64,000 nucleotides of DNA from Roseibacillus persicicus (lineage in GTDB: Bacteria > Verrucomicrobiota > Verrucomicrobiia > Verrucomicrobiales > Akkermansiaceae): positions 124,001 through 188,000 of the forward strand of contig NZ_BMXI01000009.1 in the NCBI RefSeq assembly GCF_014651675.1. The letters are read 5' to 3'. Below, piece after piece: positions 1 to 64,000 of the stretch. Position numbers and translations under genes: made by a program. The notes under the pieces are model-generated. The model saw nothing but the letters and a program-made list of their open reading frames with translations, did no database searches and had not been told where the DNA came from. Every line of letters begins with the position of its first letter. Position 1 is the first letter of the stretch.

Positions 1-554
1 ATTTTTCCGCTTTGCAGGGCTTTCAGCGCCTGTTCGATGTGAGGCGCTCGTGCGGGTGGCTGACTGCTTCGTTTGGTCTCGGGATAATCGGTTTCGAGGA
101 AGGTTGCGAGGTCTTGGGGCTTGGGTCGGAGGTAGCGAATGACGCCACTTTCATCGACCAGGAGAGTGATGGGTACTGCGGTTACTCCCAAGACGTTCAA
201 GGGATCCATCAGCACGGGAAAGTCCATTTTCTTCCACTGCAGGAAGAGCGCCATGCGGTCGCCATATTGCTCTGGCGCAATGCCAAAGACTTGCAACTTT
301 CCGTCCGCGACGAGGTTCTTCGTTCTGTCGTGCCACCCGGGCACGTGCTTGCGACAACCTGCTCACCAGGAGGCAAAGAAGTGGACGAGCGATTTTTTGC
401 CGAGAAAGGAGTCGGTGCTCAGGGCGCTGTGGTCCGTTGCGGTTGGCAGGGTGAGGGAGGGAAACGGTTGGCCCGGGGAGAGGTTAGCTTCTTGCGCGTT
501 GAGACTCAGGAGGCTGAGCAGAAGAAGCCCGATCGTGGTCAGTTTCGTTCGCAT
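1..554 (-). CDS. Thioredoxin-fold (TlpA/redoxin-like) selenoprotein with UxxC active site; 3' end beyond window
   Basis: Reading from the ATG at 554, a signal peptide (about residues 1-20, hydrophobic LTTIGLLLLSLLSL) leads into a redoxin domain. At residue 64 the frame meets TGA (363-365) in the context FFASW-TGA-AGCRKH, exactly where TlpA/thioredoxin proteins carry the first Cys of CxxC. The frame stays open after the TGA to the window edge. It encodes normal redoxin elements: VFGIAPEQ, DFPVLMDP and the cis-Pro segment VPITLLVDE. TGA is an ordinary stop elsewhere here, for example in the ATGA gene overlaps, so general recoding to Trp is unlikely and selenocysteine is the best reading. Expected role: thiol/selenol-disulfide redox chemistry outside the cytoplasm. 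It is the last gene of a minus-strand operon and overlaps the upstream ATPase gene by 71 bp. No strong Shine-Dalgarno is visible. The alternatives are a sequencing error (TGC to TGA) or a recent nonsense mutation. Confidence 0.8.
326..365 (-). promoter_or_regulatory. Candidate bacterial SECIS element following the in-frame TGA
   Basis: On the minus strand the TGA (365-363) is followed after 18 nt by a perfect 5-bp hairpin GTGCC-CGGGT-GGCAC (344-330). It can extend below a bulge by pairing TGTC (355-352) with GACA (329-326). The apical loop contains GG and lies about 24-28 nt after the TGA. Bacterial SECIS hairpins sit inside the coding region just after the UGA, and usually carry a G-rich (GG or GU) apical loop within roughly 16-37 nt, so the geometry fits. 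SelB binding is inferred. Confidence 0.6.
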
Positions 555-1122
555 AGTTGTCGTAGAGACTAAGCCAGAGTTCCCGCAAGTTCCCATTCTT
601 TTTCCGGAAAATGGCGGGAAGACTCTCGTGCAGTTCGCGGGAAGCTGCGGGTTCGATTTTTTCTAACAGGGTCTGGGCCAGCAGGGGATCGCTTTTGAGA
701 TGGAGAAGGGTGGGAAGACGGGAAAGGTGATGACGGGCCGCGAGGTAGCCACCCAGGGTGAGGCTCAATTTGCGCAAAGCCTTCCGCTCGGAACCAGCAA
801 GGTGCCCCTCGCCATCGACAAAGAGAATGACATCCTGTTGACCGCGAATGGACTCTAACAGTTGTCGCTGTTCCTGATCGAGTTGTCGTGAATCCCGGTG
901 GAGGAAAAGGCGTTCCACTCGGAAGCGGGGTTGCAGGCGCTGGGCAAAGGCATCGAGAAAAGTGGTTTTTCCGCTGCCGTGATGTCCTCGCACTGCCGCC
1001 CTGCGGGAAAGCTTTTCCCAACGACTCTCGATGGCCTCCCACGTGGTGCCCGAGAGAGTGGGATCGAAGGGGAGCCGTCGTTGAATTCGGTCGGGAGCGA
1101 AAGGATTGAGGTGGGCCTTCAT
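484..1122 (-). CDS. AAA-type P-loop ATPase, small, function unknown
   Basis: A 212-residue protein with a clear Walker A motif GHHGSGKT (residues 46-53) and a Walker B-like strand VILFVDGEG (about 98-106), so nucleotide binding is well supported. The rest resembles small AAA ATPases with a helical C-terminal half, but no specific family is recognised. Its ATG overlaps the stop of the upstream 140-residue gene (ATGA at 1119-1122), pointing to translational coupling. The 3' 71 bp overlap the start of the selenoprotein gene in another frame. It sits in one operon with a DUF3592 membrane protein and an arrestin-like protein. A cytoplasmic ATPase serving a membrane assembly is a guess from context only. 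Confidence 0.7.
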   Translation of the reverse strand: MKAHLNPFAPDRIQRRLPFDPTLSGTTWEAIESRWEKLSRRAAVRGHHGSGKTTFLDAFAQRLQPRFRVERLFLHRDSRQLDQEQRQLLESIRGQQDVILFVDGEGHLAGSERKALRKLSLTLGGYLAARHHLSRLPTLLHLKSDPLLAQTLLEKIEPAASRELHESLPAIFRKKNGNLRELWLSLYDNYANETDHDRASSAQPPESQRARS

Positions 1123-1541
1123 GAATTCCTCTCGACCGAGAAAATGGCGACCTTTCCCTTGGGAGTGGAGTCCTTGAGAGCCTCGAGTTGCATCTCTTCC
1201 CCGCTGGGAGAAAGGAGAAAGGGCACGAGGTCGAGGGATTGCTCTTTCTCATCCACCACCTCCACGGCCCACGCCAGCGTAATCAGCTTACCCGCGAAGC
1301 TGTAGGGCGCGGGCGGGAGTTTCCATGCGAAGGGAACGAGCGAGTCGTGGGGGCTGATTTCCTGCCGGTGAAGAACCTTGGCCTCCTCGTCGCCACGTCC
1401 TCGGGTGAACCAAAAGACGCGCAATTCCATCTTCTTGGCCGGGAGAGATCCGGTGATGCGCACCCGGCCGGTGAGTTCTTGAAACGGTTGGTGGTGAAAG
1501 TGATCGAGCTCGATCTCGACGCCTGGGGATGGTGTGCTCAT
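1119..1541 (-). CDS. Arrestin-like beta-sandwich protein, hypothetical
   Basis: A 140-residue soluble protein without signal peptide. The N-terminal pattern VEIELD...FQELTGRVRITG resembles the first strands of arrestin-like/Vps26-like beta-sandwiches, where a bound polypeptide or ligand is held between two sheets. This is pattern similarity only. The C-terminal domain of the upstream DUF3592 protein looks similar, so the two may be related modules. The gene is coupled at both ends by 4-bp ATGA overlaps (1538-1541 and 1119-1122), so it is certainly part of the operon. No catalytic residues are evident. Confidence 0.6.
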   Translation of the reverse strand: MSTPSPGVEIELDHFHHQPFQELTGRVRITGSLPAKKMELRVFWFTRGRGDEEAKVLHRQEISPHDSLVPFAWKLPPAPYSFAGKLITLAWAVEVVDEKEQSLDLVPFLLSPSGEEMQLEALKDSTPKGKVAIFSVERNS

Positions 1542-3211
1542 CGGAAGTCGGATTCGGTGAGAGGGTTCAGGATCAGGTCAATCCGTTCGCGGACATCAGG
1601 TCGTGATTTGACCGCAGCGTGCATGCGGATATACCAACGGATTCTGTTGTGTTCGCCTTTGAGAGTGGGCAGGGCATCGTGGGGGAAAATGAGGTCGCAC
1701 TCGCTCTGCAGCATGGAGGGCAGGCTGGTGGTGGTGAAGAGGTCCTTCTGATAGAAGATGGAGGTTGCGGTGCTGCGGTCGGTGCCCCGTTGGTAGGTGG
1801 CCTCTTCTTGACCGACGAGGGTGATGGTCATCTCGGTGAGCTGGCCGCTGCCGCCGGTCTGCTTCCACCGGAACTTGGTCGCGATGCCCGGGCGCAAATC
1901 CTCATCTTTGACCGAGAGGTCGAAGCGGGGAGAGAAGATGGCGAGGAAGGAGTAGGGGAGGCTGAGCAGGGCGATGAGGCCGACCAGAATAAAGGGAATG
2001 AGGAATATATTGAGAAACCATTCCGGGTGGCCGCTGGCCCACTTTCCCCAAGCCACCACCACAAAGACGCTCACGATCCCACACCAGAACAGAGCGAAGA
2101 TGAGGTGCCCGAAAAAGTTCATGCTCCGGTTGCTGGACTTGAGCTTTTGGTTGCCTTTGCCCGGTTGCGAGCGGGCGGGAAGATGACCTTTTCGTTCGGG
2201 CAAGGCCGGTGACTTGAGCTCCCGGCTCTTCTTGAGTGACCACCAGACTCCTCCGAAACCCACCGCGAGGAAGGGGAGGGGCAAGAGCATAATGAGGACG
2301 GACCATCCCAGCTTCGGCTGCCCGACCGCTTGCCAAGGCTTCTTGGGGTTCACGTAACAGGTGAACTCCTTGCCTCGTGGATATTGGTCGACGATCTTTT
2401 GCTTGCTGCTCCGTCCACTGGAGCTCCCTGAACTCAGGCTAAACGTGTTGGAGCGGTGTTCCTGGTCCTGATAGCGATAGCGGTAGAAGATGTCGGGGCT
2501 GTAGGTGGTGCCGTCGTCGGAATCGTGGGAGCGGACTCTACTCCAGATGACGGTGGCAGGGGTCGGCTCCCAGCTCCGCAGCGAAAGAGCTTTACGAGCC
2601 ATTGGCAGGGTGCTGCCGAAGAACACCCCCACGCCGGCCAGGGCAAAGATCCCGAAGAAAGCAGCTGCAATTGTGCCTCTGTGTTTGAACTCTTTGCTGC
2701 TCCCTTTGGCCGAGAGGGCTTTGCTTTCATCTTTGGAGGCCTTGATGATGAAGACTCCAATCGCGACAAAGAAGCTGCCAAAGAGGGTGAAGGCGATGCC
2801 CCCCCAGACTGCTCCGCGACTGCGCTGCAGAATGGATTCGGAAGGCTGATCAGGGTTGAGAAAGCAGGTGCCGCGCGCTCGGACTTCTTGCTCGAGCTCG
2901 ACATAGTGTTCGTAGTCTTCGTGCCGGCCTTCGTTGGCGGTCAGGCGGTTGCCGGTGTATTGCTGCCCGTTGTGTTGATAGGTGAACTGAACGCGGGCCG
3001 AGAAAGGCTCGTCATTGGAAGCTTCGTCGAGAATCTCGAATTTCTGCACCTGGCAGGGGACCTCCTCGTAGGTCCAGAGCCTGAGCTCCTGAAAGGTCAT
3101 CCAGAGACCCGCTAACACAAAGATGGAGCTAAAAGCGCACCAGCCCCAGCCAAAGCAGCCCGGGGTCTTTTTTTTGTTATTGGCGGGTTGTTTTCCGGAA
3201 GGAGGGTTCAT
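1538..3211 (-). CDS. DUF3592-type multi-pass membrane protein with C-terminal beta-rich domain
   Basis: A 557-residue protein. A transmembrane helix near residues 22-44 is followed by a DUF3592-like module (about 50-135, strands such as PCQVQKFEI and ARVQFTYQHNGQQYTGNRL). Another helix pair follows, then a second DUF3592-like module (about 215-300, ATVIWSRV and DIFYRYRYQDQEHRSN), then further helices near 305-325, 370-390 and 400-425. A soluble C-terminal domain (about 430-557) has an arrestin-like look. DUF3592 proteins are common in Gammaproteobacteria and the PVC group and have no firm function. The ATG overlaps the stop of the phosphatase gene (3208-3211), and the stop overlaps the next gene by 4 bp. 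The duplication of the DUF3592 module in one chain is visible in the sequence. Confidence 0.75.
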   Translation of the reverse strand: MNPPSGKQPANNKKKTPGCFGWGWCAFSSIFVLAGLWMTFQELRLWTYEEVPCQVQKFEILDEASNDEPFSARVQFTYQHNGQQYTGNRLTANEGRHEDYEHYVELEQEVRARGTCFLNPDQPSESILQRSRGAVWGGIAFTLFGSFFVAIGVFIIKASKDESKALSAKGSSKEFKHRGTIAAAFFGIFALAGVGVFFGSTLPMARKALSLRSWEPTPATVIWSRVRSHDSDDGTTYSPDIFYRYRYQDQEHRSNTFSLSSGSSSGRSSKQKIVDQYPRGKEFTCYVNPKKPWQAVGQPKLGWSVLIMLLPLPFLAVGFGGVWWSLKKSRELKSPALPERKGHLPARSQPGKGNQKLKSSNRSMNFFGHLIFALFWCGIVSVFVVVAWGKWASGHPEWFLNIFLIPFILVGLIALLSLPYSFLAIFSPRFDLSVKDEDLRPGIATKFRWKQTGGSGQLTEMTITLVGQEEATYQRGTDRSTATSIFYQKDLFTTTSLPSMLQSECDLIFPHDALPTLKGEHNRIRWYIRMHAAVKSRPDVRERIDLILNPLTESDFR

Positions 3212-3855
3212 TTTACGACTTCATCGAGCACCGTCACATTCTTGAGGTGAGCGGTGTCGCCCCAAGTGCGCAGGTTCCAATTGTGGTTATCGTAGTTGAA
3301 GATATTGAGAGCAGTATTTGGCAATTGGAAGCGGCGCGGCGGCAAGAGGTTGAGCCCAAGAGCGTCGCGCAGAGCCATGCCGATCACTCCGCCGTGAGAG
3401 ACTGCGAGAACCTTTTGGCCATCATGACGGCGCGCGATTTTGCGCAGCGCTGCCGAGGAGCGGGCGAAGGTGTCAGCCCAGGATTCCCCACCTTCCGGGG
3501 CGTAGTGAGGGTCGCCGGAGGCGTGCAGCTCGGCGTCGTCAGGGAATTGTTCCTGAATCTGCTCGAAGGTGAGCCCTTGCAGGGGACCCAAGGCCCGTTC
3601 GCGAAGTCCGATGTCGATTTGAATCTCGTCGAGTTGGCCGAGAGGCTCGACCAGCAGCTTACAGGTGTTGTGGGAGCGTCCCAGGTCGGAGGTGTAGATG
3701 GCATCGAAGCGGATGCCTTCTTTGGCAAAGCGCTCGCCAAGGCATTCGGCCTGCTCGACCCCGTTTTCGGTGAGAGGGGAGTCTTCGTGTCCCTGCCAGA
3801 GTCCCGCGCGGTTCCATTCCGTTTCGCCGTGGCGAATGAGGTAGAGTTCGGTCAT
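3208..3855 (-). CDS. Histidine phosphatase family protein (phosphoglycerate mutase-like)
   Basis: A 215-residue cytoplasmic protein of the RHG superfamily. The N-terminal LIRHGETEWN (RHGE at residues 8-11) supplies the phospho-accepting histidine, and VSHGGVIG near residue 153 the second catalytic histidine. This length and the lack of an insert suggest a cofactor-independent-substrate phosphatase of the CobC/GpmB/PhoE type rather than glycolytic GpmA. The ATG at 3855 is chosen because AAGGAAA lies just upstream and the family starts with this strand; an upstream extension to 3954 has no homologous-looking content. It is first in the overlapping operon that runs to the selenoprotein. The substrate cannot be told from sequence. 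Confidence 0.9.
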   Translation of the reverse strand: MTELYLIRHGETEWNRAGLWQGHEDSPLTENGVEQAECLGERFAKEGIRFDAIYTSDLGRSHNTCKLLVEPLGQLDEIQIDIGLRERALGPLQGLTFEQIQEQFPDDAELHASGDPHYAPEGGESWADTFARSSAALRKIARRHDGQKVLAVSHGGVIGMALRDALGLNLLPPRRFQLPNTALNIFNYDNHNWNLRTWGDTAHLKNVTVLDEVVK

Positions 3856-3937
3856 TTGAGGGGTTTCCTTTAACCCAACCCAATGGGGGATTGAATTACC
3901 AATCGTGTGATTTTTTGTAAGGAGTCTCCGCTTGGGC

Positions 3938-4627
3938 TCAAGCGTTCTTGGCAAAGAAGCTGATGATGAGACACCAGATTGCGAGGATGAGGTTCATCAA
4001 CGGGAGCTGTAGGGGGAGGGGAAAGAGGTAGATCAGAGCCACCGAAGGAATCCAGACCACCCAGTTGGTCAGCAAGAGTGGAATGAGGCGCTGCAGGAAA
4101 CTCTTGCGCTGCAGGGCCAGCTTGAAACGGCGCGCCGAGTGGTCTTGCTCGCTAAAGAGATAGAAGAGTAGCACCTGGGGAGTCGCGAGAAAGGGGCTCC
4201 AGAGAAACTGATCGACTACGGTCTTAAAGAAAATGGTGGAGGTCTTCAGCTCGCTGCCGAAGACCACGGACTGCAGTTCATAGAGCTTGTCCACTTGCCA
4301 GCCATGAATGGCCCAGAAGAGGAAAAGGAGGGGCACCCGCCGGATGGGGAGCCTTTTCTCTTTGGGGAGAAAGAGAGCACCTACTAACCAGGGAACCAAG
4401 CTGCCAAAGATCGCGGTCGAAATCATCGCGAACCAGGGCGAGGTGCGGTCCTTCAAATCCCCGATGAGGTCGAAGGATTGAGCTACGGGCTCGAAGCGAT
4501 AGTAGCAAATGACGAGGGCGAGTCCGACGACCCAGAGGGCCAGTCCCGGGAGAATATTCTCCTTCGCGCCACCCCAGCCCAAGTGGACGGCTTCTCGAAA
4601 TAGGTTGCGACGTGGGGAAGGATTCAT
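3938..4627 (-). CDS. Mpv17/PMP22-like membrane protein (tentative)
   Basis: A 229-residue integral membrane protein with about four or five hydrophobic segments (LPGLALWVVGLALVICYY, MISTAIFGSLVPWLVGALF, VPLLFLFWAI, PQVLLFYLF and the C-terminal LPLMNLILAIWCLII). The segment VDQFLWSPFLATP and the tail TNWVVWIPSVALIYLFPLP resemble the Mpv17/PMP22 signature, which has a conserved DQ and NW..WP..Q...F..VP. The assignment is inferred and not certain. The start at 4627 is the third in-frame ATG; upstream ATGs at 4648 and 4672 are possible and none has a good ribosome-binding site. It lies 83 bp upstream of the phosphatase operon on the same strand. Confidence 0.6.
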   Translation of the reverse strand: MNPSPRRNLFREAVHLGWGGAKENILPGLALWVVGLALVICYYRFEPVAQSFDLIGDLKDRTSPWFAMISTAIFGSLVPWLVGALFLPKEKRLPIRRVPLLFLFWAIHGWQVDKLYELQSVVFGSELKTSTIFFKTVVDQFLWSPFLATPQVLLFYLFSEQDHSARRFKLALQRKSFLQRLIPLLLTNWVVWIPSVALIYLFPLPLQLPLMNLILAIWCLIISFFAKNA

Positions 4628-4787
4628 GGGACTGACAGAGCCGTCCATGCCTCTCCGAGAGGGCGGGGTCAACCCCGTGGAGCAAGCTTGGCAAAAATGA
4701 TTGAAAATAGGGTTCTCTTTGGTCTTGCGGAGGTCAAAAGAAAATGCATACTCCCCGCCCCCGAAAGGGATTCTCGCAAGAGAAGTG

Positions 4788-4863
4788 GCCGGCTTAGCTC
4801 AGTTGGTAGAGCAACTGATTTGTAATCAGTAGGTCAACGGTTCGAATCCGTTAGCCGGCTCCA
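4788..4863 (+). tRNA. tRNA-Thr (anticodon TGT)
   Basis: Acceptor GCCGGCT (4788-4794) pairs with AGCCGGC (4853-4859). The anticodon arm is ACTGA-TTTGTAA-TCAGT with anticodon TGT, and the T-arm carries GGTTCGAATCC. The 3' CCA appears to be encoded (4861-4863). Confidence 0.97.
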
Positions 4864-4891
4864 TTTTCATCCTTTCTCTCCCTAGTGTTCG

Positions 4892-5578
4892 ATGAAAAGG
4901 GATGTGTTACCAATTCGCTCCCTTGGTGTGAATTTCTATGTTCTGCGCGATTCGCGGGGACTTTTTCTCATCGACGGAGGTTTCGTTGGTGGACCGGCGC
5001 AACTCCGAAGGGGTTTGCGGAAGCGAGGTTGGGAAGATGAGCCCGTTGTCGGTATCCTTTTAACGCATGGTCACCTCGACCACATTCTCAATGTCGCTCA
5101 ACTCGTTAAGGATACTGGGGCGTGGGTGGCTGCTCCCAGGGCTGATCAAGCGCACTATCAGGGCGCTGCGAGCTATAGAGGCCCGGGGCGGGTGACTGCT
5201 GCTCTTGAGGCCTGCGGGAAACGGGTCTTTGGGTTCCGCCCCTTTGACTCGACTCACCTTCTCGAGCCGGAGGATGAACTCGATGTTTGGGAGGGGCTTC
5301 GCGTGATCTCATTACCGGGTCATACCGCAGGGCATTCTGGCTTCTATTGTGCCCAGCGTAAGCTCCTGTTTTGCGGGGACCTCTTTGCTAGCTTCGCTGG
5401 TTTTTCCCATCTTCCCCCGCCATTTTTTAATGAAAATTCCCGTTTGGCGCGGAAAAGCATCGAGACCGCTTTGGCCCTGGAGCTGGAGGGAGTGCTTCCC
5501 AATCACTGCGACGGGGCTGAACCAGAGGTGCATCTAAAGCGGTTGCTCCTTCTGCGTGAGCGCTGGTCACAGCCCTAG
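4892..5578 (+). CDS. MBL-fold metallo-hydrolase
   Basis: A 228-residue metallo-beta-lactamase-fold enzyme. The metal-binding signature is THGHLDH (residues 58-64), followed by LPGHTAGH, CGDLF and the C-terminal PNHCDG, giving the usual binuclear zinc or iron site. There is no signal peptide, so it should be cytoplasmic. The small size and the GHTAGHS stretch fit glyoxalase II-like or general thioester/lactone hydrolases, but the substrate is unknown. It starts 28 nt after tRNA-Thr and is convergent with the gene at 5567-6274, the two 3' ends overlapping by 12 bp. Confidence 0.85.
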   Translation: MKRDVLPIRSLGVNFYVLRDSRGLFLIDGGFVGGPAQLRRGLRKRGWEDEPVVGILLTHGHLDHILNVAQLVKDTGAWVAAPRADQAHYQGAASYRGPGRVTAALEACGKRVFGFRPFDSTHLLEPEDELDVWEGLRVISLPGHTAGHSGFYCAQRKLLFCGDLFASFAGFSHLPPPFFNENSRLARKSIETALALELEGVLPNHCDGAEPEVHLKRLLLLRERWSQP

Positions 5579-6274
5579 CGAAAAGATGGTTTTCGCTGCC
5601 TTGGTGCTGATTTTCTGGTTTTTGGCGTAGGCGGCAGCTGCTGCTTGGAGGTAGTCGTCCGGCTTGCCGTTTTTCAGCCAAACTTCGATGGCATCGTGAA
5701 GGATGAAAGAACCGGGATACATCAATTGGCTGGTGAGAAGCAGGGGATTTGCCTGATAGCGTTGAAAGTGGGGGGCAAAGTAGCGGTCACTAATGCAACA
5801 AAGAACAATTGTTGGGGTTTGCTTTTTAGCTGTTTTGGTTTGTTCGGGAAGAGTGGGAGAGGTGTCCATCAAGCCGTTGTGGCCAATGAAAGCGACGAGT
5901 TTGTCGGGGCCGCCCGACTGGAGGGCCGCAAAGTAATCTTCGAGACACTTCTTCATCTCGCTGCCCCGATAGGCGTGCGCCGTGAGACGGGTGTCGGTCC
6001 CAATATGTTGGAACTCCAGGGTCTCGATGAGATACGTTTTGTCGGGATTGGTGGAGCTGAGTAGTTTCCACTTTTTGCTCTTCTTGAAGTATCTGCTCAT
6101 GCCGTCCGAGCAGCCCCAGTAGAGATTGTTCGGGGCGTCATCACCATTGCCGATCTTGGCTCCCACGGGAACGATGCCTTGGGTCTTGTTGTCACAAAGG
6201 GCCACGAACACCTCGATCGTTTTGGCTGGAAGCAGGGCGAGGGTGGACAGGTAGAGGAGGAGAAACCATTTCAT
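5567..6274 (-). CDS. Secreted protein with caspase/gingipain-like His-Cys arrangement, hypothetical
   Basis: A 235-residue protein with a signal peptide (MKWFLLLYLSTLALLPAKT). The mature part starts with a strand-like segment EVFVALCDNKTQG and has FIGHNG (about 129-134) and, about 25 residues later, IVLCCIS (about 156-162). That is the order and spacing of the catalytic histidine and cysteine in clan CD (caspase/gingipain-like) folds. This is a fold guess from motif layout; activity is unproven. It is not obviously linked to its neighbours. Confidence 0.6.
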   Translation of the reverse strand: MKWFLLLYLSTLALLPAKTIEVFVALCDNKTQGIVPVGAKIGNGDDAPNNLYWGCSDGMSRYFKKSKKWKLLSSTNPDKTYLIETLEFQHIGTDTRLTAHAYRGSEMKKCLEDYFAALQSGGPDKLVAFIGHNGLMDTSPTLPEQTKTAKKQTPTIVLCCISDRYFAPHFQRYQANPLLLTSQLMYPGSFILHDAIEVWLKNGKPDDYLQAAAAAYAKNQKISTKAAKTIFSLGL

Positions 6275-6448
6275 CTCATTGGGTTAGCGGCAGGGAGGTT
6301 TGATTTTACCGAAAATCTTCTCTTTTGGGATTTTTGTAAACGGAAGGTTGGGGAGGAGCTTAACGTGATTTCAAATATTTAATTAAGAGTTCTTGATATT
6401 TTTGTTAACTTATTTAAAGTGCGTGCACTTGCTACTTGCTTCTAACCT

Positions 6449-6661
6449 ATGAACCATATCGTGACCCTATTCTTGGCTATTTCCGTGCCCGCGGGATATG
6501 TTGCGGTCTCCAAGGTAAAGAAGGATAACGAAATCCGCAGGATCAGCGCGGAAGAGCTCGCAGAATCCCGTCGAACCCTGAGTGATCTCAAGGGAATCGA
6601 ACGGGAGGGGGAGCGAGCGAAGCTTCCGAAAGGAATTCAGGTCATTCCTGTTTCGCGCTGA
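6449..6661 (+). CDS. Small protein with N-terminal hydrophobic segment, hypothetical
   Basis: A 70-residue reading frame with a short hydrophobic start (IVTLFLAISVPAGYVAV) followed by a charged, helical tail rich in Lys, Glu and Arg. It may be a membrane-tethered small protein or a secreted peptide. The upstream 150 bp are AT-rich compared with the surroundings, as expected for a promoter. No family is recognised. Confidence 0.5.
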   Translation: MNHIVTLFLAISVPAGYVAVSKVKKDNEIRRISAEELAESRRTLSDLKGIEREGERAKLPKGIQVIPVSR

Positions 6662-6667
6662 TCCCTG

Positions 6668-6716
6668 CCGGATGGGCCTTTAGGTCGCCGGATGGGCTTT
6701 TTTGTCGCCGGATGGG
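6668..6716. repeat. Three tandem copies of a GCCGGATGGGC unit after the small gene
   Basis: GCCGGATGGGC occurs three times at a period of about 20 bp, separated by CTTTAGGTC and a T-rich spacer. The last copy abuts the stop codon of upp (6717-6719). It could be a degraded terminator pair or slipped-strand duplication of the gene end. Confidence 0.7.
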
Positions 6717-7346
6717 CTACTCGGTGCCGTAGATGCGGTCTCCGGCATCGCCCAGACCCGGGAGGATGTAGCCCTTTTCATTGAGTTCACGATCCAGCGC
6801 GCCGGTAAAGATGGGGACATCGGGATGCGCGCTTTGCAGGGCCTCCACTCCCTCGGGAGCGGCCAGGAGGGAGAGAAAGACGAGATTTCGCACGCCCTTT
6901 TCGCGCAAGCGGTCGATGGCGGCAATGGTGCTGCCTCCCGTGGCCAGCATGGGATCGGCGAGGATGACCTGGCGCTTTTCGATCTCGGAGGGCAGCTTGC
7001 AGTAATACTCCTCGGGTAAAAGAGTCTTGGGGTTTCTAACGAGGCCGAGGTGGCCGACTGCAGCCTCGGGCATCACGTCCATCAAGCCATCGACGAGGCC
7101 ATTGCCCGCTCGTAGAATTGATATGAGGCAGGGAGCGGGGTTGGGCAGGCTATGCGCAGTCATCTCCTCCAGCGGGGTCTCCACCGTTCCCGACTCGACC
7201 CGTAGATGACGGGTGGTCTCGTAGGCCAGCAGCCACGTGGTCTCGCGGAGCACGCGGCGAAAGGTGGGGAAGGGGGTGGCGACATCCCGGAGAATGGTCA
7301 GCTTGTGTTTGACCAAGGGGTGGTCGATGACTGTGAGTGTGCTCAT
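6717..7346 (-). CDS. upp: Uracil phosphoribosyltransferase
   Basis: A 209-residue enzyme that converts uracil and PRPP to UMP in pyrimidine salvage. Full family length, with the N-terminal DHPLVKHKLTILRD, the ISILRAG segment and the PRPP-binding loop ILADPMLATGGS, and the C-terminal uracil-recognition region GYILPGLGDAGDR. The start overlaps the stop of prfA by 4 bp (7343-7346), so the two are co-translated. This pairing is local and not functionally obvious. Confidence 0.98.
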   Translation of the reverse strand: MSTLTVIDHPLVKHKLTILRDVATPFPTFRRVLRETTWLLAYETTRHLRVESGTVETPLEEMTAHSLPNPAPCLISILRAGNGLVDGLMDVMPEAAVGHLGLVRNPKTLLPEEYYCKLPSEIEKRQVILADPMLATGGSTIAAIDRLREKGVRNLVFLSLLAAPEGVEALQSAHPDVPIFTGALDRELNEKGYILPGLGDAGDRIYGTE

Positions 7347-8428
7347 GCTTGGCTGTTTTCTGATTCGGCTTCCGCGAGCTTTTCCTCCATCTCGGCCTTC
7401 TGCAGAGCATCGGTAAACTCATTGATTTGTCCCTGCATAATGCCTTCCATATTGTGGGAAGTGTAGTTCACGCGGTGGTCGGTGACCCGGCTTTGGGGAA
7501 AGTTGTAGGTGCGGATCTTTTCGGAACGGTCGCCGGATCCGATAAGCGAACGCCGGTGGGAGGCATGCTTCTCGGCTTCTTCCTGCACTTTGATTTCGTA
7601 AAGTTTCGAGCGCAGAATTTCGAGGCCCAGCGCCTTGTTCTGTGCTTGGGAGCGTCCGTCCTGACATTTGACCTGCAAGCCGGTGGGCAAATAGGTGATC
7701 TGGACCGCGGAGTCGGTGGTATTGACGTGCTGACCGCCGGAACCGCCGGATCGAGTAGCCTGGATGTGGAGGTCCTCGGGCTTGAGCACGACGTCGACCT
7801 CCTGCGCCTCGGGCATGACGGCCACCGTGCAGGTGGAGGTGTGGATGCGCCCCTGGGTTTCGGTCGCAGGAACCCGCTGAACCCGGTGAACGCCGGATTC
7901 ATACTTGAGATAGCGAAAGACCTCTTCGCCGGTGACCTTGATGACGACCTCCTTGAAGCCGCCAACGTCGGAGGGAGAGGAGTCGAGATGTTGGGTCTTC
8001 CAACCCCGGCTGGAAGCGTAATTTTGATAAAGGCGGAGAAGTTCACCCGCAAAAAGGGAGGCCTCGTCGCCACCGGCACCGGCGCGAATCTCGAGAAGGG
8101 CGTTGCGTTCCTCGGAGGGGTCGCGCGGGAGAAGGGCGTATTGCACCTCCGAGCCAAGCCGCTCGATGTCCTTTTCCAACTGAGGAATTTCTTCAGCGGC
8201 CATTTCGGCCAGTTCATCAGTGCCCTTGGCGAGCTCGCGATTGTCCTCCAGTTCAGTGAGGAGACGCTGATATTCCTCCCACATGCCGAGAACCTTTTTG
8301 ATCGACTGATGTTCGCGCGAAAGGGTGGTTGAGCGCTCTTGGTCCGAAAAAAAGTCTGGCTCGGACATTGCTGTTTCAATTTCGTCGAACCGTGCGCGCC
8401 GCTTGGCGATGAGATAGCCGTAATCCAT
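7343..8428 (-). CDS. prfA: Peptide chain release factor 1
   Basis: A 361-residue class I release factor that recognises UAA and UAG. The peptidyl-tRNA hydrolysis motif GGQ is at residues 231-233 (SGGSGGQHVNTTDS) and the PAT tripeptide used for stop-codon reading is at 187-189 (RVPATE). Full length, with no frameshift. RF1 does not read UGA, so a UGA-encoded selenocysteine would compete with RF2, which is not in this window. Confidence 0.97.
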   Translation of the reverse strand: MDYGYLIAKRRARFDEIETAMSEPDFFSDQERSTTLSREHQSIKKVLGMWEEYQRLLTELEDNRELAKGTDELAEMAAEEIPQLEKDIERLGSEVQYALLPRDPSEERNALLEIRAGAGGDEASLFAGELLRLYQNYASSRGWKTQHLDSSPSDVGGFKEVVIKVTGEEVFRYLKYESGVHRVQRVPATETQGRIHTSTCTVAVMPEAQEVDVVLKPEDLHIQATRSGGSGGQHVNTTDSAVQITYLPTGLQVKCQDGRSQAQNKALGLEILRSKLYEIKVQEEAEKHASHRRSLIGSGDRSEKIRTYNFPQSRVTDHRVNYTSHNMEGIMQGQINEFTDALQKAEMEEKLAEAESENSQA

Positions 8429-8614
8429 GATTTGCGGGCAGGTTCTGGCCTTCCGCCCGTAAGGTCAAGGTTTGTGTGGGTAAGGATGAGGGGAGAATGT
8501 GACGCGAATCGACGACTTTTTGTCAGCGAGTTTGCGATTGAGTGCATTTCGTAGTTGATTCTTGTCGAGGATTCGGTAAATCCCTCGCCCCGCGTTGAGA
8601 AACGCTTTTTAGAC

Positions 8615-8686
8615 AGCCCCATAGTGTAATTGGTAACACACCTGATTTTGGTTCAGTATTTCGAGGTTCGAGTCCTCGTGGGGCTA
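8615..8686 (+). tRNA. tRNA-Gln (anticodon TTG)
   Basis: Acceptor AGCCCCA (8615-8621) pairs with TGGGGCT (8679-8685), discriminator A. The anticodon loop is TTTTGGT with anticodon TTG, and the T-arm is CGAGGTTCGAGTCCTCG. The CCA is not encoded. Confidence 0.96.
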
Positions 8687-8914
8687 CTCTCTCTCTTTTT
8701 TCTTTCGTCCGCTCGTTTCTGCGGGCTTTCCGAACGGCCGCTCAAGCTTTCCTGCCCGACTTCTGCGCCCATATTGAATTCGAACTGCCGCACCTGAGCG
8801 TTGAAAAGGACTTCTCTCGCGATTGTATCTCCCGAACCTTGAGCGAGAACTTGGCGACAGTATCGTCGCAATTCGAGCATCGTTTGCATTTCTGTGACTT
8901 GTTTGATTCGAGGG

Positions 8915-10501
8915 ATGCCCGATTTTGCAACGCTTGATAAACTTCTGCGCCAGGATGGTGCTTTTTCCCGACGTCTTCTTCTTTCCTACGGGGCCTCTTT
9001 GGCGGCCATTCCTCTTTTGGGTCAGCGCGCTTTTGGTCAGAGCGAAAAGACTCCCAAAGACTACCCTTTCACTCTCGGAGTCGCTTCGGGTGATCCGGAT
9101 CATCGGGGAGTGGTGCTGTGGACGCGTTTGGCGCCGCGCCCACTGGAAGATGGAGGGGGAATGCCAAGCCGTCCGGTTGAGGTTTCTTGGGAAGTTGCCG
9201 ACGACGAGGCCTTTCGCTCCCTCGTCGACTCCGGCAAGGTCCTAGCCACTCCGCAGCTGGGTCACTCGGTGCACGTGGAGTTGGAGTCTCTCGCCCCTGA
9301 TCGCTGGTATTACTATCGCTTCCGCAGTGGTGATGCCACCAGTCCGGTGGGTCGCACCCGCACCTTGCCGCGCCCCGATGCCAGTCCCGACAAGCTGCGC
9401 TTCGCCTTTGCCTCCTGCCAGAACTTTGAGCAAGGCTACTTCTCCGCCTACGATGATATGGCCGAGCAGGAGGTCGACCTGGTCTTTCATCTCGGGGATT
9501 ACATTTATGAATACGAGGCGGGGCGAAACGGAAAGGTGCGCACCCATCAAGGAAAGGAAATTGAGAGTCTCGACCAGTATCGGGCTCGCTACGCGCAGTA
9601 CAAGAGCGACCCGTCCTTGCAAAAGATGCATGCCGCCTGCCCGTGGTTTGTGACTTGGGACGATCACGAATTCGATAACAACTATGCGAACCTAATTTCC
9701 GAGGAGAAAGGGATTCCCGCCGCTCATTTCCTCGCGCGGCGTGCGAACGCTTATCGGGCTTACTACGAGAACATGCCTTTGCGTAAGCGCTCTCTTCCGC
9801 AGGGCGCCCATCTCCAGCTTTTCCGCAAGGCGTCTTTCGGTCGTTTGGCGGAGTTCAATGTCCTCGATACCCGCCAGTATCGCAGCGATCAGCCAAATAG
9901 GGATCGCAAGTCCCCGCTCAATGCGGAGGCCTTCGGACCGCGTAATACCTTGTTAGGGGAAAGGCAGTTTGACTGGTTGACTGCGTCCTTGAATAGTTCG
10001 CAGGCAACCTGGAACGTGCTGGCCCAGCAGGTGATGATGGGGATGGTCGGCTTCACCAAGGATGATGGGCAGCTTTACTCCATGGACCAGTGGCCGGGCT
10101 ATCTCGCCGAGCGCGAGCGTCTCTTGCGCTACATTGCAGAGCGTCGGGTGCCGAATGCGGTGGTCTTGACTGGCGACATCCACGCGAACTGGGCCAATGA
10201 GCTGCGCTTTGACGACCGCAAGTCCGAGCAAGCGGTGGTGGCCAGTGAGTTCGTGTGCACATCAATCTCGAGTGGCGGAAACGGGGTGGAGGTTCCTAGT
10301 GATACGGAGGAGTTGTTCGGCAGTAATCCCTGCCTGAGGTTCTACAATCGCGAACGTGGTTACACCCTTTGCTCTCTGACTCAGGAGAGTTGGATTAGTG
10401 ATTATCGCATTGTTAGCGACGTGCTGCAGCCCGGAGGCACAACGAGTTCGAGGGCAAAGTTCGCGCTTGAGGCCGGTTCCTCATTGATTCATCGAGCTTA
10501 G
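8915..10501 (+). CDS. Alkaline phosphatase D family protein (PhoD-like), Tat-type signal
   Basis: A 528-residue secreted metallophosphoesterase. The N-terminus has a twin-arginine-like FSRRLLLSYGA followed by a hydrophobic stretch and GQRAFGQ, fitting Tat export of a folded metalloenzyme. The PhoD N-domain (FTLGVASGDP, VVLWTRL) is followed by the catalytic domain with FASCQNFEQGYFSAY, LVFHLGDYIYEYE, TWDDHEFDNNY and VLTGDIHANW, which carry the metal ligands. Family members are phosphodiesterases/phosphomonoesterases that use Fe and Ca, probably for phosphorus scavenging. The start ATG 8915 is preferred over 8894 because it keeps the Tat region near the N-terminus. It is read away from tRNA-Gln. 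Confidence 0.92.
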   Translation: MPDFATLDKLLRQDGAFSRRLLLSYGASLAAIPLLGQRAFGQSEKTPKDYPFTLGVASGDPDHRGVVLWTRLAPRPLEDGGGMPSRPVEVSWEVADDEAFRSLVDSGKVLATPQLGHSVHVELESLAPDRWYYYRFRSGDATSPVGRTRTLPRPDASPDKLRFAFASCQNFEQGYFSAYDDMAEQEVDLVFHLGDYIYEYEAGRNGKVRTHQGKEIESLDQYRARYAQYKSDPSLQKMHAACPWFVTWDDHEFDNNYANLISEEKGIPAAHFLARRANAYRAYYENMPLRKRSLPQGAHLQLFRKASFGRLAEFNVLDTRQYRSDQPNRDRKSPLNAEAFGPRNTLLGERQFDWLTASLNSSQATWNVLAQQVMMGMVGFTKDDGQLYSMDQWPGYLAERERLLRYIAERRVPNAVVLTGDIHANWANELRFDDRKSEQAVVASEFVCTSISSGGNGVEVPSDTEELFGSNPCLRFYNRERGYTLCSLTQESWISDYRIVSDVLQPGGTTSSRAKFALEAGSSLIHRA

Positions 10502-10640
10502 TGGAAAAGTTCCAGCGGAGCGCGAGTGCCTAGACTCTTCCCGCTGGCTAGCTCTTTGCAAGAAGGGTCGGTTGGGGAAGGACGGTTCGTTTGGGCGAGT
10601 GAGGGCACTCGCGGTCCTTCTTTTGAAGGAGGGGAGGAGG

Positions 10641-10970
10641 CTATTTTTTGACTTTCCCGCCGAGGGAAAGGATGCGGGCGTTGCCTTTGGCGAATTCCGC
10701 TTCTGCAATCTGCTGATCCTGGACATACATCTGCGAGAGAGCAGTCCAGGCAAGCAAGTCGTTGGGCTCGAGGGTGGTGGCTTGCAAACCGCAACCGATG
10801 GCCTCTTTGATTTTGCCCTGCTTCATGAGGGTCATGCCGAGGGCATGCCAACCGTCGAAGAATTCGGGGTCGGCGGCCACCGCTTCACGATAACAGGCCT
10901 CCGCTTGCTCCAATTCGCCAACCGCCAGATGGGTGTTGGCTTGGTCGAAGGCCGTGTCGCGCTCGCTCAT
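10641..10970 (-). CDS. TPR-repeat protein
   Basis: A 109-residue soluble protein composed of about three tetratricopeptide repeats (for example TAFDQANTHLAVGELEQAEACYREAV, written here only as positions about 6-31, then about 40-65 and 70-95). TPR scaffolds bind peptides or partner proteins. Its start directly touches the stop of the SurA/PpiD-like gene upstream (one-base overlap at 10970), so it should be co-translated and may act with that chaperone. No signal peptide is seen. Confidence 0.85.
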   Translation of the reverse strand: MSERDTAFDQANTHLAVGELEQAEACYREAVAADPEFFDGWHALGMTLMKQGKIKEAIGCGLQATTLEPNDLLAWTALSQMYVQDQQIAEAEFAKGNARILSLGGKVKK

Positions 10971-12688
10971 CAGTTCTTCAGGGTGACCAGCTCCACCTCG
11001 GACTCATCGAATTGAGCGGTGAACCAGTGCTGAACCAGAGCCATGCGGAGAGCTTGCTGCTGGGTGGAAACCGCGCGGGTGAGACCAGCCTTGTTCTGTT
11101 CGTTCTCTTCGAAGGTGCGCTCTTTGACGAAGACGAATACGCCGCGGTCCATCAGAGGCTCGATGACCTCGGCTGAGGAAATCTCACCAGTCTTTGTCTG
11201 GGAGGCGAGACGGAAAATATCGCGGGGATTGGGTTCGCTGGGCACTTGTCCGTTGGCGGTGAAGGTGAGGTGCTCGGCGAGCTTCAGATTCTGCTCGGCA
11301 GCAGCTTCATTGAGGGGCTTGCCATCGGCGAGTGCCTTCGCAACCTCTTCGCGAGCAGATTCGATAGCAGCCTTGAGTGCTTCTTCAGCCTTCTTTTGCA
11401 CCAAGTCGTTCTTGGCGTCTTCCTTGGCTTCCTCGAAGGTCTTTTCGGTGGGCTCGACCGCTTCGTCGACGCGATACATCAGCCAGCTTTCTTGTCCAAC
11501 ACCAAGGATTTCGCTGAGAGTATCCATCACGTTGTCGCTGTTCAGGCTCGCGTCGAGGAGTTCCTGCTCGACTGTGGTTTGCGTGCCTCGCACCGGACCG
11601 CGAATCTCGGCTGGGAGTTCGCTGATGGGGAGCAGTTCAGTGGTTTTGACCTCATAACCGAATTCCTCGGCAAGGGGTTCGATTTCGGCCTTCTTCGCGC
11701 CGTTGTCGATTTGTCCCTGGAGGACCACCCAGATGTTTTCCTCGATGGTGAGACCGAGTTCATCGACCAGCTTCTTGCGTTCCTCGGGTGTCAAAGTGAG
11801 ATTCTCGGCTTTGGCCTTGTCGTCGGCAGCGATTTGCTCGGGAGTTTTCTCGGCATCGGCCGCTTCTTCGGCAGGAGTCTTTTCCTTGCCCGCTTCTTCC
11901 TCTTTCTTCTTGGCCAATGCGGCGTCGAAGTCGGGGGCTGCGGTGAAGTAGGTCAAGCGGCGCTTGGCCTCGGTCTCGTAGCGCCCTTTGTTCTCTTCCC
12001 AGTAAGTTTTGACCTCTTCATCGGTGGGGCTGATGTCTTTTTTGAAGTCGGCCAGGTCGAGGGAGAGGGTCGAAAGGGTAAACTGCTGGCTGTTGGCGAT
12101 GAAGCTTTCTTGCGCGGCTTCCTCATTGGCGACTACGCCAGCACCAAGAATGTTGGTGAATTCCTTAAAGGCGAGGAGGTTGCCAATAAAGTCATTGAGG
12201 TCGTTGATGGTCATGCCGAGATTGCGCAGACCTTTGTCGGTGAATTGGTTGTAGGACTCGTCATCGAAGACTCCGTCGCGACCGGTGAAGACTTTCTCGC
12301 GTTGATAGAGGTCGATTTCTTCTTTGCTGGGGTAGAGACCGAACTCTTTCCGGGCCCGGTTGAAGTTTTCACGATGCACCAGATAGCGCTTGGTCATCTC
12401 TTCATTGCCGCCGCCTTCGAGAGTCCCCAGATACTGGGAAATGTCGCCATAGGTGTCAAAAGAGCCGTTCTGGATGGAGGTCTGGAGAATGCGTTGGCCG
12501 AGGCGAATTTCGTTTTCCGCCTTTTGCACGTCTTTGTAGGCATAGGTCTTATCCTTGGTCTTCACCATGATGGGCCCGCTGCTAGGACCTCGTCCACTCA
12601 TGTTGCTTTGAAGAAAAACAAGACCAACAAAGATGAGAACAAGAACCACGATGAAGAGGCCTGTGTATTTTCTGATGTTTTCGAGCAT
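10970..12688 (-). CDS. Membrane-anchored SurA/PpiD-like periplasmic chaperone
   Basis: A 572-residue protein with a single N-terminal transmembrane anchor (GLFIVVLVLIFVGLVFL, about residues 10-26) and a long periplasmic part, the layout of PpiD. The N-terminal helical chaperone module (about 45-250) has the SurA_N pattern with the EEIDLYQREKVF segment. A highly charged Ala/Glu/Lys linker (about 250-300) follows, and the C-terminal half (about 300-550) lacks a clear parvulin signature, so the peptidyl-prolyl isomerase domain may be divergent or inactive. Family role: helping outer-membrane and secreted proteins fold after translocation. It is followed immediately by a TPR gene. Confidence 0.8.
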   Translation of the reverse strand: MLENIRKYTGLFIVVLVLIFVGLVFLQSNMSGRGPSSGPIMVKTKDKTYAYKDVQKAENEIRLGQRILQTSIQNGSFDTYGDISQYLGTLEGGGNEEMTKRYLVHRENFNRARKEFGLYPSKEEIDLYQREKVFTGRDGVFDDESYNQFTDKGLRNLGMTINDLNDFIGNLLAFKEFTNILGAGVVANEEAAQESFIANSQQFTLSTLSLDLADFKKDISPTDEEVKTYWEENKGRYETEAKRRLTYFTAAPDFDAALAKKKEEEAGKEKTPAEEAADAEKTPEQIAADDKAKAENLTLTPEERKKLVDELGLTIEENIWVVLQGQIDNGAKKAEIEPLAEEFGYEVKTTELLPISELPAEIRGPVRGTQTTVEQELLDASLNSDNVMDTLSEILGVGQESWLMYRVDEAVEPTEKTFEEAKEDAKNDLVQKKAEEALKAAIESAREEVAKALADGKPLNEAAAEQNLKLAEHLTFTANGQVPSEPNPRDIFRLASQTKTGEISSAEVIEPLMDRGVFVFVKERTFEENEQNKAGLTRAVSTQQQALRMALVQHWFTAQFDESEVELVTLKN

Positions 12689-12968
12689 GTTGCGGCGAAC
12701 TGCTTAGCCTTGAGTGGGGCGCGGTGCAAGGCTGTAAGATGGAGATTTGGAAGGGTGGGGATTATTTTAAGGGTCAGGTCTCCAAATGCGAATCGCGGGA
12801 GGCCGAAGCCCCCCGCGACCGTGAGTTCATCAACTGGCCAGACGGACTGCTGGTCGTCTGGGGCTGAAAAACTACTGTTCACCCTTTGTTGAATGTCTCG
12901 CGTGAACGAGTGCATTCAGAAAAGTAGACCCTTTGCTCCTGCTATTGTTCACCGATGGAGGTAAAAAG
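12689..12968. other. Intergenic region with two strong hairpins
   Basis: Between the chaperone gene (minus) and a small secreted peptide (plus) there are two stable inverted repeats. One is an 11-bp stem with one mismatch and a CGAA loop at 12793-12818, the other a 7-bp stem at 12838-12861. They could be a structured leader of the minus-strand gene or a small RNA. No T-tract follows either arm, so they are not obvious terminators. Confidence 0.4.
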
Positions 12969-13112
12969 ATGAAGAAACTGTCTCATCTCCGTCACTTTGT
13001 CCTCTTTTCACTCCTCTTTGGAAGTCAGTCGGTTGCGGATGAGAAGCGTGAGCCCAACCGTCTGACGGGAGAAAAGACACCCTATTTCTTGTCGCCAGCG
13101 ACAGAGGACTAG
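12969..13112 (+). CDS. Small secreted peptide, hypothetical
   Basis: A 47-residue reading frame preceded by a near-ideal ribosome-binding site, GGAGGTAAAAAG just before the ATG. It encodes a signal-peptide-like N-terminus (basic start MKKLSHLRH, hydrophobic FVLFSLLFGS, then cleavage near SVA) followed by a short charged tail DEKREPNRLTGEK. Short length leaves room for doubt, but the Shine-Dalgarno and export signal argue for expression. No homologue is recognised. Confidence 0.5.
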   Translation: MKKLSHLRHFVLFSLLFGSQSVADEKREPNRLTGEKTPYFLSPATED

Positions 13113-13518
13113 ATTCTGGGGGGGACGGGTTGAGGAACGGCCTCATTGGCCGAAGCCAGGATGGTATTGCAAGAGGCGCGTTGCTTGGCCGCGGCGAACA
13201 GAGCCTTCGACACTGTGGAGGCTTCTTCGATGGGGAAGAGCGGAACCACTTCGTGCAGAGGTTGGAGGATGACTACGATTCGGTGATGCTCACTGTCAGT
13301 CTCTCGGAGTAGTGGAATTGGTCTGGTATGGCGAAAACGCGAAGGCAGTCTGATCGTGACTGGGATTCAGGGTTCAGTGAGCGAATTTACAGGCTATCTA
13401 GTAGTTGGTGAAGGAGTGATGACCTTTCTCGGCAAAGGAGCAAGTTGCCGTGAGCGAACTGACGATCCTGAGCAGATTTCTGCTTGGTTGTTGCAGAAAG
13501 ATCGTGAGACTGCCGGAG
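13113..13518. other. Intergenic stretch without a supported gene
   Basis: About 400 bp between the small peptide and the deaminase. Both strands have open stretches with protein-like composition (plus 13130-13312; minus roughly 13109-13365), but none has a convincing start with a ribosome-binding site. It may hold a decayed gene. Confidence 0.4.
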
Positions 13519-13932
13519 ATGAGTGACCGCATCACGATACCGCAATACGCGATGGCGTTGGCCGAGGTTGCCAGCCTGCGCTCGGAGGATCCGTTCCGCA
13601 AAGTTGGCGCCGCCGCGTTGGACTTTGACAACCGTGTCATCGCCACTGCCTATAACGGATTGGCCCCGGGATTTGATGCCCCCGAGGGTTTCTGGGATGA
13701 TCGGGACAAGAGGCAGAAGTTCATGCTGCACGCCGAGATCAACCTTTGCAGTCTTTTCAAGCGAGGAGAGGCCAAGATCGTGGCGACTTCCACCATGCCT
13801 TGCACTGCGTGCATGCAGACTCTCTGCGCCTACGGAATCAAGGAGGTCTACTATCGCGAGGTGTATAAAGCGTCCGACGCTCCTGAAATTGCCGAAACTT
13901 ACGGGATCAAGCTGGAGCAGGTGGTTGCTTAG
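13519..13932 (+). CDS. Cytidine/deoxycytidylate deaminase family protein
   Basis: A 137-residue zinc deaminase. The catalytic motif HAE (residues 71-73) and the cysteine pair in PCTAC (94-98) supply the zinc ligands and proton shuttle. The compact N-terminal region PQYAMALAEVASLRSEDP is typical of dCMP-deaminase-like proteins. Expected chemistry is dCMP to dUMP, feeding thymidylate synthesis (thyA is at 35.6 kb), but nucleoside or tRNA substrates cannot be excluded. ATG 13519 is preferred; a GTG at 13450 would add 23 residues that look unlike the family. Confidence 0.85.
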   Translation: MSDRITIPQYAMALAEVASLRSEDPFRKVGAAALDFDNRVIATAYNGLAPGFDAPEGFWDDRDKRQKFMLHAEINLCSLFKRGEAKIVATSTMPCTACMQTLCAYGIKEVYYREVYKASDAPEIAETYGIKLEQVVA

Positions 13933-13991
13933 TCTGCTGCCGGGATCCGAATGGATTGAGGTGAGCGATTTTTTAATGCTTCGGAGTTGTT

Positions 13992-14753
13992 CTACTTCTC
14001 GAAGATCATGAGGTGTTGCCAAGGGAGGTGGTGGAGGGTTTTGACGTGCTCTAGACCTGAGGCTTTCATTTCCTTGATTGCTTGAGCCTCGGTCATCTTG
14101 TGGAGCGGTTTGATAGGAACCTCGGGGTCTTCCCCTCGATACTCCAACAAGAAGAGTCTTCCCCCTGGTTTCAATGCCGAATACAGGGAGGCGAGCATCT
14201 CAACAGGGTGAGAGAATTCGTGATAAACGTCGACGAGAATGGCTGAATCGAGAGACTCGGGCGGCAATTCAAGAGAAGTGATGGTGCTGAGATGGGGTTG
14301 CACATTCTTGACTCCTTTGCCCCGGGCCCGGTTGGTGAGGAACTCAATCATCTCGGGTTGGATATCGATCGCGATCACCCTCCCTCGGGGAACGAGCGGA
14401 GCCAGTCGAAAGGTGTAATATCCCGAGCCTGCCCCAATATCGGCGATGACGTCGTCTGGCTGAATCTCGAGAGCGGAAATTGCGGCAGAGGGCGCTTCTT
14501 CAGCCTCGCGGTTGTCACGCTCCAGCCAATTGATCGCTTGATGGCCCATCACATGGGCGATCTCGCGCCCCAAATAGAATTTGCCGATGCCGTCGCGGGA
14601 AGCCGGACCGGTCGTGTAGGATTCCGGACGAGGGACAGTCGGTGTTGGAGAGGGAGGAGCCTGCCCTGTTGGCGGTTTTTCCTTTAGTAAAAAGAATCCA
14701 CCCAAGACTGCGACAACCAAAAGGACGACCAGCAGGGCAAGCGAGCGATTCAT
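13992..14753 (-). CDS. Membrane-anchored class I SAM-dependent methyltransferase
   Basis: A 253-residue protein. Residues 5-24 form a hydrophobic anchor or uncleaved signal (LALLVVLLVVAVLGGFF), followed by a Pro/Thr-rich linker. The Rossmann methyltransferase domain begins near residue 95, with motif I VIADIGAGSGYY (about 102-113), AIDIQPEMIEF, and the post-motif LKPGGRLFLLEY. The family methylates small molecules or proteins. An N-terminal export signal on a SAM enzyme is unusual because SAM is not known in the periplasm, so the domain may stay on the cytoplasmic side. The start ATG 14753 puts the anchor at the N-terminus. It is adjacent to the ABC exporter upstream on the same strand. Confidence 0.82.
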   Translation of the reverse strand: MNRSLALLVVLLVVAVLGGFFLLKEKPPTGQAPPSPTPTVPRPESYTTGPASRDGIGKFYLGREIAHVMGHQAINWLERDNREAEEAPSAAISALEIQPDDVIADIGAGSGYYTFRLAPLVPRGRVIAIDIQPEMIEFLTNRARGKGVKNVQPHLSTITSLELPPESLDSAILVDVYHEFSHPVEMLASLYSALKPGGRLFLLEYRGEDPEVPIKPLHKMTEAQAIKEMKASGLEHVKTLHHLPWQHLMIFEK

Positions 14754-14789
14754 TGTCGACAGGATGGCACCGGCCGGGGTGGGCTTCAA

Positions 14790-16529
14790 TTACGGATTCT
14801 GGTCCTCGTCGAGAAACGACTTTTTCGAAAGCTCCCCGTAGAGCCCGCCCAGTTGGAGTAATTCCTCGTGCGTACCCTGCTCGACCACCCGGCCTTGATC
14901 CAACACATAGATACGGTCGGCATTTTTAATGGTGGAAAGCCGGTGGGCGATGACGAATACCGTTCGATTCTGCATGAGACGGTCCAAGGCTGTCTGAATG
15001 AGGTGCTCGGTCTCGGTATCCACGCTGGCAGTAGCCTCGTCTAACAAGAGGATGGGCGGGTCTTTCAAAAGTGCGCGTGCGATGGACAAGCGTTGCTTCT
15101 CGCCGCCGGAGAGTTTCACCCCCCGTTCTCCCACATTGGTATCGAGTTGTTGGGGCAAGGCCTTCACGAAGGACTCGCAGCAAGCGTTGGAGAGAGCGGC
15201 CCACAATTGCTCTTCGGTTGCATTGCGACGGGCAAGAAGGAGATTGTCCCGCACGGTGCCATTGAAGAGGAAGGCTTCTTGCGTCACGTAGCCGATGTTT
15301 TCGCGCAACGAGGATTTGTCCAACTCCGCCAGCTCGTGGCCATCGATGAGAATGTGGCCCTTCTGATAAGTGTAAAATCGTGGCAAGAGGTTCACGATCG
15401 TCGACTTGCCTGCGCCAGTCGGCCCTACCAGAGCGACCGTCTGACCAGGCAACGCCTGAAGATTGACGTCGGTTAGGGTGGGGGAGTCGTCGCCATACGA
15501 GAACGAGAGATCCTTGAACTCGACCTGTGCCGCGAAATCATTCGGGAGAGCTTTGGCATTTTCCAGATTGGGTTCGTTTTCAGAATCCAGAATCTCAAAC
15601 ACCCGATCAGCCGCTGCTCGCGAGGAGAGAAAGAGCTGGTTGAGTTGGCGGAGATTGTTGACGGGTTCATAGAAGAGAGAGAGCAGCAGAAAATACATCA
15701 CCAGATCGCCCAACTCCATCTGCTCGTTGATCACTTCCCGACCTCCAAAGAAAAGCACGAGTGAGTAACCGAGCATTTGGATGAAAGACATGGAGGGGTT
15801 GTAGACCGCCCACCAACGCATCAAGCGCAGGGAAGACTGGCGCACCTTTGCCGAAAGCGAATTGAAGTGCGCCAGCTCGTCCTTCTCCGCGGCATAGGAC
15901 TTGATTTGGCGAATGCCCGAGATGTTGTCATGGAGCAGAGAATTGAGGTCGGAAGTGGCATCGCGTTGGGCCTTGTGGCGGTAGCGCGCGTCCTTGGAGT
16001 AGATCCAAGCTCCGAGAATGAGGAACGGGATCGGGAGTGTTGCCCACAATCCCACCTGCAGATTGGTGTAATACATCACTGCGCCCACCGCCAGCAGCTG
16101 GATGGATGAGACTAGTCCGAGCTCGATCCCGTCAATAAGGACCCGTTCCATGGAGGTCACGTCCTCGGCAACCCGGGTCATGATGTCGCCAGTGCGCCGG
16201 GTATCGAACCAACGGAGGGGAAGGTTCTGAATCTTGCGGTAGAGATCGGAACGGACGTCGTAGATTACATTTTGTTCGAAGTGATTGTTCACCAGGATAC
16301 GACCGCAATTCAGAAAATCTTTTAGAAAGAAGCCCCCAACCCCGAGGAAAACCCACTTGAAAAGTTCGTCGTGTCGAGACGGGTCGGAGAGGATCTCATC
16401 GGTGACAAATCCTGCTATAGAAGGGAAAACGATGACCGAAAGAGCCATCAAGGAAGCGCAAAAAAGTTGAGCGGCAGCCAAGCCGGGGTAACGCTTGAGG
16501 TAGGAAAAAACGCGAAGAACTGAATTCAT
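14790..16529 (-). CDS. ABC transporter, fused permease and ATPase (MsbA-like exporter)
   Basis: A half-transporter of about 579 residues. Six transmembrane helices occupy roughly residues 15-310, followed by the nucleotide-binding domain with Walker A GPTGAGKST, the Q-loop VTQEAFLF, signature LSGGEKQRL, Walker B ILLLDEATAS and the H-loop IAHRLS. Family members export lipids (MsbA), lipid-linked intermediates or drugs and work as homodimers. No substrate-specific clue is present, but a lipid A or lipid flippase is plausible in a Gram-negative-type envelope. Start 16529 (ATG) is taken; a GTG four codons upstream is possible. It is followed at 37 bp by the methyltransferase gene. Confidence 0.95.
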   Translation of the reverse strand: MNSVLRVFSYLKRYPGLAAAQLFCASLMALSVIVFPSIAGFVTDEILSDPSRHDELFKWVFLGVGGFFLKDFLNCGRILVNNHFEQNVIYDVRSDLYRKIQNLPLRWFDTRRTGDIMTRVAEDVTSMERVLIDGIELGLVSSIQLLAVGAVMYYTNLQVGLWATLPIPFLILGAWIYSKDARYRHKAQRDATSDLNSLLHDNISGIRQIKSYAAEKDELAHFNSLSAKVRQSSLRLMRWWAVYNPSMSFIQMLGYSLVLFFGGREVINEQMELGDLVMYFLLLSLFYEPVNNLRQLNQLFLSSRAAADRVFEILDSENEPNLENAKALPNDFAAQVEFKDLSFSYGDDSPTLTDVNLQALPGQTVALVGPTGAGKSTIVNLLPRFYTYQKGHILIDGHELAELDKSSLRENIGYVTQEAFLFNGTVRDNLLLARRNATEEQLWAALSNACCESFVKALPQQLDTNVGERGVKLSGGEKQRLSIARALLKDPPILLLDEATASVDTETEHLIQTALDRLMQNRTVFVIAHRLSTIKNADRIYVLDQGRVVEQGTHEELLQLGGLYGELSKKSFLDEDQNP

Positions 16530-16597
16530 GAACGGGCGCACCTAGGAGTAGGAAGCTGCTTTTGTAAAGACGTGTGCGGTTTGGCCACATTTTTCTA

Positions 16598-16626
16598 TTG
16601 TCGGGTGGGGTGAATTCTCACTACAG
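16598..16626 (+). promoter_or_regulatory. Putative sigma-70-type promoter, -10 CTACAG
   Basis: TTGTCG (16598-16603), a 17-bp spacer, and CTACAG followed by TG (16621-16628) lie about 50 bp before the ATG at 16678. The same -35/-10 pair with 17-bp spacing and an identical CTACAGTG occurs before the secreted protein at 38930. Inferred, not mapped. Confidence 0.5.
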
Positions 16627-16677
16627 TGTCCAAATCAATGGGAGTTGTTAGTAGGCTCCCTGAAACGCACACACGTT

Positions 16678-17448
16678 ATGGCAAACGCTTTTGGAATTAT
16701 TGCAGCACTGGTCTTGGCGGCAGCCGCTTATTTCGGCTTCACCAATAAGAAGGCTCTCGAACATCAGCGCGCCGCGCTGTCGTCCGAAGAGCAGAAACTC
16801 GAAATCAACACCAACGAATTTGAGGAAAAGAAAGAAACCCTGATTGGTCTGCAAGATGATACCAAAGCAGCTAACGAAGAGAACGCCACTCTGACTGAGC
16901 AGCTGGAAACGCAGCTTGCCACCAATAAGTCTCTTCAAACTGATATCGACGACAAGAAGTCAGCAGTCGAGTCCAAGAAGGCCGAAGTTGAAGAGGGACG
17001 CGAGAAGTTGGCCCGTTTCGGCGACCTCGATAACCTGAAGCGCAACTTGGAGAAACTCAGCACCGACCTTGCAACCCTGAAGGGCGAGCTCCTTCTCAAG
17101 GATACCGAGATTCAAACTCGCAAGGCTCTCAGCGATTCCCTTGGAACTGAGAACGAAGCCATCTCTTCTGTGCTTGAAAACTACGCCAAGAAGCAGTCTC
17201 TCTCCAGCCTCAACGCCAGCGTCTCCCGAGTCGTGAACGACCTTGGATTCGTCATTCTCTCGGGTGGAGACAATGCTGGAATCGTTCGTGACTCCATCCT
17301 CGATGTGAAGCGCAATGGACAAACCATCGGGAAGTTGAAGGTCACCGGGACCGAGCCTTCTACTGCCGCAGCTAACATCATCCCCGATTCATTCGAAGAT
17401 GGCATGACCGTCCGCGTTGGTGACACCGTGGTAGCCTCCTCCAAGTAA
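16678..17448 (+). CDS. Membrane-anchored coiled-coil protein with C-terminal beta domain
   Basis: A 256-residue protein. An N-terminal transmembrane helix (AFGIIAALVLAAAAYFGF, about 3-20) leads into a long coiled coil (about 25-175, heptads rich in Glu, Lys, Leu). The C-terminal domain of about 75 residues has glycine-spaced strands (DLGFVILSGGD, KRNGQTIGKLKV, GMTVRVGDTVV), resembling the barrel-like domain seen at the end of FlgT-like and related envelope proteins. The protein probably spans the periplasm as a tether. Codon use is strongly biased, suggesting high expression. The ATG at 16678 is chosen because it puts the hydrophobic segment first. The next gene is a paralogue. Confidence 0.82.
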   Translation: MANAFGIIAALVLAAAAYFGFTNKKALEHQRAALSSEEQKLEINTNEFEEKKETLIGLQDDTKAANEENATLTEQLETQLATNKSLQTDIDDKKSAVESKKAEVEEGREKLARFGDLDNLKRNLEKLSTDLATLKGELLLKDTEIQTRKALSDSLGTENEAISSVLENYAKKQSLSSLNASVSRVVNDLGFVILSGGDNAGIVRDSILDVKRNGQTIGKLKVTGTEPSTAAANIIPDSFEDGMTVRVGDTVVASSK

Positions 17449-17485
17449 ATTAATCCTTCTCTAGCCACACACAGCACACACCAAA

Positions 17486-18313
17486 ATGATTAAGAACATT
17501 TTCTACATCCTGACCATTATCCTTTGCGGGGCGGCGGCTTTCTTCGGTTATCAAACCAAGAATACTCTGAGCGATACAATCGGGCAGACCATTGAGACCT
17601 TCGATAATAACGAGACCGTTGCTTCAAATATCGATGAGAAGAACTCGGAAATTAAAGTTGCCAAAGACGAGAAGAAAACTGCCATCGACGCACGCAACGA
17701 AACTTCCGCCAGCTTGGAAAACGAGTCTTCGAAAGAAAGAGGTTTGAAAACTTCTTTGGCTGAGCTCGAGGGGGAAATCGAGAGCTACGATGCTGACCTC
17801 GAGACCATTCAAACCAATATCACCATCGCTCAAGAGCTCATCGGCCAGATGATTCCTGACGCGGGTGGAAATCTCAGCATTGATGATGTTGTGGGTTACA
17901 TCGAGGACTTGGAGAACGAGCGTAAGGAAAAGGAATCTGAACTGGAAGAGAAGACCGAGATTGCCGGCAAGTTGGCTAAGACCGTTGCTGCAGCTTCTGA
18001 CCGTAAGGAAAACCTTCAGGGTCGCCTTGGGAAGGTGAAGTCCCGCATCGCTCTGAATGGAGTGAGCGCGAGCGTGACTGCCGTTTCCAACGACTATGGC
18101 TTCGTCATCATCAATCGGGGTTCCAATAACTCTAACATTGATGAGCGCAGCGAGCTGTTGGTTAGCCGCGGTGGTTCATTGGTTGGTCGCCTCAAGGTTT
18201 CTGCCGTCGAGCCCACTCAAACCATCTGTGATATCATTCAGTCCAGCCTCAAGCCTGGTCAGCGTATCCGTTCCGGTGACCGTGTCGTGGTGAAGGTGCC
18301 TGCTTCGAACTAA
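17486..18313 (+). CDS. Membrane-anchored coiled-coil protein, paralogue of the preceding gene
   Basis: A 275-residue protein with the same plan as its neighbour: a transmembrane segment (IFYILTIILCGAAAFFGY), a coiled coil (about 25-195) with many Glu/Lys/Ser heptads, and a C-terminal domain with DYGFVIINRGSNNS, LVSRGGSLVGRLKV and GQRIRSGDRVVV. The two C-terminal domains align strand for strand, so a tandem duplication is likely. It lies 37 bp after the first gene and shares its promoter, ending at a strong terminator (18341-18368). A heteromeric envelope filament or spacer is plausible but unproven. Confidence 0.82.
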   Translation: MIKNIFYILTIILCGAAAFFGYQTKNTLSDTIGQTIETFDNNETVASNIDEKNSEIKVAKDEKKTAIDARNETSASLENESSKERGLKTSLAELEGEIESYDADLETIQTNITIAQELIGQMIPDAGGNLSIDDVVGYIEDLENERKEKESELEEKTEIAGKLAKTVAAASDRKENLQGRLGKVKSRIALNGVSASVTAVSNDYGFVIINRGSNNSNIDERSELLVSRGGSLVGRLKVSAVEPTQTICDIIQSSLKPGQRIRSGDRVVVKVPASN

Positions 18314-18340
18314 GCGCGACCGACTCACTCAGATTTTTAA

Positions 18341-18368
18341 AAACGGCGGGCTTTCCCGCCGTTTTTTT
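18341..18368 (+). terminator. Rho-independent terminator after the coiled-coil pair
   Basis: AAACGGCGGG (18341-18350), loop CTTT, then CCCGCCGTTT with a T-run: a 10-bp stem followed by seven T. Confidence 0.95.
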
Positions 18369-18795
18369 GTGCTCGTGAGGCAAGCTCTCCTTCCCGTTGC
18401 CAAACAACTTCGTCGGTAGGGCTGTTTTGACAAAACAGCCGCGAATGTTGGTGGAAGGGCCCTCGGCTATACGCGTCTCGTCCGCTTATCGGTCTCTCGA
18501 GGGGCGATGAAAGTTCGGTGAGCTTGCATCACGGGGGCATTGGGGAGTTTCTCCGGTGCGGGGGAAAGAGGAAGCCATTCGAAGAGTGTTGGCGCTCTTT
18601 GATTCGAAGTGACAAGGAGGGCGAGCAAACAAGCTTTGCTCGACCCGGGAGCGACTAAGAACGAACTTATTCAACCTGAGGGCGGCAGCAAGCGGCAGGC
18701 ACTCCAAAAGGCTCTCTCCGGCCAGGGCAGTCCTTACAAGGTGGAGGCGGTCAATCCTTTCAGTCGCCTGAAGAGCTCGGTGAATTCCGGCTTTT
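18369..18795. other. Intergenic region containing perfect palindromes, no supported gene
   Basis: About 430 bp without a supported gene. It holds a perfect 9-bp inverted repeat GGCTGTTTT-GAC-AAAACAGCC at 18420-18440 and an 8-bp hairpin CGAGCAAA-CAAGC-TTTGCTCG near 18626-18647. Open frames on either strand look like non-coding drift. Confidence 0.5.
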
Positions 18796-20034
18796 CTATC
18801 CGAAGAACGCGTAGGCGACGAAGATCGCTGCGAGAATTCCTGCAAAGTCGGCGGTCAATCCAGCCGTGAGCGCATAGCGGGTTTTTCGGATTCCGACTGA
18901 ACCGAAATAGACAGCAAGGACATAGAAGGTGGTTTCGGTCGAGCCTTGAAAGGTGCAGGCCAAGCGTCCTTGAAACGAATCGACTCCATAGTTTTCCATT
19001 GCTTCCGAAGCCATACCTCGTGCTCCGCTTCCGGAGAGGGGTTTCATGAGAGCAGTTGGAACGGCGTCCACCCAGCGGTCATCCGTCCGGGTTATGCCCA
19101 CGCCAGCCTTCAAGCTATCGGTGATGCCGTCCAAGCTGCCGGAGGCGCGGAAGACTCCCACTGCGACCAGCATGGCGACGAGAAAGGGGATGATTTTCAC
19201 CGCGACTCCAAAACCCTCCTTAGCTCCCTCAACAAACTCCTCATAAACATTGATGCCCCGCATCACTGCAAGAACAAGAAAGCCGACGATAATACTGAAA
19301 ATGAAGAGGGCGGCAAAGACTGCTGACTGGGCCTGCATCGCTCCTTGGGTGAGGCTTTGAAAGTAAACGGCCGTGCCCGTGATGAAAGTGGTCATTCCAA
19401 TGAGCCACAGGAGTACTGGTCCTTGGAAGAGATTGATTCGCTGAATCAAGCTTGTCACGAGTAGTCCGACAAAGGACGAGCAATAGGTCGCGATGAGAAT
19501 GGGGATGAAAATGTCGGCTGGATTGGGCGCGTTGAAGGGGGGAGACGACCGGAGAATCATCACCGAAACAGGAATGATGGTGAGCCCGCTAGTGTTGAGC
19601 ACAAGAAACATGATCTGGGCATTCGAAGCGGTGTCTTTGAGAGGATTCAATTCCTGCAACTCCTTCATGGCCTTCAGGCCGAGGGGGGTGGCGGCATTGT
19701 CCAAGCCAAGGAGGTTGGCTGAGAAATTCATCACGATGGAGCCGTGGGCGGGATGGTCCTTGGGAACATCTGGAAAAAGGCGAGAAAAGAAGGGTGCGAC
19801 CAAACGGGACAAGATGGCGACCGCGCCGCCCTTCTCTCCAATCCTCATAATGCCGAGCCAGAGAGCCATTCCACCGATAAACCCGAGTGAGAGGCTGGCC
19901 CCGACCTTTGCCATTTCGAAGAGGGCTTCGGTCATGGCGGGGAAGACGCTGAGGTCGCCCCAGATGAAGGTCTTGGCCAGCGCGACGAAAAAGGAGATTA
20001 CGAAGAAGCTGAGCCAGATGTAGTTGAGCGCCAT
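18796..20034 (-). CDS. Nucleoside-recognition (Gate) domain membrane protein, SpmA/SpmB fusion
   Basis: A 412-residue polytopic protein. The first half (1-200) matches spore maturation protein A (LGFIGGMALWLGIMRIGEK, MNFSANLLGLDNAATPLG) and the second half (220-412) matches SpmB (AKEGFGVAVKIIPFLVAMLVA, PTALMKPLSGSGARGM, CTFQGSTETTFYVLAVYFG). In Bacillus these are separate genes involved in spore core dehydration. In non-sporulating Gram-negatives the fused form is common and probably acts as a small-molecule transporter. The gene is single and has about 10 hydrophobic segments. Confidence 0.9.
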   Translation of the reverse strand: MALNYIWLSFFVISFFVALAKTFIWGDLSVFPAMTEALFEMAKVGASLSLGFIGGMALWLGIMRIGEKGGAVAILSRLVAPFFSRLFPDVPKDHPAHGSIVMNFSANLLGLDNAATPLGLKAMKELQELNPLKDTASNAQIMFLVLNTSGLTIIPVSVMILRSSPPFNAPNPADIFIPILIATYCSSFVGLLVTSLIQRINLFQGPVLLWLIGMTTFITGTAVYFQSLTQGAMQAQSAVFAALFIFSIIVGFLVLAVMRGINVYEEFVEGAKEGFGVAVKIIPFLVAMLVAVGVFRASGSLDGITDSLKAGVGITRTDDRWVDAVPTALMKPLSGSGARGMASEAMENYGVDSFQGRLACTFQGSTETTFYVLAVYFGSVGIRKTRYALTAGLTADFAGILAAIFVAYAFFG

Positions 20035-20116
20035 GGAAGAAAGACTCGGGATTCACTCTCCACGAGTCAAGAGGCCCGGGTGTTCGCCGGGGCTCAGTCA
20101 ACCGGTCTGAGGGGGC

Positions 20117-20473
20117 CTACTCCGCAGGCTCGTCGGCCGTGGGCAGACGATCGACCTCTTCCAGCAAGTTGACGATATCTACCCCGCGTTCTGCGGAGAC
20201 GTCATGCCGGAAGCTGAGGACAGGGGTGTTGCGCAATTTGACCCGTCGCATCACTTTGCTTTGAATCATTCCGTGTTTGCGCGTGAGTTTTTCCAAGACG
20301 GGTTCTGGCTCGCCGCCTAGAATGCCAACCCAAACCTTGGCCTCACGAAGGTCCTTGGTGACCTCTACCGCATTGACTGATACGAGTTGGCCCTGCCACT
20401 CAAAGTCCCGCTGGATCACAGCTGAGATTTCTCGCTTGAGGAGCTCATCGACACGTTGGAGACGTTGGGACAT
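20117..20473 (-). CDS. rbfA: Ribosome-binding factor A
   Basis: A 118-residue KH-like protein that binds 16S rRNA and helps mature the 30S 5' end in cold or rapid growth. N-terminal RLQRVDELLKREISAVIQRD and the strand VSVNAVEVTKDLREAKVWV followed by LRNTPVLSFRHD are characteristic. It is the third gene of nusA-infB-rbfA. Confidence 0.95.
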   Translation of the reverse strand: MSQRLQRVDELLKREISAVIQRDFEWQGQLVSVNAVEVTKDLREAKVWVGILGGEPEPVLEKLTRKHGMIQSKVMRRVKLRNTPVLSFRHDVSAERGVDIVNLLEEVDRLPTADEPAE

Positions 20474-20518
20474 GGGTAGAAGATAGCCCGTTTCGCAACG
20501 GGCGCAAATGGGGGATTC

Positions 20519-22660
20519 CTAGAGGGTGACAGGGATGCTCTCCAGATTGTAACACTGGATGATGTCGCCTTCCTCGTATTCGTTGAAGGAGCCGAGGCGG
20601 ATACCACATTCGATGCCTTGCTTGACCTCTTCCACCTCGTCGGTGAAGCGGCGCAGGGTAGACATCTTTCCGTCGAAGACAGGAGTTCGGCCGCGCAGGA
20701 CGCGGGCATGGGCTGTGCGGGAGACTTTTCCTTTTACAACCACGCAACCGGCCGCCTTGCCGCGCTTGACCTTGAAGACCTGCTTGACCTCGGCGGAGCC
20801 GATGACGTTTTCGCGGGTTTCCGGGACCAACAGGCCGAGCATGGCTTCGCGCACTTGGTCGAGCAGTTCGTAAATGACCGAGTAGAGTTTAATCTGAACT
20901 CCTTCGGATTTTGCCGCTTTAACCGCTTTGCTTTCCACCTTGGTGTTGAAGCCCAGCACGACGGCGTCGGAGGAGCTGGCGAGTAGAATGTCGGACTCGC
21001 TAATGGCTCCAGTCGCGCAATGAAGGAATTTGACGTCCACTTTCTCGGACTCGATGTCTTCCACCGCTTGCTGAATAGCCTGCACCGATCCTTGCACGTC
21101 GGCGCGCAGAATGAGGTTGAGAGTGGTCTTTTGACCGGTCTCGACGAAGGAAAGCATGTCTTCCATCCGGCTTTTCTTGGGGCGGACGAGACGCTTTTCG
21201 CGTCGTTCGTGGATGCGTTCGTCGCTGAGCTTCTTTGCGGCGCGTTCGCTCTCCATTTCGACCAGCTCGTCTCCCACATGGGGCGCTTCCGAGAAGCCGA
21301 GGACCTCGATGGGATAACCCGGAGGCACTTCCTTAACCTTTTCCCCGTGGTCGTTGATGAGACCTTTGATTTTACCGGAATAAGGACCGCAAATAAAGGG
21401 TTGTCCGACCTTCAGGGTGCCGTTCTCAACGATCACACTGGCGGTAGCTCCCTTGCCGGCCTGAATACGGGATTCGATGACGATGGCGCGAGCGTTGGCC
21501 TTCGGGTTGGCTTTTAGTTCGAGAACTTCAGCTTGAAGGGCCATGAGTTCGAGCAAGTCATCCATGCCTTGGCCCGTAGTGGCCGAGACCTCCAGGCATT
21601 CGATGTCGCCACCAAAGTCCGTCGGAGTGAGTTCATGCTCCATGAGCTGGGTCTTGACCCGAGTGGGATCAGCCGCTGGCAAGTCGCACTTGTTGATGGC
21701 AACAATAATGGTCTTGTTAGCCGCTTTGGCGTGACTGATTGCTTCCTTGGTCTGGGGCATGATGCCGTCGTCCGCGGCGATAACCAAGACGATGATGTCG
21801 GTGACATCCGCGCCCCGGGCACGCATTGCTGAGAAGACGGAGTGACCGGGAGTATCGATGAAAGTAACGGGACGGTCGCCGTGGTCGACTTGGTAAGCTC
21901 CCACGTGTTGGGTGATGCCGCCGGCCTCTCCGGAGGTCACCCTGGAGTTGCGCAAATAGTCGAGTAGGGAAGTCTTGCCGTGGTCGACGTGGCCCATGAA
22001 GGTGATGATGGGGGCGCGGAGCTGCATCTTGTCCTCGGGCTCCTCGATTTCAATCTCGGGCTCCTCAATGACTTCTTCCACCTTGTGGACGCCGCCGCCT
22101 TTTTCGCGTTTCTCACGCTCGAAGACAAAGCCGTGGGCTTCGCAAACTTTTTCCGCAATCTCCGGTTCGATGGCCTGCTTGGGGCTTACGAAGATTTCCA
22201 GGGCAATGAGATCCTTCATGATCTCGAATCCCTTCAGTCCCATCCGAGCCGCCAAATCCTCGACGATGATGGGGGGCTTCAAAGTGATGCGCTTGCCGTC
22301 ATCAGGATCCTCGGGAGCTTCTTCAGCATCGGATTCCTGTGGAGGGGCGGGAGAGGAAGAATCGGCAGTCGCGTCGAGAGATACCAGCTCGGCATCAGTC
22401 TTGATCTTTGAGATGGGGGCCAGGATATCTCTACCAGATCTCTTGGTTTTCTTGATTCCGGACTTCGGAGCGTCGTCGTCATCAATTCCCAAATCGAGAG
22501 CGGCCTTCTTTTGCTTCTCAACGGTGGGCTCAGCTGCTTCTTCGGCAGCTTGCTTTTCACGCTGCTTCTCGCGGCGCGACTTTTTGGGTGCTTGATCCTC
22601 GTCCAAGAGGCTCAGCACTTTCTTTTTCTTTGCGTTCTTCGATTTTCCGTCGTCTGCCAT
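20519..22660 (-). CDS. infB: Translation initiation factor IF-2
   Basis: A 713-residue GTPase that delivers initiator tRNA to the 30S subunit. A charged N-terminal region (about 1-215) precedes the G domain with G1 [10 protein letters not shown]3 DTPGH and G4 NKCD; the later domains include the C-terminal barrel with [22 protein letters not shown]. The N-terminal part is shorter and more charged than in E. coli, normal for this domain. It lies between nusA and rbfA, separated from each by 39 to 45 bp. Confidence 0.98.
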
Positions 22661-22699
22661 GCAATCTTTCCTTCGTTTTCACCGGCCTGCCCCAGATCT

Positions 22700-24040
22700 T
22701 TATTGTTGTGCCTCTTCCGCTGGAGCGGAATCTTCACTAGCTTCAGGGGTCGGTGCTGGGTCCTCTTGGGGACTTTCCGCACCACCGATTTTTTGTTGGG
22801 CTTTGCCCAAAATTTCTTCCGCAAGCTCGCGGTCGCCTTCCAATGCTGATTCGAGATACTCAATGGGCATCTGGGTCACCAACTCTGCGGTTGCTCCACC
22901 AGCACGGAAGATTTTGTCTGCGATGAGAGGGTCGATCCCGAGTTCATCAGCCAGAGACATTGCCGCACCAGCCACGCGGGCTTCAAATTGTTCATGCTGG
23001 GACTCGTCCTTGCGGACTTGCACGTCCCAGCCAACCAGCTTGGAGGTCAGGCGCGCGTTTTGACCCCGGCGACCGATAGCCTTGCTGAGATCTTCCTCAT
23101 CCACGGTGACGTGAATGACTTTGTCTTCTTCGTTTGCCTTGAAGCTACGAATAATGGCAGGTTTCAAGGCGTCGGTGACAAAATCCTGTAGATTTTCGCT
23201 CCAGCGGATGATGTCCACTTTCTCGTTGTTGAGTTCGCGAACGATGTTTTTCACCCGGGCACCCCGGAGGCCAACGCAAGCGCCGACGGGGTCGACTTTG
23301 TCGTCGTTGGTGCCAACGGCGACCTTGGTGCGGTAACCAGCCTCGCGGGCAATGGCTTTGAGTTCCACGGTGCGGTCGGAGATTTCTGCAACTTCCGCTT
23401 CAAAAAGGCGTCGCACGAAGGCGGGGTGACTGCGGGAAAGGATGATCTCCGGGCCGCGGGTGTCGTTATCAACTGCTACCACGTAGCAACGAATGCGGTC
23501 ACCGACATTGTAGTCTTCGGTGGAAACCCGTTCGCGGGAGGGCATGCGGGCTTCGAATTTGCCCAAATCGATCATGACGTCGTTCTTTTCGAAGCGACGA
23601 ACCGAGCCGCTGACGATATCGCCGGCGCGGTCCTTGAATTCATCATACATCATCTCCTTCTCGGCGAGTCGGAGGCGTTGCATCATTGTTTGCTTCGCGG
23701 TTTGGACGGCGATGCGGCCAAAGTTCTTGGGAGTGACGTTGAACTCCATCCGGTCGCCGACAACGGCTTCCGAGTTGCGTTTCTGCGCCAGGGAAAGGGG
23801 GACTTCGTTGAATTTGTCCTGATGATCATCATCGGCAACGACCTCGAGATCGGCGAAAATTTTGGTTTCGCCTTTCTTGGTGTCGATTTCCGCACGGAGA
23901 ATCTCGATGGCATCAGCACCTGGCACCATGCGGCGGTAGGCCGAGGTGAAAGCGTATTCCAAAGCCTCGACCACTCGCTCGCGAGTGATGGCTTTTTCCC
24001 GTTCGTAAAAATCGATGAGGGCAACGATGTCGTTGGTCAT
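22700..24040 (-). CDS. nusA: Transcription termination/antitermination protein NusA
   Basis: A 446-residue RNA-binding protein that binds RNA polymerase and couples transcription pausing, termination and antitermination. The N-terminal domain (about 1-125), S1 domain (SGSVRRFEKNDVMIDLGKFEARMP) and two KH domains (GVRGAR-like GLRGARVKNIV; AIGRRGQNARLTSKL) are all present. The C-terminus ends in a Pro/Ala/Glu-rich tail rather than acidic repeats. The usual upstream rimP is missing: the next gene upstream is divergent. Confidence 0.97.
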   Translation of the reverse strand: MTNDIVALIDFYEREKAITRERVVEALEYAFTSAYRRMVPGADAIEILRAEIDTKKGETKIFADLEVVADDDHQDKFNEVPLSLAQKRNSEAVVGDRMEFNVTPKNFGRIAVQTAKQTMMQRLRLAEKEMMYDEFKDRAGDIVSGSVRRFEKNDVMIDLGKFEARMPSRERVSTEDYNVGDRIRCYVVAVDNDTRGPEIILSRSHPAFVRRLFEAEVAEISDRTVELKAIAREAGYRTKVAVGTNDDKVDPVGACVGLRGARVKNIVRELNNEKVDIIRWSENLQDFVTDALKPAIIRSFKANEEDKVIHVTVDEEDLSKAIGRRGQNARLTSKLVGWDVQVRKDESQHEQFEARVAGAAMSLADELGIDPLIADKIFRAGGATAELVTQMPIEYLESALEGDRELAEEILGKAQQKIGGAESPQEDPAPTPEASEDSAPAEEAQQ

Positions 24041-24206
24041 AAGGTCTTGAGGTTAACCTCAGGAGACAGAAAAGAGCGGGTCCTTAGAACCCACCCTTGG
24101 CCATTTCAAGAGATGTCTTCGGGCGAAGTCTTAGGGGTGGGGGACAGTCAAAGCAAGTGCGAAATCCTTGCTGGCCTCTATAAGTCGGCTTGGGCACAGT
24201 GAATGG

Positions 24207-24860
24207 GTGCAAGCTATCTTCCTCGATGCCGCCGGAACTCTCTTCGACCTCGCCGAGCCGGTGGGAGCGGTTTATGCCCGATTTGCCGACCAGCATGAGC
24301 TCGCATTGACGGAGAAAGAGGCGGAGTTTCGATTTCGAAAAGCGTTTCAGAGTCTTCCCGCGCCAGTGTATCTGGACGGGCAGGAGGGTCATGAGAGTGA
24401 ACGCCAGTGGTGGCGGGATTTGGTTGGGGTGGTGGTGGAAGGTGTTGAAGGCGAGAGGTTTGAGGAGTTTTTTGAGTCTCTCTTCGCTTACTATGAGAGG
24501 CCGGAAGCTTGGCGGCTTTTTCCTGAGACTCTTTCCTTTCTGGACAGGTCCAAGGATCGCTTTCGTCTGGCGGTGGTGTCGAATTTCGACGGACGGCTTC
24601 ACACCATCTTGGAGGGGCTGGCGCTTTGTGATTACTTCGAACTCGTGGTTTCATCGGCAGATGCGCGGGCGCGAAAGCCGGATGAAAAGATTTTTCAATT
24701 TGCGCTCGGAAAGATGAATCTTTCTCCCTCCGAGGTAATGCAAGTGGGTGACTCTCGAAAGGCGGACTACGAGGGGGCCTTGCAAATGGGCTTGAGGGCC
24801 TGGCACCTGCAGCGGGGCAAAGGCGGAGACCTGCTGCAGGTTTTCGAAGAACTCGATTAA
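24207..24860 (+). CDS. HAD-superfamily hydrolase (IA subfamily)
   Basis: A 217-residue phosphatase-like protein. Motif I is FLDAAGTLFD, with the nucleophile Asp, motif II VVSNFDG, a lysine in ARKPDEKIF, and motif IV VGDSRKADYEGA. The DAAGTL form resembles HDHD3/REG-2-like members. The cap domain is helical (about 15-85). The GTG at 24207 is the most sensible start because the fold begins directly there; no good Shine-Dalgarno is seen. The substrate is unknown. It is convergent with gatA; the 3' ends overlap by 4 bp. Confidence 0.85.
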   Translation: MQAIFLDAAGTLFDLAEPVGAVYARFADQHELALTEKEAEFRFRKAFQSLPAPVYLDGQEGHESERQWWRDLVGVVVEGVEGERFEEFFESLFAYYERPEAWRLFPETLSFLDRSKDRFRLAVVSNFDGRLHTILEGLALCDYFELVVSSADARARKPDEKIFQFALGKMNLSPSEVMQVGDSRKADYEGALQMGLRAWHLQRGKGGDLLQVFEELD

Positions 24861-26269
24861 GACTGCTCTATCGCGCTGGCAATCTGCAGGACCAGATCGT
24901 CGCGCAAGTGGGGGGCCATGATTTGAACGCCGACCGGCAATCGCGTTCCGTCGCCCGAGTCCATTTCGCCACAGGGGAGGGAGATGGCCGGGAGTCCGGC
25001 GAGGTTGGCGGAGATAGTGTAGACGTCGGCGAGGTAGTCTTGGAGGGGATCCTCGTCCGCGACCCCGATTTTCCGAGGAGGAGAGGGAGTGGTTGGGGTC
25101 AAGATGGCATCGACTTGCGCAAAGGCGCTGGCGAATTCCTGTTGAATGAGGGTCCGCACTTTCTGTGCTCTGGTGTAGTAGGCGTCGTAGTATCCAGAGG
25201 ACAGAACGTAAGTGCCGAGTAGAATCCGTCGCTTCACCTCTGGTCCGAAGCCTTCTTCGCGCGACTTGCGATAGGTGTCGATGATGTCCGTGGCGTTTTC
25301 ACTGCGCCTTCCGTAGCGGATGCCATCGAAGCGAGAAAGGTTGGAGGAGGCCTCGGCCGGTGCGAGGATGTAGTATGTGGCTACCGCCGCGTCGGTCAGA
25401 GGGAGGTCGATGTCGACGAGCTCGGCGCCTTGTTCTTCGAGGCGGGCGGCTGCCGCGCGGACCAGCTTTTCGATCTCGGGATCGAGCCCTTCGGCAAAGT
25501 ATTGCTTGGGGAGACCGATGCGCAGTCCTTTGACGGATTTGCCGAGGGATTCAGAGAAATCCGGAACGGGTTCGTCAAGAGAGGTTGAGTCCAAGGGGTC
25601 GTGGCCAGAGATGATTTGCAGGAGGGTGGCGGCATCCTCGACGGTGTGGGTGAGGGGGCCGATTTGGTCCAAGGAGGAGGCGAAGGCAACGAGGCCGTAG
25701 CGCGAGACTCGTCCGTAGGAGGGTTTCATGCCCACGATTCCGCAAAAGGCCGCGGGCTGGCGAATCGAGCCCCCGGTGTCCGAGCCCAAGGAGGCAAGCG
25801 CCATTTCCGAGGCCACGACTGCTGCAGAGCCTCCGGACGAACCTCCGGGAATGCGGCTGGGGTCGTGGGGGTTGACGGTTTTTCCCAGAGCTGAGTTTTC
25901 CGTGGCGGAGCCCATTGCGAACTCATCCATATTGGCGCGGCCCAAAAGAATGGCGCCGGCTTCGCGCAGCTTGCGAGTGACGGTGGCGTCGTAGGGGGCG
26001 GTGTAGCCACTTTCCAGAAAGCGGGAACCGCACGTGCAGGGTTGGCCGAGGGCGTTGATGTTGTCCTTCAGGACGATGGGAATGCCGCCCAGAGGTTTGC
26101 TCAAATCCGCGTTGGCGGCGTCGGCGAGGGCTTGCTCGGTATTGAAGGAGAGGAGGGCGCCGATGGATTCATTCTTCGCCTCCATGCGTGCCACGAGGTC
26201 GGCAACGAGGGAGGGGGAGTCGGTTTCGCCGGACTGAAGGGCAGCACGGGCTTGCGAAAGAGTAGTCAT
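24857..26269 (-). CDS. gatA: Glutamyl-tRNA(Gln)/aspartyl-tRNA(Asn) amidotransferase subunit A
   Basis: A 470-residue amidase that generates ammonia from glutamine to convert misacylated tRNA. The amidase signature GGSSGGSAAVVASEMALASLGSDTGGS is represented by GGSSGGSAA and SDTGGSIRQPA, giving the Ser-cisSer-Lys triad with LKDNINALG. Full length. It is preceded by gatC (28 bp), consistent with a gatCA unit; gatB is not in the window. The presence of a tRNA-Gln gene fits an indirect Gln-tRNA route. Confidence 0.97.
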   Translation of the reverse strand: MTTLSQARAALQSGETDSPSLVADLVARMEAKNESIGALLSFNTEQALADAANADLSKPLGGIPIVLKDNINALGQPCTCGSRFLESGYTAPYDATVTRKLREAGAILLGRANMDEFAMGSATENSALGKTVNPHDPSRIPGGSSGGSAAVVASEMALASLGSDTGGSIRQPAAFCGIVGMKPSYGRVSRYGLVAFASSLDQIGPLTHTVEDAATLLQIISGHDPLDSTSLDEPVPDFSESLGKSVKGLRIGLPKQYFAEGLDPEIEKLVRAAAARLEEQGAELVDIDLPLTDAAVATYYILAPAEASSNLSRFDGIRYGRRSENATDIIDTYRKSREEGFGPEVKRRILLGTYVLSSGYYDAYYTRAQKVRTLIQQEFASAFAQVDAILTPTTPSPPRKIGVADEDPLQDYLADVYTISANLAGLPAISLPCGEMDSGDGTRLPVGVQIMAPHLRDDLVLQIASAIEQS

Positions 26270-26297
26270 GAAAGGTCTTTAAAAATAGAAAGCGAGG

Positions 26298-26591
26298 TTA
26301 GGAAGCGTCGACAACTTTGGGGACGCGGATTTGGTCCTGCGCGGATTCGGGAGCGTTCTGGAGAACGGCTGCGGTGCTCAGGCCCGGACGGGTGGTGTCA
26401 GCTCGCATGACGTCGTAGACCGGTGTGGGGTGCGCAGTGGGTTCGACTCCATCAACGTCGATAGCCGAAAGGGTATCGATGTGCTTGAGGATGGGAGTCA
26501 GCTGGCTTTCGAAAGTGGCCAATTCCTCATCGGTTAGGTCGAGGCGGGCCAGTTCTGCAATCCGTTTCAGGGCAAGTTCGTTATCGGGCAC
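26298..26591 (-). CDS. gatC: Aspartyl/glutamyl-tRNA amidotransferase subunit C
   Basis: A 97-residue subunit that stabilises the GatCAB complex. N-terminal IAELARLDLTDEELATFESQ and HIDTLSAIDVDGVEPTAHP are characteristic. It is upstream of gatA on the same strand. Confidence 0.96.
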   Translation of the reverse strand: MPDNELALKRIAELARLDLTDEELATFESQLTPILKHIDTLSAIDVDGVEPTAHPTPVYDVMRADTTRPGLSTAAVLQNAPESAQDQIRVPKVVDAS

Positions 26592-26654
26592 GCAGCGTGT
26601 CTAGCGCGTTGCCGCTGGATTTTAAACCCTTTTTGAAGGCTTTGCCAAAGTGGC

Positions 26655-27008
26655 TCAGGCGAGGGTCTTGATGAACGAGAGAATCCAGCCCGCAACCGAG
26701 AAAATTGCGATCACAAGGAGGACGAAAAGAAAGGTCGAGCGGGCTTGGTAGCGGTGCTCATTGCGGATTTCTCCCTTGGAAAGGTGGGCGTTGAAGCGTT
26801 TGGCTCGCTGGCGATCCTCCCAGTCATCGGGTGGGGGCATCAGGCTGCGGCTTTCTTCATACTCGCGGCGAATCCGGTCCGGAGCGCTCGAGATCATCTC
26901 CTCCATTTTGGCGATTTGTTCCGCCACGGCGCGTTCCTGCTCGGCCAAGGCGGCCAATTCGGAGGCTCCGATGGGAGGTTCTTTCTTCTTTTTACGCATC
27001 ACTAACAT
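26655..27008 (-). CDS. Tail-anchored small protein with charged helical domain, hypothetical
   Basis: A 117-residue protein. The N-terminal part is highly charged and helical (basic MRKKKKEPP, then coiled-coil-like AALAEQERAVAEQIAKMEEM), and a transmembrane segment lies at the C-terminus (FLFVLLVIAIFSVAGWILSF, about 93-112). This is a tail-anchored layout with the bulk in the cytoplasm. The ATG at 27008 or the one at 26999 could start it. It lies 21 bp after a gene with the same plan (27030-27608), so the two probably form an operon. Confidence 0.65.
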   Translation of the reverse strand: MLVMRKKKKEPPIGASELAALAEQERAVAEQIAKMEEMISSAPDRIRREYEESRSLMPPPDDWEDRQRAKRFNAHLSKGEIRNEHRYQARSTFLFVLLVIAIFSVAGWILSFIKTLA

Positions 27009-27029
27009 GGCAGTGGACGGTCAAAAACA

Positions 27030-27608
27030 CTAACGGCTGAGATAGACAAGGAGGGCAATGGAGCCCAAGACAATAATAGGAAGATTGAAGGCCAGACCCT
27101 GACGCACGGTACTCACGAAGGAGTCTTGGGCGGCGGACTTGGGAGTTGAGAGGAATCCTCTTCGTCGTCCCTCGCTAATGGTGGCAACGACTTCTTCGTA
27201 ATCATTTTCACACGCCTCCAGGATGTCCATCGCGTTTTGAACCTCCTCTGGCATTTTAGTCTTTTTCCACTTTCGGGGATCGATGCCCTGCAGGGTTTGG
27301 AGGTGGGAAGCGAAAGTCTTGCGGGCGTCCTCGAGTTCCTTGAGTCCCTGGCGGGCTTCAAAGATCTCCCGGTCAACAGCTTGGACCGAGTGGTCCAGGC
27401 GTTCGAGAAGTTCGATTTGCCCGTCGATGAAATCTTGTCGCTGATGCGTAATCTCTTCGGCCTCCAGTCGCTTGCGCTCAATTTCTTCGCGTTGTTGTTG
27501 GAGCTTCTGAAGCTGTGACTCAGCCTGTTCCAACTGGCGATTGTACTCGTCTCCGACTTTGGGGGTGGCGGAGGCGACGTTGAGGTGTTGTTTACGCGTT
27601 GTAGACAT
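27030..27608 (-). CDS. Tail-anchored coiled-coil protein, hypothetical
   Basis: A 192-residue protein dominated by a coiled coil (about residues 20-105, heptads such as LEQAESQLQKLQQQREEIER) followed by a region with RKWKKTKMPEEVQNAMDIL and a C-terminal transmembrane helix (NLPIIVLGSIALLVYL). Like the next gene it would be held by its tail in the inner membrane with the coiled coil in the cytoplasm. No family is recognised. Confidence 0.7.
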   Translation of the reverse strand: MSTTRKQHLNVASATPKVGDEYNRQLEQAESQLQKLQQQREEIERKRLEAEEITHQRQDFIDGQIELLERLDHSVQAVDREIFEARQGLKELEDARKTFASHLQTLQGIDPRKWKKTKMPEEVQNAMDILEACENDYEEVVATISEGRRRGFLSTPKSAAQDSFVSTVRQGLAFNLPIIVLGSIALLVYLSR

Positions 27609-27847
27609 GGCAAGGAGGGTCTCGGAGACTACAAAACTGACAAACTTTTGGCTACTAGAATATTAAGATAGTTTAAGGTTTTAGTAACTCATGTCTTAAC
27701 CAAAGGACGGAGATCGTTCAGAATCAAAGCGGATTCAGCGTTAGAAGGAAGTCGTTCGATTGTTTCGCGGGAAGGTGTATGGTCGAGAGAGCGGGAGCTT
27801 GAGTCCGCGCTGTTCTTTTTTAAACAAACTGTTACTGCTCGCTCGCT

Positions 27848-28441
27848 GTGCCTGATGACGAGTCAAATAATGTGATTGCAGCAAAAGCACAAGATGTCGG
27901 GGCTTTGACCCTGGACTGGCAAGGCTGGCTGCGGGTTAACGGCCCGCGGCTGCTTCTATTTGCCCGTCAACAAACGAGGAACGGTCAAGATGCCGAAGAC
28001 GCGTTGCAAGACGCGCTGGTGAAATTGGCCAAAAAAGTCGACGAAGGAACTTTCGTTGGAGGCCAGGAGGCTTGGATGCCTTTTCTCTATACCCAAATTC
28101 GCCGCGAAGCGATCGACCGTGGACGCAAAGACGACCGGAGACGCAAGCGGGAGGAGCACGTGGTAGAGGATGCCAAAGGCTTGGAAACTACGGAAAGCGG
28201 AAATTGGTTCCTCGATAGTAATGCCGACGGAGAGCAGGCCGAGTTGGTAGAGCAGGCTCTCAAGGAGCTACCGCCCAAGTTTTCAGAAGTGATCGTGATG
28301 AAGATTTGGGGGGACCGAACTTTTGATGATATTGGGAAAGCCTTGGGCATTTCCCTGCACACCGCCGCGTCCCGGTATCGCTATGGCTTGGACGCCCTCA
28401 GAAAGAAACTTGCAGCAGCCCGCATTCGAGGCGATATATAA
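27848..28441 (+). CDS. ECF-type RNA polymerase sigma factor
   Basis: A 197-residue sigma-70 family protein with region 2 (QDAEDALQDALVKLAKKV, FLYTQIRREAIDRGRK) and region 4 (LPPKFSEVIVMKIWGDRTFDDIGKALGISLHTAASRYR), the latter the helix-turn-helix for -35 binding. Expected to direct a stress or envelope regulon. The start is a GTG (27848) without an obvious ribosome-binding site. It is followed at 14 bp by a membrane protein with an anti-sigma-like layout, so the two probably form a sigma/regulator pair. Confidence 0.9.
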   Translation: MPDDESNNVIAAKAQDVGALTLDWQGWLRVNGPRLLLFARQQTRNGQDAEDALQDALVKLAKKVDEGTFVGGQEAWMPFLYTQIRREAIDRGRKDDRRRKREEHVVEDAKGLETTESGNWFLDSNADGEQAELVEQALKELPPKFSEVIVMKIWGDRTFDDIGKALGISLHTAASRYRYGLDALRKKLAAARIRGDI

Positions 28442-28455
28442 CGACCCAAAGTAAG

Positions 28456-28968
28456 ATGGATTCAGAACTCAAACAGTTGGAAGAAGAGCTTCGCGGATTC
28501 GCGCCGAGCCCCATGTCAGGCGATGTCTTGGCAAGAATGGTGGAGGCGATGGACCGTTGGGAGGAGGCAGAGGGTGAGACTGTTGAAGAGACGAGCGGCA
28601 AGGTTGTTCCTTTTCCCCGTGAGGAAAAAAGCTCCAGTTGGAGGCCCATGTGGGCGGCGGCAGCAGCGGTGGCAGTGCTTGGCGCTGCCATGGGTGTTCT
28701 GCTCCCCGAGGGAGAGTCCCCGCAGGTGACCGCGATGAGCAACCTGGGTCCCGTGCCAGTTCTGAGGCAGGCCTCCCTGGTGCCAGTTAATGTTCAGCGC
28801 AAAGTGCGCTCGATGGATGCGGGGATGGTTTCCAACAAGGATGGGATGGAGTATCAGCTCATCCGGGTAGTCCGTCAGGAAGAAGCAGATTTCAAGGGTG
28901 GGGGAGATGTGGGCTTGAAGATTTCGCGTCCCAAAGTGGACTATTATGTTGTCCCTGTCTCTTACTAA
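28456..28968 (+). CDS. Single-pass membrane protein, probable partner of the ECF sigma factor
   Basis: A 170-residue protein. A cytoplasmic N-terminal half (about 1-62), with helical SDVLARMVEAMDRWEE-like content, is followed by one transmembrane segment (PMWAAAAAVAVLGAAMGVLL, about 67-86) and a periplasmic C-terminal half. That topology fits anti-sigma factors, but no zinc-binding HxxxCxxC motif is seen, so the role is inferred from position. It begins 14 bp after the sigma gene. Confidence 0.6.
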   Translation: MDSELKQLEEELRGFAPSPMSGDVLARMVEAMDRWEEAEGETVEETSGKVVPFPREEKSSSWRPMWAAAAAVAVLGAAMGVLLPEGESPQVTAMSNLGPVPVLRQASLVPVNVQRKVRSMDAGMVSNKDGMEYQLIRVVRQEEADFKGGGDVGLKISRPKVDYYVVPVSY

Positions 28969-29032
28969 CAGGCAGGGATAAAGCTCGAATTCTTTAGACA
29001 AAATTGAGAGATTTGTTCGCTCTCTTTGCACA

Positions 29033-30010
29033 ATGAAAATGATGAAGATTGGTACAAATAAGATCGGCTGTTCGATTTTGTTTCTGGGGCTAGCCTCATC
29101 GCCGCTGCTGATCGCTGTGGAGCGCCCGGCAGAACTCGATGAGAAGCCGCATCAGTTAAAAAATGAGGCGGCACCATTGCCAGCCCCCGAACCGCAACCG
29201 GAAAAGAAAATCGCGGTGGTGGAGGCCATTCCTGGAGAGAAGGAGCAGGCCCAAGATGTGATTCCCTACTTGGGAATCGGGAGCACTCCCGTGGATGAAC
29301 TGGTTTCCGGCCATTTGGGAATCGACCATGGAGTGGTGATTCAGCAGGTTCATCAAGGGAGCGGAGCCGCCAAGGCCGGCCTGCAGAAGAACGATATTTT
29401 ACTGAGCTTTGACGGTCGTAAAATTTCAACTCCATTGGATCTGCGCGATGCGGTGCAAGGTCGCGAAGTTGGAGATGAAGTTGCAGTGAGCTTGATTCGC
29501 AAAGGGAAGGAGCAGGAGCAGAAAGTCGTGCTCGAAGAGCGGCCGGCAGGGCTTCCTGGAATTCCACGGGGAGTTCGCGGCTTGGGGCAATTGCAACAGG
29601 TTTGGCCGGGTGACGGTGAGATTCCTGCCGAGGCCCAAGAGCAAATCGAGCGCTTTCGAAACATGATCGACCAAGAGTTCGACGGGGTTGCCCTGGGGCT
29701 AAAGCTCAATGAGCTCTTCCACGGAAATCTCCCCGAGGGCGATGGCCAGATTGACCTCGATATGAATACCGAGAGCTCGGTGACTTGGTCAGATGGAGAT
29801 GGAACCATCACCATGAACATGAAGAACGGGCAAACCGAGGTGAAGGTCAGAAACAATGCCGGTGATGTGGTCTACGAAGGGCCTTGGGAAACACCACAGG
29901 ATAAGGAAGCAGTCGACCCCGAGATTCGCGAACGAATCGAAAATATGGGTGTTCAGCGCCAAGGTAACCAGCTGAAGTTCTGGATGGAAGGTCTCCCGGG
30001 AGGCCGCTAG
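29033..30010 (+). CDS. Secreted PDZ-domain protein
   Basis: A 325-residue protein with a signal peptide (SILFLGLASSPLLIAVERP). A PDZ domain (about residues 79-168) has the YLGIGSTP start, a GVVIQQVHQGSGAAKAGLQKNDILLSFDG core (key residues GSGAAKAGL and GD/ND before ILLS) and the second strand region VSLIRKGKE. No trypsin-like domain is present, so it is not DegP itself. The C-terminal half contains an acidic beta-rich region with a repeat-like NMKNGQTEVKVRN. It lies downstream of the sigma pair and may belong to the same envelope-stress unit, with its own terminator at 30031. Confidence 0.8.
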   Translation: MKMMKIGTNKIGCSILFLGLASSPLLIAVERPAELDEKPHQLKNEAAPLPAPEPQPEKKIAVVEAIPGEKEQAQDVIPYLGIGSTPVDELVSGHLGIDHGVVIQQVHQGSGAAKAGLQKNDILLSFDGRKISTPLDLRDAVQGREVGDEVAVSLIRKGKEQEQKVVLEERPAGLPGIPRGVRGLGQLQQVWPGDGEIPAEAQEQIERFRNMIDQEFDGVALGLKLNELFHGNLPEGDGQIDLDMNTESSVTWSDGDGTITMNMKNGQTEVKVRNNAGDVVYEGPWETPQDKEAVDPEIRERIENMGVQRQGNQLKFWMEGLPGGR

Positions 30011-30030
30011 AACCCAACGATTTTATTCTT

Positions 30031-30066
30031 AGCCCGCAGTGATTCGATTCGCTGCGGGCTTTTTTT
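30031..30066 (+). terminator. Rho-independent terminator after the PDZ gene
   Basis: AGCCCGCAG (30031-30039), a 12-nt loop, CTGCGGGCT (30052-30060) and a T-run. Confidence 0.95.
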
Positions 30067-30239
30067 GTCCCGATATCTGAGGTGCCGCGCTGAGTGCTGC
30101 CTGGGGTGATAGGTTGGTCGCGGTCGAGTGCAGAAGGGGAACGGTGAGAGCTCCACGGAGGTTCCCTTGGTTTGTGAAATTGCTTCAAAAATGAAAAAAA
30201 GCGATGGGTTTCTGCGCTGATGCTGCTACCAAACTCACG

Positions 30240-31682
30240 ATGTCGCGACCGGGGGTGAGTGTAGAAGCAGAGGCTCGGTCGCAAGGTAAGCTGGGAGGTC
30301 GTTTGGGGAGGCTTTCTTTGAAACGGCAGGTAGCCTCGTTGGCGCTTTGGCCATTTTTGGAGCAGATTCTGGGGTTTCTCGTGGCGACGGTTGACCTCAT
30401 TTACACGGGTCGATTGGCCGAAGGGGATTTGCGGGTGGCGATGCTGGATGCCATGGGCTTGGGTGGTTACACGGCCTGGCTGTTGATGATTTTTCAAGGG
30501 GCGGTCGGAACCGGGGTGATGGCTCTGGTCTCTAGGGCGACGGGGGCGCGTGATGGCGATTTGGCTCGCAAGGGCCTGGTGCAAGGTCTCTTGCTCGGGG
30601 TGGCTACGGGGCTGGTGGTATCGGTGGCGATGTATTTTTTGCTGCCTGTAATCATCTCGGTTTTCGGGCTTTCCGGGGAAGCCGCGCGACAGGCCCACCG
30701 TTATCTGGGGGTGCTGGTTTGGAGTGCGCCATTGTTGGGGGTAATGTTTGCCGCAACCAATGCGCTGAGGGGATCGGGTGATACGCGGACGCCATTTTTC
30801 GCGATGGTTTTGGTCAATGTGGTGAATATTGGCTTCAGCTGGTTGTTCGTCTTTGGTCCGGAAGGGGTCGGGGGCATGGGGGTGGCGGGGTTGGCCTTGG
30901 GCTCGGTATTGGGGTGGGCCGCGGGTGCTCTAGCGATGGTGGTTTTCCTTCTGGTTCGAAAGGAAAAGGACGTTGAAGAGACTTTTCTCAGTCTGCGCGG
31001 GTGCCGCCTCGAGCCGGAACGGGATGTATTGGATCGAATCGTGAAGGTCGGGCTCCCGCAGGCCTTCGAGATGGGCGGGATGTGGGCGATTCAAGCAGTG
31101 ATGGTTCGTTCGATTTCCAATTTGCCTCAAGACGGAACCTTGGGCGCACACATGATTGCCATTCGGGTGGAGTCGATGAGTTTTCTCCCTGGCTTTGCCA
31201 TTGGCTCGGCTGGTGCAGCCTTGGTGGGGCAGTATCTGGGGGCGGGAAACCCTGAGATGGCGATGAAGGCAGCCCGGTTGTGCTGGAGGTATGCCGCCAT
31301 TTTCATGGGCTTGCTGGGGATGCTGTTTCTGGCCTTTCCGAGGGAGCTGGTCGGCTTGATTGTGCCCGACGGTCCTGACTCCCTGCTGTTTCAGAATTTG
31401 GCTGGTCCGTTGGTCTTTCTTTGCGGGATGTCGCAGCCTTTTCTGGCGACCGCCCTGGTGATGAAGACCACGATGCGGGGCGCGGGTGCAACCCGCTTGG
31501 TGATGCGATATTCCTTTTCCTGTATGCTGTTTTACCGGGTGTTGGTCGTGCCTTTGGGAGTAACCTATTTTGGAATGGGGTTGACCGGAATTTGGATCGT
31601 GATGTTCGTGGATGTGGGAACTCAGGCGTTCCTTTTTGCCCGGCTGCATTTCAAGGGTGATTGGTTGAAAGCAAAGGTTTAA
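30240..31682 (+). CDS. MATE-family multidrug/metabolite transporter
   Basis: A 480-residue membrane protein of the multidrug and toxic-compound extrusion family, with 12 predicted helices in two similar halves. Typical features are SLKRQVASLALWPFLEQ, VDLIYTGRL, GAVGTGVMALVSRATGARD, and the second-half GLPQAFEMG and VGQYLGAGNPEMAMKAA. It probably exports organic cations using Na+ or H+. Start at 30240 is preferred; an upstream ATG at 30204 is possible. It is an isolated gene. Confidence 0.9.
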   Translation: MSRPGVSVEAEARSQGKLGGRLGRLSLKRQVASLALWPFLEQILGFLVATVDLIYTGRLAEGDLRVAMLDAMGLGGYTAWLLMIFQGAVGTGVMALVSRATGARDGDLARKGLVQGLLLGVATGLVVSVAMYFLLPVIISVFGLSGEAARQAHRYLGVLVWSAPLLGVMFAATNALRGSGDTRTPFFAMVLVNVVNIGFSWLFVFGPEGVGGMGVAGLALGSVLGWAAGALAMVVFLLVRKEKDVEETFLSLRGCRLEPERDVLDRIVKVGLPQAFEMGGMWAIQAVMVRSISNLPQDGTLGAHMIAIRVESMSFLPGFAIGSAGAALVGQYLGAGNPEMAMKAARLCWRYAAIFMGLLGMLFLAFPRELVGLIVPDGPDSLLFQNLAGPLVFLCGMSQPFLATALVMKTTMRGAGATRLVMRYSFSCMLFYRVLVVPLGVTYFGMGLTGIWIVMFVDVGTQAFLFARLHFKGDWLKAKV

Positions 31683-31720
31683 GAGAGTGAAATCCTTTCG
31701 AAATGCTCGTGAGATAGAGA

Positions 31721-31749
31721 TTGACAGAGGGTGGTCACTTTCCTAGCTT
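31721..31749 (+). promoter_or_regulatory. Putative promoter of rplM-rpsI
   Basis: TTGACA (31721-31726), a 17-bp spacer and TAGCTT (31744-31749) are located about 68 bp upstream of the rplM start. The -35 element is perfect, the -10 is moderate. Confidence 0.5.
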
Positions 31750-31816
31750 CCGCGCCCGCCCGAGCCGTGATGGCTCTGGTAGGAAATGGTCTAAGAGCCC
31801 CTGCTCCCATTCAAAT

Positions 31817-32248
31817 ATGAAAACATACTCAGCAAAAGCCGAAGAGGTCGAGCGCGCGTGGCATCTCATTGATGCGACCGACAAAGTGCTCGGCGATGTC
31901 GCCGTCGAAGCCGCCCGCCTCCTGCGTGGCAAGCACAAGACAATCTTTACTCCCCACGTTGATACCGGTGACCACGTTGTCATCATCAATGCGGAAAAAG
32001 CCCGTTTCACTGGAAACAAAGAGTGGCAAAAAATCTATACTCGCTACACTGGTTTCGTTGGTAATCAGAAAGTTGAGACTCCCCGCAAGGTGCGTGAGCG
32101 TCGTCCCGAGCTGCTCCTCGAGCGTGCTGTCTGGGGGATGATTCCCCACAACAAGCTGGGCCGTCAAATCATCAAGAAGTTGAAGGTATGTGTCGGACCT
32201 GAGCATCCCCACGAAGCCCAGAATCCTGTTCCTTACGAGGTCAAGTAA
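31817..32248 (+). CDS. rplM: 50S ribosomal protein L13
   Basis: A 143-residue ribosomal protein. The conserved RAWHLIDATDKVLGDVA-like start, the LRGKHK motif, ARFTGNKEW and the ending WGMIPHNKLGRQIIKKLKV are all visible. The start ATG 31817 is selected by alignment with the family; earlier in-frame starts add non-homologous residues. It is followed at 37 bp by rpsI in the usual pairing. Confidence 0.98.
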   Translation: MKTYSAKAEEVERAWHLIDATDKVLGDVAVEAARLLRGKHKTIFTPHVDTGDHVVIINAEKARFTGNKEWQKIYTRYTGFVGNQKVETPRKVRERRPELLLERAVWGMIPHNKLGRQIIKKLKVCVGPEHPHEAQNPVPYEVK

Positions 32249-32285
32249 TCCTCCATTTTCCTAATACTTTTACACTTTTAATCTG

Positions 32286-32683
<398 letters not shown>

Positions 32684-32702
32684 TCCCGATTCCATTTTTC
32701 AA

Positions 32703-32737
32703 AAAGCCGCTTTCCTGTTCAGGGAAGCGGCTTTTTT
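32703..32737 (+). terminator. Rho-independent terminator of rplM-rpsI
   Basis: AAGCCGCTT ... AAGCGGCTT stem (32704-32733), extended by a few pairs towards a GTTC loop, followed by a T-run. Confidence 0.95.
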
Positions 32738-32797
32738 GTTTCCTCCAACGCGCTCATTCGAGTGTTTGGGGAATGTCTTGAACTAGAGTGCGGTCCT

Positions 32798-33808
32798 CTA
32801 CCAACGCCAAGGTTCCGCCGCCCAGCGGTAGCCCGGGCCGGTCTCGATGATGGTGCCAATCCCGGGGAAGGGGAGGTGGAAGCCATAACAACGGGTTTTT
32901 TTAGCCGCGGCCTCGCTCCAGAAGACCTTGCGGGTTTCGACCGACTGCTTGGGATGGTGGTCGAAGGCGATGGTCCAATTGGGGTCGGCAAACATGAGCA
33001 GGTCGTGATGCGCAAGGTCCATGAGATGGAGAAATTCTTCGCCACCGGAACGGATGCGAAAACAAGCATGTCCGGTCGTGTGGCCGGGAGCGGGCTCAAT
33101 GGTGACAAGTCCTCCCAAGAGGGTGGTGGTTTCCTGCTTGTGCGGAGTAAGAACCTCTTCCAGCATATCAAAGTGGTTGCGAACGGTCTTGATCATGTTC
33201 GGGAGGTTTTTCCGATTGCGTTTGGTTTCGGAAAAATCTGGTTCAGGGCTCCGCCAGAAATCGATCTCCGATTGCAAGAGATGAATTTCGGCGTTGGGAA
33301 ATGCGGGCTTTCCCTCGCGTGCGAAGCCATTGAGGTGGTCGCTGTGGGAGTGGCTGAGAAAGGCCGCAGTGATGGATTCAGGAGAAATACCGGCCAAGGC
33401 GAGTCCGCTCGTCAACCAGCCCATGCGCTCGTTTTCCTTTCCGCCGAATCCGGCGTCGAAAATTACGGTCTCCTTGTCCGTGCGAACTACGAGGATGTTG
33501 ACGTAGAGAGGAACGGCATCCTCCTTTCGGCGTCCCTCCTCCTGGAGCAGAGCGTCCATTTCGGGGCGCTTTTCTTCCGGCCACATCAGTCCCAGGCCTT
33601 CGCGAAGGGGAAAGTAGGCGTCGGAGATCGACCAAGCCTCTGCATCGCCAATCTGAAATTTATAAACGTGTGGCGCGCGTTTGAGAGCCGTGGGCTGGGG
33701 ATTGGATTCCGGCTCTTGCCCCGAGGAAAGGGCGGTTAATCCGATACTGGTGCCCAAGGCGGAGGAGAGGAATCGGCGGCGGCTGGGTGAAAGGTTTTCA
33801 AGAGACAT
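32798..33808 (-). CDS. MBL-fold metallo-hydrolase with twin-arginine-type signal
   Basis: A 336-residue secreted or Tat-exported metallo-beta-lactamase-fold enzyme. The N-terminus SPSRRRFLSSALGTSIGLTAL is a clear twin-arginine signal, followed by the metal motif FLSHSHSDH (HxHxDH), PAPGHTTGH, LMDLAHHD and TCYGFH-like CYGFHLPF as a late ligand. Such Tat-exported lactonase-like proteins are common, and the substrate is unknown. The start at 33808 is preferred because the Tat signal then begins the protein. An upstream ATG at 34015 would add a non-signal extension. Confidence 0.9.
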   Translation of the reverse strand: MSLENLSPSRRRFLSSALGTSIGLTALSSGQEPESNPQPTALKRAPHVYKFQIGDAEAWSISDAYFPLREGLGLMWPEEKRPEMDALLQEEGRRKEDAVPLYVNILVVRTDKETVIFDAGFGGKENERMGWLTSGLALAGISPESITAAFLSHSHSDHLNGFAREGKPAFPNAEIHLLQSEIDFWRSPEPDFSETKRNRKNLPNMIKTVRNHFDMLEEVLTPHKQETTTLLGGLVTIEPAPGHTTGHACFRIRSGGEEFLHLMDLAHHDLLMFADPNWTIAFDHHPKQSVETRKVFWSEAAAKKTRCYGFHLPFPGIGTIIETGPGYRWAAEPWRW

Positions 33809-33905
33809 TGCGTGTCTACGAACAAGCTTGGGGAGATCTTCCGCCACTTTGACAATGGACAGTTTGTAGGCTTGTTTCGTTGCCGCCTTCGCTAGAATCA
33901 GCAGC

Positions 33906-34664
33906 ATGAAGTTGATCTCTTGGAACGTGAACGGAGTGCGTGCGGCGCTGAACAAGGGGCTCGCCGATTTTGTTGCGGCCGAACAGCCGGATGTCCTTTG
34001 TCTGCAGGAAACCAAGGCGCGCGAGGAGCAGGTGGACTTGCCGTTGGAATTCGGGGGATATCAGCCTTTTTGGAATAGTGCGGATAAGGCGGGGTATTCA
34101 GGAGTGGCTATTTTTTCCAAAACCGCGCCAATCGCGGTGACTCCGGATTTGGGGATTGCTCATCATGATACCGAGGGCCGGGTTTTGACAGCGGAGTACG
34201 ATGAATTTTACCTCGTGACTGTGTATACTCCCAACTCGCAAGACGGGCTCCGACGTTTGCCCTATCGCCAGCAGTGGGATGTGGACTTTCTGACGTTTTG
34301 CAAGGAGTTGGAGACTCGCAAGCCTGTTATCTTTTGTGGCGACTTGAACGTGGCGCACACGGAGATTGATCTCGCCCGACCCAAGGCAAATCGAATGAGC
34401 GCGGGCTTTAGCGATGAGGAGAGAGCGGGGTTCGATGCCATGATGCGGGCGGGGTTTGTTGATACTTTCCGGGCAGCTCATCCGGGGGTCGAAGGAGCTT
34501 ACTCCTGGTGGTCGTATCGGGGCGGCGCGCGATCGCGGAATGTGGGATGGCGTCTGGACTACTTCAATGCTTCGGACGCTCTTGCATCACGCGTCAAGGA
34601 CCCCAAGATCTACACTGAAGTGCTGGGTTCCGACCACTGTCCGGTTGGGATGACCTTGGGTTAG
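33906..34664 (+). CDS. xth: Exodeoxyribonuclease III
   Basis: A 252-residue apurinic/apyrimidinic endonuclease/3'-5' exonuclease for base-excision repair. Conserved motifs: [19 protein letters not shown] (catalytic Glu), [15 protein letters not shown] (Asp/Asn), and SDHCPVG (catalytic His). It is divergent from the Tat-MBL gene; the 97 bp between them must contain both promoters. Confidence 0.96.
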
Positions 34665-34704
34665 TTCCCTGCGGCATCTGGGATGAGTTCTTGAGGTGGC
34701 AGCA

Positions 34705-35181
34705 TTAGAGAATGGCTTTTCTCACAAAGCGAATCACCGAAAATTCCTCGTTCTCTTGGAGAGTTTCCGCCTCAATGAACTGTTCTGAATATTCGGGAAA
34801 GTATGTATCGCCTTGGTAAATTTTTTTGACCGAGGTGACCATTAACTCATCGAGAAGGGGTAAGAATTGCTGGTAGACCTCGGCGCCTCCAATAATGAAA
34901 ACAGGGTCTGGCTTTTGCCAATCAACAGTATTCAAGGCAGCGGGCGTATGAATGATGGTGACTCCCTCCGCCTGCCAGTTGTGGTCTCGAGTGAGGACGA
35001 TATTTTGCCTCTTTGGGAGGGGGCGTCCGATTGATTCAAAGGTTTTGCGACCCATCACGATGGGATGTCCGCTGGTGGTCTTTTTGAAAAAGGCCAAGTC
35101 TTCCGGCAGGTGCCAAGGAAGGTCTCCATCCGCACCGATGAGGCGATTGGGGTCGTGGGCAACGATGGCGATGAGTTTCAT
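34705..35181 (-). CDS. folA: Dihydrofolate reductase
   Basis: A 158-residue enzyme that reduces dihydrofolate to tetrahydrofolate with NADPH. Motifs: AHDPNRLIGADGDLPWHLPEDL, the NADPH segment MGRKTFESIGRPLPKRQNIVLTR and FIIGGAEVYQQFLP. The start ATG 35181 gives the normal N-terminus MKLIAIVAHDPN. thyA lies nearby on the same strand, but a small plus-strand gene separates them, so they are not a simple operon. Confidence 0.97.
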   Translation of the reverse strand: MKLIAIVAHDPNRLIGADGDLPWHLPEDLAFFKKTTSGHPIVMGRKTFESIGRPLPKRQNIVLTRDHNWQAEGVTIIHTPAALNTVDWQKPDPVFIIGGAEVYQQFLPLLDELMVTSVKKIYQGDTYFPEYSEQFIEAETLQENEEFSVIRFVRKAIL

Positions 35182-35270
35182 ACCCGATTGATGCAGCGGA
35201 TCGCCGCGCAAGGCACGAAATTTCTCACTTTGAAATTGCTAGCCAGCGGAAGAATTGAAAAGGCTGGGAG

Positions 35271-35594
35271 ATGAAGGAACCTCGGTCCGAGCAGCAGGAG
35301 ACGGCTCTTCGCAAATATAATGCCAGCTTGTTTCTTTCGATGATAGCGGGGGTGGTCGCATCAGGGAGCGTACTTTTCGGGCAGTCCCTCGAGCTTTCGC
35401 TGATGGCAATCATCTTCGGAGTTGTGGTCGGGTCTGTGACTTACATCTTCTTTCTTTGCCTCATGATTTTACTCGGCTTTTTCCTGCGAGGAAAATTCGG
35501 GCAAGCGATTTCCAATCCGCTCTGTTGGGCAATGCTGCTGCTCTCCCCCGTGGTGACTTGGTTTCTGACCACGCAAGTGGCGGGGCGCTTTTGA
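35271..35594 (+). CDS. Small membrane protein, hypothetical
   Basis: A 107-residue protein with three hydrophobic segments (FLSMIAGVVASGSVLF, LMAIIFGVVVGSVTYIFFLCLMILLGF and WAMLLLSPVVTWFLTT). It lies between folA and thyA on the opposite strand. No family is recognised. Confidence 0.6.
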   Translation: MKEPRSEQQETALRKYNASLFLSMIAGVVASGSVLFGQSLELSLMAIIFGVVVGSVTYIFFLCLMILLGFFLRGKFGQAISNPLCWAMLLLSPVVTWFLTTQVAGRF

Positions 35595-35604
35595 ATAAAA
35601 TGAA

Positions 35605-36414
35605 TCACACTGCCACCGGAGCCTTGATGCCAGGGTGGGGATCGTAACCGGTGAGGGTAAAGTCCTCAAAAGAGAACCCGTCGATGTCTTTAATCTGAGG
35701 ATTCAGTTTCATTTGAGGAAGTGGCCGGGGTTCGCGACCCAGCTGCTTGCGGGCTTGTTCGAGGTGATTTGAATAGAGGTGCAAGTCTCCGAAGGTATGG
35801 ACAAAGTTCCGAGGCTCATATCCGCAGACTTGAGCGATCATCTGGGTGAGCAGGGCGTATGAGGCGATATTGAAAGGGACTCCCAAAAAAAGGTCCGCCG
35901 AACGCTGGTAGAGCTGGCAGGAAAGCCCTGGTTTATCGGAGTCGATATCGTGAACATAAAATTGAAACAACAGGTGGCAGGGAGGGAGGGCCATCTCGTC
36001 CACCAAACCCACATTCCATGCCGACACCAAGTGGCGCCGCGAATGGGGATTGTTTTTAAGTGAGTCCACTAACCGCGCAATCTGGTCGATTGTCGTTCCG
36101 TCAGGTTTTGGCCATGAGCGCCACTGTTGCCCGTAGACCGGGCCGAGATCGCCATTTTCGTCCGCCCATTCATCCCAAATGGACACTCCATTTTCTTTCA
36201 AATAGGAGATGTTGGTATCGCCCTGTAGAAACCAAAGAAGCTCATGAATGATAGAGCGGAGGTGAAGCTTTTTGGTGGTCACGCAAGGAAATCCCTCGCG
36301 AAGATCGTAGCGGTTCTGGTGTCCAAAAACCGAAATCGTTCCCGTGCCAGTGCGGTCTGTGCGGGGTTCACCGTGGTCCAAAACATGTTTTAGGAGATCG
36401 AGGTAGGCACGCAT
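35605..36414 (-). CDS. thyA: Thymidylate synthase
   Basis: A 269-residue enzyme that methylates dUMP to dTMP using methylene-tetrahydrofolate. Conserved: [12 protein letters not shown], the catalytic cysteine in [33 protein letters not shown] and [12 protein letters not shown]. The start ATG 36414 gives a length close to that of E. coli ThyA. DHFR at 34.7 kb regenerates its cofactor. No Shine-Dalgarno is strong. Confidence 0.97.
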
Positions 36415-36569
36415 GGTTGGGTTGGGGGAGATTGGAGAAAGACCGGTTGAGAGTCGAGGATGAACGGCCGGTTCCTTTCTTGGGCTGGAGGGCAGCGCTG
36501 TCATCACTTTGTCTTGGTGTGGACTCCTGGCTCTCTTTCGTCTAACCTCGCTCACTCTTAACGAGCGTC

Positions 36570-37448
36570 ATGGAAGATCCCCCAAGCAGAAGACCCAAGA
36601 AAAAGTTCCTCACTTTGTTGATGGAGATTGTCGTTTTGCTTTGTGTGGTCGCAGTTGCGGGTGGCATGGGGTGGTTTATCGGCAACGGGGACGTTAAAGA
36701 TGTGAGGGCTGTCAATCGGCAGCTCCAAGAGGAGCGGACCCGTTCTGCCGAACTGAGAAAGGAAAGGGCCGCACTCCGTGAAGAGTTGCGAATTGCCAAA
36801 GAAGGGGGAGTGGAAAAGAAAGAGACGGACTTGGACAAGTTGCTTGCTCGCAAGGAGGCCGAGTGGAAGAGAAAACTCAATCAGGTGCGAATCGAGGCTG
36901 AAGTTGAGAAAGTGAAACGAGTCGAAGATTTGGAGCGGGAGATTCGCCTCCTGAAAATGGACGAGCGCATGAAGAAGGAAATGGCCGAGGGCGATGATTC
37001 TGCCGTTCCCGAAGGGGTCGCCCAAGGTTTGACGCCCCGCGCTCGACAGGTTTGTGCCGAAATGCTCGCGTGGGAAGGGCTTGAGTCCGATGCTTTGGCA
37101 GCCGCGAGGGAAAAGTTGACTCGTGAGTTGGGCGCGCGCTCTTTGGTTCGGGTGAAATTTGGGAGCGGAAGTGCTCACGTCGGGAGCGACGACCTCGATG
37201 CCATTCGTGTCGCGGTTGCCGACACTCAAGACTACTCCTTGCTCCTCGCAGTTGGATTTGCCGACACGGGAGGCGACGAGGAATTGAACAGGGAGTTGGG
37301 TAGCCTCAGGGCCCGCAATACAGCGGACTCAATGCAAGGATTGATTCGAAGAGGGCAGATAGTCGAGTCCGTGTATCTCGGCGAGACCTCTCGGTTTGGA
37401 GCTAAGGCCGAAAACCGTGTGGTCGAGATTTGGGAGCTTCAGCGGTAG
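36570..37448 (+). CDS. Membrane-anchored coiled-coil protein with OmpA-like domain
   Basis: A 292-residue protein. One transmembrane segment (FLTLLMEIVVLLCVVAVAGGMGWFIG, about 13-37) is followed by a coiled coil (about 47-135, Arg/Glu heptads) and a C-terminal OmpA-like domain (about 190-290, VKFGSGSAHVG, ELNRELGSLRARNTADSM, AENRVVEI), which in relatives binds peptidoglycan. It may tether the inner membrane to the wall, like MotB or PAL-type anchors. It is transcribed divergently from thyA. Confidence 0.75.
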   Translation: MEDPPSRRPKKKFLTLLMEIVVLLCVVAVAGGMGWFIGNGDVKDVRAVNRQLQEERTRSAELRKERAALREELRIAKEGGVEKKETDLDKLLARKEAEWKRKLNQVRIEAEVEKVKRVEDLEREIRLLKMDERMKKEMAEGDDSAVPEGVAQGLTPRARQVCAEMLAWEGLESDALAAAREKLTRELGARSLVRVKFGSGSAHVGSDDLDAIRVAVADTQDYSLLLAVGFADTGGDEELNRELGSLRARNTADSMQGLIRRGQIVESVYLGETSRFGAKAENRVVEIWELQR

Positions 37449-37526
37449 CCTCGGAAGCTGGGTGGGGTTGTTGAATTTGGCGAAATTGCTATCGCCACGT
37501 GAGGTGTTTTTGGCAGTATCCCGGCC

Positions 37527-38600
37527 ATGTCCGACTACTCAATCTCACTTCTCCGTCAACTTACTGAAGCTCACTCTGTCCCAGGCTTTGAGGATGAAGT
37601 CAGGGCTATTTTTCAGAAAGAACTCTCCGAGTATGGGGAATTGGGGAGCGATCGTCTGGGTTCAGCATACTGTCAATCTAGTGCTGCCAAAAGCGGCCCC
37701 AAGATTCTTGTGGCAGGACACATGGATGAAGTTGGTTTCCGTGTTCAGGCAGTCAATCCGGCGGGTTATTTGACCTTCGTTCCGGTGGGAGGGTGGTGGG
37801 GTCACAATTTGCTGGCTCAGCGCGTCGAAGTGAAAACCCGTTCCGGACGCAAAATTCTCGGGGTTGTTGCCTCCAAGCCGCCGCACTTTTTAACAGCACA
37901 AGAACGCGGAAAGGTTCAGGACCTGGACGCAATGTTCATCGACGTAGCGGCCAGTTCTGCGCAGGAAGTCGCAGATTGGGGAATACGGGTTGGTGATCCG
38001 GTAGCTCCAGTGAGTTCCTTTCAGCCCACAGCTCACAAAGATCGCTATTTGGCCAAGGCTTTTGATAATCGGGTCGGGATGGCTGGTGCAATCGAGGTTG
38101 GAAAGGCCTTGATGAAGAGTTCGAAGGGCAATCTGGTAGTCGCGGGGACAGTTCAAGAAGAAGTCGGTCTTCGGGGCTCCCGAACCTTGGCCAATGAGCT
38201 CGAACCCGATGTCGCGATCGTCCTCGAGGGCCCGCCGGCGGATGATACCCCGGGGCAGGATTTATCAATGAGCCAAGGAATCCTCGGGGGAGGGGTGCAA
38301 ATTCGACTTCATGATCCTTCCGCAATCATGAATCCTCGACTAGTTGATTTGGCGTTGGGTATCGCAGAAAAGCGTGGAATCAAGCATCAGGTCACGGTGA
38401 GAAGAAGTGGTGGAACTGATGCGGGCGGATTTCATCTCTCGAATACCGGCGTTCCCTGTATTGTGTTGGGGGTCCCTGCGCGCTACATCCATTCGCACAA
38501 CGGAATTATGGACCTCAACGATTACCAGGCAATGGTGGCATTGGCTTCCGCGCTTGTTGAGGAGTTGGAGCAAAGTGGCGGTAGTCATGCGGCCTACTAA
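37527..38600 (+). CDS. M42-family metallopeptidase (glutamyl/general aminopeptidase)
   Basis: A 357-residue metallo-aminopeptidase of the M42 family (PepA/FrvX/TET). Zinc ligands and catalytic residues appear in AGHMDEVGF, AFDNRVG, TVQEEVGLRG and the C-terminal IHSHNG. These enzymes often assemble into dodecamers and process peptides from the N-terminus. There is no signal peptide, so it is cytoplasmic. A small basic reading frame overlaps its 3' end. Confidence 0.93.
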   Translation: MSDYSISLLRQLTEAHSVPGFEDEVRAIFQKELSEYGELGSDRLGSAYCQSSAAKSGPKILVAGHMDEVGFRVQAVNPAGYLTFVPVGGWWGHNLLAQRVEVKTRSGRKILGVVASKPPHFLTAQERGKVQDLDAMFIDVAASSAQEVADWGIRVGDPVAPVSSFQPTAHKDRYLAKAFDNRVGMAGAIEVGKALMKSSKGNLVVAGTVQEEVGLRGSRTLANELEPDVAIVLEGPPADDTPGQDLSMSQGILGGGVQIRLHDPSAIMNPRLVDLALGIAEKRGIKHQVTVRRSGGTDAGGFHLSNTGVPCIVLGVPARYIHSHNGIMDLNDYQAMVALASALVEELEQSGGSHAAY

Positions 38601-38709
38601 GAAAGGCTCAAAGCGCATTCCGTCTTTTGCCACGTTCTATAATAGGAAACGGTTCGGGAATAACACGACAAGAGGAACTCGTGGAAGCCGCTTTTTTAGG
38701 AAAAAGTAG
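38587..38709 (+). CDS. Very small basic peptide, uncertain
   Basis: A 40-residue frame starting inside the last codons of the M42 gene, rich in Lys and Arg (RPTKKGSKR, YNRKRF, RFFRKK). Length and overlap make it weak; the composition resembles a short ribosomal-type or nucleic-acid-binding peptide. No ribosome-binding site stands out. The remaining bases to 38929 hold only the promoter at 38821. Confidence 0.25.
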   Translation: MRPTKKGSKRIPSFATFYNRKRFGNNTTRGTRGSRFFRKK

Positions 38710-38820
38710 GGACCGTGGGGCTTTGGAAGCGGGGAGCAATGAACTCGCTGCAGAGTGCCTAACTCCCGTTATTTAAGGCAAATTAAAGAAAAAGTTTTTC
38801 AGTTCTTATCCAAAAAAAAA

Positions 38821-38849
38821 TTGACTCGTTGGCATCACGGTAGCTACAG
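38821..38849 (+). promoter_or_regulatory. Putative promoter of the secreted-protein gene, -10 CTACAG
   Basis: TTGACT (38821-38826), 17-bp spacer and CTACAG with following TG (38844-38851), about 80 bp before the ATG at 38930, after an A/T-rich stretch. It has the same architecture as the promoter at 16598. Confidence 0.55.
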
Positions 38850-38929
38850 TGCCCGTGGATTGCCTGCGGAATACAAATAAGACCACCCAAGTCCAGAATG
38901 ATTCTGGCAAAAAATTACGAATAAAAATC

Positions 38930-39865
38930 ATGAAAATGACTACACTGAAATCAGTGGCCATCGCAGTGGGCCTTTGCTCCTCTGCCTTCGGTCAGGCAAC
39001 AAGCCCCGTTGTGGGTTATACTACCGAAAATCTTCAGACTGGATTTAACCTGTTTGGTGTTACTCTCCATAGTAAGCCTGTGGCTAGTGGTACTTTCGAG
39101 TCGGATTTGACCGACGATGATGCGGATTTCGCCGCTGTGTTGGTTGATGCGGAAGCGACCTACTTGCTAGAGGTTGAGTCTGGTGCTCAAGCTGGTGCTG
39201 TTGCTGAAATTTCCGGTAATACTGCCACTTCGTTGACTGCGGGAGGGTTGGTTACTGGCGCAGCCGAATATTCCATCAGGGAGGCTCTTACCCTCGAGGA
39301 TGTTTTTGGTACGAGCCTGACTGGTAGTTTCAACGCTACTGCTGCTGATATTGTCTGGATTCCTGATGGGCTGGGCGGATTCAATCAGTATTTCTATTCT
39401 ACTACCGGAAGTCAGTTTCGTCCTACCAATGCTCCATTCGCGGTAGCAGAACCTGTGCCTGTTTTTTACCCAGACGGGATGTTTGTTGAGGTGAAGTCGG
39501 GAAGTCCTTCAGTGACTGTTTCGGGTGATCTCAAGGAGGGTGCTACTGCGGTATCGAACATGCAGGGCTTCAATGTTGCTGCGAATCCAGGGCCTGTTGG
39601 AGTTACGCTTGGTACAATCGGTTTGGAGGCGACTCTCACTGGTAGCTTTAATGCTACTGCTGCTGATATTGTCTGGCTGCCGGATGGCGCGGGTGGGTTT
39701 AATCAATACTTCTTTAACTCAACTGCTAGCGTTTGGCGTCCGACTTCTTCTCCTTTTTCCGGCGACTCTTCAGAGGTAGTTGTGCCAAGTGCATTCTTTA
39801 TTGAGCGCAAGACTCCTGGCACTACGGTTGTTGCAAATACTCCAAGCTACTATGCTGGGCTTTAG
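38930..39865 (+). CDS. Secreted protein with an internally duplicated module, hypothetical
   Basis: A 311-residue exported protein. Signal peptide AIAVGLCSSAFGQA is followed by VVGYTT, typical of an exported Verrucomicrobial family. Two nearly identical segments LTGSFNATAADIVW(I/L)PDG are seen at about residues 130-146 and 236-252, each followed by GGFNQYF and a RPT-rich stretch, so the chain holds two related beta-rich repeats. Function unknown; surface or secreted structural role is a guess. It precedes a PEP-CTERM protein by 41 bp. The promoter at 38821 fits the upstream spacing. Confidence 0.75.
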   Translation: MKMTTLKSVAIAVGLCSSAFGQATSPVVGYTTENLQTGFNLFGVTLHSKPVASGTFESDLTDDDADFAAVLVDAEATYLLEVESGAQAGAVAEISGNTATSLTAGGLVTGAAEYSIREALTLEDVFGTSLTGSFNATAADIVWIPDGLGGFNQYFYSTTGSQFRPTNAPFAVAEPVPVFYPDGMFVEVKSGSPSVTVSGDLKEGATAVSNMQGFNVAANPGPVGVTLGTIGLEATLTGSFNATAADIVWLPDGAGGFNQYFFNSTASVWRPTSSPFSGDSSEVVVPSAFFIERKTPGTTVVANTPSYYAGL

Positions 39866-39906
39866 TTGCCTGGGGATTATTTAAATTATTCTAACACACA
39901 AAATAT

Positions 39907-40527
39907 ATGAAAATTAGTCTATTAGCGTTTGCAATCTTCGGAAGCTCTGTTCTTTCCGGTTTTGCTGCCTCCATTACATTTGATAACATCTCGTTCGGAG
40001 GTGGAAATAGCGTGTTGCTGTTTGATAATTCCGGAGCTCCTTTGGCTTCCGGCGCGATTAGCCTTTATTCTGGAGTCGCCCCGACTTCCTTTGACGAGGC
40101 TTTGACGCTTTCCGCAACAGCCCCTCTTGATCGTCTTGTTTTGGATGGCTCGACAGCTCTTCCAGGTGGTCTTATTTCGGGTTCTTTCGATACTCCCAAC
40201 GCGGGCGAGTTAACTGGCGTTAACCTCTTTGTATTGATTTCCGATGAAAGCGGCACTCAGTTTGGTGCATATGACCTAGTAGGGACGTTCACGAAGGCTG
40301 ATACCCCTCCTCCAGCAAGTGCTTTTACCGAAACTTTTAATAATTCGAGTTTAGTCACTTTGGCTGCACCAGAGTCTGGCAATGTTCAAGGCGATTTTTC
40401 CGCGATTGCGGGACCTGGCGCAACTGATGGTGCGTATGGACTACGACTGGCTGCTATCCCTGAGCCATCTTCGGCTCTTCTTGCGGGTCTTGCGCTCGTT
40501 GGTGGACTTGTTCGCCGTCGTCGCTAG
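39907..40527 (+). CDS. PEP-CTERM sorted secreted protein
   Basis: A 206-residue protein with an N-terminal signal (LLAFAIFGSSVLSGFAAS) and a textbook PEP-CTERM tail at residues 185-206 (PEPSS, a hydrophobic segment LLAGLALVGGLV, then RRRR). In this family the exosortase cleaves near PEP and the protein ends on the cell surface or in extracellular matrix. The middle is a Ser/Thr-poor beta-rich region of no known fold. It is followed by a strong terminator. The exosortase gene is not in this window. Confidence 0.9.
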   Translation: MKISLLAFAIFGSSVLSGFAASITFDNISFGGGNSVLLFDNSGAPLASGAISLYSGVAPTSFDEALTLSATAPLDRLVLDGSTALPGGLISGSFDTPNAGELTGVNLFVLISDESGTQFGAYDLVGTFTKADTPPPASAFTETFNNSSLVTLAAPESGNVQGDFSAIAGPGATDGAYGLRLAAIPEPSSALLAGLALVGGLVRRRR

Positions 40528-40554
40528 TCTTCTAGCAATCAACTGATTTCAGTG

Positions 40555-40587
40555 CCGCCTGCTTCTTCGGAAGCAGGCGGTTTTTTT
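40555..40587 (+). terminator. Rho-independent terminator after the PEP-CTERM gene
   Basis: An 11-bp stem CCGCCTGCTTC / GAAGCAGGCGG with a TTCG tetraloop and T-run. Confidence 0.96.
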
Positions 40588-40697
40588 GTGATTATCTCTT
40601 GGGGGGGGAGAATCGAAATTTATTGGAAACCGTGACGAATTTTGTTAAGTTTCGTCCGCTAGTTTTCTGAGGAATACTGCGTAATCTCTGACAACAA

Positions 40698-42245
40698 ATG
40701 GCAATTAGGAAAATTTTACTCTTCAGTTTGATCGGGTCATTCAGCCCATTGACCTTCGGAATGGAGGGAAAGGCTGAATATGAGATGTTTTGTGGTGCTT
40801 GTCACAATCCAGACGGCAAAGGCGCTGGCGAAGGAGCGTTTCCTCCTCTTGCGGGCAGTGAGTGGGTCAAGGGGGATCCAGAAAGAATGATTCAAGTTGT
40901 TCTTCATGGCCTGGAGGGCCCCGTGAGCGTTTCTGGGAAATCCTATAATCTCGCAATGCCGCCTCAGGGAGGGGTGCTAAGTAACGAACAAATCGCTGCA
41001 ATCGTCACTTATGTTCGTGGTTCTTGGGGAAACAAGGAAAAGGGAGTGGACGCTCAGTTCGTAAAAAAGGCTAGAGAGCGCACCGCGAGTCAGCAGAAAA
41101 TGTGGAAGGCCAACCAGCTGCTCGATAAGTGGCCGCTACCTTCGCAAAAGGGGCCGGTGGAGCATCTGATAGCGACCGTTTATAAGGGGGAATTTAAATC
41201 GATGCCCGACTTCTCAAAGTTGGAGCCATCAGCTGTTGAAGAAGAGGCCGAGGGGTATTTTGACCTCAGTAATTTGGGGGAAAAGGATCATTTTGCCGTC
41301 GTTTGGGAAGGAGAATTCAATGTCGAAAACGGCGGCGACTACACCTTTCAGTTAGACTCTGATGATGGAGCTCGTCTCTTCGTAAACGGCGAGAAGGTCA
41401 CTGAGGTGAAGGGCATTGGTGCGATGGGTCGCACACGGGAGGGCCGCGTGCTTTTGGAGCCGGGAGTTTCCAAGATTCGACTGGAATATTTCGAGTACAA
41501 GGGGGAAGAGGGGATTGCTCTAGGGATGCGAAAGGGCAAGCAATGGGTCTATTTTACGAAAGATAAAACCAAGAAATCGTCCGCACCGCCTTCCATCCCA
41601 CTTGTAGTGAAGGATGAAGCGCGAATTTATCGCAACTTTATCAAAGGAACGACAGCCCGAGCGATCGGGGTGGGTTATCCGGGGGGAGTGAACTTGGCGT
41701 TCAGTGCTGATGAGCTCGGACTGGGGCTTGCTTGGACCGGGGACTTTATCGACGCTGGTCTGCATTGGACCGGTCGCGGGCAGGGCTTTCAATCACCGGG
41801 TGGGCGGCGTGTTCTCGGCTTCGGGGTTGGTCCGGCTTTCGCTCTCTCGGCCGGAGAGCTATCTCAATGGCCGAAGGCTTGGCAGAACGAGCTGAAGCCA
41901 CGCTTTCGCGGGTATGTGCTAGACGACAAGCGGCAGCCCGAGTTTCGCTATGAGGTTGCGGGGATTCAGTTCTTCGATAAACCCGAGGCGGTTCAAGGGC
42001 GTGAATTGGTGCGCAACATCAAGCTGCTTGCTGGTGACAGTCCGCCTCAAGACATCAGAATGAGGTTGAGTGCTGGAGGAGCCAAATCTCTGGGCTCCCA
42101 CTCGTTTGAACTCGGAAACGGGGTGCGATTGGAAGTCGCCAAATGTGATTCAGTGCAGACGAAGGTAACAAACGATGGGGTGATCCTGGAGTTGAAGCTA
42201 AAGCCCGGTGAAAATCGGATTGGATTGCGTTACGTTTGGAAATAG
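40698..42245 (+). CDS. Secreted c-type cytochrome fused to a PA14 domain
   Basis: A 515-residue secreted protein. A signal peptide (about 1-21) is followed by a cytochrome c domain (about 24-115) with the heme motif CGACH (32-36) and the axial Met region AMPPQGG. A PA14-like carbohydrate-binding domain is at about 150-270 (FAVVWEGEFNVENGGDYTF, SDDGARLFVNGEKV). The C-terminal half is beta-rich. Such chains are typical of PVC-group sugar-oxidising systems, in which the cytochrome probably accepts electrons from a dehydrogenase. The next gene, 18 bp away, is a dehydrogenase-like protein, and the two should work together. Confidence 0.88.
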   Translation: MAIRKILLFSLIGSFSPLTFGMEGKAEYEMFCGACHNPDGKGAGEGAFPPLAGSEWVKGDPERMIQVVLHGLEGPVSVSGKSYNLAMPPQGGVLSNEQIAAIVTYVRGSWGNKEKGVDAQFVKKARERTASQQKMWKANQLLDKWPLPSQKGPVEHLIATVYKGEFKSMPDFSKLEPSAVEEEAEGYFDLSNLGEKDHFAVVWEGEFNVENGGDYTFQLDSDDGARLFVNGEKVTEVKGIGAMGRTREGRVLLEPGVSKIRLEYFEYKGEEGIALGMRKGKQWVYFTKDKTKKSSAPPSIPLVVKDEARIYRNFIKGTTARAIGVGYPGGVNLAFSADELGLGLAWTGDFIDAGLHWTGRGQGFQSPGGRRVLGFGVGPAFALSAGELSQWPKAWQNELKPRFRGYVLDDKRQPEFRYEVAGIQFFDKPEAVQGRELVRNIKLLAGDSPPQDIRMRLSAGGAKSLGSHSFELGNGVRLEVAKCDSVQTKVTNDGVILELKLKPGENRIGLRYVWK

Positions 42246-42272
42246 TGGGAAAAAATTGAAATTTTGAAGAGG

Positions 42273-43718
42273 ATGAAAAGAGGATTGTTAGGAGCCTTCG
42301 CGGTCATGAGCGGTGGATTTGTATCGGCCGAAGAGTATTATCAGACTGAGGTCATTCCGACTCCGGAGGGCGAATTTCTTGAGTTGGGCTCGATAGCTTT
42401 GTTACCCGAACGGCGTGTTGCAGTGTCCAGTCGCCGGGGAGATATTTGGATTTGTGAAGGGGCTTATGAGGAGGACCTTTCAAAAGTCAAATGGACCAAA
42501 TTTGCTGAAGGTCTTCACGAACCTTTTGGGATGTTTTGGCGTGATGGCTGGCTGTGGCTCACGCAGCGACCAGAGGTCACCAAGATCCGCGATTTGGATG
42601 GAGACTGGCGGGCTGACGAGTTTGTTACAGTGGCCGCTCCCTGGGGAATTAATGGCAACTACCACGAATACGCCTTTGGAACTGATCCTGACAAGTACGG
42701 CAATGTTTGGGTGGCCCTGTGTCTAACGGGATCCGGCGCTGCAGCTGATGATTCACCTTTCCGCGGTTGGGGATTTCGTATTACTCCCGACGGGGAAGCG
42801 ATTCCAACGGTCAACGGCATTCGTTCGCCAGGAGGAATCGGGTTCAATGCGGCTGGAGATACCTTCTACTGCGACAATCAGGGCCTGTGGAATGGGAGTT
42901 CCTCGTTGAAGCATATGAAGATTGGCGGCTTCATGGGCAATCCAGTCGGAAACAAATACGCCTCCCTCCAGAATGTGCTCAAGGACCCGGGAACCCCGGA
43001 AAGTGGGTCAAGAATTGAATCTGAGAGAAAGAAAATCAAAGAGCTCGTCCCGCCAGCTGTCGTTTTTCCTCATGGTTTAATCGGGCAGTCGCCTACCGGG
43101 GTGATTCCCGAGCAAACGGGTGGTCAGTTTGGACCTTTTAGCGGCCAGACGCTAGTCGGCGAACAAACTCATTCTCAGGTTCAGAGAGTCTTCTTGGAGA
43201 AAGTGAATGGAGTTTATCAGGGGGCGGTTTGGCATTTTCTGGAAGGCTACCGCTCTGGGATCGTTCCACTCCGTTTGAGTGAGGATGGAACTCTCTTTGT
43301 TGGTGGGACCAACCGGGGCTGGGCCGCACGAGGAGGGAAACCTTTCACCTTCGAGCGGACCCGTTGGAAGGGCAAGGTCCCTTTCGAGATGAAAGAGATG
43401 AAGCTCACGAAAGACGGTTGGGAGCTGACTTTTACTAAACCTGTAGATGCTGCCACGGCGGGGAATCCATCTTCCTATCAAATGGCCGCATGGACATATA
43501 TTTACCAAAAATCCTACGGAAGCCCTCAAGTGGATCAAGCCGAGCCCAAGGTGGTGAAGGCGGAGGTCGCCGCGGACAAACTTTCCGTGAAGCTCACCGT
43601 AGAAGGGCGAGTGAAAGGTCACGTCCACGAGTTGGACGCATCCGGCATCAAAGGCGCCGAAGGTTCTGCTCTCTGGCACCCCAAGTGTTACTACACCATC
43701 AATGAGTGGATCCCGTAA
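42273..43718 (+). CDS. Secreted PVC-type beta-propeller sugar dehydrogenase-like protein
   Basis: A protein of about 481 residues with signal peptide, then a beta-propeller-like region with PFGMFWRDGWLWLTQRPEV, TKIRDLDGDWRADEFVT, NGNYHEYAFGTDPDKYGN and GRTN-like GGTNRGWAARGG. This pattern resembles glucose/sorbosone dehydrogenase-like (PQQ or related) proteins common in Verrucomicrobiota and Planctomycetota. The cofactor is not proven. It lies directly downstream of the cytochrome/PA14 gene, so electron transfer to that heme is the natural inference. Start ATG 42273 is preferred. Confidence 0.82.
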   Translation: MKRGLLGAFAVMSGGFVSAEEYYQTEVIPTPEGEFLELGSIALLPERRVAVSSRRGDIWICEGAYEEDLSKVKWTKFAEGLHEPFGMFWRDGWLWLTQRPEVTKIRDLDGDWRADEFVTVAAPWGINGNYHEYAFGTDPDKYGNVWVALCLTGSGAAADDSPFRGWGFRITPDGEAIPTVNGIRSPGGIGFNAAGDTFYCDNQGLWNGSSSLKHMKIGGFMGNPVGNKYASLQNVLKDPGTPESGSRIESERKKIKELVPPAVVFPHGLIGQSPTGVIPEQTGGQFGPFSGQTLVGEQTHSQVQRVFLEKVNGVYQGAVWHFLEGYRSGIVPLRLSEDGTLFVGGTNRGWAARGGKPFTFERTRWKGKVPFEMKEMKLTKDGWELTFTKPVDAATAGNPSSYQMAAWTYIYQKSYGSPQVDQAEPKVVKAEVAADKLSVKLTVEGRVKGHVHELDASGIKGAEGSALWHPKCYYTINEWIP

Positions 43719-43798
43719 GTCGGGATGGAGGATTGGCAGGTGGGAGACTGCCTGTTTTCCCGCTTGGAAGGAGGCCGGATAGCCGCCATGTTTAGGCC

Positions 43799-44722
43799 AT
43801 GAAGAAATGCTTGATGCTCTTGAGCCTGGGTGTGCTGACAAGTTGCAGTTCGTTCAAGGGGGATGCACCGCCTCTGCAGGGAACGGTCAGAGGGGATAAT
43901 CCTCAGGCTGCCACGTTGTTCGATTCCGGACGAGGGTGGGAAGCTGCAGGGGAGTCCAAAAAAGCGTTGAAGAACTATCGTGCTCTTTTGCGCGATTATC
44001 CTGCGGACAAGCGGGCTGCGGAGTCTCGTTTTCGCGAAGCAGCTATTTTGACGGCGATGGGAAATGAAACAGACGCTTTCGATTCCTATCAATTGTTCAT
44101 CGAACGCCATCCCGGCGATCCGCTCTACGCTCAAGCGGTTGCGCAGCAGGAAGCGGTCGCGCATGCGGCGGCGAAAGGGGACATTCGCACGAGTTTCTTG
44201 GGGCTTAAGTCTAGGTTGGAGCGAAAAACCATCGTTGAGATGTTGGAAAAGGTTCGGGACAACGCGCCTCGCGCCAATTCAGCACCTCGAGCCCAGTATA
44301 TGATTGGACAGGTCAATGAGTCTCGCAAAAATCCGGTGGCTGCAATTGCGGCCTACGAGAAACTTGTGGATGATTACCCCAACTCGAGCGTCGCACCGGA
44401 CGCTCAGTTCCGCATAGGAGAAATTCTCTTGAAGCAGGCTCGCGAGGGCAATCAGGATCAGGCCAACTTGGAGCGAGCCAAGAATGCATACCGCGATTTG
44501 CTTTTGGCTTATCCCAATTCACCTTCGACTGCTCAGGCCAAGCAGCGCATTGCGACCATCGGCTCTCGGGATCTGCAGGCTTCATACAATGTGGCTGAAT
44601 TCTATCGCAAAAAAGGCGAACTGGATTCTGCCTCCTACTATTACCAGGAGGTTGTCGATGGAGCGGCTCCCAGTGACTTGCGCAACCGTGCGGCAGCCCG
44701 CTTGGCTGAGCTCAAACGTTAG
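43799..44722 (+). CDS. BamD-like outer-membrane lipoprotein with TPR repeats
   Basis: A 307-residue lipoprotein. The lipobox LTSC puts the acylated Cys at residue 16. TPR repeats follow over the rest of the chain (for example KKALKNYRALLRDYPADKRA, AIAAYEKLVDDYPNSSVAPDAQFRIGE). The YfiO/BamD architecture and the position before lptE suggest a role in outer-membrane protein assembly. YbgF-like proteins have a similar look and cannot be excluded. Three bases separate it from lptE. Confidence 0.8.
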   Translation: MKKCLMLLSLGVLTSCSSFKGDAPPLQGTVRGDNPQAATLFDSGRGWEAAGESKKALKNYRALLRDYPADKRAAESRFREAAILTAMGNETDAFDSYQLFIERHPGDPLYAQAVAQQEAVAHAAAKGDIRTSFLGLKSRLERKTIVEMLEKVRDNAPRANSAPRAQYMIGQVNESRKNPVAAIAAYEKLVDDYPNSSVAPDAQFRIGEILLKQAREGNQDQANLERAKNAYRDLLLAYPNSPSTAQAKQRIATIGSRDLQASYNVAEFYRKKGELDSASYYYQEVVDGAAPSDLRNRAAARLAELKR

Positions 44723-44725
44723 GGG

Positions 44726-45241
44726 ATGAGAGTCGTCCTTTCATTTATTCTGTTGGCTGGGACTCTCCTGTTGAGTTCGTGCACAGGCTATCAGCTCGGG
44801 GGAACGAAGCCGGATGCCATGGCGCATGTGGAAAGAATTCACGTTCCTTTGGCGAAAAATTTAACTCAAATTCCCCGCGCGGGTGCATTTGTCACCAATG
44901 GGGTGGTCGATGCTTTAGTGCGGGATGGATCCTATCGCCTTGGCACAGCCGACAATGCGGATGCGACTTTGGAAGTTGAATTCTATCAAGTCGACTTCGA
45001 TGCCATCCGGACCTATGAGGCCAATCGCCTTCGTCCTGAAGAGCTATCGATGAAGGTGAGTTTGAAGTGGAAGGTTATCGACTCAGCCAATCCGCTCAAA
45101 GTGCTGGATTCCGGAGTTTCGTCAGGCCGAACCAGCTTTTTCGTCGACCCTAATCTGCAAACAGCCCAACAGTCTGCGATTAATGACGCCATCCAACGGG
45201 CTTCCATCTCATTGGTCGCACGCTTGGCCGACGGATTCTAA
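44726..45241 (+). CDS. lptE: LPS-assembly lipoprotein LptE-like
   Basis: A 171-residue lipoprotein with lipobox LSSC (Cys at residue 19) followed by GYQLGG, the classic LptE opening, and the conserved VPLAKNLT and RDGSYRLG segments. LptE plugs the LptD barrel to insert lipopolysaccharide in the outer membrane; the partner lptD is not here. It starts three bases after the BamD-like gene. Confidence 0.85.
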   Translation: MRVVLSFILLAGTLLLSSCTGYQLGGTKPDAMAHVERIHVPLAKNLTQIPRAGAFVTNGVVDALVRDGSYRLGTADNADATLEVEFYQVDFDAIRTYEANRLRPEELSMKVSLKWKVIDSANPLKVLDSGVSSGRTSFFVDPNLQTAQQSAINDAIQRASISLVARLADGF

Positions 45242-45249
45242 CAACTGCT

Positions 45250-45918
45250 ATGCTGACCGTCGTTCCCACCCCTATCGGCAATCTTGGCGATATCACTCTG
45301 CGCGCTCTTGAGGTTTTAAAATCTGTTGATTGGATTGCCTGCGAAGACACCCGTCATACCAAGCGCTTGTTAGATCACTACGAGATCAACGCCCGCTTGA
45401 TGGCCCTGCATGACCATAATGAGGAAAAGCAAATCCCCGAGGTCTTGAGCAAGCTTCGCAATGGCGAGACCATGGCTTTGGTATCGGACGCGGGGATGCC
45501 GCTGGTCTCGGACCCGGGCTTTCGCGTGATGCGTGCGGTGAAGGAAGCCGATTTGCCGGTGACTGTTCTGCCGGGGGCATCGGCTCCCATCACGGCTTTG
45601 GTTGCGTCCGGCTTACCTCCTTATCCGCACCGATTCGGTGGCTTTCTTCCTGTGAAGAAGGGCAAACGTGGGAAAGAGCTTTCCGCCGCATTGGCAAAAG
45701 ACGAAACCGCGATCTATTTCGAATCTCCCCACCGGGTGATGTCTACCCTCGAGATTCTGTCGGAGTTGGCACCCGATCAGCATGTGGTGGTTGCGCGTGA
45801 ATTGACCAAAAAGTTCGAGACCATTCACGCCGGTCCGGCGAAAGAAATGTTCGAGCACTTTCGTGATCATCAGGCCAAGGGGGAGATCGTCCTCTTGTTT
45901 CATCCCGATTCTGCATAA
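45250..45918 (+). CDS. rsmI: 16S rRNA (cytidine-1402-2'-O)-methyltransferase
   Basis: A 222-residue tetrapyrrole-methylase-fold enzyme. Motifs: LTVVPTPIGNLGDIT, CEDTRHTKRLLDH, LVSDAGMPLVSDPGF, VLPGASAPITALVASGLP, and RELTKKFE. It methylates the 2'-O of C1402 in the decoding centre. It starts 8 bp after lptE and is followed at 9 bp by eboB, so the genes are likely co-transcribed. Confidence 0.96.
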   Translation: MLTVVPTPIGNLGDITLRALEVLKSVDWIACEDTRHTKRLLDHYEINARLMALHDHNEEKQIPEVLSKLRNGETMALVSDAGMPLVSDPGFRVMRAVKEADLPVTVLPGASAPITALVASGLPPYPHRFGGFLPVKKGKRGKELSAALAKDETAIYFESPHRVMSTLEILSELAPDQHVVVARELTKKFETIHAGPAKEMFEHFRDHQAKGEIVLLFHPDSA

Positions 45919-45927
45919 TATTACCTC

Positions 45928-46725
45928 ATGAACTACATTGAACCTCATGCCCATATGGTCAGCCGCACGACAGCGGATTACCAAGCGATCGTCCAAGCCG
46001 GATGTGTCGCCCTCTGCGAGCCCGCCTTTTGGGCAGGATACGACAGGGCCTCGGTTGATGGCTTTCATGATTATTATCGGCAACTGACGGAATATGAACC
46101 CGCGCGGGCGGCCAAATTTGGTCTGCCCCACTACACTTGGCTTTGCATCAATCCCAAGGAGGCGGAGGATGCTGGTTTTGCCCGCGAGGTGATGGCGATC
46201 ATCCCGGAATTCTTGGACAAGCCCAATGTGCTCGGGATAGGCGAGATTGGACTCAATAAGAACACTCGCAACGAGTTGGCGATCTTCGAAGAGCATGTCG
46301 AAATCGCGAAGAAGTATGACCTGCCGATTTTGATTCATACCCCTCATTTGGAGGACAAGTTGAAGGGCACGAAGATGATTCTCGACGCCTTGAAAAATGC
46401 GCAGGTCGATCCCAATCGGGTGATCGTCGACCACGTCGAGGAGCACACTGCAGGACTGGTCTTGGATGCGGGCTTTTGGGCGGGAATGACTCTCTACCCA
46501 GAGTCCAAGTGCACCGCTGCCCGTGCCATCGACATTTTGGAGACGTTCGGATTGGAAAAAATCTGGATGAACTCGGCCTGTGACTGGGGGATTTCAGATC
46601 CTCTGGCGGTGATCAAATGCGCCGTCGAGATGCGCAAGCGGCAACATGCCCAGGCCATTATTGACAAGGTGATCTATGAGAATCCCCACAAGTTTCTCAG
46701 TCAAAGCCCCAACTTCAAGCTCTAG
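45928..46725 (+). CDS. eboB: EboB-like TatD-family metal-dependent hydrolase
   Basis: A 265-residue TIM-barrel hydrolase. Metal motif EPHAHMVSRT near the N-terminus, then GIGEIGLNKNT and ILIHTPH, VDHVEEH and MNSACDWG. This gene plus its two neighbours matches three members of the six-gene ebo system (eboA-F). EboB is the TatD-like component. In cyanobacteria the ebo cluster is needed to export a scytonemin precursor, but in other bacteria the cargo is unknown. Confidence 0.85.
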   Translation: MNYIEPHAHMVSRTTADYQAIVQAGCVALCEPAFWAGYDRASVDGFHDYYRQLTEYEPARAAKFGLPHYTWLCINPKEAEDAGFAREVMAIIPEFLDKPNVLGIGEIGLNKNTRNELAIFEEHVEIAKKYDLPILIHTPHLEDKLKGTKMILDALKNAQVDPNRVIVDHVEEHTAGLVLDAGFWAGMTLYPESKCTAARAIDILETFGLEKIWMNSACDWGISDPLAVIKCAVEMRKRQHAQAIIDKVIYENPHKFLSQSPNFKL

Positions 46726-46813
46726 CCCGAAGGAGGCAAACAAAGAGAACTCTCTCTCCATTGTTCCTCGGATTCCCGCTTGCCCAGCGGGACCTCCGCT
46801 TTAGTCTTTGGCC

Positions 46814-47977
46814 GTGCGCTTCGACCAACATCACCTCGCCTATTGCACCAATATTCACCCTGCTGAAAGCTGGGCTGACACTTTTCATGTCCTTGAAAGC
46901 GACGTATTGGCCGTTCGCGATCAGCTGCAGGAGAAAGGGGTGATCGAGGGGCCTTTTTCCATCGGATTGCGTTTGTCTGCTCGAGCGGCCAAAGAGCTGT
47001 TAGAGGGGGGAGGATTGGCGGATTTTGCGAGTTGGCTGGGGAAGACTCAGACCTATGTCTTCACCATCAACGGTTTTCCCTATGGGGACTTCCATGGCAC
47101 CCGGGTGAAGGAGAAAGTCTATCAGCCGGACTGGACGACGGTCGAGCGCCTGAACTATACCAAACAACTTTTCGATATCATCGCCGTGTTAGCTCCTGAG
47201 GATTGCGGGGGCTCGGTCTCCACCTTGCCGGGCTCGTTCAAGGAGTTTGGCGCTGACGAGGGGGTGATCTTCCGACACTTGGAGGAGTGTGCTGTCTATA
47301 TCGATGCTCTTGCTCAAAAGAGCGGAAAAGACCTTCATCTGGGATTGGAGCCGGAGCCTCTCGGTCACTTTGAGAACACTGCGGAGACTCTCGCTTTCTT
47401 CGAACGATTTCTAGCCACCGTCAATGATGTCGATCTTGTGAAGCGAAGGATTGGTCTGAATTACGATTGCTGTCACTTCGCGCTGGAGTTCGACCAATGC
47501 CGCCCTTCGTTGGAGGCCTTCGACAAGGCGGGGATTCGTATTTCCAAAGTCCACCTTTCCTCAGCTCTCACATTTGATCCGAACGATGCTGACTCTTTGG
47601 AATCTTTGAAGCGTTTCGACGAGCCGACTTATCTCCACCAGGTGATTGTCAGTGGCAAGGATGGGCTCAAGCGTGTGCGCGACCTTCCGGAGTTTTACCA
47701 GAATCTGGAATCCGGCGAGTGGACCCTGGATGGGCAAGATCAAGCGCGATGTCATTTCCATGTTCCGCTCTATTCGGAGGCGGCGGCCCCGTTGGGAACG
47801 ACCCAATCCCATGCCGTCGATATGCTCGCTTACCGTCGGGAGCATCCCGATTTTTGCAATCACTTCGAGATTGAAACCTACACTTGGGGAGTTCTGCCAG
47901 ATGGGCTGCAAAGCGATCTGACGAGCCAGATTGTGCGGGAGTTTCAGTGGGTGCTCAACACCGTGAGCTCGCAATGA
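46814..47977 (+). CDS. eboE: EboE-like metabolite-traffic protein (xylose isomerase-like TIM barrel)
   Basis: A 387-residue protein of the AP-endonuclease/xylose-isomerase-like barrel type, matching EboE. The segment HHLAYCTNIHPAESW at the start, FPYGDFHGTRVKEKVY, LEPEPLGHFENT and NYDCCHFALEF are characteristic of EboE. The start is probably the GTG at 46814 because it gives the N-terminus MRFDQHHLAYCTN; an upstream TTG is possible. Its stop overlaps the eboC start (ATGA). Confidence 0.9.
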   Translation: MRFDQHHLAYCTNIHPAESWADTFHVLESDVLAVRDQLQEKGVIEGPFSIGLRLSARAAKELLEGGGLADFASWLGKTQTYVFTINGFPYGDFHGTRVKEKVYQPDWTTVERLNYTKQLFDIIAVLAPEDCGGSVSTLPGSFKEFGADEGVIFRHLEECAVYIDALAQKSGKDLHLGLEPEPLGHFENTAETLAFFERFLATVNDVDLVKRRIGLNYDCCHFALEFDQCRPSLEAFDKAGIRISKVHLSSALTFDPNDADSLESLKRFDEPTYLHQVIVSGKDGLKRVRDLPEFYQNLESGEWTLDGQDQARCHFHVPLYSEAAAPLGTTQSHAVDMLAYRREHPDFCNHFEIETYTWGVLPDGLQSDLTSQIVREFQWVLNTVSSQ

Positions 47978-48993
47978 GAAAGCAAACCATCATCGACCTT
48001 CTCGCGGCAGGTCGGGTCGCGAACCTTCCCTCTGTCGTTAGCAACGTATTGTTAGGCTGTGGACTGGGGATGTTTTTGCGGAACTTCGGACAAGATCCGG
48101 TTTTCCTTTTTCCCTGCTTGGCTGGGTGTTTTCTTTATGTAGGAGGATGCTTCTATAACGATTGGGCGGATCGCAAGTGGGATGCGGAGAATCGACCCGA
48201 GCGCGCCATCCCATCCCAGCGGTTGAAACCGCTGGCGATGTTGTTGGCATCTCTGGCTTTGATGTGCCTTGGGGTAGTTTGCGCCTTTGTAATTGGAACT
48301 GGGGCTCTCTTCATAGCGGGGTGGATCGTTGCATCCATCCTCGTCTACACTTGGATTCACAAGAAAACGGCCTGGGGAGTTCTCCCGATGGGACTTTGTC
48401 GAGCCTTGCTTTACCCTCTGGGTTTTGTGGCTCAAAAGTGGGACCCCAACTCGTGGTCGAATCACTTTCAGATACTAGGACTGAGAGAAGGGACCGAAGA
48501 CAAGGCGGAGTTGGCCCCGAAAGGAATGTCCTACGATTCCGAGGTTTGGTTTCAGACTCAGACCGTTTCGATCTTCGCGGTCGGACTGCTTTTGTATGTG
48601 GCCGGACTTTCGCTTTTTGCGCGAGCGGAGTCCAAGCCCGTGGTGCCACAACTGAATCGCGTGTTGGGAATCTTGTTTATGTCTCTGGTGGTGATCGGAC
48701 ACTCGCACTTTCTGGTCTTTGAATTTCCGGCTTGGAGCGCTCTTTCGTTGGTCCCGTTCTTGGTTCTTCTCATTACGGGAATTCTGGCCATGAAGAAATC
48801 GGTGGGAAAGGGAGTTTCGCTTCTTCTCGCCAACATTTGTCTTGTTGATTTCATCTTCGCGCTGCCGCTGGCGATTGGCTTTACACAATGGGATTTTGCA
48901 CTGACCACCTCGCAAGCTTTGGTCTTTCCGCTGGTCTCTTTTGGCGGGTTTCTTCTGGCACTTCTGCTGCAGAAGATTGCTCCCGCTACCTAG
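47974..48993 (+). CDS. eboC: EboC-like UbiA-family prenyltransferase
   Basis: A 339-residue membrane prenyltransferase of the UbiA family. The first Asp-rich motif is NDWADRKWD, the NDxxDxxxD hallmark, and the chain has about eight hydrophobic segments. It matches EboC. The presence of a UbiA-like enzyme suggests a prenylated or lipid-like product or carrier in the system. The ATG overlaps the eboE stop by 4 bp. eboA, eboD and eboF are absent from this neighbourhood. Confidence 0.92.
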   Translation: MRKQTIIDLLAAGRVANLPSVVSNVLLGCGLGMFLRNFGQDPVFLFPCLAGCFLYVGGCFYNDWADRKWDAENRPERAIPSQRLKPLAMLLASLALMCLGVVCAFVIGTGALFIAGWIVASILVYTWIHKKTAWGVLPMGLCRALLYPLGFVAQKWDPNSWSNHFQILGLREGTEDKAELAPKGMSYDSEVWFQTQTVSIFAVGLLLYVAGLSLFARAESKPVVPQLNRVLGILFMSLVVIGHSHFLVFEFPAWSALSLVPFLVLLITGILAMKKSVGKGVSLLLANICLVDFIFALPLAIGFTQWDFALTTSQALVFPLVSFGGFLLALLLQKIAPAT

Positions 48994-49048
48994 GTGAGCG
49001 CTTTTTGCTGAAATATTTTGGAGAGGGGCTATCGTGTTGCGATAGGCC

Positions 49049-50320
49049 ATGAAGATTTCTTTGCTGCTCCTTACCGTTCTTCTCTTTTCCCCGTCGCTTC
49101 AGGCGATTCCCAATTCGGTCTTTGGCGGAATCGCGAATGTGGAGAGTCCGTTCAATGGGCGAGATTTGACCGATTCTTTGATTGCGGCAGCCGCCGGTGG
49201 GGTGGGGGAGTTGCCCGGGGAATGGCAGGACGAGGCCTCGGTTCCGGGGACGCGTTCGGCCTATCTGTTGGCGCGGCCGAAGGTCTTTGGTCAAGAGGCT
49301 TTGCTCGTGAGAGGTCTCTGGCGGAAAGAGAAGCTGGAGGAAATTCAGATCACCTTTAATGATGCGGGATCCTATTTTGGCTACTTCAGCGAGGAAGCTC
49401 CTGAGAACTTGAGTGCTCGAGCTAAAGTGGATTTTTTCCGCGAGAAAATGGCTCTCCGCCAACAAGAATTCGCGGAACTTCATGAGAAGAGCTACGAGTC
49501 GATTCGAGAGCAGTTGGAGCAGCGGGGGACGGGACGAACTCGCGAGATACGCTTTGGGAAGAGTCGGTCGATTCGTGCCGAGGTGGAGCAGTTCGAGTGG
49601 GATGGGGTGACTGCACGACTCTTTCATGGCAAGGACCGGTTGGTGCGAGTGTCTCTGTCGTCGAGTGAATCATTGCCCGAGACCTGGATGGACCGCGAGG
49701 TGGCCGAGCTCGATAGCCGGGCCTACTCCAACTGGTTAAAGGACCGAGTGGAGAAAAAGCAAAACGGTGATCTGCTTCTCTCGGAACTCGCGGTGGTTCC
49801 CCAAGGATATCGACCTTATTGTGGTCTCAATACCCTCGTGATGTCAGGGCGTTACCTGGGACTTCATCTGGACGAGGACTGGTTGGCTTGTGCTGGTCAG
49901 TTCCAGAACACCGGCTCGGCGGCGGGCTCCCAGATGCTTTCACTCTATAATTCTGTGGCCAGCGAAGCGGGGCTGAAAATGAAGCGCTTGAATCGCTTCG
50001 ATACTGCCATGGTCAAGCGCAGCTTGCGCGAGGGCCTGCCGGTAATCGTTTGGCGTCGTTGGGATCGGGAGCGTGACCAATTGCACTCTTCCATCACTCG
50101 GCAGGTCGCGTCGGGGGCAGAGGCCGACTGGGGACCCATTGAACCTTCCGCTTTGCCTACCGAAAAGGCACCCCTCCATGCTTCTGTGATTGTCGGCTTC
50201 AATGACGAACGGGAGGAATTTCTCTTTTTGGAAAGTTGGGCTGGGCTTGAAACGCCCCGACGAATGCTGGTTCGCGAACTAGATTCCACTGCCTACCTGA
50301 CTTTTTGTTTTCAGAAATAA
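49049..50320 (+). CDS. Secreted papain-like (C39-type) cysteine peptidase-like protein
   Basis: A 423-residue protein with a signal peptide (LLLLTVLLFSPSLQA). A putative papain-like fold in the C-terminal half has the catalytic Cys in PYCGLNTLVM (C258) and the His in LHASVIVGFND (H377), followed by FLFLESW. The N-terminal half (about 20-240) is of unknown fold. Expected location is periplasmic or extracellular. It is convergent with the metallopeptidase-like gene, 7 bp apart. Confidence 0.7.
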   Translation: MKISLLLLTVLLFSPSLQAIPNSVFGGIANVESPFNGRDLTDSLIAAAAGGVGELPGEWQDEASVPGTRSAYLLARPKVFGQEALLVRGLWRKEKLEEIQITFNDAGSYFGYFSEEAPENLSARAKVDFFREKMALRQQEFAELHEKSYESIREQLEQRGTGRTREIRFGKSRSIRAEVEQFEWDGVTARLFHGKDRLVRVSLSSSESLPETWMDREVAELDSRAYSNWLKDRVEKKQNGDLLLSELAVVPQGYRPYCGLNTLVMSGRYLGLHLDEDWLACAGQFQNTGSAAGSQMLSLYNSVASEAGLKMKRLNRFDTAMVKRSLREGLPVIVWRRWDRERDQLHSSITRQVASGAEADWGPIEPSALPTEKAPLHASVIVGFNDEREEFLFLESWAGLETPRRMLVRELDSTAYLTFCFQK

Positions 50321-50327
50321 GGTTGGC

Positions 50328-51260
50328 TTATTCTTTCCTGAAACGAATCGAGAGTCCCTTTGGTTTCCAAAACTTGGCCAACCGCTCTTCCAAATCATTG
50401 GCGATGATGGGAGGGGGATTCGTTTGGATCCTTGGATTGGTTAGTTTTTCAGTGAGGTAGTTGGAGAGTTCGTTTCTCCGTTCCGGGCCTCCTTCAAGAT
50501 GGTAGTGGATCAGGAGAAGCGCCGTTGCATACGGGCGGTATCGCTCGTTTGCATCCATTGTATTGTTGGACCGAATCCATTCCCGTGAAGTCAGGGAGGT
50601 GAGAGCCTGCAGAGATGGGAGTTCGAGGATGGGGAATCGTTCGACAGGATAGAATTTGCGAATGTGCTGTGGGATTCGTCTCGTGCTCTCTGAAAAGTTG
50701 AAAGCCCCCTTGCCGAGATGACTACAGGAAAAATATTCGGCGAGTCCCTCGGAAAGCCAAGGGGGAAGGTTGTGGTAGCGGTGCATTGCGAGATGGCAGA
50801 GCTCGTGCACCAATAGGTCTCCGTCAGGTCCGATGCGTAGTCTTGTGGCCCGGGCCTGTGGCGGGTTAAGGAGCAAGTCGCCACGGATCAAGACCGTGGC
50901 TTGCCTTCCGTGATAGAAACCTGCCGCTCCAATTGGCCCTCCACGAGCAACAAAACTGGTCTCGTCTTTGCAGATTCTAATCTCTGCTTTACCTCCCTTT
51001 GGCGGGGCCCAGAGGGGAAGGGGCAGTTGACGAAAAAGGAGAGGAACGCTTTCAGCAACGCGAGCGAGATCGTTGAGATGGGGGCGAGAGACCTCTCCCT
51101 CCCAGCTCATCAGGTAGTGGGCTGTTTCCCAAGCTTGCACACCTTCCTTGTCAGGCAACTGCTTCAAGGCGGGTTGAGGCGCTTGCAATCGGATCGGCCA
51201 CTTTTCCTGAGCTGTTAGAGTCACGGCGGTGAGAAAAAAGAAGGCAAGGATTGCTGGCAC
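50328..51260 (-). CDS. Secreted gluzincin-type metallopeptidase-like protein
   Basis: A 310-residue protein with a signal peptide (ILAFFFLTAVTLTAQ) and the metal motif HELCH (152-156) followed by SEGLAEYF, where the Glu is the likely third ligand. This is the pattern of gluzincin-type peptidases related to DUF1570 proteins. It is convergent with the papain-like gene. Confidence 0.8.
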   Translation of the reverse strand: MPAILAFFFLTAVTLTAQEKWPIRLQAPQPALKQLPDKEGVQAWETAHYLMSWEGEVSRPHLNDLARVAESVPLLFRQLPLPLWAPPKGGKAEIRICKDETSFVARGGPIGAAGFYHGRQATVLIRGDLLLNPPQARATRLRIGPDGDLLVHELCHLAMHRYHNLPPWLSEGLAEYFSCSHLGKGAFNFSESTRRIPQHIRKFYPVERFPILELPSLQALTSLTSREWIRSNNTMDANERYRPYATALLLIHYHLEGGPERRNELSNYLTEKLTNPRIQTNPPPIIANDLEERLAKFWKPKGLSIRFRKE

Positions 51261-51432
51261 GTAGCCAATTTACATCAAGAAGTCTCCATTGAAAATTCGC
51301 CATTTTCTCCTCTTCTCCCAGAGGGAACACACGAAAAAAAAGATGAAAATAATCTGAATAAAAGAATCCCGAAATTTCTGCGACTCCCCATTCAAACGGT
51401 TGTTTGATCCTCTGCAACCAAAGCAAATAAAG

Positions 51433-51735
51433 ATGAACAAATACCAAACTATAATCGCTATCGCAGTCTCCGGAATCTTGAGTGCAAGTGCACAAGCCCG
51501 GCATGACGACAAGGACGTTCGCCGCCACGACAACCGTTCAACGAACAAGGTAGTGGTGCAAAAAACAATCCATCACGGAAGCCATGGATACCGGGTGCAA
51601 AACAGCAAGAAGGTGGTCAAGTTGCCTCGCAACCACCGCCGGGTATCCCATCGTGGAAAAACCTACTATGTTGTGGGAGGGGTCTGTTATCAGGCTGTCC
51701 GATCCGGCTTCATCGTGGTGAAGAAGCCATGGTAG
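51433..51735 (+). CDS. Small secreted His-rich protein, hypothetical
   Basis: A 100-residue protein with signal peptide (IIAIAVSGILSASAQA) and a basic, His-rich mature part ending in GKTYYVVGGVCYQAVRSGFIVVKKPW, given here as its key Tyr/Val segment. The end resembles DUF6515-like periplasmic domains. An Asp/His-rich stretch (RHDDKDVRRHDNR) could bind metal. ATG 51433 is chosen because it directly precedes the signal. Confidence 0.65.
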   Translation: MNKYQTIIAIAVSGILSASAQARHDDKDVRRHDNRSTNKVVVQKTIHHGSHGYRVQNSKKVVKLPRNHRRVSHRGKTYYVVGGVCYQAVRSGFIVVKKPW

Positions 51736-51777
51736 ATTGGGATTTCCAGCTAGCTGGAGAACTTCTTTCCGTATCCC

Positions 51778-51808
51778 ACCCGGTTCCGCGTTGCGAAGCC
51801 GGGTTTTT
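51778..51808 (+). terminator. Probable Rho-independent terminator after the small secreted protein
   Basis: ACCCGG ... CCGGGT stem with one bulged base and a following T-run. Confidence 0.75.
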
Positions 51809-52043
51809 CTTCGTTGGTGGTTGAAGGAGAGTTTTTCGCTCTCGTTGAGGTAGGTTTAACTGTCTAATCCTCAGTTTTTAAGGGGTGTTTTGGCGAAGCG
51901 TCCGAGGGGAGGAGCTTTGATTTTGAAAAACTCCTGTTCCTTGCAGTTTCGGATTGCATCGGGGTGCATTCTACGCTTTCTTCCGTCCTCCCCGCACAAA
52001 GGGCAGGCTGGCAATTCCGCTGGCTTGAAGCGTACGACTCAAG
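51809..52043. other. Upstream region of rpsO
   Basis: About 230 bp with no gene. It should hold the rpsO promoter; a weak TTGCAG element is seen near 51940, but no clear -10. Nothing else stands out. Confidence 0.4.
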
Positions 52044-52343
52044 ATGAGCGAAGTAAAAGATAACAAAGCAGCTGCGAAAGCAAAGATCCTGGCGGAAGCC
52101 GTGGATACCTCTTCCTACAAGCAACACGAGAACGATACTGGTAGCGCCGACTTCCAGATTGCAGTTCTTACTGGCCGCATTCGCGAGCTGACCGAGCACC
52201 TCAAGTCCCATCAAAAGGACCACTCGTCCCGCCGTGGCCTTCTCAAGATGGTGGCCAAGCGCCGGAAGCTGCTCGACTACCTCCGGGCGAAGTCCGAGGA
52301 CCGCTATCAAGCCTGCCTCAAAGGCTTGTCACTGCGCCGCTAA
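52044..52343 (+). CDS. rpsO: 30S ribosomal protein S15
   Basis: A 99-residue protein. The core has [37 protein letters not shown] (key motif GSADFQIA and [17 protein letters not shown]) and [10 protein letters not shown], the 16S rRNA helix 20-22 binding region. An N-terminal extension of about 15 residues rich in Lys/Ala precedes the usual start. Next to pnp as in many bacteria. Confidence 0.97.
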
Positions 52344-52354
52344 CCCCTTTCAGA

Positions 52355-52386
52355 ACGGCTCCGATTCAATCAATCGGGGCCGTTTC
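52355..52386 (+). terminator. Hairpin between rpsO and pnp, terminator/attenuator-like
   Basis: AACGGC ... GCCGTTT outer stem with an inner CCGATT/AATCGG stem, followed by TTTCTTTT. It can act as rpsO terminator or as a processing site in the pnp leader. Confidence 0.7.
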
Positions 52387-52406
52387 TTTTGGCACCAAAT
52401 TCATGG

Positions 52407-52426
52407 GCGAGCCGTTGGGCTCGCCT
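52407..52426 (+). promoter_or_regulatory. Hairpin in the pnp leader
   Basis: A perfect 8-bp stem GGCGAGCC-GTTG-GGCTCGCC that ends 23 nt before the pnp ATG. In E. coli the pnp leader hairpin is cut by RNase III and mediates PNPase autoregulation, and this is a plausible equivalent. Confidence 0.5.
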
Positions 52427-52449
52427 GTTTGATTTCGGCGGCCTTCTGA

Positions 52450-54663
52450 ATGACGAACGAAAACAAGAAGATGAACATAGAAAAAATTGAAATTCCGGTG
52501 GGTGAGAATCCCATGATTATCGAAACCGGAAAACTGGCCAAGTTGGCCGATGGCGCGGTTACCGTGCAATGTGGCGAGACCGTAATCCTGGTCACCGCTG
52601 TATCCCAAACCAAAGTGCGTGCCGGGCAGACCTGGTTCCCACTTTCCGTTGAATATAAGGAAAAGGCCTCCGCTGCGGGCGTCTTTCCTGGTGGCTACTT
52701 CAAGCGTGAAGGCCGCCCTACTGAGAAGGAGATTCTCACTTGCCGCATGACTGACCGTCCGCTGCGCCCCCTTTTCCCAAAGGGTTATCTCTACGACACC
52801 CAGATTGTCGCCCTTCTGCTCTCCGCCGACGGCATCAATGACGCCGACGTTTTGAGCATGAACGGTGCCTCTGCCGCTCTCAGCCTTTCCGACATTCCTT
52901 TCGCTGGCCCTATCGGTGCCGTGCGCGTGGGCCGTGTGAATGGTGAGTTCGTCATCAACCCGACTCACGAGACTCGCGAAGAAAGCGACCTCGACCTGGT
53001 CTACGTTGGTAACAAGACCGACGTCATCATGATCGAAGGGGCTGCCAACGAAATTCCTGAAGAGGACTTCAAAGCCGCTCTTCGTTTTGCCCAAGAAGCA
53101 GTCACCAAGATTGTGGCTGCTATCGAAGAGCTCACCGCCAAGGCTGGTAAGGCCAAGCGCGAATACGAAGTCTGCGTTGCAAAAGAAGACCTCCTCGAGA
53201 TTGGCTACCGCGTTGCCGGTGACCGTATCGAAGACGCCATCTACGCCGCCTCCAAGGTTGAGCGCGGTAAGAAAGTAGGAGCCCTTCGCGACGAAGTGGA
53301 AGCTGCCATCAAGGCCGAGCATCCCGAAGTGACCGAGTTCGAAATCGAGCAGGTCTTCGAATACATTCAGAAGAAAGCGTTCCGAATTTCCATCATGGAA
53401 AAAGGTCTTCGCGCCGACGGCCGCAAGCCGGAAGACCTTCGTCCTCTCTTCGGTGAGGTCGGCAGCCTTCCTCAGGTTCACGGTTCTGCCATCTTTGCCC
53501 GTGGTGAGACCATGGCAATGGGCATCGCGACCCTGGCTCCTGGTGACGAGCGCCAGTATCTCGACAACTACGCCGGTGGCGAAAGCGAGAAGCGCTTCAT
53601 CCTGCACTACAACTTCCCTCCTTTCTCCGTGGGCGAAACTGGCCGCATGGGTGGTCTCAACCGTCGCGAGATTGGTCACGGCGCGCTCGCCGAGCGTTCC
53701 ATCGTTCCCGTCCTTCCCGACGAGGACGACTTCCCATACGCCATGCGTGTGAGTTCCGAGGTCATGGAGTCCAATGGCTCGACCTCGATGGCAACCGTTT
53801 GTGCGGGCGTCATGAGCCTTCTCGACGCGGGTGTTCCTCTCAAGCGTCCCGTAGCAGGCATTTCTGTCGGCCTCGTGACCGAGACCACCGAAGACGGAGC
53901 AATCCAGCAGTACAAGACCCTCCTCGACATCATCGGCAGCGAGGACTTCTACGGCGATATGGACTTCAAACTTTGTGGTTCCGAAGCCGGCGTTACTGGT
54001 TACCAGCTCGACCTCAAGCTTCCCGGTCTGCCTCTAAGCATCTTGGAAGAAGCCATCGACCAAGCAATTGGTGGACGTGGACTTGTTCTGGCGAAAATGG
54101 CGGAAAGCATCAGCGCTCCTGGTGAGCTTGCTGAGAACGCGCCTCGCATCGAGTCCATCAAGATCGACCCCGATCGGATTGGCGAACTCATTGGACCTGG
54201 CGGAAAGAACATCAAGGGCATTCAGGCCGAGTCTGGCGCCGACCTCAGCATCGAGGACGACGGCACCGTCCGCATCTACGCGAGCAAGGGCGAAAGCCTC
54301 CAGCGCGCGAAGGAAATGGTCGAGCGCATGTTCAAGGAAATCGAAGTGGGCGAGATTTATACCGGCCGCATCGTTTCCACCAAGGACTTCGGAGCGTTCA
54401 TGGAAGTGTTGCCCGGCAAGGACGGTCTTATTCATATCTCCGAGCTTGCTGAGAAGCGTGTCGACAAGACCGAGGACGTTTGCAAGGTGGGCGACATCGT
54501 CACAGCCAAGTGTATCGGCATCGACGACAAGCGTCGCGTGAAGATGTCCATCAAGGCTGCTCTTCGTGACGGGAAGGGAAGCGCTCCCACCAAGGAGCAG
54601 TCCCAGCCTTCCAAGCCAGCTGGAGATATCCCCGCTGATGAAGAGACTTTCACCCTAGGTTAA
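52450..54663 (+). CDS. pnp: Polyribonucleotide nucleotidyltransferase (PNPase)
   Basis: A 737-residue exoribonuclease of the RNA degradosome. Two RNase PH domains (about 10-220 and 320-560, with KREGRPTEKEILTCRMTDRPLRP and FPPFSVGETGRMGGLNRREIGHG), a KH domain (GPGGKNIKGI) and an S1 domain (GRIVSTKDFGAFMEVLPGKDGLIHIS) are in the correct order. The start ATG at 52450 or the one seven codons later could be used. Strong codon bias indicates high expression. Confidence 0.97.
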   Translation: MTNENKKMNIEKIEIPVGENPMIIETGKLAKLADGAVTVQCGETVILVTAVSQTKVRAGQTWFPLSVEYKEKASAAGVFPGGYFKREGRPTEKEILTCRMTDRPLRPLFPKGYLYDTQIVALLLSADGINDADVLSMNGASAALSLSDIPFAGPIGAVRVGRVNGEFVINPTHETREESDLDLVYVGNKTDVIMIEGAANEIPEEDFKAALRFAQEAVTKIVAAIEELTAKAGKAKREYEVCVAKEDLLEIGYRVAGDRIEDAIYAASKVERGKKVGALRDEVEAAIKAEHPEVTEFEIEQVFEYIQKKAFRISIMEKGLRADGRKPEDLRPLFGEVGSLPQVHGSAIFARGETMAMGIATLAPGDERQYLDNYAGGESEKRFILHYNFPPFSVGETGRMGGLNRREIGHGALAERSIVPVLPDEDDFPYAMRVSSEVMESNGSTSMATVCAGVMSLLDAGVPLKRPVAGISVGLVTETTEDGAIQQYKTLLDIIGSEDFYGDMDFKLCGSEAGVTGYQLDLKLPGLPLSILEEAIDQAIGGRGLVLAKMAESISAPGELAENAPRIESIKIDPDRIGELIGPGGKNIKGIQAESGADLSIEDDGTVRIYASKGESLQRAKEMVERMFKEIEVGEIYTGRIVSTKDFGAFMEVLPGKDGLIHISELAEKRVDKTEDVCKVGDIVTAKCIGIDDKRRVKMSIKAALRDGKGSAPTKEQSQPSKPAGDIPADEETFTLG

Positions 54664-54688
54664 TTCTCTCTGTTCAATCGAATTTTCA

Positions 54689-54722
54689 AAAGCGGCTTCT
54701 CGAAAGAGGAGCCGCTTTTTTT
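54689..54722 (+). terminator. Rho-independent terminator after pnp
   Basis: AGCGGCTTCTC-GAAA-GAGGAGCCGCT stem (11 bp with one G-T) followed by a T-run. Confidence 0.95.
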
Positions 54723-54857
54723 CGGGCCTCGTGAGAGCTCCTGTGCCGAAAAGTTTTCTGACGGGGTCGACTCGCTGGACCTCTCGACTCCTGCACCGCT
54801 GGAAATGTCCTTGCTCTTTCTTGTTCCCATTCGGTGCGGAGATACCCTCCGCAATTC

Positions 54858-55433
54858 ATGCCCGCAGAATATCACCAAACCCAAGTCGGCTCGGATCGCT
54901 TTTGGCTCATGAACCTCGATCACCCGGCTGTTGAACAGAAAGTGATGGCTGAGATGGAGGCAGGGGTGGAGGTCTACTATGACCGTCGTTGGGGAGCCAC
55001 CGCTGTGCTCACAGACTGGCTGGCGCAAAACCTTTCGCTCGTCACCGACCAGAACATTCTCATCCTTGGTGCCGGAGTTGGAGCCGAAACTCTTCTGTTA
55101 GGTAATTATGGAAAGCATGTCTGGCTCAATGACCTTGCTCCTACCGCACTGGAGCTTTGTGCGGAACAGATGACCCGCAACAAGCTGTCAAATTTCACCC
55201 TATTGGAAGGGCGATACGAACAACTCAATCTACCCAAGGTCGACCTCGTGGTTGGGAGTTTTCTCATTTACAACGATGAGACTCATGCCGCGATGGAGAA
55301 CTTTCTCCGCAAGCACGAAGGCCGGGTCATTTTGGTCAACGAACGCCTCGCCCCATTTCCCAAATTTCTTAAGAACCACGACCACGAAATTGTCTTTGAA
55401 GACGAATCCGGTGCGGTCGGGGTTCTTTGTTAG
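54858..55433 (+). CDS. Class I SAM-dependent methyltransferase
   Basis: A 191-residue Rossmann-fold methyltransferase with motif I ILILGAGVGAETLLLG, acidic loop LNDLAPTALELC and VDLVVGSFLIYND. It resembles small protein-lysine or nicotinamide N-methyltransferase-like families (METTL21/NNMT-like), but the substrate is unknown. The start ATG 54858 is preferred over the GTG at 54834. It is convergent with the M16 gene. Confidence 0.85.
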   Translation: MPAEYHQTQVGSDRFWLMNLDHPAVEQKVMAEMEAGVEVYYDRRWGATAVLTDWLAQNLSLVTDQNILILGAGVGAETLLLGNYGKHVWLNDLAPTALELCAEQMTRNKLSNFTLLEGRYEQLNLPKVDLVVGSFLIYNDETHAAMENFLRKHEGRVILVNERLAPFPKFLKNHDHEIVFEDESGAVGVLC

Positions 55434-55450
55434 AAGTTGTCCAGCAGCGT

Positions 55451-58306
55451 TTACTCGGGCTTGAGTTCGATCTGAATGGCGCGGTCTTTGGTTAGAAACT
55501 TGTCTGCCAGGGCATTGATCTCTTCCAAAGTGATGTCGCCATAGTCCTTGTTGCGACCACGGGCCCAATCAATACGCTTGGGCTCCGCCTGCGAGCGGGA
55601 CAGGACCGTGCCGAGCCAGTAGCCATTGTCGCGCTCGACTTCCTCCAGTTGGGAGAGCACGGGATTGAGTGCGCGCTCCAGTTCGTCCTCGGTTGCTCCT
55701 TTTTCTGCGAGTTCCGCACCGAGGTCCAAAGTGATGGTATTGATTGTTTTGAGATCCTCGGGCTTGGCGATCGAGTATCCGAGGAGGAAGCCGAAGTCGG
55801 GCATGCTGTCGGAAGGCTGCGACTGGGAACTTGGCGAATAGGTGGCTCCCAATTCTTCCCGAATCTTTTCCCGCATCCGGTTTCCCAGGATGTCGGCTAG
55901 AATGTTGAGGCGTCGGGCAGTGGAAATATCGTCGCCGACTCCTTGGGTCTTCCAGAGTAACATAGCGGCCGCTTTGGGGATTTGGGACTCGTAGGTGAAA
56001 GCCTTTTCCTGAGGGGTGTTGGGGAAGGCGATATTCATCTCCGTCGAATAGTCTTTGGCCTGCTCCGCACGCTTGGGGAGAGCTCCAAAGGTCTTGAGAA
56101 GAGACTCACGCAAGGACGCAGGGTCAAAGTCTCCCACGATGCTCAGCTCGAGGTAGTCTTCCTTGAGTTGCGTCGTGATCCATGACTTCACGTCTTCTTC
56201 CGTGTAGGAGAGGGCTTTCTCGAGGGGCGGGATAACGTAGCGTGGATCGTCCCCATGCAGCCATTGGCTCATCTTGGCCTGCGCGCCGCCCATATCATGG
56301 CGCAGTTGGTCATACATGTCGGGAAGGGCCTTACGGAACTGTCGGAGGGCTTCCTCGCGGTAGCCGAGGTCGGTGAGGTAGGCGCACATCAGCTGCAGCT
56401 GCAACTCGAGGTCTTCGGGGGTCGCGCGTCCGGACAGCGCAAAGGCCGTCTCGTCGATTCCGAATCCGGCCCCTACATTGCGCCCGGCCAGGATGCGCTG
56501 AAGGTCATCCTCCGAGTGCTCGCCGAGGCCACCGGCATTGAGAAGGGCTCCAGCAAGCTGGTCGAGACCAGGCTTGTCCTTGGGCATGGTTGCCTTGCCC
56601 CCTCCGAAGCGGGCGACGAGGCTGATGGAGTTCTTTTGAAACTCGGTGCGCTTGAAGTTGACGCGCACCATGTTGGAAAGAACCAGTTGGGTCACGTCGA
56701 GATCCTCGATGCGGCTTTCGGAGACCACTGTGCCGGGTTCTCCAAAGTTGGTGTAGGCAAAGGCGACCATTTCTTCCTCTGCTTTGGGCTCAACTTTCTC
56801 GTTCTGGCTTTGCTCATAGAGCCCGAGAAGCTTTGCCTTCGTTTCGTCGGATTCTTTGGCAGTGGTCAGGATTAGGGTGAGGTCCGGAGTGTCCCAGAAT
56901 TGCTTGAAAGCTTCGTGACAAGCCTCGGGGGTCAAGGTCAGGAGGCCGGACTTGGCAATGCGGAGATCGACTTCGGGGGAGGAAAGGGACTTGAGGTCGT
57001 TGATGGATGAAATCACTTCCATGGCCAGCGCGGACGATTGCTTGGTTGCCTCGCGTTCCACTGCCTGCTCGTAGGCGTTCAGGAGGTTGGCCTTCACTTC
57101 CTCGAATTCAGATTTGGTGAAGCCGTGCTCAAGGGCGCGCCGGAATTCCTGCTCCAGAATGGAGACCGCATCCTCCCAACGGTTCTCGGCGGCGGTCACG
57201 TCGATGGACCCAAAGTCGAGGGTCTGGAACCAGATGCCGCGCGAGGCACTGCCGTTTTGGATAGGAGAGTTTTCTTCTTTGGCCAAAATGGAAAAGCGGC
57301 GGGAAAGCATCGCGTGGGCAATGGCCAAGGGCTGCTTCTCCAGACGAACCGCGATGGAGTCCGACTTGGGTTCAGCAGCTTCAATCTTGAGAAGTGACAA
57401 GTCATCGCTAGGGACCTCGGGGTCAGAAAAGACCACGGCGCGGAATCCGGTGCCGCTGGGAATCTCGCCAAGGTCGGGTTCTGGAGCAGGCTTTTCTGGG
57501 TTTTTCAATCCCGCGAAGGTCTCTTTAATACGCTTCTCCATCTCCGTGATTTCGATATCACCGACGACCACAAAGGTCATTTTACTAGGAACGTAGTAGT
57601 CGTCATAGAAGGCGACAAAGCGTTCGCGGACTGCGTTCTTAATGACCTCCTCGATCCCGATCGGGAAGCGGTTCGTGATGAGAGAATTTGGCATCAGAAA
57701 CTCGAACTGCTGTTCCATCAGGCGAGTCTGAATCGAGTCGCGGGAATTCTTTTCCGACAAAATCACGCCGCGCTCTTTGTCGATTTCCTCGCTCTTGAGA
57801 AGAGCCCCGTCAGCGAAATCCTGCATTACGGTAAAGGCCAGTTTGAGAGTGGGCTCCGCAAGGTTGGGGAGGTCGAGCATGTAGACCGTTTCATCGAAAG
57901 AGGTGTAAGCATTCGCGTGGGCCCCAAAGGCGATTCCGAGTCGCTCCATCTGGGGGATGAGCTGCTTGGGGTCCGGGAAATTGCGTGAACCATTGAAGAC
58001 CATGTGCTCCAGAAAGTGGGCCACACCGCGCTGGTCATCGGCCTCATAGAGTGAGCCTGCGTCGATGTGCATCCGGAGGGAGACGCGCTTGGGAGGTTCC
58101 GCGTTTTTGACGATCACATAGCGCATGCCGTTCTCTAGGGCGCCAAAGGTGAAGCGGTCGCTGGCAGGAATGTCTCCGGTTTCGTGAGGCCATGCGGCGC
58201 GGGGGGCGGTGGCGAACTCTTTCTTCTCATCTGCCGGCAAAGAGCTGGAAAAAGAGAGAATCGTGGTCAAACAGAGGGCCGAGAAGCTCGGCAGAATCGA
58301 TTTCAT
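55451..58306 (-). CDS. M16-family zinc peptidase (pitrilysin/insulinase-like)
   Basis: A 951-residue two-repeat protein with a signal peptide. The first half has the inverted zinc motif HFLEH (97-101) followed by the distant Glu region; the second half (about 560-930) lacks the motif, as usual in M16 fused chains. These enzymes degrade short or unfolded peptides in the periplasm. Note that this is larger than typical M16B halves and equals two fused half-units. Confidence 0.92.
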   Translation of the reverse strand: MKSILPSFSALCLTTILSFSSSLPADEKKEFATAPRAAWPHETGDIPASDRFTFGALENGMRYVIVKNAEPPKRVSLRMHIDAGSLYEADDQRGVAHFLEHMVFNGSRNFPDPKQLIPQMERLGIAFGAHANAYTSFDETVYMLDLPNLAEPTLKLAFTVMQDFADGALLKSEEIDKERGVILSEKNSRDSIQTRLMEQQFEFLMPNSLITNRFPIGIEEVIKNAVRERFVAFYDDYYVPSKMTFVVVGDIEITEMEKRIKETFAGLKNPEKPAPEPDLGEIPSGTGFRAVVFSDPEVPSDDLSLLKIEAAEPKSDSIAVRLEKQPLAIAHAMLSRRFSILAKEENSPIQNGSASRGIWFQTLDFGSIDVTAAENRWEDAVSILEQEFRRALEHGFTKSEFEEVKANLLNAYEQAVEREATKQSSALAMEVISSINDLKSLSSPEVDLRIAKSGLLTLTPEACHEAFKQFWDTPDLTLILTTAKESDETKAKLLGLYEQSQNEKVEPKAEEEMVAFAYTNFGEPGTVVSESRIEDLDVTQLVLSNMVRVNFKRTEFQKNSISLVARFGGGKATMPKDKPGLDQLAGALLNAGGLGEHSEDDLQRILAGRNVGAGFGIDETAFALSGRATPEDLELQLQLMCAYLTDLGYREEALRQFRKALPDMYDQLRHDMGGAQAKMSQWLHGDDPRYVIPPLEKALSYTEEDVKSWITTQLKEDYLELSIVGDFDPASLRESLLKTFGALPKRAEQAKDYSTEMNIAFPNTPQEKAFTYESQIPKAAAMLLWKTQGVGDDISTARRLNILADILGNRMREKIREELGATYSPSSQSQPSDSMPDFGFLLGYSIAKPEDLKTINTITLDLGAELAEKGATEDELERALNPVLSQLEEVERDNGYWLGTVLSRSQAEPKRIDWARGRNKDYGDITLEEINALADKFLTKDRAIQIELKPE

Positions 58307-58582
58307 GGTAGATTTCTAGCCCCAAGCGACACCGAGCGCACGAATCATTTTTTTGATTCGAAAAATCCCGTGCTGTTCCGCTCCAGCAGGATTGAGACCG
58401 GAAACTCACAGAAATCAAGTGGCAGCGTGAAAGGGCCGGAGGGCCGGAGGGGCGGGGGGAGGGCGAGAGTTCCCTATATTCGGCGACGGCAGGTGCCTCA
58501 TTCAGTAAATTCTTGGGACCCCCCGATGATTTCAGGTTGATTCGTGGGCGTAATCATGATTCTTTCCCCGCCTACCTGCAAC
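58307..58582. other. Upstream region of the M16 gene and of tRNA-Leu
   Basis: About 275 bp with no gene. It should hold the promoters of both flanking units. A G-rich stretch (58435-58465) is notable but no clear motif is seen. Confidence 0.4.
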
Positions 58583-58669
58583 GTGCGCACGTGGCGGAAT
58601 TGGTAGACGCGCTGTCTTCAGGCGGCAGTGCCCTTTGGGCGTGGAGGTTCGACTCCTCTCGTGCGCACT
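58583..58669 (+). tRNA. tRNA-Leu (anticodon CAG), possible integration site
   Basis: Acceptor GTGCGCA (58583-58589) pairs with TGCGCAC (58662-58668). It has a long variable arm and an anticodon loop TTCAGGC giving anticodon CAG, and T-arm GGAGGTTCGACTCC. It is followed by an accessory region, so it is a candidate attachment site. Confidence 0.97.
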
Positions 58670-58712
58670 TTATCTTCAATGGGTTACGAATATTTCGCCT
58701 TCGAAATTGGCG

Positions 58713-58737
58713 AGTGACAACACCAAGTGACAACACC
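58713..58737. repeat. Tandem direct repeat next to tRNA-Leu
   Basis: AGTGACAACACC occurs at 58713-58724 and again at 58726-58737, one base apart. Such short iterons near a tRNA boundary could bind an integrase or excisionase. Confidence 0.7.
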
Positions 58738-58773
58738 CCTTCCCTCGAAGAGCTGTTAGATTTGCCCTGAGGT

Positions 58774-58796
58774 CGAACCTCTACGCTTGAGGTTCG
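58774..58796. repeat. Inverted repeat between tRNA-Leu and the excisionase-like gene
   Basis: CGAACCTC (58774-58781), 7-nt loop, GAGGTTCG (58789-58796): a perfect 8-bp stem. The 9-mer GAGGTTCGA also occurs in the tRNA-Leu T-arm (58644-58652) and at 58789-58797, too short to call an attachment repeat. Confidence 0.5.
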
Positions 58797-58830
58797 AGGT
58801 TTCAGCTCGAAAAAGCCCGCTTAAGATTAC

Positions 58831-59076
58831 GTGGAAGATTCGCAATTTTCAGGTGTTTATCAGCAGATTGAGCCGCTCACAATCCGGCTCCCGAGAAGCG
58901 GCGAGCGTTGCCCTTGGACTGGCTTGACTCGCTCTGCTCTCAATGAGCTAATTTTGCCATGTAAAGCCAATGGGTATTCACCTCCCGTCAAATCCAAAGT
59001 CATTAAAGCTGCTGGGCGCTCAAGAGGAATTCGTCTGGTGAGTTTTCAAAGCTTGAAATCCTATCTGGGTTGCTAA
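58831..59076 (+). CDS. Small excisionase-like DNA-binding protein
   Basis: An 81-residue protein. The arrangement IRLPRSGERCPWTGLTRSALNELI, here as motif RCPWTGLTRSALNEL, then KSKVIKAAGRSRGIRLVS and SLKSYLG is a small winged-helix/AlpA-like pattern often seen next to mobile elements in this phylum. It may act as an excisionase or regulator. The start is a GTG at 58831. It is the first gene after the tRNA. Confidence 0.65.
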   Translation: MEDSQFSGVYQQIEPLTIRLPRSGERCPWTGLTRSALNELILPCKANGYSPPVKSKVIKAAGRSRGIRLVSFQSLKSYLGC

Positions 59077-59091
59077 CATTCGTTGGAAAGA

Positions 59092-60219
59092 ATGAAGCTA
59101 CCTCCTCCCTCGGCAGCGTTCCTCGATTATGCCGAGGATCATGGCCCTGTCGTAACGGAGTTCGATCAATTCACACAGGTGATTTCTCTTCCTGCTTTGA
59201 TTGCAGCATCAGGTCGGGCGAGGAGTTTTAAGGAGCATGTGAATAGCCGTGGTAAGGAATTCTTATCTGCCGGATGCCACTATATTGAAAACAATGTAAC
59301 CGACGCACAGGCGGCCCAGAGTGATGAGGGATTCTGCTTCACTATTTTTGATGTCGTTCCTTTTCAGCTCATCGATATTTTTTCTTTGGCTCTCTCTGCG
59401 CCGTCCTTCTTTGCGGAGATCGGTGACTCAAAGCTCGAGGATTTGGGGAGAGTGCGTGCTCGCGAGAAACCTGCGGGTTATGGATTTTTTCGGAAGAACC
59501 CTGAGGAAGCTCTTCTCGTTCGTTCGGAGCTCGCTTACCCACTTTGTCCCGTTCGAGAAGAGGCTGCACTCTATTTCACAGGATTAGCGTTGGATGCCAT
59601 TTGGTCGCACGAGCTGTCTCATGCATTTATGGGGCATCTCGATTATGCTTCCGAAAATCTGGGAGTCCGAGCACTCAACGAGCTTCCAGATGAGAACGGT
59701 AGTCTTCGACAAATGCCTTTGGAGGCTGAGGCGGATCGGTTTTCGGCACAGACTATTTTACAAGGGTCTTTTGGATCGACTCCCTATTTACCTCTCAATT
59801 TGCGAGGGTTGCCAGTTGAGAGTCGTGTGAAGGCGGCGTTCGTAACCTCAGCGGTACTCACTTGGTTTTGGGCCTATTTGCAGCGTATTGACCGGACTTT
59901 TGATGGTTTCGACCCTTACGAAAGGGGAGGTCACCCTCCTCCGCTCGCACGTTTGCATCTCGCCTTCGAAGGGAACCGTGATTTTCTGAAGTTACTAGGT
60001 TGGAAGACAAGCTCCATCGAAGAACTTACTTTGCAGGCCATGCAGGAGCTAGAGAATCTAGCTTCGTCTAAGGATTGGTTTGCCATTTTGCATCCAGAGA
60101 CAGTTTTCTCCGAGAAGGGCCGCCAATTTAACAAAGACATTAAAGAAATCATGGGACATGAATTTCGGCAGATGCATCAGGAGCTTGAGACTTACCGTTA
60201 CCAACCAAAGGATAAGTGA
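59092..60219 (+). CDS. HExxH-type metallopeptidase-like protein, element cargo
   Basis: A 375-residue protein without a clear signal peptide. The motif WSHELSHAFMGH (HELSH at residues 173-177) followed by EAEADRFSAQ (about 211-220) gives the HExxH plus distal Glu/Asp layout of gluzincin or M48-like enzymes. The C-terminal part is helical. The start ATG at 59092 has GGAAAG just upstream. No homologue is recognised; it lies in the element after the excisionase-like gene. Confidence 0.65.
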   Translation: MKLPPPSAAFLDYAEDHGPVVTEFDQFTQVISLPALIAASGRARSFKEHVNSRGKEFLSAGCHYIENNVTDAQAAQSDEGFCFTIFDVVPFQLIDIFSLALSAPSFFAEIGDSKLEDLGRVRAREKPAGYGFFRKNPEEALLVRSELAYPLCPVREEAALYFTGLALDAIWSHELSHAFMGHLDYASENLGVRALNELPDENGSLRQMPLEAEADRFSAQTILQGSFGSTPYLPLNLRGLPVESRVKAAFVTSAVLTWFWAYLQRIDRTFDGFDPYERGGHPPPLARLHLAFEGNRDFLKLLGWKTSSIEELTLQAMQELENLASSKDWFAILHPETVFSEKGRQFNKDIKEIMGHEFRQMHQELETYRYQPKDK

Positions 60220-60245
60220 ATGGGCTATCGTGTTGTAGATGCTTT

Positions 60246-61271
60246 CTAACCGTGATTCGGGATATCAAAGAACCAGACTTTCTTGGCTAAGCCATCAAGG
60301 TCACGGGCTAGGCTTTCTTCCCACGTTCTTCGGGGTGTGGGAGCACGAACGTTAAGTGATGTGATTTTTTTGAGGCGTTCCGGTTTGTAGGAGTTCATCG
60401 ACAAGATCTGTTTGGGGAATGCTTGTTTGCGAGAACTCAACTTGTCTTCTAGCAAGCTCATTATTTCTTCTCTGTCGTCTTTGAGGTAGGCCTTGTCCCG
60501 AATTGCTACGAAGCAGGTATCGATACCAGGTCCACGATCTACTTCAACGTAGCCTTCTTCGGGAATGGTGATGACTTTTTTTCCTGCATCCAAATTATGG
60601 CCCGAGCTTGGGTTCTTTAATTTGAGAGAGTTCACAGGGTAGAGTTCAACTGGCTTTTTACCGAGACAAGTTAGCCAAGCGACAAAAAGGTGTTCGTCCT
60701 CCTTGCAATGCATCTCGATTTGCAGGGCTTCTCCTTCTTCGATACTACCCTTCCTTTGCAGGCTTGAGATAATGTCCCAAGGAGTGATGAGGCGGATTTC
60801 AAATCCGGCTCTCATTTGCTGTTCGTGGCGTTGTAAAAACTGCTCAGTAATTTCCTTGAGAACCTGTTCTAACTCTTCCTTCTTGCCTTTGGGGGGCAGA
60901 AAATGAATTTCAATATGCTCTGCGAATTTGACCGATTTTTCACGTTGGATTTTGTATTCGATGAGGGCTTCATGAAAGCCTTTTGGACCAAAGAGTGTTT
61001 TGAACCACTTGTTACCCTTTCCGTTCCAGAGCGGGCTGAGCAAATCCGTGACTTGCCTCGCAATGGTTGCGGCTTCTTGATTGGGTTTGTCGAGGTAAGT
61101 GGCCACGGCAAGAAGGCAAAGTGCGTTAATGCCAGCTGTCCCATTTCGGGGCAGTGCTGAGTCCGAGAGGTCAATAGGAAGTAGACCGCTTCTATCGTAG
61201 CCGATACTTTCGAAGAGCCACCCTTCTTCAAAGCGGTCCTTTGCGATCTTAATTTGCAAAATTTTCTTCAT
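60246..61271 (-). CDS. DUF4384-like protein, element cargo
   Basis: A 341-residue protein. The C-terminal half (about 190-275) has the pattern of a DUF4384-like domain: HLFVAWLTCLGKKPVELYP, then KVITIPEEGYVEVDRGPGID and VAIRDK. Such domains recur in conflict and signalling systems with peptidases or kinases. The N-terminal half (about 1-180) is of unknown fold. It is transcribed towards the HExxH gene and divergently from the sigma-like gene. Confidence 0.6.
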   Translation of the reverse strand: MKKILQIKIAKDRFEEGWLFESIGYDRSGLLPIDLSDSALPRNGTAGINALCLLAVATYLDKPNQEAATIARQVTDLLSPLWNGKGNKWFKTLFGPKGFHEALIEYKIQREKSVKFAEHIEIHFLPPKGKKEELEQVLKEITEQFLQRHEQQMRAGFEIRLITPWDIISSLQRKGSIEEGEALQIEMHCKEDEHLFVAWLTCLGKKPVELYPVNSLKLKNPSSGHNLDAGKKVITIPEEGYVEVDRGPGIDTCFVAIRDKAYLKDDREEIMSLLEDKLSSRKQAFPKQILSMNSYKPERLKKITSLNVRAPTPRRTWEESLARDLDGLAKKVWFFDIPNHG

Positions 61272-61379
61272 CTAATACGTCCTGTGTTTCTCTCTAAGAA
61301 GTCTACGGGAAGTTCACCGGAAGTCTAGGGTGAGGTCGTGTTACGGAGTCTGAGCAGTCTCGACAGGCTCTCCGTTGCA

Positions 61380-62048
61380 ATGAAGAAAACAACTGGAGAC
61401 GGAAACAATGTTGCTGAAGAAGAGGAAAAGGGGCTTCCTGTGGATGATGCGTTTTGGATTTATTTCACAGACGAAGAGAGCCAGAGTTTTCTCAGAAATT
61501 TCCTGCGGAAGACTTTCCCTAGACTCACTGAGGAGGACATCGAAGACGTTGTAGCTGACATCAAGCTAAAGTATGCGAAGTCAGGGGCGAGGCGTCATGA
61601 GGTGCTCGGCTTTTCTGTGCTGGCGTGTCTTGCTCGGAGGGCGGCTATCGATTATGTGCGTCGTCTTAACCGGAAGAGAGCTGGAGGAGGAGTTTTCCAC
61701 GACTCAATCGAGGATTCTGAGGGGATTCTCAACTTGGCGGCAGATCCAATTGTGGACCAAAACCGTTTAGATCGATTGGAGGAGTTCTCGAACCTCTTGG
61801 GGTTGGCCAAGCCTCAGTGTAACGGAAAACCGCTGATGGTTGTGAATGCTCTTCAGCGATGGCTCCAAGGAGGTTGTTCGTCTGATTATTGGACTGATTT
61901 TTTGCTTCCTGAAGAAGTGGAAGAATTCATGAAGCTGAAGAAGGGGGTGAGTCTTGCCGGTAAGGCTTCGCCTGCTTTTTGCGCAGTGAAGAAGATTCTT
62001 CGAGAAATTTTGGAGAAGAAGGGGATGAGCGAGGATTCAGCCGCTTAG
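61380..62048 (+). CDS. Degenerate ECF-sigma-like protein, element cargo
   Basis: A 222-residue protein. A region resembling sigma-70 region 2 is visible: FTDEESQSFLRNFLRKTFPRLTEEDIEDVVADI and LACLARRAAIDYVRRLNRKRAGG. A canonical region 4 helix-turn-helix is not clear in the C-terminal part. The start ATG 61380 is tentative (GTG 61338 is an alternative). It may regulate the element or the divergent DUF4384-like gene. Confidence 0.6.
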   Translation: MKKTTGDGNNVAEEEEKGLPVDDAFWIYFTDEESQSFLRNFLRKTFPRLTEEDIEDVVADIKLKYAKSGARRHEVLGFSVLACLARRAAIDYVRRLNRKRAGGGVFHDSIEDSEGILNLAADPIVDQNRLDRLEEFSNLLGLAKPQCNGKPLMVVNALQRWLQGGCSSDYWTDFLLPEEVEEFMKLKKGVSLAGKASPAFCAVKKILREILEKKGMSEDSAA

Positions 62049-62089
62049 GAGAGTATGGGCCTGTATTGATGGCCTGAGAATAGAATACT

Positions 62090-62371
62090 ATGAATACAAT
62101 AATTGAATTATTCTTTGACCCTAGCTTAGCGCTTTTGGCGCAGGCGCAGGCGGAGTTGGAGACTGGACTGGGTGGAGTTCTTCGCCTGTTGAGAATGGTT
62201 AGCTATCTGTTGTCAGTAATGGCGCTCATTATAGGCGGTATTATGTTTGGAACGGGCAGGACTGAAGCAGCACTGTTCGGAGTAACAGCATCAGGGATTT
62301 TGGCTCTGGCTCCAAGCATCGTGAACTTTGCTTTTTCTGAAACAGACGGAGAACTCGCAATTCCTGACTAG
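62090..62371 (+). CDS. VirB2/TrbC-like pilin-type membrane protein
   Basis: A 93-residue protein with two hydrophobic segments (about 31-49, YLLSVMALIIGGIMFG; about 57-75, GVTASGILALAPSIVNF) separated by a short charged loop, the layout of VirB2/TrbC major pilin subunits. No long signal peptide is seen, so the identification rests on size, topology and position just before the VirB3- and VirB4-like genes. Confidence 0.65.
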   Translation: MNTIIELFFDPSLALLAQAQAELETGLGGVLRLLRMVSYLLSVMALIIGGIMFGTGRTEAALFGVTASGILALAPSIVNFAFSETDGELAIPD

Positions 62372-62374
62372 GAG

Positions 62375-62710
62375 ATGAAAAGCTCGATTCAAGTTCACCC
62401 GGTCATTTCGGGTGAGAGCCAAGGCCCCACTGCGTGGGGCCTTTCTGTTCGACAGACCTTTGTTTTCGGTGGCTCCGTTGCCGTCGGGTTTGTCGCCTAC
62501 TCGCTTCTCGCGAAGCTGGGTGTTGGGAGCATGATTGCTCTCATTGTCGCGGGTCTATTCCCGCTGATTGTCTTCCTCTACTTCCTAACCTTGGTGGTGA
62601 GGAAGCCTGCCACTTACGCCCGAAATTGGCGGGAGTGGCAACATCTTCGGCTTTCTCAAAAGCCACTTCTTGAAATTCAAATTCATACGCAGAAAAATCA
62701 TGAAATTTAA
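62375..62710 (+). CDS. VirB3/TrbD-like type IV secretion protein
   Basis: A 111-residue protein with two transmembrane segments (QTFVFGGSVAVGFVAYSLLA and SMIALIVAGLFPLIVFLYFLTLVV), typical of VirB3/TrbD. The start has AGGAG immediately upstream, and its 3' end overlaps the next gene's ATG by 11 bp, as in many VirB3-VirB4 pairs. Confidence 0.7.
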   Translation: MKSSIQVHPVISGESQGPTAWGLSVRQTFVFGGSVAVGFVAYSLLAKLGVGSMIALIVAGLFPLIVFLYFLTLVVRKPATYARNWREWQHLRLSQKPLLEIQIHTQKNHEI

Positions 62711-64000
62711 CGACGGTATCATCAGCAATAATCTGATAATTTTTAGAAATGGACGCGCTCTTGCGGATGTGAGCTGCGGGTTCTCAATTGTAAGTCCGGC
62801 TTTGCAGAATGCGCCGCTTTCGTTTTTGGCACAACTGGAAGCTGAAGAGCGGGTTTTCTTGCAAAACTTAGCTCCCACTGAACGTTTGCAACTTCGGTGG
62901 TGGCAGGATGGGGATTTTAGCGAGCCCCTTAAGAGCTACTACGAAGACACTGAAAGGTTTGCCGATAGTGAGTGGAGTCGGCATCAGCGCAATGCCAAGT
63001 TTGTCTTCAACACCGAGCTTCAGGAAGACGGAAGACTTCGTAGTGAGAGAGTTTCTCTTTTTCTTTTGAAAAAGAATGTCGAGTTGGGACGAGCTGATAA
63101 AGACCAAATGGCTTCCTTGGAGACTGTTGGAAATAGCTTCCAGCTTCATGAGCGTTCTCTTCGGGACATGGTGAAACGACTGGGTGGAGAGTCAGCGAGG
63201 TTGAGTAATAGTGAGCTTTTTGAAGAGAGCTATCGACACTTCAATCCCTTGGCAAAGCCGCCCTCCTCCGACTTCTTCGAGAAGAGTCTACGTCCTGAAT
63301 CGTCAGTTTTAGAAAACTGCTTGGACGGTGATCTTGTCTCCGTTTCAGGGCAGCCTCATTGCTTCTACAATAGCGGCTGCTTTCATGGCTACTTGGCACT
63401 TTCAGCTCCACCCTTAAATACGTTTAGCGGACTCATTGCTCAGCTCACCAGTCTATCCGAGCGGAAGTTTGCTCTTGTGGTGAACATTGAGGCTTTGGAC
63501 GTAGCCAAGGAGATTGAGAAGGCGGAGTCATCAGTAACCAAGTTGCGGCGGGCGGCTCGTAGTCATCCAAAGGCGACCATGCTGCAACAGATCGAGAAAG
63601 CAGAACAGCGGGTACGGAGACTGACTTCACGTGAGCAGTTTCCTATGAAGGTTCAAGTGCTCATTCACGTTTGGGCTGAATCCGCTGAGGAGTTGCAGCA
63701 CAAGTTGGCTTCCTTACGGGTGGGTTGTCAGTTGATGCAAGGAGCCAAGGCCTACGAAGTGGCACTGCCTACCATGAATCGAAACCTTCATCTTGCCGCG
63801 ATGCCGGGAGCATCCTTTAGAGATGATTCCTTTTGGTTAAAGGTTGGCGACCACAATGTGGCTAACCTACTTCCTTTTGTGGGAGACTCGGCGGATTCGT
63901 TGAAGGGTGCTCATGCTCTCTATCATGGCTGGCAGGGGAATCTAGTCGGGGTAAAAATCTTCAAAGGTGAGCCGGGACATGAATCTCCACAGCTCGCGAC
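62700..64000 (+). CDS. VirB4/TrbE-like conjugal transfer ATPase (N-terminal part, runs off window)
   Basis: An open frame of 433 codons with no stop to the window edge. It begins overlapping the VirB3-like gene. The segment HNVANLLPFVGDS and the preceding KVQVLIHVWAESAEELQHKL fit the N-terminal domain of VirB4/TraC ATPases, which power pilus assembly and DNA transfer. The Walker A and B motifs would lie beyond the edge. Family chains usually have about 800 residues. Confidence 0.75.
   Translation, partial: MKFNDGIISNNLIIFRNGRALADVSCGFSIVSPALQNAPLSFLAQLEAEERVFLQNLAPTERLQLRWWQDGDFSEPLKSYYEDTERFADSEWSRHQRNAKFVFNTELQEDGRLRSERVSLFLLKKNVELGRADKDQMASLETVGNSFQLHERSLRDMVKRLGGESARLSNSELFEESYRHFNPLAKPPSSDFFEKSLRPESSVLENCLDGDLVSVSGQPHCFYNSGCFHGYLALSAPPLNTFSGLIAQLTSLSERKFALVVNIEALDVAKEIEKAESSVTKLRRAARSHPKATMLQQIEKAEQRVRRLTSREQFPMKVQVLIHVWAESAEELQHKLASLRVGCQLMQGAKAYEVALPTMNRNLHLAAMPGASFRDDSFWLKVGDHNVANLLPFVGDSADSLKGAHALYHGWQGNLVGVKIFKGEPGHESPQLA

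Follow-up and report, generated by a model that had tools for sequence, protein, structure and literature searches.

The minus-strand gene that begins at position 554 almost certainly encodes a selenoprotein: we infer from sequence that the UGA at codon 64 is translated as selenocysteine (Sec), as the initial annotation had proposed, and this is supported by the orthologues, by the Sec machinery of the genome and by the constraint on a hairpin that follows the UGA. All positions refer to the window, i.e. the whole 64,000-nucleotide stretch of Roseibacillus persicicus DNA that was analysed. Taken as a whole, our tentative reading is of a lineage-restricted family that uses Sec without exception (no Cys form was found), in which one exported chain may hold counterparts of the two partners in a periplasmic electron transfer, namely a Sec domain like CcmG/ResA and a domain like nDsbD with TPR helices between them, and so form a self-contained extracytoplasmic selenenylsulfide relay.

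The in-frame TGA and its orthologues

The frame opens with the ATG at 554-552 and reads MRTKLTTIGLLLLSLLSLNAQ...VHFFASW-TGA-AGCRKHVPGWH. Its sole in-frame TGA lies, as had been noted initially, precisely at the first Cys of a CxxC, in this case the WCxxC of TlpA/ResA type, giving the motif W-U-A-G-C. The earlier observation that the frame stays open after the TGA also held: it continues beyond the window to a TAA at G000:C9:123229-123231 (G000 being the R. persicicus genome), 772 bases past the edge, to make a protein of 441 residues. Window position 1 is merely the window edge and not a gene boundary. The ATG at 554 is the likely start of the gene, and an alternative ATG is found 14 codons upstream at 596.

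1-554, minus strand: 5' part of the 441-codon predicted selenoprotein gene (codons 1-184 plus two bases), the remainder running to G000:C9:123229; L018:5229-6554 (minus strand) in locus coordinates
363-365, minus strand: TGA codon 64, read as Sec (the U of UAGC) on the basis of a TGA in 13/13 orthologues and Sec machinery in the genome

We searched 289 genomes of the same order with one protein as the query, a search that more distant members may escape, and found 12 further orthologues, each with exactly one TGA and each 38-43% identical to the R. persicicus protein. Twelve of the 13 sequences are complete and one is interrupted by a contig end. The TGA occupies the same codon in all of them, with the protein conserved on both sides, and the common context is WUAGCR-x-(H/R)-VP-(G/V)-WH; because 12 orthologues in other genomes carry it at this codon, the TGA is not there by chance. 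The TGA considered by itself, and the position of the R. persicicus copy on the longest branch of the protein tree, might suggest a nonsense mutation, a sequencing error or a decaying pseudogene, and a lone nonsense mutation was the danger named in the initial annotation. This explanation was rejected and its probability is negligible, as it is refuted by the identical TGA in 12 genomes at this level of protein divergence and by the retention of the frame and of invariant residues downstream; indeed, the long branch makes the retained TGA of the R. persicicus copy more telling. The suggestion that homologues might alternate between Sec and Cys fared less well: the TGA is kept at the redox position throughout, but neither TGC nor TGT was seen at codon 64 in any orthologue found among the 289 genomes of the order. 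The family therefore does not look Sec/Cys-alternating, at least in the sampled genomes.

The carriers belong to seven genera in two families, which the protein tree does not separate, and the gene is patchy in its distribution, the three other species of the genus of R. persicicus being SelA-positive and without a copy. When 388 genomes from across the phylum were searched with single protein and profile queries, the R. persicicus gene alone matched; since the order is thinly sampled in that set, this result indicates rarity rather than absence. The C-terminal half, used as a query in 58 relatives, recovered the same genes plus one contig-end fragment (G633), and no Cys version. In assembled genome contigs the only relatives were matches to the thioredoxin domain, from other groups and at 26-38% identity, and no relatives were found in viral contigs and plasmids.

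The relatives also contained other genes of interest. At L038 the SelA-positive genome G250 has what looks like a decayed version of the C-terminal half, WRRRLQQSGPRLDKPYPF, probably a remnant of the gene. In genome G152 the orthologue is immediately preceded by a second redoxin gene with an in-frame TGA (L074, about 5440-5970, plus strand; SRAHWUPFCVKQL, a UxxC of Prx-like type), and this genome thus likely has two selenoprotein genes in tandem. The SelA-positive genome G239 has, at L044 (minus strand), another TlpA-like gene with a TGA at the same active-site place (DFWGTWUGPCRGAVPHL).

Gene neighbourhoods were compared at nine loci. The selenoprotein itself was the only gene common to them, and no conserved neighbour hints at a substrate. 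The one long common neighbourhood is between two genomes of a single genus. Two or three loci have a gene for a DUF7133/cytochrome c protein close by, in differing order. In R. persicicus, just outside the window and on the opposite strand, an FMN-binding NosR/RnfG-like membrane protein (L018:2733-5218, plus strand) sits beside an ApbE-like flavin transferase, the pair adjoining and converging on the selenoprotein gene without a conserved link to it. On the other side, at 484-1122 (minus strand), is a gene for a P-loop protein whose weak resemblance to STAND NTPases stays under the Pfam cut-off; this gene shares 71 bases at its 3' end with the start of the selenoprotein gene, and at its other end its ATG and the TGA stop of the preceding gene overlap.

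Sec machinery and a putative SECIS hairpin

The initial annotation had proposed a search for selA, selB, selD and tRNA-Sec, the absence of which would have told against it, and all four were found in the genome. SelA (459 bits), SelB (324 bits) and SelD (374 bits) all score over their curated cut-offs; the tRNA-Sec scores 59.6 bits, over the Rfam cut-off, and ARAGORN calls it a tRNA-SeC with anticodon tca. The SelD gene (L022, G000:C13:136723-137652) has an in-frame TGA of its own at CAGUASK and is itself likely to encode a selenoprotein, the known Sec site of SelD being UxxK (table in PMC13188914); it is therefore very probable that the organism has one or more further genes with Sec. The genome has retained the Sec system even though neither a formate dehydrogenase alpha subunit nor a Sec formate dehydrogenase was detected over the NCBIfam cut-off. 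FdhA is a frequent reason for a bacterium to keep the Sec system. Across the order, 12 of the 13 carriers are SelA-positive, compared with 93 of all 289 genomes (hypergeometric p 7e-6, uncorrected for relatedness), and the thirteenth carrier, a fragmented assembly (G200), has a tRNA-Sec of 60.9 bits.

Two other ways of reading the codon have to be weighed against these data. If TGA had been reassigned to another amino acid throughout the genome, the frame would likewise be open. However, TGA is a normal stop in the same genome, as had been assumed initially: it terminates the neighbouring gene at 1119-1541 (minus strand), and it is also the terminal stop of four of the orthologues themselves. 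This excludes reassignment for practical purposes, and the presence of Sec machinery that co-occurs with the gene, together with a constrained hairpin after the TGA, points the same way. Alternatively, the TGA could be a regulated stop that gives a short product of 63 residues, with readthrough being minor or not involving Sec. Some termination is to be expected, because Sec insertion in bacteria is partial, as indicated in PMC4513850, but a product cut off ahead of the second active-site residue would lack the thioredoxin fold, and the strong conservation downstream of the TGA and the SelA-positive status of the carriers make this second reading very improbable. Decoding as Sec, the preferred reading, would be carried out by SelB with Sec-tRNA(Sec). 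The hairpin would guide it, from a stem that begins at a distance of 17 nt downstream of the UGA.

329-345, minus strand: putative bacterial SECIS hairpin CGUGCC-CGGGU-GGCACG, with 98.7% stem pairing in 13 sequences and synonymous constraint, in agreement with the model in PMC13188914
342-344, minus strand: GTG codon of Val71, part of the hairpin stem and the sole invariant codon among 60 conserved degenerate sites

The bacterial SECIS model (PMC13188914) has a stem of 4-16 bp, a loop of 3-9 nt placed 16-37 nt from the UGA, a G in the first two loop positions and a minimum free energy of -7.5 kcal/mol or lower. The R. persicicus hairpin agrees with it in every respect, having a 6-bp stem, a 5-nt loop that is separated from the UGA by 23 nt and has G as its second base, and an energy of -8.5 kcal/mol. 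Among the 12 relatives, the bare 17-nt hairpin is weaker than -7.5 in three (-5.6 to -6.9) and stands at -7.4 in one. Pairing holds in 98.7% of stem cells across the alignment; the 13 hairpins are closely alike in sequence, and a two-sided change is seen at one stem pair only, the outermost, which goes from C-G to U-A in two sequences. Much of the palindrome is dictated by the encoded motif HVPGWH, which makes synonymous choice the more telling test. We considered 60 sites, i.e. conserved positions whose residues have four- or six-fold degeneracy, and only at Val71 is the codon invariant: it is GTG in 13/13 sequences, against 139 of the 345 Val codons in these genes. The summed hairpin energy was below that of all 2000 synonymous recodings (z -4.4), with significance for a gene taken singly being reached in one gene only. 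The 83-nt region around the R. persicicus TGA was no more stable than shuffled sequence.

Domain architecture and a possible relay

The initial annotation had suggested an exported protein of thioredoxin fold with redoxin motifs. The redoxin domain is there, but the protein is far larger than that and also contains TPR helices and, at its C-terminus, a domain resembling DsbD-alpha. From the N-terminus it runs through a stretch like a signal peptide, the thioredoxin domain of ResA/CcmG type that holds the UxxC, TPR helices and the YIWRRRIQQ motif, and it ends in a beta-domain with a Cx6C. Export is predicted from the N-terminus, whose likeness to a signal peptide is read directly from the residues.

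492-554, minus strand: signal-peptide-like N-terminus MRTKLTTIGLLLLSLLSLNAQ, from which export is predicted
81-485, minus strand: residues 24-158, domain of thioredoxin fold resembling ResA/CcmG (passes the Pfam cut-offs of AhpC-TSA and Redoxin; VIA Z 11.7-12.4)
354-356, minus strand: Cys67, second residue of the UxxC pair, invariant in 13 sequences
171-173, minus strand: Pro128, invariant, at the presumed cis-proline place of the thioredoxin fold

Structural alignment of the thioredoxin domain gave VIA Z scores of 11.7-12.4 over 126-132 residues against ResA/DsbE/CcmG-type oxidoreductases, and its sequence profile matches are StoA, ResA and CcmG. The fold, with its WUxxC and cis-proline place, is that of the ResA/CcmG type, and W63, C67 and P128 are invariant in the 13 sequences. 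The peroxiredoxin motif PxxxTxxC/U was not found, FASWUAGC having no T at position -3 of the U. After the TPR helices comes an almost invariant stretch, QYIWRRRIQQ(Y/F)GP(R/K)L(D/N)KPY; the segment QYIWRRRIQQYGPRLDKPYSFYDWV (residues 247-271 of the R. persicicus protein P0001) is, in all orthologues as well, the most conserved part outside the active site.

These features suggest that the protein is very probably an exported Sec-dependent redox enzyme of thioredoxin fold and, somewhat less surely, that it works as an extracytoplasmic thiol-disulfide reductase. Sec64 would be the attacking residue of the UAGC in the ResA/CcmG-like domain, forming with the substrate a mixed selenenylsulfide that Cys67 would resolve, and the net role would be to reduce oxidised thiols, disulfides or others, in the extracytoplasmic space.

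The Cx6C pair of the C-terminal domain, Cys419/Cys426, is conserved in 12/12 complete sequences while elsewhere in the domain identity to the R. persicicus copy falls to 26-30%, which suggests a redox role. Folded alone, this immunoglobulin-like domain was predicted with a pLDDT of 84, and when solved structures were re-aligned to the model the top five VIA rows were all nDsbD/DsbD-alpha (Z 7.6-8.3, rmsd 3.3-3.8 over 100-104 residues). The model places Cys419 and Cys426 on opposite strands of the last beta-hairpin, as C103 and C109 are placed in nDsbD, which passes electrons to CcmG, DsbC and DsbG (PMC7347389). The domain is therefore likely nDsbD-like on the model. At another locus the genome encodes a membrane protein of DsbD type, and between the nDsbD-like region of that protein and the C-terminal domain no sequence similarity was detectable.

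A relay in cis, for which we see a chance slightly short of even, would most likely have the Cys419/Cys426 domain, linked through the TPR helices, act as nDsbD does: it would take electrons from a membrane protein of DsbD type and hand them on to the Sec domain of its own chain; we infer the direction of flow, i.e. towards the Sec domain. There is also a fair-sized possibility, if short of even, that the protein is a selenoprotein whose C-terminal Ig-like domain only stabilises it or binds substrate, the Sec thioredoxin domain working unaided, either as a reductase of ResA/TlpA kind or as a peroxidase-like enzyme that other proteins reduce. The nDsbD fold match is modest, with Z 8.3 at best and no sequence match; other Ig-like folds score close behind it in VIA, and in Foldseek ApaG-like and adaptin-ear folds rank above it; the AhpC-TSA and Redoxin profiles, moreover, also take in peroxiredoxins. 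The persistence of the Cx6C in every complete sequence, despite the divergence around it, argues against this alternative.

Relation to known systems

The findings add to the bacterial selenoproteome a well-supported family that lies outside the family libraries tested, and whose gene standard gene callers would end at residue 63 or begin at the GTG after the TGA. As no Cys version occurs among 13 divergent members, the family is a useful case for asking why some enzymes keep Sec, and the proposed pairing, on a single polypeptide, of a Sec reductase with an nDsbD-like domain offers a testable mechanism. It looks like a real family of exported Sec redox enzymes, apparently uncatalogued as judged from the family libraries and published descriptions compared here. 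Nothing specific was found in the literature on selenoproteins of Verrucomicrobia. NHLRC2, which has a Trx-like domain and a C-terminal beta-domain, was considered and set aside; the NHLRC2 paper makes no mention of DsbD.

Sec sites in domains of redoxin/TlpA type are already known. Table 1 of PMC13188914 lists as thioredoxin-fold UxxC selenoproteins a Prx-like thiol:disulfide oxidoreductase (PF00578), a Redoxin family protein (PF08534) and a thiol-disulfide isomerase-like protein (cd02966). Like the present protein, these have Sec first in the UxxC of such a domain; they differ, by the table description alone, in that no TPR or nDsbD-like part is named for them, including for the 'Redoxin family protein' HEU0032618.1. 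Among the NCBIfam and Pfam models tested none covers the whole protein, and no NCBIfam cut-off was reached. The best NCBIfam match of the whole protein is NF041054 (WAxxUGC_long, ResA-like WAxxUGC), which all 13 members match weakly over the ResA-like domain (best E 1e-17), with the Sec equivalent by motif; however, the R. persicicus protein scores 52.2 bits against a cut-off of 300, and its motif is WUAGC (UxxC) rather than UGC.

The exported Cys oxidoreductases CcmG/DsbE, ResA and StoA are alike in fold and in the WxxxC placement of the active site, whereas the present protein has Sec for the first Cys and additional TPR and C-terminal domains; because the NCBIfam cut-offs of these families were not reached, it is ResA/DsbE/StoA-like and not a member of them. 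The GOS fusion 'Prx-like 3 / Unknown_3', as described in PMC2398784, likewise couples a pfam08534-like UxxC selenodomain to a Cys-containing domain of unknown function, but by that description Unknown_3 has three conserved Cys, including a CxxC, and the domain here has two, as Cx6C. Finally, nDsbD/DsbD-alpha resembles the C-terminal domain in its fold and in having a Cys pair on a beta-hairpin; it differs in that nDsbD has a Cx5C (C103/C109) and is fused to a membrane domain, whereas the present domain, which has no detectable sequence similarity to it, has a Cx6C and is fused to a Sec thioredoxin domain.

Follow-up and report, generated by a model that had tools for sequence, protein, structure and literature searches.

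A tRNA-Leu(CAG) gene in a Verrucomicrobiales genome as the probable left attachment site of an integrative and conjugative element with a plasmid-type backbone

The locus lies in a Verrucomicrobiales draft genome (5.28 Mb, 92 contigs, 97.5% complete, 0% contamination), at the right-hand end of the window, by which we mean the whole stretch of 64,000 nucleotides analysed (contig C9:124001-188000); positions above 64000 carry the window numbering on along C9. A sequence-only reading had placed here an integrative conjugative element (ICE) of a little-studied phylum, starting at 58583. The phylum is Verrucomicrobiota; the family includes Luteolibacter pohnpeiensis, as the VirB4 coordinates of the relative G027 agree with those of the named locus L074, and would be Akkermansiaceae in GTDB. 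The tRNA-Leu(CAG) named in that reading is present, but its first base is 58585, two bases later. The features between the left flank and the window edge are as follows:

55451-58306, minus strand: M16 peptidase gene, chromosomal left flank, outside the element
58585-58668, plus strand: tRNA-Leu(CAG), the attachment gene
58636-58668, plus strand: attL core, the 33-bp tRNA 3' end, with a perfect repeat at C19:16840-16872 (attR)
58669-64000, no strand: left part of the element, which runs on to the end of C9 (109878 in window numbering, C9:233878) and then, after a gap, over C19:1-16872
58831-59076, plus strand: 81-aa helix-turn-helix-like protein, putative excisionase or recombination directionality factor
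59092-60219, plus strand: 375-aa putative metallopeptidase, whose sequence shows an HExxH (HELSH) motif
60246-61271, minus strand: 341-aa protein, function not assigned, found at the corresponding position ahead of virB2 in G011 and L094 too
61380-62048, plus strand: 222-aa weakly sigma-70/ECF-like protein (E 0.047), putative transfer regulator, also upstream of virB2 in G011 and L094
62090-62371, plus strand: VirB2-like pilin (PF04956, TrbC/VirB2, E 1.7e-4)
62375-62710, plus strand: VirB3-like protein (PF12666, PrgI, E 1.2e-4)
62700-64000, plus strand: N-terminal half of the VirB4 ATPase (gene end 65390, C9:189390), TraG P-loop domain above the Pfam cut-off

An M16 peptidase homologue was found in 57 of the 58 genomes searched, and its neighbourhood with tRNA-Leu(CAG) is kept in nine relative loci, a congener among them. 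To the right of the tRNA, the 81-aa open reading frame, three cargo or regulatory frames and the virB2-, virB3- and virB4-like genes in conjugative order are all present as originally named. Pfam support for VirB2, VirB3 and VirB4 was weak but consistent. When the contig was followed beyond the window, VirB4 proved to be a complete 896-aa frame without stops; it is a VirB4, and the possibility that the frame encodes another protein was not borne out. Homologues of the VirB2-like protein occur in 22 further sources. At family level the evidence is much firmer: of 37 sources from Verrucomicrobiota and Lentisphaerota that were compared, most keep the virB2-, virB3- and virB4-like genes in the same order, and in two of them (G011 and L094) VirB3 is fused to VirB4. 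A homologue with 68% identity to the HELSH protein lies next to the relaxase genes in the G011 element, and the VirB4 proteins of the two elements are 40% identical.

The 81-aa frame, earlier described as excisionase-like, matched nothing in Pfam or NCBIfam. Small proteins of one family, encoded in 27 other Verrucomicrobiales genomes, share 41-63% identity with it; the family is present in 28 of 386 Verrucomicrobiales genomes, and most of its members stand alone. At five of the loci that we read, however, the sequence makes up the C-terminal part of a longer frame of 311-461 aa. Four of these five long frames lie beside tRNA genes (tRNA-Ser, -Phe, -Gly or similar), and the only frame that was tested over its full length, from L143, proved to be a large serine recombinase (PF07508, 1.1e-14). 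Since relatives of the 81-aa protein occur as tails of large serine recombinases or like frames beside tRNAs, the description is reasonable, if not proven, and this kinship supports a role for the protein in site-specific recombination. A large serine recombinase as its partner was rejected because the whole assembly contains no PF07508 recombinase; nor does the island match an element built on such an enzyme.

Beyond the window edge, the transfer genes continue along C9:

65511-65816: VirB7 candidate, lipoprotein-like
65813-66616: VirB5-like protein
66613-67677: VirB6 (TrbL)
67681-68289: VirB8-like protein
68286-69113: VirB9-like protein
69134-70147: VirB10-like protein
70626-74542: LodB, LodA and ferritin-like genes, between virB10 and traD
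74708-76177, minus strand: TraD/TrwB coupling protein (TrwB_AAD_bind, 8.6e-14)
79519-80811: MobF relaxase (TrwC, 8e-55; NCBIfam MobF above cut-off)
81343-82517: MobC/NikA and MobP relaxase (MobP, 7e-20)

The sequence-only reading had expected the remaining transfer genes, a relaxase, a coupling protein and an integrase to the right of the window, and had named the lack of an integrase or relaxase in the next 60 kb as the outcome that would count against it. VirB7-, VirB5-, VirB6-, VirB8-, VirB9- and VirB10-like genes were found on C9, with the coupling protein 11 kb, two relaxases 15-18 kb and a tyrosine recombinase 32 kb past the edge. The order B7, B5, B6, B8, B9, B10 is kept in many verrucomicrobial loci. 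Searches of solved-structure sequences with profiles of the VirB8-, VirB9- and VirB10-like proteins gave no convincing match, and VirB8 and VirB9 were resolved through predicted folds. Family members from other genomes, missed by sequence models, have AlphaFold models that match VirB9/TraK in the VirB9-like case (Foldseek E 8.3e-13) and VirB8 proteins (DotI, CagV, R388 TrwG) in the VirB8-like case. Among the VirB10-like family, 12 of 13 members match TrbI. In G011, traD directly follows virB10, so the LodB, LodA and ferritin-like genes are probably an insert in the transfer region.

The locus carries relaxases of two kinds (MobF and MobP) together with a coupling protein and a VirB4 mating channel, as an ICE does. 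VirB1 and VirB11 were not found among the C9 genes scanned, although the unassembled stretch from C9 to C19 could hold VirB11, and a search for an origin of transfer by inverted repeats near the relaxase genes returned weak repeats and nothing distinctive. These absences would suit a non-mobile remnant, or a type IV secretion system domesticated for protein export, but the core transfer frames are all open, and a coupling protein stands with two relaxases that both carry HxH motifs, which makes such a decayed or diverted system very improbable.

We then considered the ends of the island. The tRNA 3'-end repeat predicted for the far end exists, on another contig: a search of the whole assembly with the 33-bp sequence TGGGCGTGGAGGTTCGACTCCTCTCGTGCGCAC, which spans the tRNA-Leu 3' end, returned one perfect second copy, at C19:16840-16872, in the orientation expected of an attL/attR pair. 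There is no further copy elsewhere in the assembly, the assembled island included, and none on C9 that could serve as a right end; ARAGORN found no tRNA at the C19 copy. The window tRNA runs on into TTTATCTTC and has no encoded CCA, which is encoded in the congener and several family members. In the congener G001, the same tRNA is followed by CATTTTTCTCTTTCTT, which completes the CCA; the C19 copy is followed on its right by CATTTTTTTCTTTGG, a CCA and a T-run, and this flank resembles that of G001. Because the native CCA flank is on C19 and not at the window tRNA, the sequence from C19:16873 onward is most simply read as the original right flank of the tRNA, with the window tRNA as the attL copy. 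Gene order in relatives failed to identify the right flank, since the gene adjoining the C19 copy is missing in all three congeners, with no tRNA-Leu near it elsewhere, and genes to the right of the tRNA differ among relatives.

Base composition changes at the same points. Measured in 2-kb steps, G+C was 0.55-0.57 on the left side of the tRNA; between the tRNA and the C9 end, and in C19:1-16000, it was 0.45-0.535. Farther right on C19 it was 0.535-0.59, and the shift, from about 50% to 55-58%, falls at the C19 copy. C9 ends 51 kb past the tRNA, giving the island a length of at least 51,210 + 16,872 bp (at least 68 kb). C9 stops inside a repeated IS3-type element, and the left end of this element is found at each end of contig C15 too, so that the assembly breaks at a repeat in the middle of the island. 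An attempt to join C19 to C9 across this insertion sequence was rejected, because the start of C19 does not match it; we infer the join, with at least one stretch missing. The 33-bp repeat, the native CCA behind its second copy and the G+C shift point to integration between site-specific direct repeats. In a draft of 92 contigs, a plasmid contig could also have been joined wrongly to a chromosomal tRNA. Such an artefact is scarcely credible here, for insertion at this tRNA is shown independently by the C19 copy, which has the native CCA behind it, and by the G+C shift that coincides with it.

The remaining genes recognised on the island comprise plasmid-type functions, cargo and recombinases:

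76620-77354, minus strand: ParA-like ATPase
77478-78481: antitoxin and PIN-toxin genes
83625-84932: RepC, with both Pfam domains and above the NCBIfam equivalog cut-off
85162-85962: N6-methylase-like protein
86599-95536, minus strand: HNH, AAA ATPase, HsdS, HsdM and HsdR (type I restriction-modification)
95910-96512, minus strand: 200-aa tyrosine recombinase
C19:479-1690: Int404, full-length tyrosine integrase

The cargo includes LodA/LodB-like oxidase genes, the type I restriction system with its AAA/HNH pair, in which the AAA ATPase belongs to TIGR04435 (728 bits vs a cut-off of 300), and RHS genes. Int404 has the signature residues of tyrosine recombinases, and the assembled island contains no other full-length integrase; Int404 lies 15 kb from attR and does not adjoin an attachment site. 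Its assignment to a tRNA-linked integrase family was not upheld, since its relatives (27-36% identity), bar one, have no tRNA within 1.5 kb. The small tyrosine recombinase on C9 has palindromic sites of its own, as in plasmid multimer resolution.

This gene content bears on how the island arose. It might be a composite: the 33-bp repeats would belong to another element (with Int404 or an integrase located in the gap), to which a conjugative plasmid or ICE was added secondarily, and the transfer genes would not leave alone through the tRNA sites. The two different tyrosine recombinases, the integrase distant from either end, the plasmid functions (RepC and the ParA-like ATPase) and the RHS/tail-collar genes and insertion sequence in the right part of the island are what such a history would leave. 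Against it, no third 33-bp copy lies inside the assembled island, G+C is alike along its full length and the transfer module begins within 4 kb of attL, and we consider a composite rather unlikely. The RepC, ParA-like and toxin-antitoxin genes, the small recombinase with its own sites and the occurrence of a related system on a 99.8-kb plasmid of Opitutaceae bacterium TAV5 could instead suggest a conjugative plasmid, normally free, that was integrated once by chance. The precise 33-bp duplication of the tRNA end marks site-specific integration, however, and not homologous recombination or chance joining, so that this account seems improbable. We judge it very probable that the locus forms the left end of an ICE that spans at least 68 kb and has a backbone of plasmid type. 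The earlier proposal that the window ends inside a tRNA-inserted conjugative element largely holds, given the 33-bp repeat, the transfer genes, the relaxases and the coupling protein.

A life cycle of this integrative and conjugative element can be proposed. Tyrosine recombinases are better suited than serine recombinases to a 33-bp identity between sites, and we therefore infer excision by a tyrosine recombinase. The best candidate is Int404, whose tie to the tRNA sites is a guess; it would excise the element between the 33-bp repeats, perhaps assisted by the 81-aa xis-like protein. RepC could maintain the resulting circle and the toxin-antitoxin genes could stabilise it. Once MobF or MobP had nicked an origin of transfer, the DNA would be delivered by the ParA-like ATPase and TraD to the VirB channel for export, and in the recipient the circle would re-enter the same tRNA-Leu(CAG) gene.

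Like proteobacterial tRNA ICEs, the element has a tRNA 3'-end repeat at both ends, a tyrosine integrase, a relaxase, a coupling protein, a VirB-type channel and cargo. Unlike them, it belongs to another host phylum, its integrase lies away from the attachment site, it carries a RepC replicon, its channel proteins are beyond curated models and no VirB11 was found. RepC, with its Pfam domains and score, links it to repABC plasmids, but a RepA-RepB-RepC operon is missing: repC is alone, no RepB/ParB was found and the ParA-like gene adjoins traD. A related plasmid system is that of TAV5 (CP007054), where relatives of VirB4, VirB6, VirB7, TraD and ParA occur together; it differs in being a free plasmid and in its VirB4 (25% identity).

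With MPF_T (R388 Trw) the channel shares the order virB2-B3-B4-...-B6-B8-B9-B10, the MobF relaxase and the TrwB-like coupling protein. It differs in that neither VirB1 nor the two markers of that class, a VirB11 ATPase and a VirB4 of the VirB4_CagE family, appeared among the C9 genes scanned, VirB4 reaching 41.8 bits against the VirB4_CagE model vs a cut-off of 643. With MPF_F (F plasmid Tra) it shares the nearest named models (TraC and F-type TraD), the lack of VirB11 and a predicted VirB9-like fold closest to the F-like core complex. The F gene order was not recognised, however, Pfam recognised none of the F-only genes traN, traU, traW, traF, traH and trbC among the genes scanned, and the match of VirB4 to F-type TraC, its nearest NCBIfam model (E 4.7e-25), reached 87.6 bits vs a cut-off of 567.

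We examined the distribution of VirB4 proteins of this kind. Among relatives, 58 genomes were searched and 8 carry one (own genome counted); the three congeners have none. In a draw of 387 genomes across the phylum, 30 carry one. Named genomes, when first scanned with this one VirB4, gave no match; a one-motif scan, which favours close relatives, gave 33 named loci, all in Verrucomicrobiota or Lentisphaerota, and the DNA fetched around them (up to 10 kb) contained no tRNA. Among plasmids, TAV5 gave the only full-length match. In the data searched, full-length relatives of the transfer machine are limited to Verrucomicrobiota and Lentisphaerota, so that the channel lineage is, in these data, confined to this superphylum. 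In the VirB4 tree, the protein grouped with those of G011 and Luteolibacter at full support, and five references (F, R388, R64, pCF10 and Allomeiothermus) all fell on one side; because support for this division was weak (51/58) and the branches were very long, the tree does not prove a separate VirB4 class. We nevertheless put forward, at somewhat less than even confidence, that the mating channel represents a mating-pair-formation class of its own, found in Verrucomicrobiota and Lentisphaerota and sister to those already described. Such a class would combine VirB-like order and F-like affinity, lack VirB11, occur on both plasmids and ICEs and be overlooked by present typing tools.

Judged by sequence comparison, the predicted DNA-export machine is a Verrucomicrobiota lineage unrecognised by standard family models. 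NCBIfam scores far under cut-off explain how such systems get missed, as does the typing of the TAV5 plasmid by MOB-suite as mobilizable only, without a mating-pair type. We found no description of an ICE of Verrucomicrobiota in searchable papers; the phylum is not mentioned in the paper that founded the VirB4-based mating-pair classes (PMC3158045), nor in a 2025 review of type IV secretion (PMC12857230). The delimited element supplies an insertion site, ends and a gene set for testing conjugation in Verrucomicrobiota. Its traD and ParA-like ATPase genes lie close together, as they do in five other sources, a pairing that recalls VirC1 of Agrobacterium.

We examined the 200-aa tyrosine recombinase of the island, encoded on its left contig (C9, 95910-96512, minus strand; window numbering carried on past 64000), and found one copy of a palindromic site, TGAAACAGAAT-AGACC-ATTCTGTTTCA, on either side of it, the two in inverted orientation. 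This pair was found nowhere else in the genome. A homologue of the recombinase in the related conjugative element of genome G011 has a site of the same kind, with a second copy, inverted, 9 kb off, and a Gabija defence pair (GajA/GajB) is enclosed between the two. The recombinase and its palindromic sites appear to form a dif-module-like system that swaps or inverts defence cassettes.

Palindromic sites
C9 95797-95823 and about 96505-96531 (L005:17797-17823, 18505-18531): two inverted copies flanking the recombinase
G011, L108 near 9847-9871 and 18840-18864: palindromic sites

The island also carries cargo genes.

Cargo
C9 70626-74542 (L004:12626-16542): between virB10 and traD, genes for a quinoprotein oxidase resembling LodA, its FAD-dependent partner and a ferritin-like protein
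C19:2798-15270 (L007) and C9 102318-108701: within the island's right part, a giant protein of RHS/SpvB/Tc-B-like type, a further RHS protein and three proteins of tail-collar type

VirB3 and VirB4 formed a single fused frame in G011 (L107:17942 onward into L108) and at locus L094. VirB8-like genes stood in tandem, in two or three copies, inside the transfer cluster at L079, L080, L083, L089, L092, L099, L104 and L105. Relatives of VirB4, VirB6, TraD and ParA, all annotated as hypothetical, were present on the TAV5 plasmid CP007054 (L073), which was typed as mobilizable, without a mating-pair class. A VirB4/VirB3/VirB2 set of the island's family (32% identity) was observed in L078, a MAG titled Akkermansia muciniphila (name as given in the title).

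The helix-turn-helix domain of the island's xis-like protein recurred as the C-terminal tail of verrucomicrobial large serine recombinases, or of long frames resembling them, at six loci (L140, L141, L143, L156, L158 and L162), with PF07508 shown for L143 among them. tRNA genes adjoin several of these six loci.
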